Below are positions 1 to 7,315 of a stretch of 7,315 nt of DNA, piece after piece. Made by a program: the position numbers and the translations under genes. The stretch spans positions 1 through 7,315 of the forward strand of contig JAMCRM010000309.1 in assembly GCA_023380575.1 (NCBI GenBank), in the 5' to 3' direction. Source of the DNA: Acidobacteriota bacterium. Lineage in GTDB: Bacteria > Acidobacteriota > Terriglobia > Bryobacterales > Bryobacteraceae. Under the pieces are notes generated by a model, which worked only from the letters and a program-made list of their open reading frames with translations, did no database searches and was not told the origin of the DNA. How positions within the stretch are numbered: the stretch's first letter is position 1; every line of letters begins with the position of its first letter.

Positions 1-57
1 GTGACACTCTCGCAGGAGGTTGTGATCGGGCTGATGGGCGTGAGTCTGATGGCCTGA
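1..57 (+). CDS. C-terminal tail of an unidentified plus-strand protein (partial)
   Basis: Frame 1 is open from the window edge to a TGA at 55-57. It encodes 18 residues ending GLMGVSLMA, mostly hydrophobic, as at the end of a membrane or small-domain protein. Two GC-rich hairpins follow the stop at once, and the next gene converges from the other side, which is what the end of a real plus-strand gene would look like. The piece is too short to identify a family, and an open stretch this short can occur by chance in GC-rich DNA. Confidence 0.3.
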   Translation: MTLSQEVVIGLMGVSLMA

Positions 58-59
58 GC

Positions 60-98
60 GCCGCCTTGGAAGGCGGCGTGGCGGGCTAGAAAGCCCGC
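60..98. terminator. Two tandem GC-rich hairpins between convergent genes
   Basis: Bases 60-66 pair with 71-77 (GCCGCCT / AGGCGGC, loop TGGA). Bases 81-87 pair with 92-98 (GCGGGCT / AGCCCGC, loop AGAA). They lie between the end of the plus-strand frame at 57 and the end of the minus-strand glycosidase at 86; the second stem contains that gene's TAG stop. Neither strand has a T-run after the stems, so this is not a canonical intrinsic terminator. They could still act as a bidirectional transcription or mRNA 3'-end block. Confidence 0.4.
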
Positions 99-1609
99 TC
101 CACGGCGCGGATCACGATGTCCTGCTGGAAGGCGGGCAAGGCCAGCGAAGCCGCCCGGCCGCCTTCTATGGCAATCGCCGGCGAGTAGCCGCCGCTGGCG
201 GGTGCATACAGGCTCACGTCGAAGTGCCCGGCCGGTAGTTGCAGCGTGACCTTTCCGCTGATGGGCTGCCCGGCTGCCGGGTCACTGACCTCGCGCGCAT
301 CCGCGAGATAGGCGACGTAGTCCCGCCCGCGTACGGCCATCGCTGAGGCCACCAGGCTCGCGGGCATCGACTGGACCCACTCAGGCTCCGGCGCAGCATG
401 CACAAAATCGAAGCTGGTCATAAACTCGGCCAGATGTTGCATCCAGGTCCGGATGTGCCGCTGCGAGGCGGGCGTCCCCGTGTCGTTGCCCGGGGTGATC
501 GAAAAGTCAATGTAGTCGTAATGGGAGCCGTTCAGCAGCGCGGTCCAGGCCCGCTTGCGGTGGATGGTCCAGCCGACGGGGTCGCGATACATGCTGGCGG
601 TGTTGTCCTCGTCGAGCACCACGGGCTTCTTTTGCGGGTACACATCGCGGCAGAAGCGGGCCACTTCGGAGAGCATCAGCTCTTTGGACATGAAGCCGCC
701 GAGTTGATAAACCTTGCCGCCGAAACCGGTCTCGGGTAGCGGGTGAACGTTGACGATGTCGAAGACATCCCCGGAAAACGTGGCGTCCAGCGGGAATCGG
801 TTCGTCTTGCCGTAAGGGAAGGCCTGCTGGCCGGAGATCAGGTGCGGCCGGTTCAGGCGCCGCAGTTCCCCGCGCACCACCTTGCCGATTTCCGCCTGCC
901 AGGCATCCACCTCGTCCACCGTGGTGTGTCCGGCGATTCCGCCGCCCGGTTCGTTGCAGATTTCGTAATACACGTTGTCATACGCACTGGTTTCCTGAAT
1001 GATCTTTCGCGCGTATTCTTTTTGGCGGCGGAGCAGTTCCCCATTCTTAGGGGAGAGATACTCTTGCCACGAGATCTTCGCCAGCCCTTGCAGGTTGTTT
1101 TCCGCGCGGAAGGGGTTCAATGCCCAGATGTTGTCCCCGTACGTGTTGCTGAAAATGGTCAGTTCCACCACGATGCCGTGCCGGGAGGCCGCATCCAGGA
1201 AGCGGTGTAGGCGGTCAAAGTACTCCGGATTCCATTGATTCAAGTCGTATCTGGGCTCGCCGTCGAGCGCGTTGCCCGGCCCGGTGCGGGGAAACGGCGC
1301 GATGTAGTCGGGCGATTCGGGCTTGCAGGTCGAGTAAGGATTGCGGGGGCTCTGCAACTCGCGAAAGAGCAGAAATGTGCGAGTGAGGGTGATATGGTGC
1401 CGCGCGGCATCATCCAGATACTTCTCGAAATCGAAAGGCCGGTTCAGGACGGAGCCGTAATGCTCGGTAGCCGTAATGAGGGCCAGCGGCTTGCCCCTGA
1501 ACAGGAAGTACTTGGGGTTTTCGGGGTGGATCTTGACGGCCTCCGCCGGTTGCGCCACCGCCGGCGCCATCAACGCAGCCAACACCGCCAATACGTATGC
1601 CCGCTTCAT
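86..1609 (-). CDS. Secreted putative glycoside hydrolase, clan GH-A-like TIM barrel
   Basis: The protein has 507 residues. The start at 1609 is chosen because GAGGAGGG lies 5 bases upstream and residues 1-24 then form a signal peptide (M-K-R, a hydrophobic core, cleavage near AVAQPAEA), so it is exported. An open frame extends upstream to 1750 but overlaps the preceding gene and would bury the signal. Residues about 25-400 look like a (beta/alpha)8 glycosidase. The motif YYEICNEPGG puts the Asn-Glu pair of clan GH-A at N219-E220, with E220 the likely acid/base; E334 in VVLDED is the likely nucleophile after strand 7. Residues about 415-505 are strand-rich (YVAYLAD, GKVTLQLPAG, FDVSLYAP) and look like a C-terminal beta-sandwich of the kind attached to such enzymes. 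It lies 22 bases after the transaldolase-family gene, so the two are probably co-transcribed. The GH family number and substrate cannot be fixed from the sequence alone. Confidence 0.8.
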   Translation of the reverse strand: MKRAYVLAVLAALMAPAVAQPAEAVKIHPENPKYFLFRGKPLALITATEHYGSVLNRPFDFEKYLDDAARHHITLTRTFLLFRELQSPRNPYSTCKPESPDYIAPFPRTGPGNALDGEPRYDLNQWNPEYFDRLHRFLDAASRHGIVVELTIFSNTYGDNIWALNPFRAENNLQGLAKISWQEYLSPKNGELLRRQKEYARKIIQETSAYDNVYYEICNEPGGGIAGHTTVDEVDAWQAEIGKVVRGELRRLNRPHLISGQQAFPYGKTNRFPLDATFSGDVFDIVNVHPLPETGFGGKVYQLGGFMSKELMLSEVARFCRDVYPQKKPVVLDEDNTASMYRDPVGWTIHRKRAWTALLNGSHYDYIDFSITPGNDTGTPASQRHIRTWMQHLAEFMTSFDFVHAAPEPEWVQSMPASLVASAMAVRGRDYVAYLADAREVSDPAAGQPISGKVTLQLPAGHFDVSLYAPASGGYSPAIAIEGGRAASLALPAFQQDIVIRAVERAF

Positions 1610-1614
1610 TCTGG

Positions 1615-1622
1615 CCCTCCTC
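1615..1622 (-). promoter_or_regulatory. Ribosome binding site of the glycoside hydrolase
   Basis: On the minus strand GAGGAGGG ends 5 bases before the ATG at 1609. It falls in the 22-base gap after the transaldolase-family stop and settles the start in favour of the form with a signal peptide. Confidence 0.8.
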
Positions 1623-1631
1623 GAGCGCGGC

Positions 1632-2696
1632 CTAGCGGCCCGCGGCGACCCCGGCTTCGCGGCGCTGCCGGATGACGTCCAGCACCCTGTTCCAGCTCTT
1701 GATAAACATGCTGCGGAAAAGTTCCACCCCGCCGAAACCGGCGTACTCATCCACGGGCAAACCGTCTTCCAGATAAGCCCGGCGGAAATCGGGGACCTTC
1801 TCCATCAGCTCAGAAATCACGCGGTGCGGAACAGGATTGAACAGCCGGTAAACCACCGGGGGATCGGTCTCGATAAGGGTATCCGCCGTGCCCTTCCAGT
1901 TGATGGTAATGATCAGGTTGCCGCCCAGCAGTTCGGTGAAGTGGTGTAGGCCGCGGGCGCCGCCGCCGATGAAAATCGGGGAGTAGCCGCGTTCCTGCAT
2001 CACCGCGTAGACCTTGCGCGCCACGGCCAACCCGGCCTGCCAGAGCACATCGGGGGAGATATCGATCTTTTCCCGCGCCACCCAGCGGCCCAGGAAATCG
2101 TCATATATGCCGGCAATATGGGCGACGAACAGCACCGGGCGGCGGCCGGTTTGGCGCACCACTTTCTCGTACACTTCGCAGACGCTGATCACTTGCGCCA
2201 CGCTCATCACCTCGGTGGCGGTGACGGGCGTGCCCTCACTGAGCAGGGTTTCGATGGCGGCAAGACCCGCCCGCGTCGCGGGCACCTTAATGCAGACATT
2301 GGGGGCCACCTGGCGGTTGGCGCGTGCCTCGCTCAGGATTACCTCGGTATGGTCCTCGCGGACCGGGTCGCCCTGCAGGGTCACGTAGCCGTCGCGGTGC
2401 GGATTCTTCTCATAAAGAGGGCGGAATTTTTCAATAACGGGGGTTGCCAGGCGGCGCTGCAGCAGAGCTTCGGCCTCGCTATCGTTGGAGGTTTCCTGGA
2501 TCGCCTGATCAAGCAGGGAGAGCGCGTAAGGGCCTTCCTCCGGATGGTCGATCATTTTCTGGCTGAAGGATGGATTGAAAGTGCACCCGACGGCCCCGGC
2601 CTCGATGGCCAGGTCGGCCTCCTTGCGCGTCGGGTTATTGACCCAGAACCCGGTCGGGGTCTGCCGTTGCACTCTATGAAAATAGTCCTTGGGCAT
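1632..2696 (-). CDS. Transaldolase-family protein, divergent
   Basis: The protein has 354 residues. The start at 2696 (MPKDYF) follows GGAGGA with 8 bases spacing; an in-frame ATG at 2762 would add an unconvincing 22-residue leader. The core NVCIKVPAT followed by GLAAIETL is the transaldolase signature, making K137 the Schiff-base lysine; VGCTFNPSF (37-44) matches the GvTTNPS strand-2 motif. Known relatives transfer or cleave three-carbon dihydroxyacetone units. Several canonical positions differ. The N-terminal Asp of the YLDT-type motif appears to be Asn (WVNNPT, 18-23). The usual N-x-T-L-x-F-S stretch reads VTATEVMSVAQ, and the FVGR-I-D segment reads FVAHIAGIYDD. It is longer than FSA-type enzymes (about 220 residues) and nearer the classical TalB length with a helical C-terminal tail. 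It leads the minus-strand pair with the secreted glycosidase and diverges from aldA. It is probably a specialised aldolase or transaldolase of sugar breakdown rather than the housekeeping pentose-phosphate enzyme. Confidence 0.85.
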   Translation of the reverse strand: MPKDYFHRVQRQTPTGFWVNNPTRKEADLAIEAGAVGCTFNPSFSQKMIDHPEEGPYALSLLDQAIQETSNDSEAEALLQRRLATPVIEKFRPLYEKNPHRDGYVTLQGDPVREDHTEVILSEARANRQVAPNVCIKVPATRAGLAAIETLLSEGTPVTATEVMSVAQVISVCEVYEKVVRQTGRRPVLFVAHIAGIYDDFLGRWVAREKIDISPDVLWQAGLAVARKVYAVMQERGYSPIFIGGGARGLHHFTELLGGNLIITINWKGTADTLIETDPPVVYRLFNPVPHRVISELMEKVPDFRRAYLEDGLPVDEYAGFGGVELFRSMFIKSWNRVLDVIRQRREAGVAAGR

Positions 2697-2820
2697 CTGC
2701 TCTCTCCTCCGAATGGTTATAAAATACGAGCCATGGCGCGCCAGGCACGTGTAGCACATCATTTTACCTCAACCGGTTCTTAAAGTCGGCCAGCTTGGCC
2801 AAACAGGGGGAAAGGAAGAG
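2697..2820. promoter_or_regulatory. Divergent promoter/operator region between the transaldolase-family gene and aldA
   Basis: This 124-base gap separates divergent starts, so it must hold both promoters. Perfect palindromes are TTATAA (2717-2722), TGGCGCGCCA (2734-2743), CACGTG (2746-2751) and AACCGGTT (2771-2778). An inverted repeat GGCCA-GCT-TGGCC lies at 2788-2800. The A+T-rich stretch 2716-2727 is the best -10-like candidate, but I find no good -35 partner on either strand. The palindromes are candidate operator halves for an unseen regulator; none is proven. No riboswitch-like structure was recognised. Confidence 0.5.
2705..2710 (-). promoter_or_regulatory. Ribosome binding site of the transaldolase-family gene
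   Basis: GGAGGA on the minus strand ends 8 bases before the ATG at 2696. It supports this start over the upstream in-frame ATG at 2762. Confidence 0.75.
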
Positions 2821-4263
2821 ATGAAAGAATACGGCAATTTCATTAACGGCAGGTTTACCACGCCGGACGGAAGCCAGGAACGGATCGAAGTGAAGAATCC
2901 TTCCACCGGCGAGGTGATCGCCACTGTACCGGAAAGCACGCCGGCGGAAATTGAAGCGGCGTTCGCGGCTGCCAAGGCGGCGCAAACCGAGTGGGCGGCC
3001 CGCCCGGCTGTCGAGCGCGCCAAGGCGCTGCATACGATTGCCGCGCGGGTGCGCGAAAACACGGAGCGAATCGCCCGCGTTGTTACCGAAGAGCAGGGCA
3101 AAATACTCGGACTGGCGCGCGTGGAAGCGGCCTTTACCGCGGACTACTTCGACTATATGGCGGAGTGGGCGCGCCGCATCGAAGGAGAGATCCTGGAAAG
3201 CGACCGTCCCGGGGAAACCATCCTGCTATTCCGGCAGCCCATCGGGGTCATCGCGGGCATTCTCCCCTGGAATTTTCCCTTCTTCCTGATTGCGCGCAAA
3301 ACGGCGCCCGCGCTGGTCACGGGAAACACCATTGTCATCAAGCCCAGCGAGGAGACCCCCATCAATGCTGCGCTTTTCTGCGAGTTGATCGCGGATTTGG
3401 GCTTGCCTCCCGGGGTGATCAACATCGTCCACGGGCGCGGACCCACGGTGGGGCAGGCCCTGGCGGGTTCCCCGGTGGCGGGCATGGTCAGCTTTACCGG
3501 CAGCGTGCAAACCGGCTGTGCCATCATGGCGGCCGCCGCTTCGAACATCACCAAGGTCAACCTGGAACTGGGGGGCAAGGCACCCGCCATCGTGATGGCC
3601 GATGCCGATATCGACCTGGCCGTGAGAGCCGTCAAGGCCTCGCGCGTGATCAACAGCGGGCAGGTCTGCAACTGCGCCGAACGGGTCTATGTCCAGGCGA
3701 AGATCGCCGGCGAGTTCACCGAAAAGCTCTCGCAGGCGATGAAGGAAACGCGCTTTGGCAATCCCCTTGAAGACGAATCGGTGGAATACGGGCCGCTGAT
3801 CAACGAGGGAGGTTTCCGCAAGGTGGAACGGCTTGTGTCCACTGCCTTGAAGCAGGGGGCAACCGTGGTAACCGGCGGTTCCAGGGGACCCGGCGAGGGC
3901 GGCTACTACTACCAGCCCACCGTGCTGGCCGACTGCCGCCAGGACATGGACATCATCCGCAACGAGACGTTCGGCCCCGTGGTTCCCTTAGTGACTTTCG
4001 ACGACCTGGACCAGGCCATTCAATACGCCAACGACTCCGACTATGGCCTCACCTCGTCGATTTACACGCGGGATCTGAACGTGGCGCTCAAGGCCTGCCA
4101 GCAGATCCGCTTCGGCGAAACCTATATCAACCGCGAGAATTTCGAAGCCATGCAGGGCTTCCATGCCGGATGGCGCAAGAGCGGCATCGGCGGCGCCGAC
4201 GGCAAGCACGGGCTATACGAGTTCACCCAGACGCACGTCGTCTACCTGCAGCGGGCGCTGTAG
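2821..4263 (+). CDS. aldA: Lactaldehyde/glycolaldehyde dehydrogenase (AldA type)
   Basis: This 480-residue NAD-dependent aldehyde dehydrogenase is close to E. coli AldA (479 residues) along its whole length. Long stretches are shared from memory of that protein, including AFTADYxDYMAEWARR (104-119), ILPWNFPFFLIARK (147-160), SRVINSGQVCNCAERVYV (274-291) and GFHAGWRKSGIGGADGKHGL (446-465). The catalytic set is complete: oxyanion Asn N151, general base E249 in LELGGK, and nucleophile C283 in GQVC. The known role is oxidation of L-lactaldehyde to L-lactate and glycolaldehyde to glycolate in the cytosol, at the end of fucose, rhamnose and related pathways. AGGGGGA (2805-2811) and AAGGA (2812-2816) precede the ATG. 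It is the only complete plus-strand gene. Its TAG is immediately followed by the stop of the convergent SDR gene, with no intergenic base. A related semialdehyde is possible as substrate, but the AldA-specific conservation makes lactaldehyde or glycolaldehyde most likely. Confidence 0.93.
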   Translation: MKEYGNFINGRFTTPDGSQERIEVKNPSTGEVIATVPESTPAEIEAAFAAAKAAQTEWAARPAVERAKALHTIAARVRENTERIARVVTEEQGKILGLARVEAAFTADYFDYMAEWARRIEGEILESDRPGETILLFRQPIGVIAGILPWNFPFFLIARKTAPALVTGNTIVIKPSEETPINAALFCELIADLGLPPGVINIVHGRGPTVGQALAGSPVAGMVSFTGSVQTGCAIMAAAASNITKVNLELGGKAPAIVMADADIDLAVRAVKASRVINSGQVCNCAERVYVQAKIAGEFTEKLSQAMKETRFGNPLEDESVEYGPLINEGGFRKVERLVSTALKQGATVVTGGSRGPGEGGYYYQPTVLADCRQDMDIIRNETFGPVVPLVTFDDLDQAIQYANDSDYGLTSSIYTRDLNVALKACQQIRFGETYINRENFEAMQGFHAGWRKSGIGGADGKHGLYEFTQTHVVYLQRAL

Positions 4264-5049
4264 TCACTCGTTTGACCATTCGGCGGCGGCCAGGTAACCG
4301 GCGTCCACAATCAGGGTGGTGCCGGTGATTCCGGATGAGCCATCGCCGGAGAGGTACAGAGCCGCATCCGCAACCTCGCGCGCGGTCAGGGCCTTTCCGA
4401 GTGGCACACGGTTGAGCCGCTCGCGCAAAGTTCGCTCCGGGTCCGGCGTCGAGTTCAGGTGCTCACGCAACATGGGCGTATCGGTGATGCCGGGACACAC
4501 GCAATTCACACGGATGCCGTAGCGGGCAAGGTCGAGGGCTAGCGTCTTCGACAGCATGGCCACGCCGCCCTTCGAGGCGACATAGGCCGGGGTCCTGGCC
4601 TGCCCCACAAAGGACGAGATCGACCCCATGGTGACGATAGTGGGCCGCGTGGATGCGCGCAGGGCGGGCAGCGCGTACTTGCAGCACAGGAAGATGGATT
4701 TCAGGTTGATATCCATCACCCTGTCCCACTCCGCAACAGTGCACTCTTCGATGGTCTTCACCAGGACCACGCCGGCGTTGTTCACCAGGTGGTCCAGCCC
4801 GCCGTACAGCTTCACGCCCGCATCGATACCGGCGATCACGTCCTCTTCACGGCTGACATCGGCGCGAAAGAACTGGCAAATGCCGCCTTCGGCCCTGATC
4901 TGCTCAGCGGCGGCACGACCCTTCTCCTCGTTCCGGCCCAACATGACGACGCGCGCGCCTTCTTCGGCGAAGCGCTGGGCACAACCCAGACCGATGCCGT
5001 AACTCGCGCCCGTTACCAACGCCACGCGATTCTCAAATTGGCGGCTCAT
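4264..5049 (-). CDS. Short-chain dehydrogenase/reductase, probable sugar or polyol dehydrogenase
   Basis: The protein has 261 residues, the usual classical-SDR length. The cofactor motif TGASYGIG is at 13-20, NNAG at 90-93, the structural Asn in DINLKS at 115, and the catalytic triad S143, Y156, K160 (YVASK). PG plus T near 186-191 follows the usual pattern after strand 6. The end of strand 2 reads MLGRN, with Arg39 rather than an acidic residue, which tends to favour NADP(H); this is a weak inference. The ATG overlaps the TGA of the upstream MBL-fold gene (ATGA, 5046-5049), and GGAGGT (5058-5063) sits 8 bases before it. In this operon a likely job is oxidising an aldose (fucose, rhamnose, galactose type) to its lactone, but SDR substrates cannot be read from sequence alone and a keto-sugar or FabG-like role is possible. 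It is the last gene of the operon and abuts aldA tail to tail. Confidence 0.88.
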   Translation of the reverse strand: MSRQFENRVALVTGASYGIGLGCAQRFAEEGARVVMLGRNEEKGRAAAEQIRAEGGICQFFRADVSREEDVIAGIDAGVKLYGGLDHLVNNAGVVLVKTIEECTVAEWDRVMDINLKSIFLCCKYALPALRASTRPTIVTMGSISSFVGQARTPAYVASKGGVAMLSKTLALDLARYGIRVNCVCPGITDTPMLREHLNSTPDPERTLRERLNRVPLGKALTAREVADAALYLSGDGSSGITGTTLIVDAGYLAAAEWSNE

Positions 5050-5822
5050 GCGATTACACCTCCAGGGAACCGTTTGAACACCTCGGGGTCATAAATGGAT
5101 GCCGTCAGGTCCGCTTCCTTGCGGATGCGCCCCCAGGTGGCGTCGGCTTCCATCATGCTCTCCATCACGCCCAGGTAATGGCCCTGCTCCAGGTTGCCGT
5201 ATTTGAAGAAGCAATCGGTCACGATGAGGGTCCCCTTGGCCGTATCGATGCACACGGCAAGGGAGGAGCGGTGATGGACACCCGCCCAGAACGTCCGCAG
5301 CCCCGGCAGGATCTGCTCTTCATCCGCCAGCAGCCGGACCTTCTCCCATCCCTCATTCTGCAGGTAATTGTTGACTTCGGGCGGAATGCGCAGGTGCCGC
5401 GGTACGTGCAGATGGTAGTAGGGCGCCTGGAAGTCTTCAATCCAGCCCTTGCGGGAGATGCAGATCTCGGCGTTCCGGAAAAGGTGGATGTTGGATGTGG
5501 CGTAGGCCTGCAGCGGGGTGACAATCACCATGTCGATGTCTTCCGGCGTAAGGCCCTGGGAGCGCACGATGTTCTGCGGTAGCTGATCGTCCGTACGGGC
5601 AATCTGCGCTTCCGGAAAACCGAAGAATTCGAGCCACCCCGCGTTGAGGACGCGCAGGTCCTGCGGAGGGCCGGTATTGATCAAAATGTTCTTCCCGCCG
5701 CCCCGGATCAGGTAGATGATGGCGTTCATCTCCTCGCGGGTGTTCCAGTGCTGCATCCAGTAGACTTCGGGTCCGGGGACCCAGAAGGTTCCGCCATTAA
5801 AAGCCTGCACGGAATATTTCAT
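5046..5822 (-). CDS. MBL-fold lactonase-like protein with a degenerate metal site
   Basis: The protein has 258 residues, the size of AHL-lactonase-like MBL proteins. Fold landmarks are clear: NAIIYLIRGGGKNILINTGPP (33-53), LTPEDIDMVIVT (91-102), a segment with FRNAEI (115-120), GVHHRSS (181-187) and LIVTDCFF (199-206). In active relatives T102 is followed by HLHxDH; here the residues are P103-L-Q105-A-Y107-A108, so all four HxHxDH ligands are replaced. The His of the GHTxGS-like motif (H183) and the Asp of the later strand (D203) remain, but the last His position appears to be Y244 (IYDPEV). The frame is continuous with good codons on both sides, so this is not a frameshift. The ATG overlaps the aldolase stop (ATGA, 5819-5822) and its own stop overlaps the SDR start. 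Context suggests a sugar-lactone hydrolase role. With the metal site gone it may bind, regulate or use a different chemistry, so the activity is unknown. Confidence 0.75.
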   Translation of the reverse strand: MKYSVQAFNGGTFWVPGPEVYWMQHWNTREEMNAIIYLIRGGGKNILINTGPPQDLRVLNAGWLEFFGFPEAQIARTDDQLPQNIVRSQGLTPEDIDMVIVTPLQAYATSNIHLFRNAEICISRKGWIEDFQAPYYHLHVPRHLRIPPEVNNYLQNEGWEKVRLLADEEQILPGLRTFWAGVHHRSSLAVCIDTAKGTLIVTDCFFKYGNLEQGHYLGVMESMMEADATWGRIRKEADLTASIYDPEVFKRFPGGVIA

Positions 5823-6619
5823 GCTCTGCCATTCCTCCCGGCATGTACCAATTCCGGAATGCCTTCCACCACCGTCTTCCGGAAACTGCGTATAGCATTC
5901 AAATAAACTCCGATGTCGCTGCCCATGCTAATGGCGCGGAAGCCCTTGCGAATCCAATGGATGGTCGCCTCCGGGGTGGCCGGCAGGAATCCCGGTGCCA
6001 CGCCGTAGCGGCGGCAGGCGCCGACCAGCGAATCCATCGACTGCAGGAAGCGGGGATGATCGAACTGCGCGGGGATCCCCATCGAGACGGTGAGGTCATA
6101 GTGCCCCATCCAGGCGATATCCACGCCCGGCACGGAAACGATGGGATGCAGGTTCTCGAAGGCCTTGACGGTTTCCAGCAGCAGGATGACCACGATCTCT
6201 TCATTCATCCGGGCAAAGAACTCCGGACTCCCCGCCTGATAGAGATCGTGCGCCACTCCTAGCGCTACGCCGCGCCGGCCCTGTGGCGCGTACTTCAACT
6301 GCGCGACTACGTTTTCCGCCTGCGCCCGGCTTTCGATGCGCGGGACCATCACGCCGCGCACGCCCAGATCGAGCACCCGGGAGAGCGGCGCGAAGTTCAC
6401 GTCCGGCACGCGCACCATGGGAAAGATGTTGCTCCCGCGGCAGGAGGCGACACTTTCCGCGAGCAGGCCGATATCGCAGCGGCCATGCTCCATGTCGAAG
6501 ATCACGAACTCCGCCCCGGCAGCCGCCAGCATGGGCCCGATACCCGGGGTGAAAAGTTCCAGAACCATCTGGCCCAGAATTACTTCACCGTCATGCCATC
6601 TTTTCCGTAAACCGGTCAT
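5819..6619 (-). CDS. HpcH/HpaI-family class II aldolase, 2-keto-3-deoxy sugar-acid type
   Basis: The protein has 266 residues, normal for the family. Active-site residues fall at the same numbers as in E. coli HpaI: H45 (DMEHG), R70, D84 (VLDLG), metal ligands E149 (LLLET) and D175 (MGHYDLTVSMG). KYAPQGRRG (109-117) and VPGVD (163-167) are further family marks. The family performs metal-dependent retro-aldol cleavage of 2-keto-3-deoxy acids to pyruvate plus an aldehyde in the cytosol. Residue 147, Gln in HpaI, is Leu, and 174, Ala in HpaI, is Tyr; a GH[FY]DL variant is, to my recollection, common in rhamnonate-aldolase-like relatives. The likely substrate is a 2-keto-3-deoxy-rhamnonate or fuconate-type acid, whose lactaldehyde product would feed the nearby AldA. 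It overlaps both neighbours by 4 bases. GAGGGG lies just 3 bases before the ATG, a short spacing, so translation may depend on coupling to the upstream gene. Confidence 0.87.
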   Translation of the reverse strand: MTGLRKRWHDGEVILGQMVLELFTPGIGPMLAAAGAEFVIFDMEHGRCDIGLLAESVASCRGSNIFPMVRVPDVNFAPLSRVLDLGVRGVMVPRIESRAQAENVVAQLKYAPQGRRGVALGVAHDLYQAGSPEFFARMNEEIVVILLLETVKAFENLHPIVSVPGVDIAWMGHYDLTVSMGIPAQFDHPRFLQSMDSLVGACRRYGVAPGFLPATPEATIHWIRKGFRAISMGSDIGVYLNAIRSFRKTVVEGIPELVHAGRNGRA

Positions 6620-7315
6620 ATTCCCCTCGCCAGAGAACGCTTATAGGAGTCGAGCTTCTTGCGGAAGCCGGGCCGTTCAAGCACGTCGCGGTTGACCACG
6701 TGCGCCGGCGCCTCGCCGCGCCGGACCGCCAGCGCGCCTTCGCAGTCCGTGCGTCCCATGTCGCGGAACAACTCCCGCGTCCAGGCCAGGGAATGCGAGG
6801 TCACAATCACGTTATTGAGCGACAGTAGCGGCGAATCCGCTTCGATGGGCTCTTTTTCGAAGACATCCAGCGCCGCCCCGCGGATCCTCTGGCTCTGGAG
6901 CGCCTGGATGAGCGCCGGCTGGTTGATGATGGGCCCGCGCGCCGCATTGACGATAAACGCTTCCGGCTTCATGAGGCCGATTTCCCGTTCCCCGATCAAA
7001 CTGCGGGTTTCGGGAGTAAGCGCGCAGTTGATGAGAACGTAGTCCGAACGGCGGAGCACGTCATCGAGCGTGGTCATTTCGACGCCCAGTTCTTCCGCCC
7101 TGCCCGGGACCGCATAAGGATCGAAGGCCAGGAACTGCGCCACTCCAAAGGGGCGCAGCAGGCGCACCGCTTCGGAGGCGATATTGCCCAGCCCTATGGT
7201 GCCCACCACCCGTTCCCGGGGTTCGATGCCGAGTTGCCGGGTACTCTCCACCCAGCGGCCCTGCCGCACCATGCGATCCTTGAGGACCATGTTGTGGGAG
7301 AGCGCCAGCACGAAC
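6616..7315 (-). CDS. D-isomer-specific 2-hydroxyacid dehydrogenase (N-terminus beyond the window)
   Basis: This is the C-terminal 232 residues of an NAD(P)-dependent D-2-hydroxyacid dehydrogenase. The frame is open to base 7315, and family proteins run about 310-330 residues, so roughly 90 are missing. Counted in the fragment, the nucleotide-binding loop is GTIGLGNIA (38-46), with Ala where the third Gly is usual. The catalytic triad is R116 (NAARG), E145 (DVFEKEP) and H164 (TSHS). C-terminal VVNRDVLERPGF is typical of the phosphoglycerate/glyoxylate-reductase branch. It would interconvert a 2-keto acid and a D-2-hydroxyacid, perhaps handling pyruvate, glyoxylate or a sugar-derived 2-keto acid from this operon; the substrate is open. 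Its TGA overlaps the aldolase start in ATGA (6616-6619), making it the earliest visible gene of a tightly coupled operon whose promoter lies to the right of the window. Confidence 0.88.
   Translation of the reverse strand, partial: FVLALSHNMVLKDRMVRQGRWVESTRQLGIEPRERVVGTIGLGNIASEAVRLLRPFGVAQFLAFDPYAVPGRAEELGVEMTTLDDVLRRSDYVLINCALTPETRSLIGEREIGLMKPEAFIVNAARGPIINQPALIQALQSQRIRGAALDVFEKEPIEADSPLLSLNNVIVTSHSLAWTRELFRDMGRTDCEGALAVRRGEAPAHVVNRDVLERPGFRKKLDSYKRSLARGI

Follow-up and report, generated by a model that had tools for sequence, protein, structure and literature searches.

A conserved MBL-fold subfamily with five of seven metal-ligand positions replaced, and its likely role in deoxysugar or sugar-acid catabolism

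The window analyzed here is a stretch of 7,315 nucleotides from an Acidobacteriota contig (JAMCRM010000309.1). It contains a gene for a protein of the metallo-beta-lactamase (MBL) type in which HxHxDH, described in PMC7785958 as the hallmark of this superfamily, one of the large ones among hydrolases, is missing. Is this gene a decaying copy of a metallo-lactonase, or has it been kept for a changed function, and if so for which? The genes of the window, and the relevant sites within the gene in question, are as follows.

86 to 1609, minus strand: glycoside-hydrolase-like protein, 507 aa with the chosen start (DUF6298, 34.5 bits; Cellulase, 24.7 bits)
1632 to 2702, minus strand: divergent transaldolase-like protein, 356 aa with the chosen start (PF00923, 88.4 bits)
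2821 to 4263, plus strand: aldehyde dehydrogenase, NCBIfam PRK10090 match (NF007497, 764.8 bits, cut-off 500)
4264 to 5049, minus strand: SDR oxidoreductase, 261 aa (PF13561, 212.4 bits)
5046 to 5822, minus strand: MBL-like gene without HxHxDH, 258 aa, assigned to what we call subfamily A
5819 to 6619, minus strand: HpcH/HpaI aldolase, 266 aa (PF03328, 99.2 bits)
6616 to 7314, minus strand: D-2-hydroxyacid dehydrogenase (2HADH), 5′ part beyond the window (PF02826, 181.6 bits)
5496 to 5519, minus strand: T102-P-L-Q-A-Y-A-T109, replacing HxHxDH (alignment with HxHxDH relatives)
5262 to 5276, minus strand: H183-H184-R185-S186-S187, with H183 at the third metal His position
5214 to 5216, minus strand: D203, the bridging metal Asp, kept (alignment)
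5091 to 5093, minus strand: Y244, replacing the last metal His (alignment; GHDP becomes YDPE)

ATGA overlaps join 2HADH to HpcH (6616-6619), HpcH to the MBL-like gene (5819-5822) and the MBL-like gene to the SDR (5046-5049). The translational coupling of the MBL-like gene to an aldolase and an SDR, proposed in an earlier note on this DNA, is therefore present on either side. The SDR exceeded the cut-off of the subfamily model NF005559 'glucose 1-dehydrogenase' (221.5 bits, cut-off 215). The NCBIfam matches of the aldolase, HpaI (122.5 bits) and 2-keto-3-deoxy-L-rhamnonate aldolase (95.2 bits), were both far under their cut-offs; its PDB relatives are 3qz6, 1dxe and 2vws. We take the aldehyde dehydrogenase (PRK10090) to be AldA/lactaldehyde dehydrogenase. 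An NCBIfam search with the glycoside-hydrolase-like protein gave no match, and no dehydratase gene was found in the window.

In the MBL-like protein (excerpt of its translation: ...MVIVTPLQAYATSN...), alignment with motif-keeping relatives placed P103, Q105, Y107 and A108 at the H, H, D and H positions of HxHxDH. The earlier note had located this replacement, PLQAYA for HxHxDH, at 5497-5517; residues 102-109 correspond to codons 5519 to 5496, so its placement was right to within 2 bases. It had also read H183 and D203 as intact and the final metal His as Tyr244. The alignment agrees on all three: the third metal His and the bridging Asp were invariant in 81 rows, and YDP was found at 244-246 in 234 of the 240 listed proteins described below. 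Five of the seven metal-ligand positions are replaced and only H183 and D203 are left. A second conserved histidine, H184, absent from the earlier note, lies directly after H183 (GVHHRSS). The polar residues invariant in the 81 rows were E19, N49, R76, Q105, Y107, E129, D130, H139, H183, H184, R185, D203, E221 and Y244. None of the 37 subfamily A rows in the alignment lacked Y107, H184 or S187, and 36 of them had R185 (His in L079).

A high-confidence predicted model of the protein has the characteristic lactonase/MBL fold, and its best structural matches were lactonases. PF00753 was the sole Pfam match at E ≤ 0.1, at 17.6 bits and thus below the gathering threshold of 22.7; some relatives carry a precomputed PF00753 annotation. 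No Amidohydro_2 (PF04909) domain was detected in the protein at the same Pfam threshold. Compared with AHL lactonases (AiiA, AiiB, AhlX, GcL and the Pseudomonas poae lactonase 8x78), the protein lacks both HxHxDH and the last metal His. Identity to these enzymes was 14-18% in the structural-match alignments, and the score against the NCBIfam AiiA model (NF045699) was 23.3 bits, short of the cut-off of 375. It also lacks the ligand motif of 4-pyridoxolactonase (3aj3, 4keq), which is a metal-dependent enzyme.

In order to determine how far the replacement is shared, database searches were carried out with two proteins. The window protein matched 936 proteins at E ≤ 0.001, the best 120 of which were 78-100% identical, the window's own included. 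The L010 protein, 55% identical to it, matched 754, and the best 120 of these were examined. HxHxDH occurred in none of the 240 proteins in these two sets of best 120 matches (window protein included). TPLQAYA was exact in 223 of them and differed at one position in the remaining 17, while GxHHRS, and thus HH at 183-184, was found in all 240. Counting the starting genome each time, subfamily A was present in 4/396 genomes of one phylum (E ≤ 1e-114; at E ≤ 1e-5 there were 24 matches, of which the remaining 20 were distant relatives), in 1/301 and 3/296 genomes of two further phyla, in 15/40 genomes of one order and in 4/200 of another. The 15 named loci originate from Acidobacteria/Terriglobia, Chloroflexi and Ignavibacteriae MAGs. 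Ten pattern matches were obtained on viral contigs, none of which encoded a relative of the protein, and plasmids gave no match.

Pairwise dN/dS among eight window-clade genes was 0.042-0.121 (23 of 28 pairs computable, five with saturated dS). The motif codons of these genes had silent differences only, and protein length was near-constant among close relatives. In a maximum-likelihood tree of 64 rows, a branch with support 99/97 separated the 36 rows with the degenerate motif from the rest; L015, L036 and L049, which are partial or contain N runs, were left out of the tree, and repeat loci of the same place (L016, L041, L050, L064, L096, L099) were left out of both alignment and tree. The earlier note had named close homologues with intact HxHxDH as evidence against its reading; the nearest HxHxDH-bearing relatives found, L042-L044 (HLHWDH or HTHLDH), are only 28-29% identical. 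A decaying copy of a metallo-lactonase would account for the loss of ligands, but the low dN/dS, the near-constant length, the absence of HxHxDH from the 240 listed homologues and the single clade of 36 rows led us to reject it, and we assign it practically no probability. The gene is, as the earlier note supposed, a kept one rather than an isolated oddity, and it is near certain that the protein belongs to a real conserved family.

Subfamily A is apparently undescribed, judging from a literature search and from generic database names. A search of the open PMC literature by title and start of abstract, for metal-free MBL-fold enzymes and for the pathway in these bacteria, returned no paper on it. 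Many of its proteins are named 'glyoxylase-like metal-dependent hydrolase' in the database, a name that our finding suggests is misleading.

The nearest neighbor of the 36 degenerate rows in the tree was L100, on a long branch with support 99/93 and with the motifs QIYH, GGHHPGS, ETAF and CHDPT. With the L100 protein as query, 208 proteins were retrieved at E ≤ 0.001; we call them subfamily B (motifs TQ..xYH, GGHHPGS and ETAF). The best 120 of the 208 had Q at 103 and Y at 107 throughout and Glu at 203, with GGHHPGS in 119 and GGHHAGS in one; names among these 120 include Micromonospora and Dactylosporangium, and Pseudonocardia is a further name among the hits. Like subfamily A, subfamily B has lost the first ligands, has Tyr107 and HH at 183-184, and has the same predicted fold. 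Unlike subfamily A, it nearly always keeps the last metal His and has Glu in place of Asp203. Judging from the position of L100 next to subfamily A and from its subfamily B residue pattern, two neighboring subfamilies both lack the first ligands and both have Tyr107 and the His pair. Two subfamily B genes, in L153 (7056-7832) and L170 (6211-6984), have RhaT-like and Gfo/Idh/MocA oxidoreductase genes nearby; in L170 there is a D-serine-dehydratase-like gene as well.

Could the protein still be a metalloenzyme, with a remodeled ligand set such as H139, H183, H184, D203, D130 or E129? All six residues are invariant in the 81 rows. However, two distant members, L051 and L052 (∼35% identical; TPLTAYA and TPMTAYA), have H139 and E129 replaced although they keep the TP..AYA, HHRSS and YDP motifs, and the acid at 203 is Glu in subfamily B. 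We consider a remodeled metal site rather unlikely.

We also compared the gene neighborhoods of 37 loci, two of them from genome G1032, with those of 30 controls; L013, whose gene is cut by a contig end, was excluded from the context counts. The controls are wider-superfamily relatives and include L153 (subfamily B), L033 (HxDxDH) and two loci of G237; L049 was unused. An SDR gene lay within 1.5 kb of the MBL-like gene in 25/37 loci, compared with 1/30 controls, and within 6 kb in 28/37. The Fisher p of 2.7e-8 is indicative only and overstates independence, because the neighbors themselves supplied the sequences for the SDR model and the loci are related. The SDR is close to the MBL-like gene in loci of several phyla. 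In the window clade it was found within 1.5 kb in 3/11 loci and within 6 kb in 5/11. There, 2HADH and HpcH are no more than 1.5 kb away from the MBL gene in the window itself, L001-L008 and L015, though not in L014, and several loci have ALDH, SDR, cupin or apiosidase-like glycosidase genes farther out. The aldolase partner proposed in the earlier note thus held for the window clade, and HpcH neighbors were seen nowhere else. Its idea of a clade sharing both motif and neighbors was largely borne out by the 36-row clade and the SDR linkage, and narrows to the window clade as regards the aldolase. Overall, the interpretation of the earlier note was supported.

The nearby SDR gene in several phyla and the replacement of five ligands would also suit a non-catalytic pseudoenzyme, one that acts as a regulator or scaffold of its neighbors, most likely of the SDR, while binding a lactone or sugar acid. 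The many polar residues invariant in the 81 rows are more in keeping with a catalytic site than with a surface for binding only, and the SDR is missing within 1.5 kb in 12/37 loci. A pseudoenzyme is therefore an unlikely reading, if one that deserves some weight.

Other neighbors hint at the pathway to which the gene may belong. RhaT-, RhmD- or GH78-like genes lay within 9 kb in 15/37 loci, a count that has no matched control; no such marker was found within 9 kb in the other 22, the window included, and many of the flanks are shorter than 9 kb. Four loci entered this count as longer stretches covering the same places (L161, L162, L164, L167). An L-rhamnonate dehydratase gene (731.6 bits, cut-off 393) lies ∼2.6 kb downstream in L003. 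In L005 the MBL gene is directly followed by a RhaT-like sequence that is split in two (394.5 bits against a cut-off of 468); in L006 RhaT (498 bits) lies ∼6 kb from the MBL gene. The order in L056 is dehydratase, SDR_b, MBL, SDR_c (the dehydratase scoring 527.9 bits in its genome), and it stands beside genes of an ABC-transporter type that include a sugar-type binding domain. In L161 a single strand carries MBL (truncated at the contig end), SDR_c, LutA, an RhmD-like gene (249.4 bits, below the cut-off), an SDR_b fragment of 189 aa, LutB, a GH78 rhamnosidase and FAH. L162 has MBL, SDR_c, LutA, LutB, GH78 and FAH, and L163 has FAH, GH78, LutB, SDR_b and an RhmD-like gene, with the MBL gene of that genome on a different contig. 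LutB of L090 scores above the threshold of the L-lactate oxidation model (475.3 against 444.8). The FAH protein of L163 matched the L-2,4-diketo-3-deoxyrhamnonate hydrolase 8gsr third best, at 204.6 bits, behind 1gtt and 8sky. The best PDB match of the SDR_b proteins of L056 and L163 was 6d9y, given in PMC11199699 as the structure closest to L-KDR 4-dehydrogenase.

PMC11199699 describes an L-fucose route of dehydrogenase, lactonase and dehydratase that continues with an aldolase (route 1) or with a 4-dehydrogenase plus hydrolase (route 3); rhamnose has a homologous route. By analogy the window clade resembles route 1 and L161 route 3, and the MBL-like protein could occupy the lactonase slot of either, provided that the adjacent SDR is the sugar dehydrogenase. 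For the window clade, apiose catabolism is also possible in view of apiosidase-like (PF13204) and cupin neighbors but is less favored; rhamnose is preferred because of RhaT in L005 and L006 and RhmD in L003.

Some results count against the MBL-like protein as a lactonase of rhamnose breakdown. In one order RhmD-like genes were found in 7/15 genomes with the MBL-like gene and in 14/25 without it, so there is no genome-level association. Among ten window-clade genomes, nine have an RhmD-like gene at E ≤ 1e-60, only four of them above the curated cut-off. In L003 a gene like Amidohydro_2, the family to which sugar lactonases usually belong, directly follows the MBL gene (7507-8484), and G001 and G1235 carry the MBL gene and separate cassettes of Amidohydro_2, MFS and RhmD (L155, L156). 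Amidohydro_2 was present in 20/20 and FAH in 18/20 genomes searched, which is too common to decide. In L085-L089, citramalate-synthase-like and threonine-dehydrogenase-like genes replace the rhamnose genes; curated models name both in L087 as citramalate synthase and L-threonine-3-dehydrogenase. Given these neighbors and those of L011 and L012 (below), the substrate may differ between clades.

Two other catalytic roles were weighed against this context. One is hydrolysis of a C-C bond in 2,4-diketo-3-deoxy sugar acids by a metal-free enzyme that would substitute for the FAH-family hydrolase. The pairing with SDRs and the lactate-handling genes (LutAB; LarA-like) adjoining in some loci are in its favor, but the window clade has an aldolase instead. 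The role of DKDR hydrolase was mostly rejected because FAH-family genes share clusters with the MBL-like gene in L161 and L162, and the C-C hydrolase reading is very improbable. The other is an isomerase or mutarotase acting on a sugar, on lactone ring size (1,5 to 1,4) or on a keto-acid hemiketal. Such an enzyme would be of use in aldolase-type (window clade) and FAH-type clusters alike, proton transfer suits His/Tyr/Asp sites, and the dehydrogenase of PMC11199699 is reported there to use the cyclic hemiketal form of its substrate. However, the top structural matches are lactonases and none of the 50 rows listed was described as an isomerase, and we hold this role to be distinctly unlikely.

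A role of the MBL-like protein in deoxysugar or sugar-acid catabolism is likely. Our best explanation is a metal-depleted subfamily of the AHL-lactonase branch working in sugar-acid catabolism, most likely in nonphosphorylating breakdown of L-rhamnose or a related deoxysugar. It draws on the clade-wide loss of five of seven ligands, the lactonase fold in the model and the purifying selection, and on the presence nearby of SDR dehydrogenase genes and, at many of the loci, of genes for rhamnose; we place it a little below an even chance. A metal-free lactonase is the best single reading of the function, held tentatively. In this scheme the SDR sugar dehydrogenase would produce a lactone, which the MBL-like protein would open to the sugar acid for the dehydratase. 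H183 with D203 may serve as a metal-free general base (dyad) acting on water, while Y107, H184 and R185 may hold or polarize the lactone carbonyl, hold sugar hydroxyls or anchor the sugar acid.

In known pathways the lactone is opened by amidohydrolase-type lactonases. Those of the nonphosphorylating L-fucose and L-rhamnose pathways (FucB, cog3618; LRA2) thus have the proposed step in common with the MBL-like protein and belong to another family, and an Amidohydro_2 gene coexists with the MBL-like gene in some genomes. The fold of FucB and LRA2, as well as that of AidH, differs from the MBL fold. Metal-free lactonase chemistry is feasible since AidH is a metal-independent lactonase (PMC3532132). 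More tentatively still, the two sister subfamilies, with Tyr107, His183-His184 and an acid at 203, might together form a metal-free sugar-lactonase branch, an unrecognized lactonase of rhamnose or deoxysugar catabolism. Subfamily A could also name a deoxysugar breakdown step in soil Acidobacteriota. A conserved branch without HxHxDH and with the lactonase body offers a natural experiment on the possible passage of a metalloenzyme to a metal-free state.

Several further observations were made in these loci. The MBL-like/SDR pair of L085-L089 adjoins two genes that no rhamnose pathway accounts for. The best PDB match of the L087 SDR was 8eh2/8gbb, apparently, going by the title of PMC10449147, an uncharacterized Acinetobacter SDR. 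In L011 (1685-5269) and L012, the MBL-like gene and its SDR are directly followed by genes for a LarA-like racemase, another SDR and the E1 component of a dehydrogenase. In L057 (57-3966), from a clade ∼35% identical, an SDR stands on either side of the MBL-like gene, and next come a 259-aa protein with no Pfam match and an acetoacetate-decarboxylase-like protein; the order in L058 is similar. For one L057 SDR the sole PDB match at the cut-off used was 7b81/7do5-7do7, presumably L-rhamnose dehydrogenase, and its best NCBIfam match was L-rhamnose 1-dehydrogenase (219.2 of 400, below the cut-off). The Amidohydro_2(-like) genes at 3400-4374 in L155, 9278-10300 in L156 and 7507-8484 in L003 stand beside MFS transporter and L-rhamnonate dehydratase genes. 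Those of L155 and L156 have by eye a signal-like N-terminus and possibly encode an additional sugar lactonase of these genomes, one that is exported. Finally, the transaldolase-like protein of the window had a top NCBIfam score of 74.6 bits against a cut-off of 367, far under the curated transaldolase cut-offs, and is possibly a second case of altered function within the window cluster.
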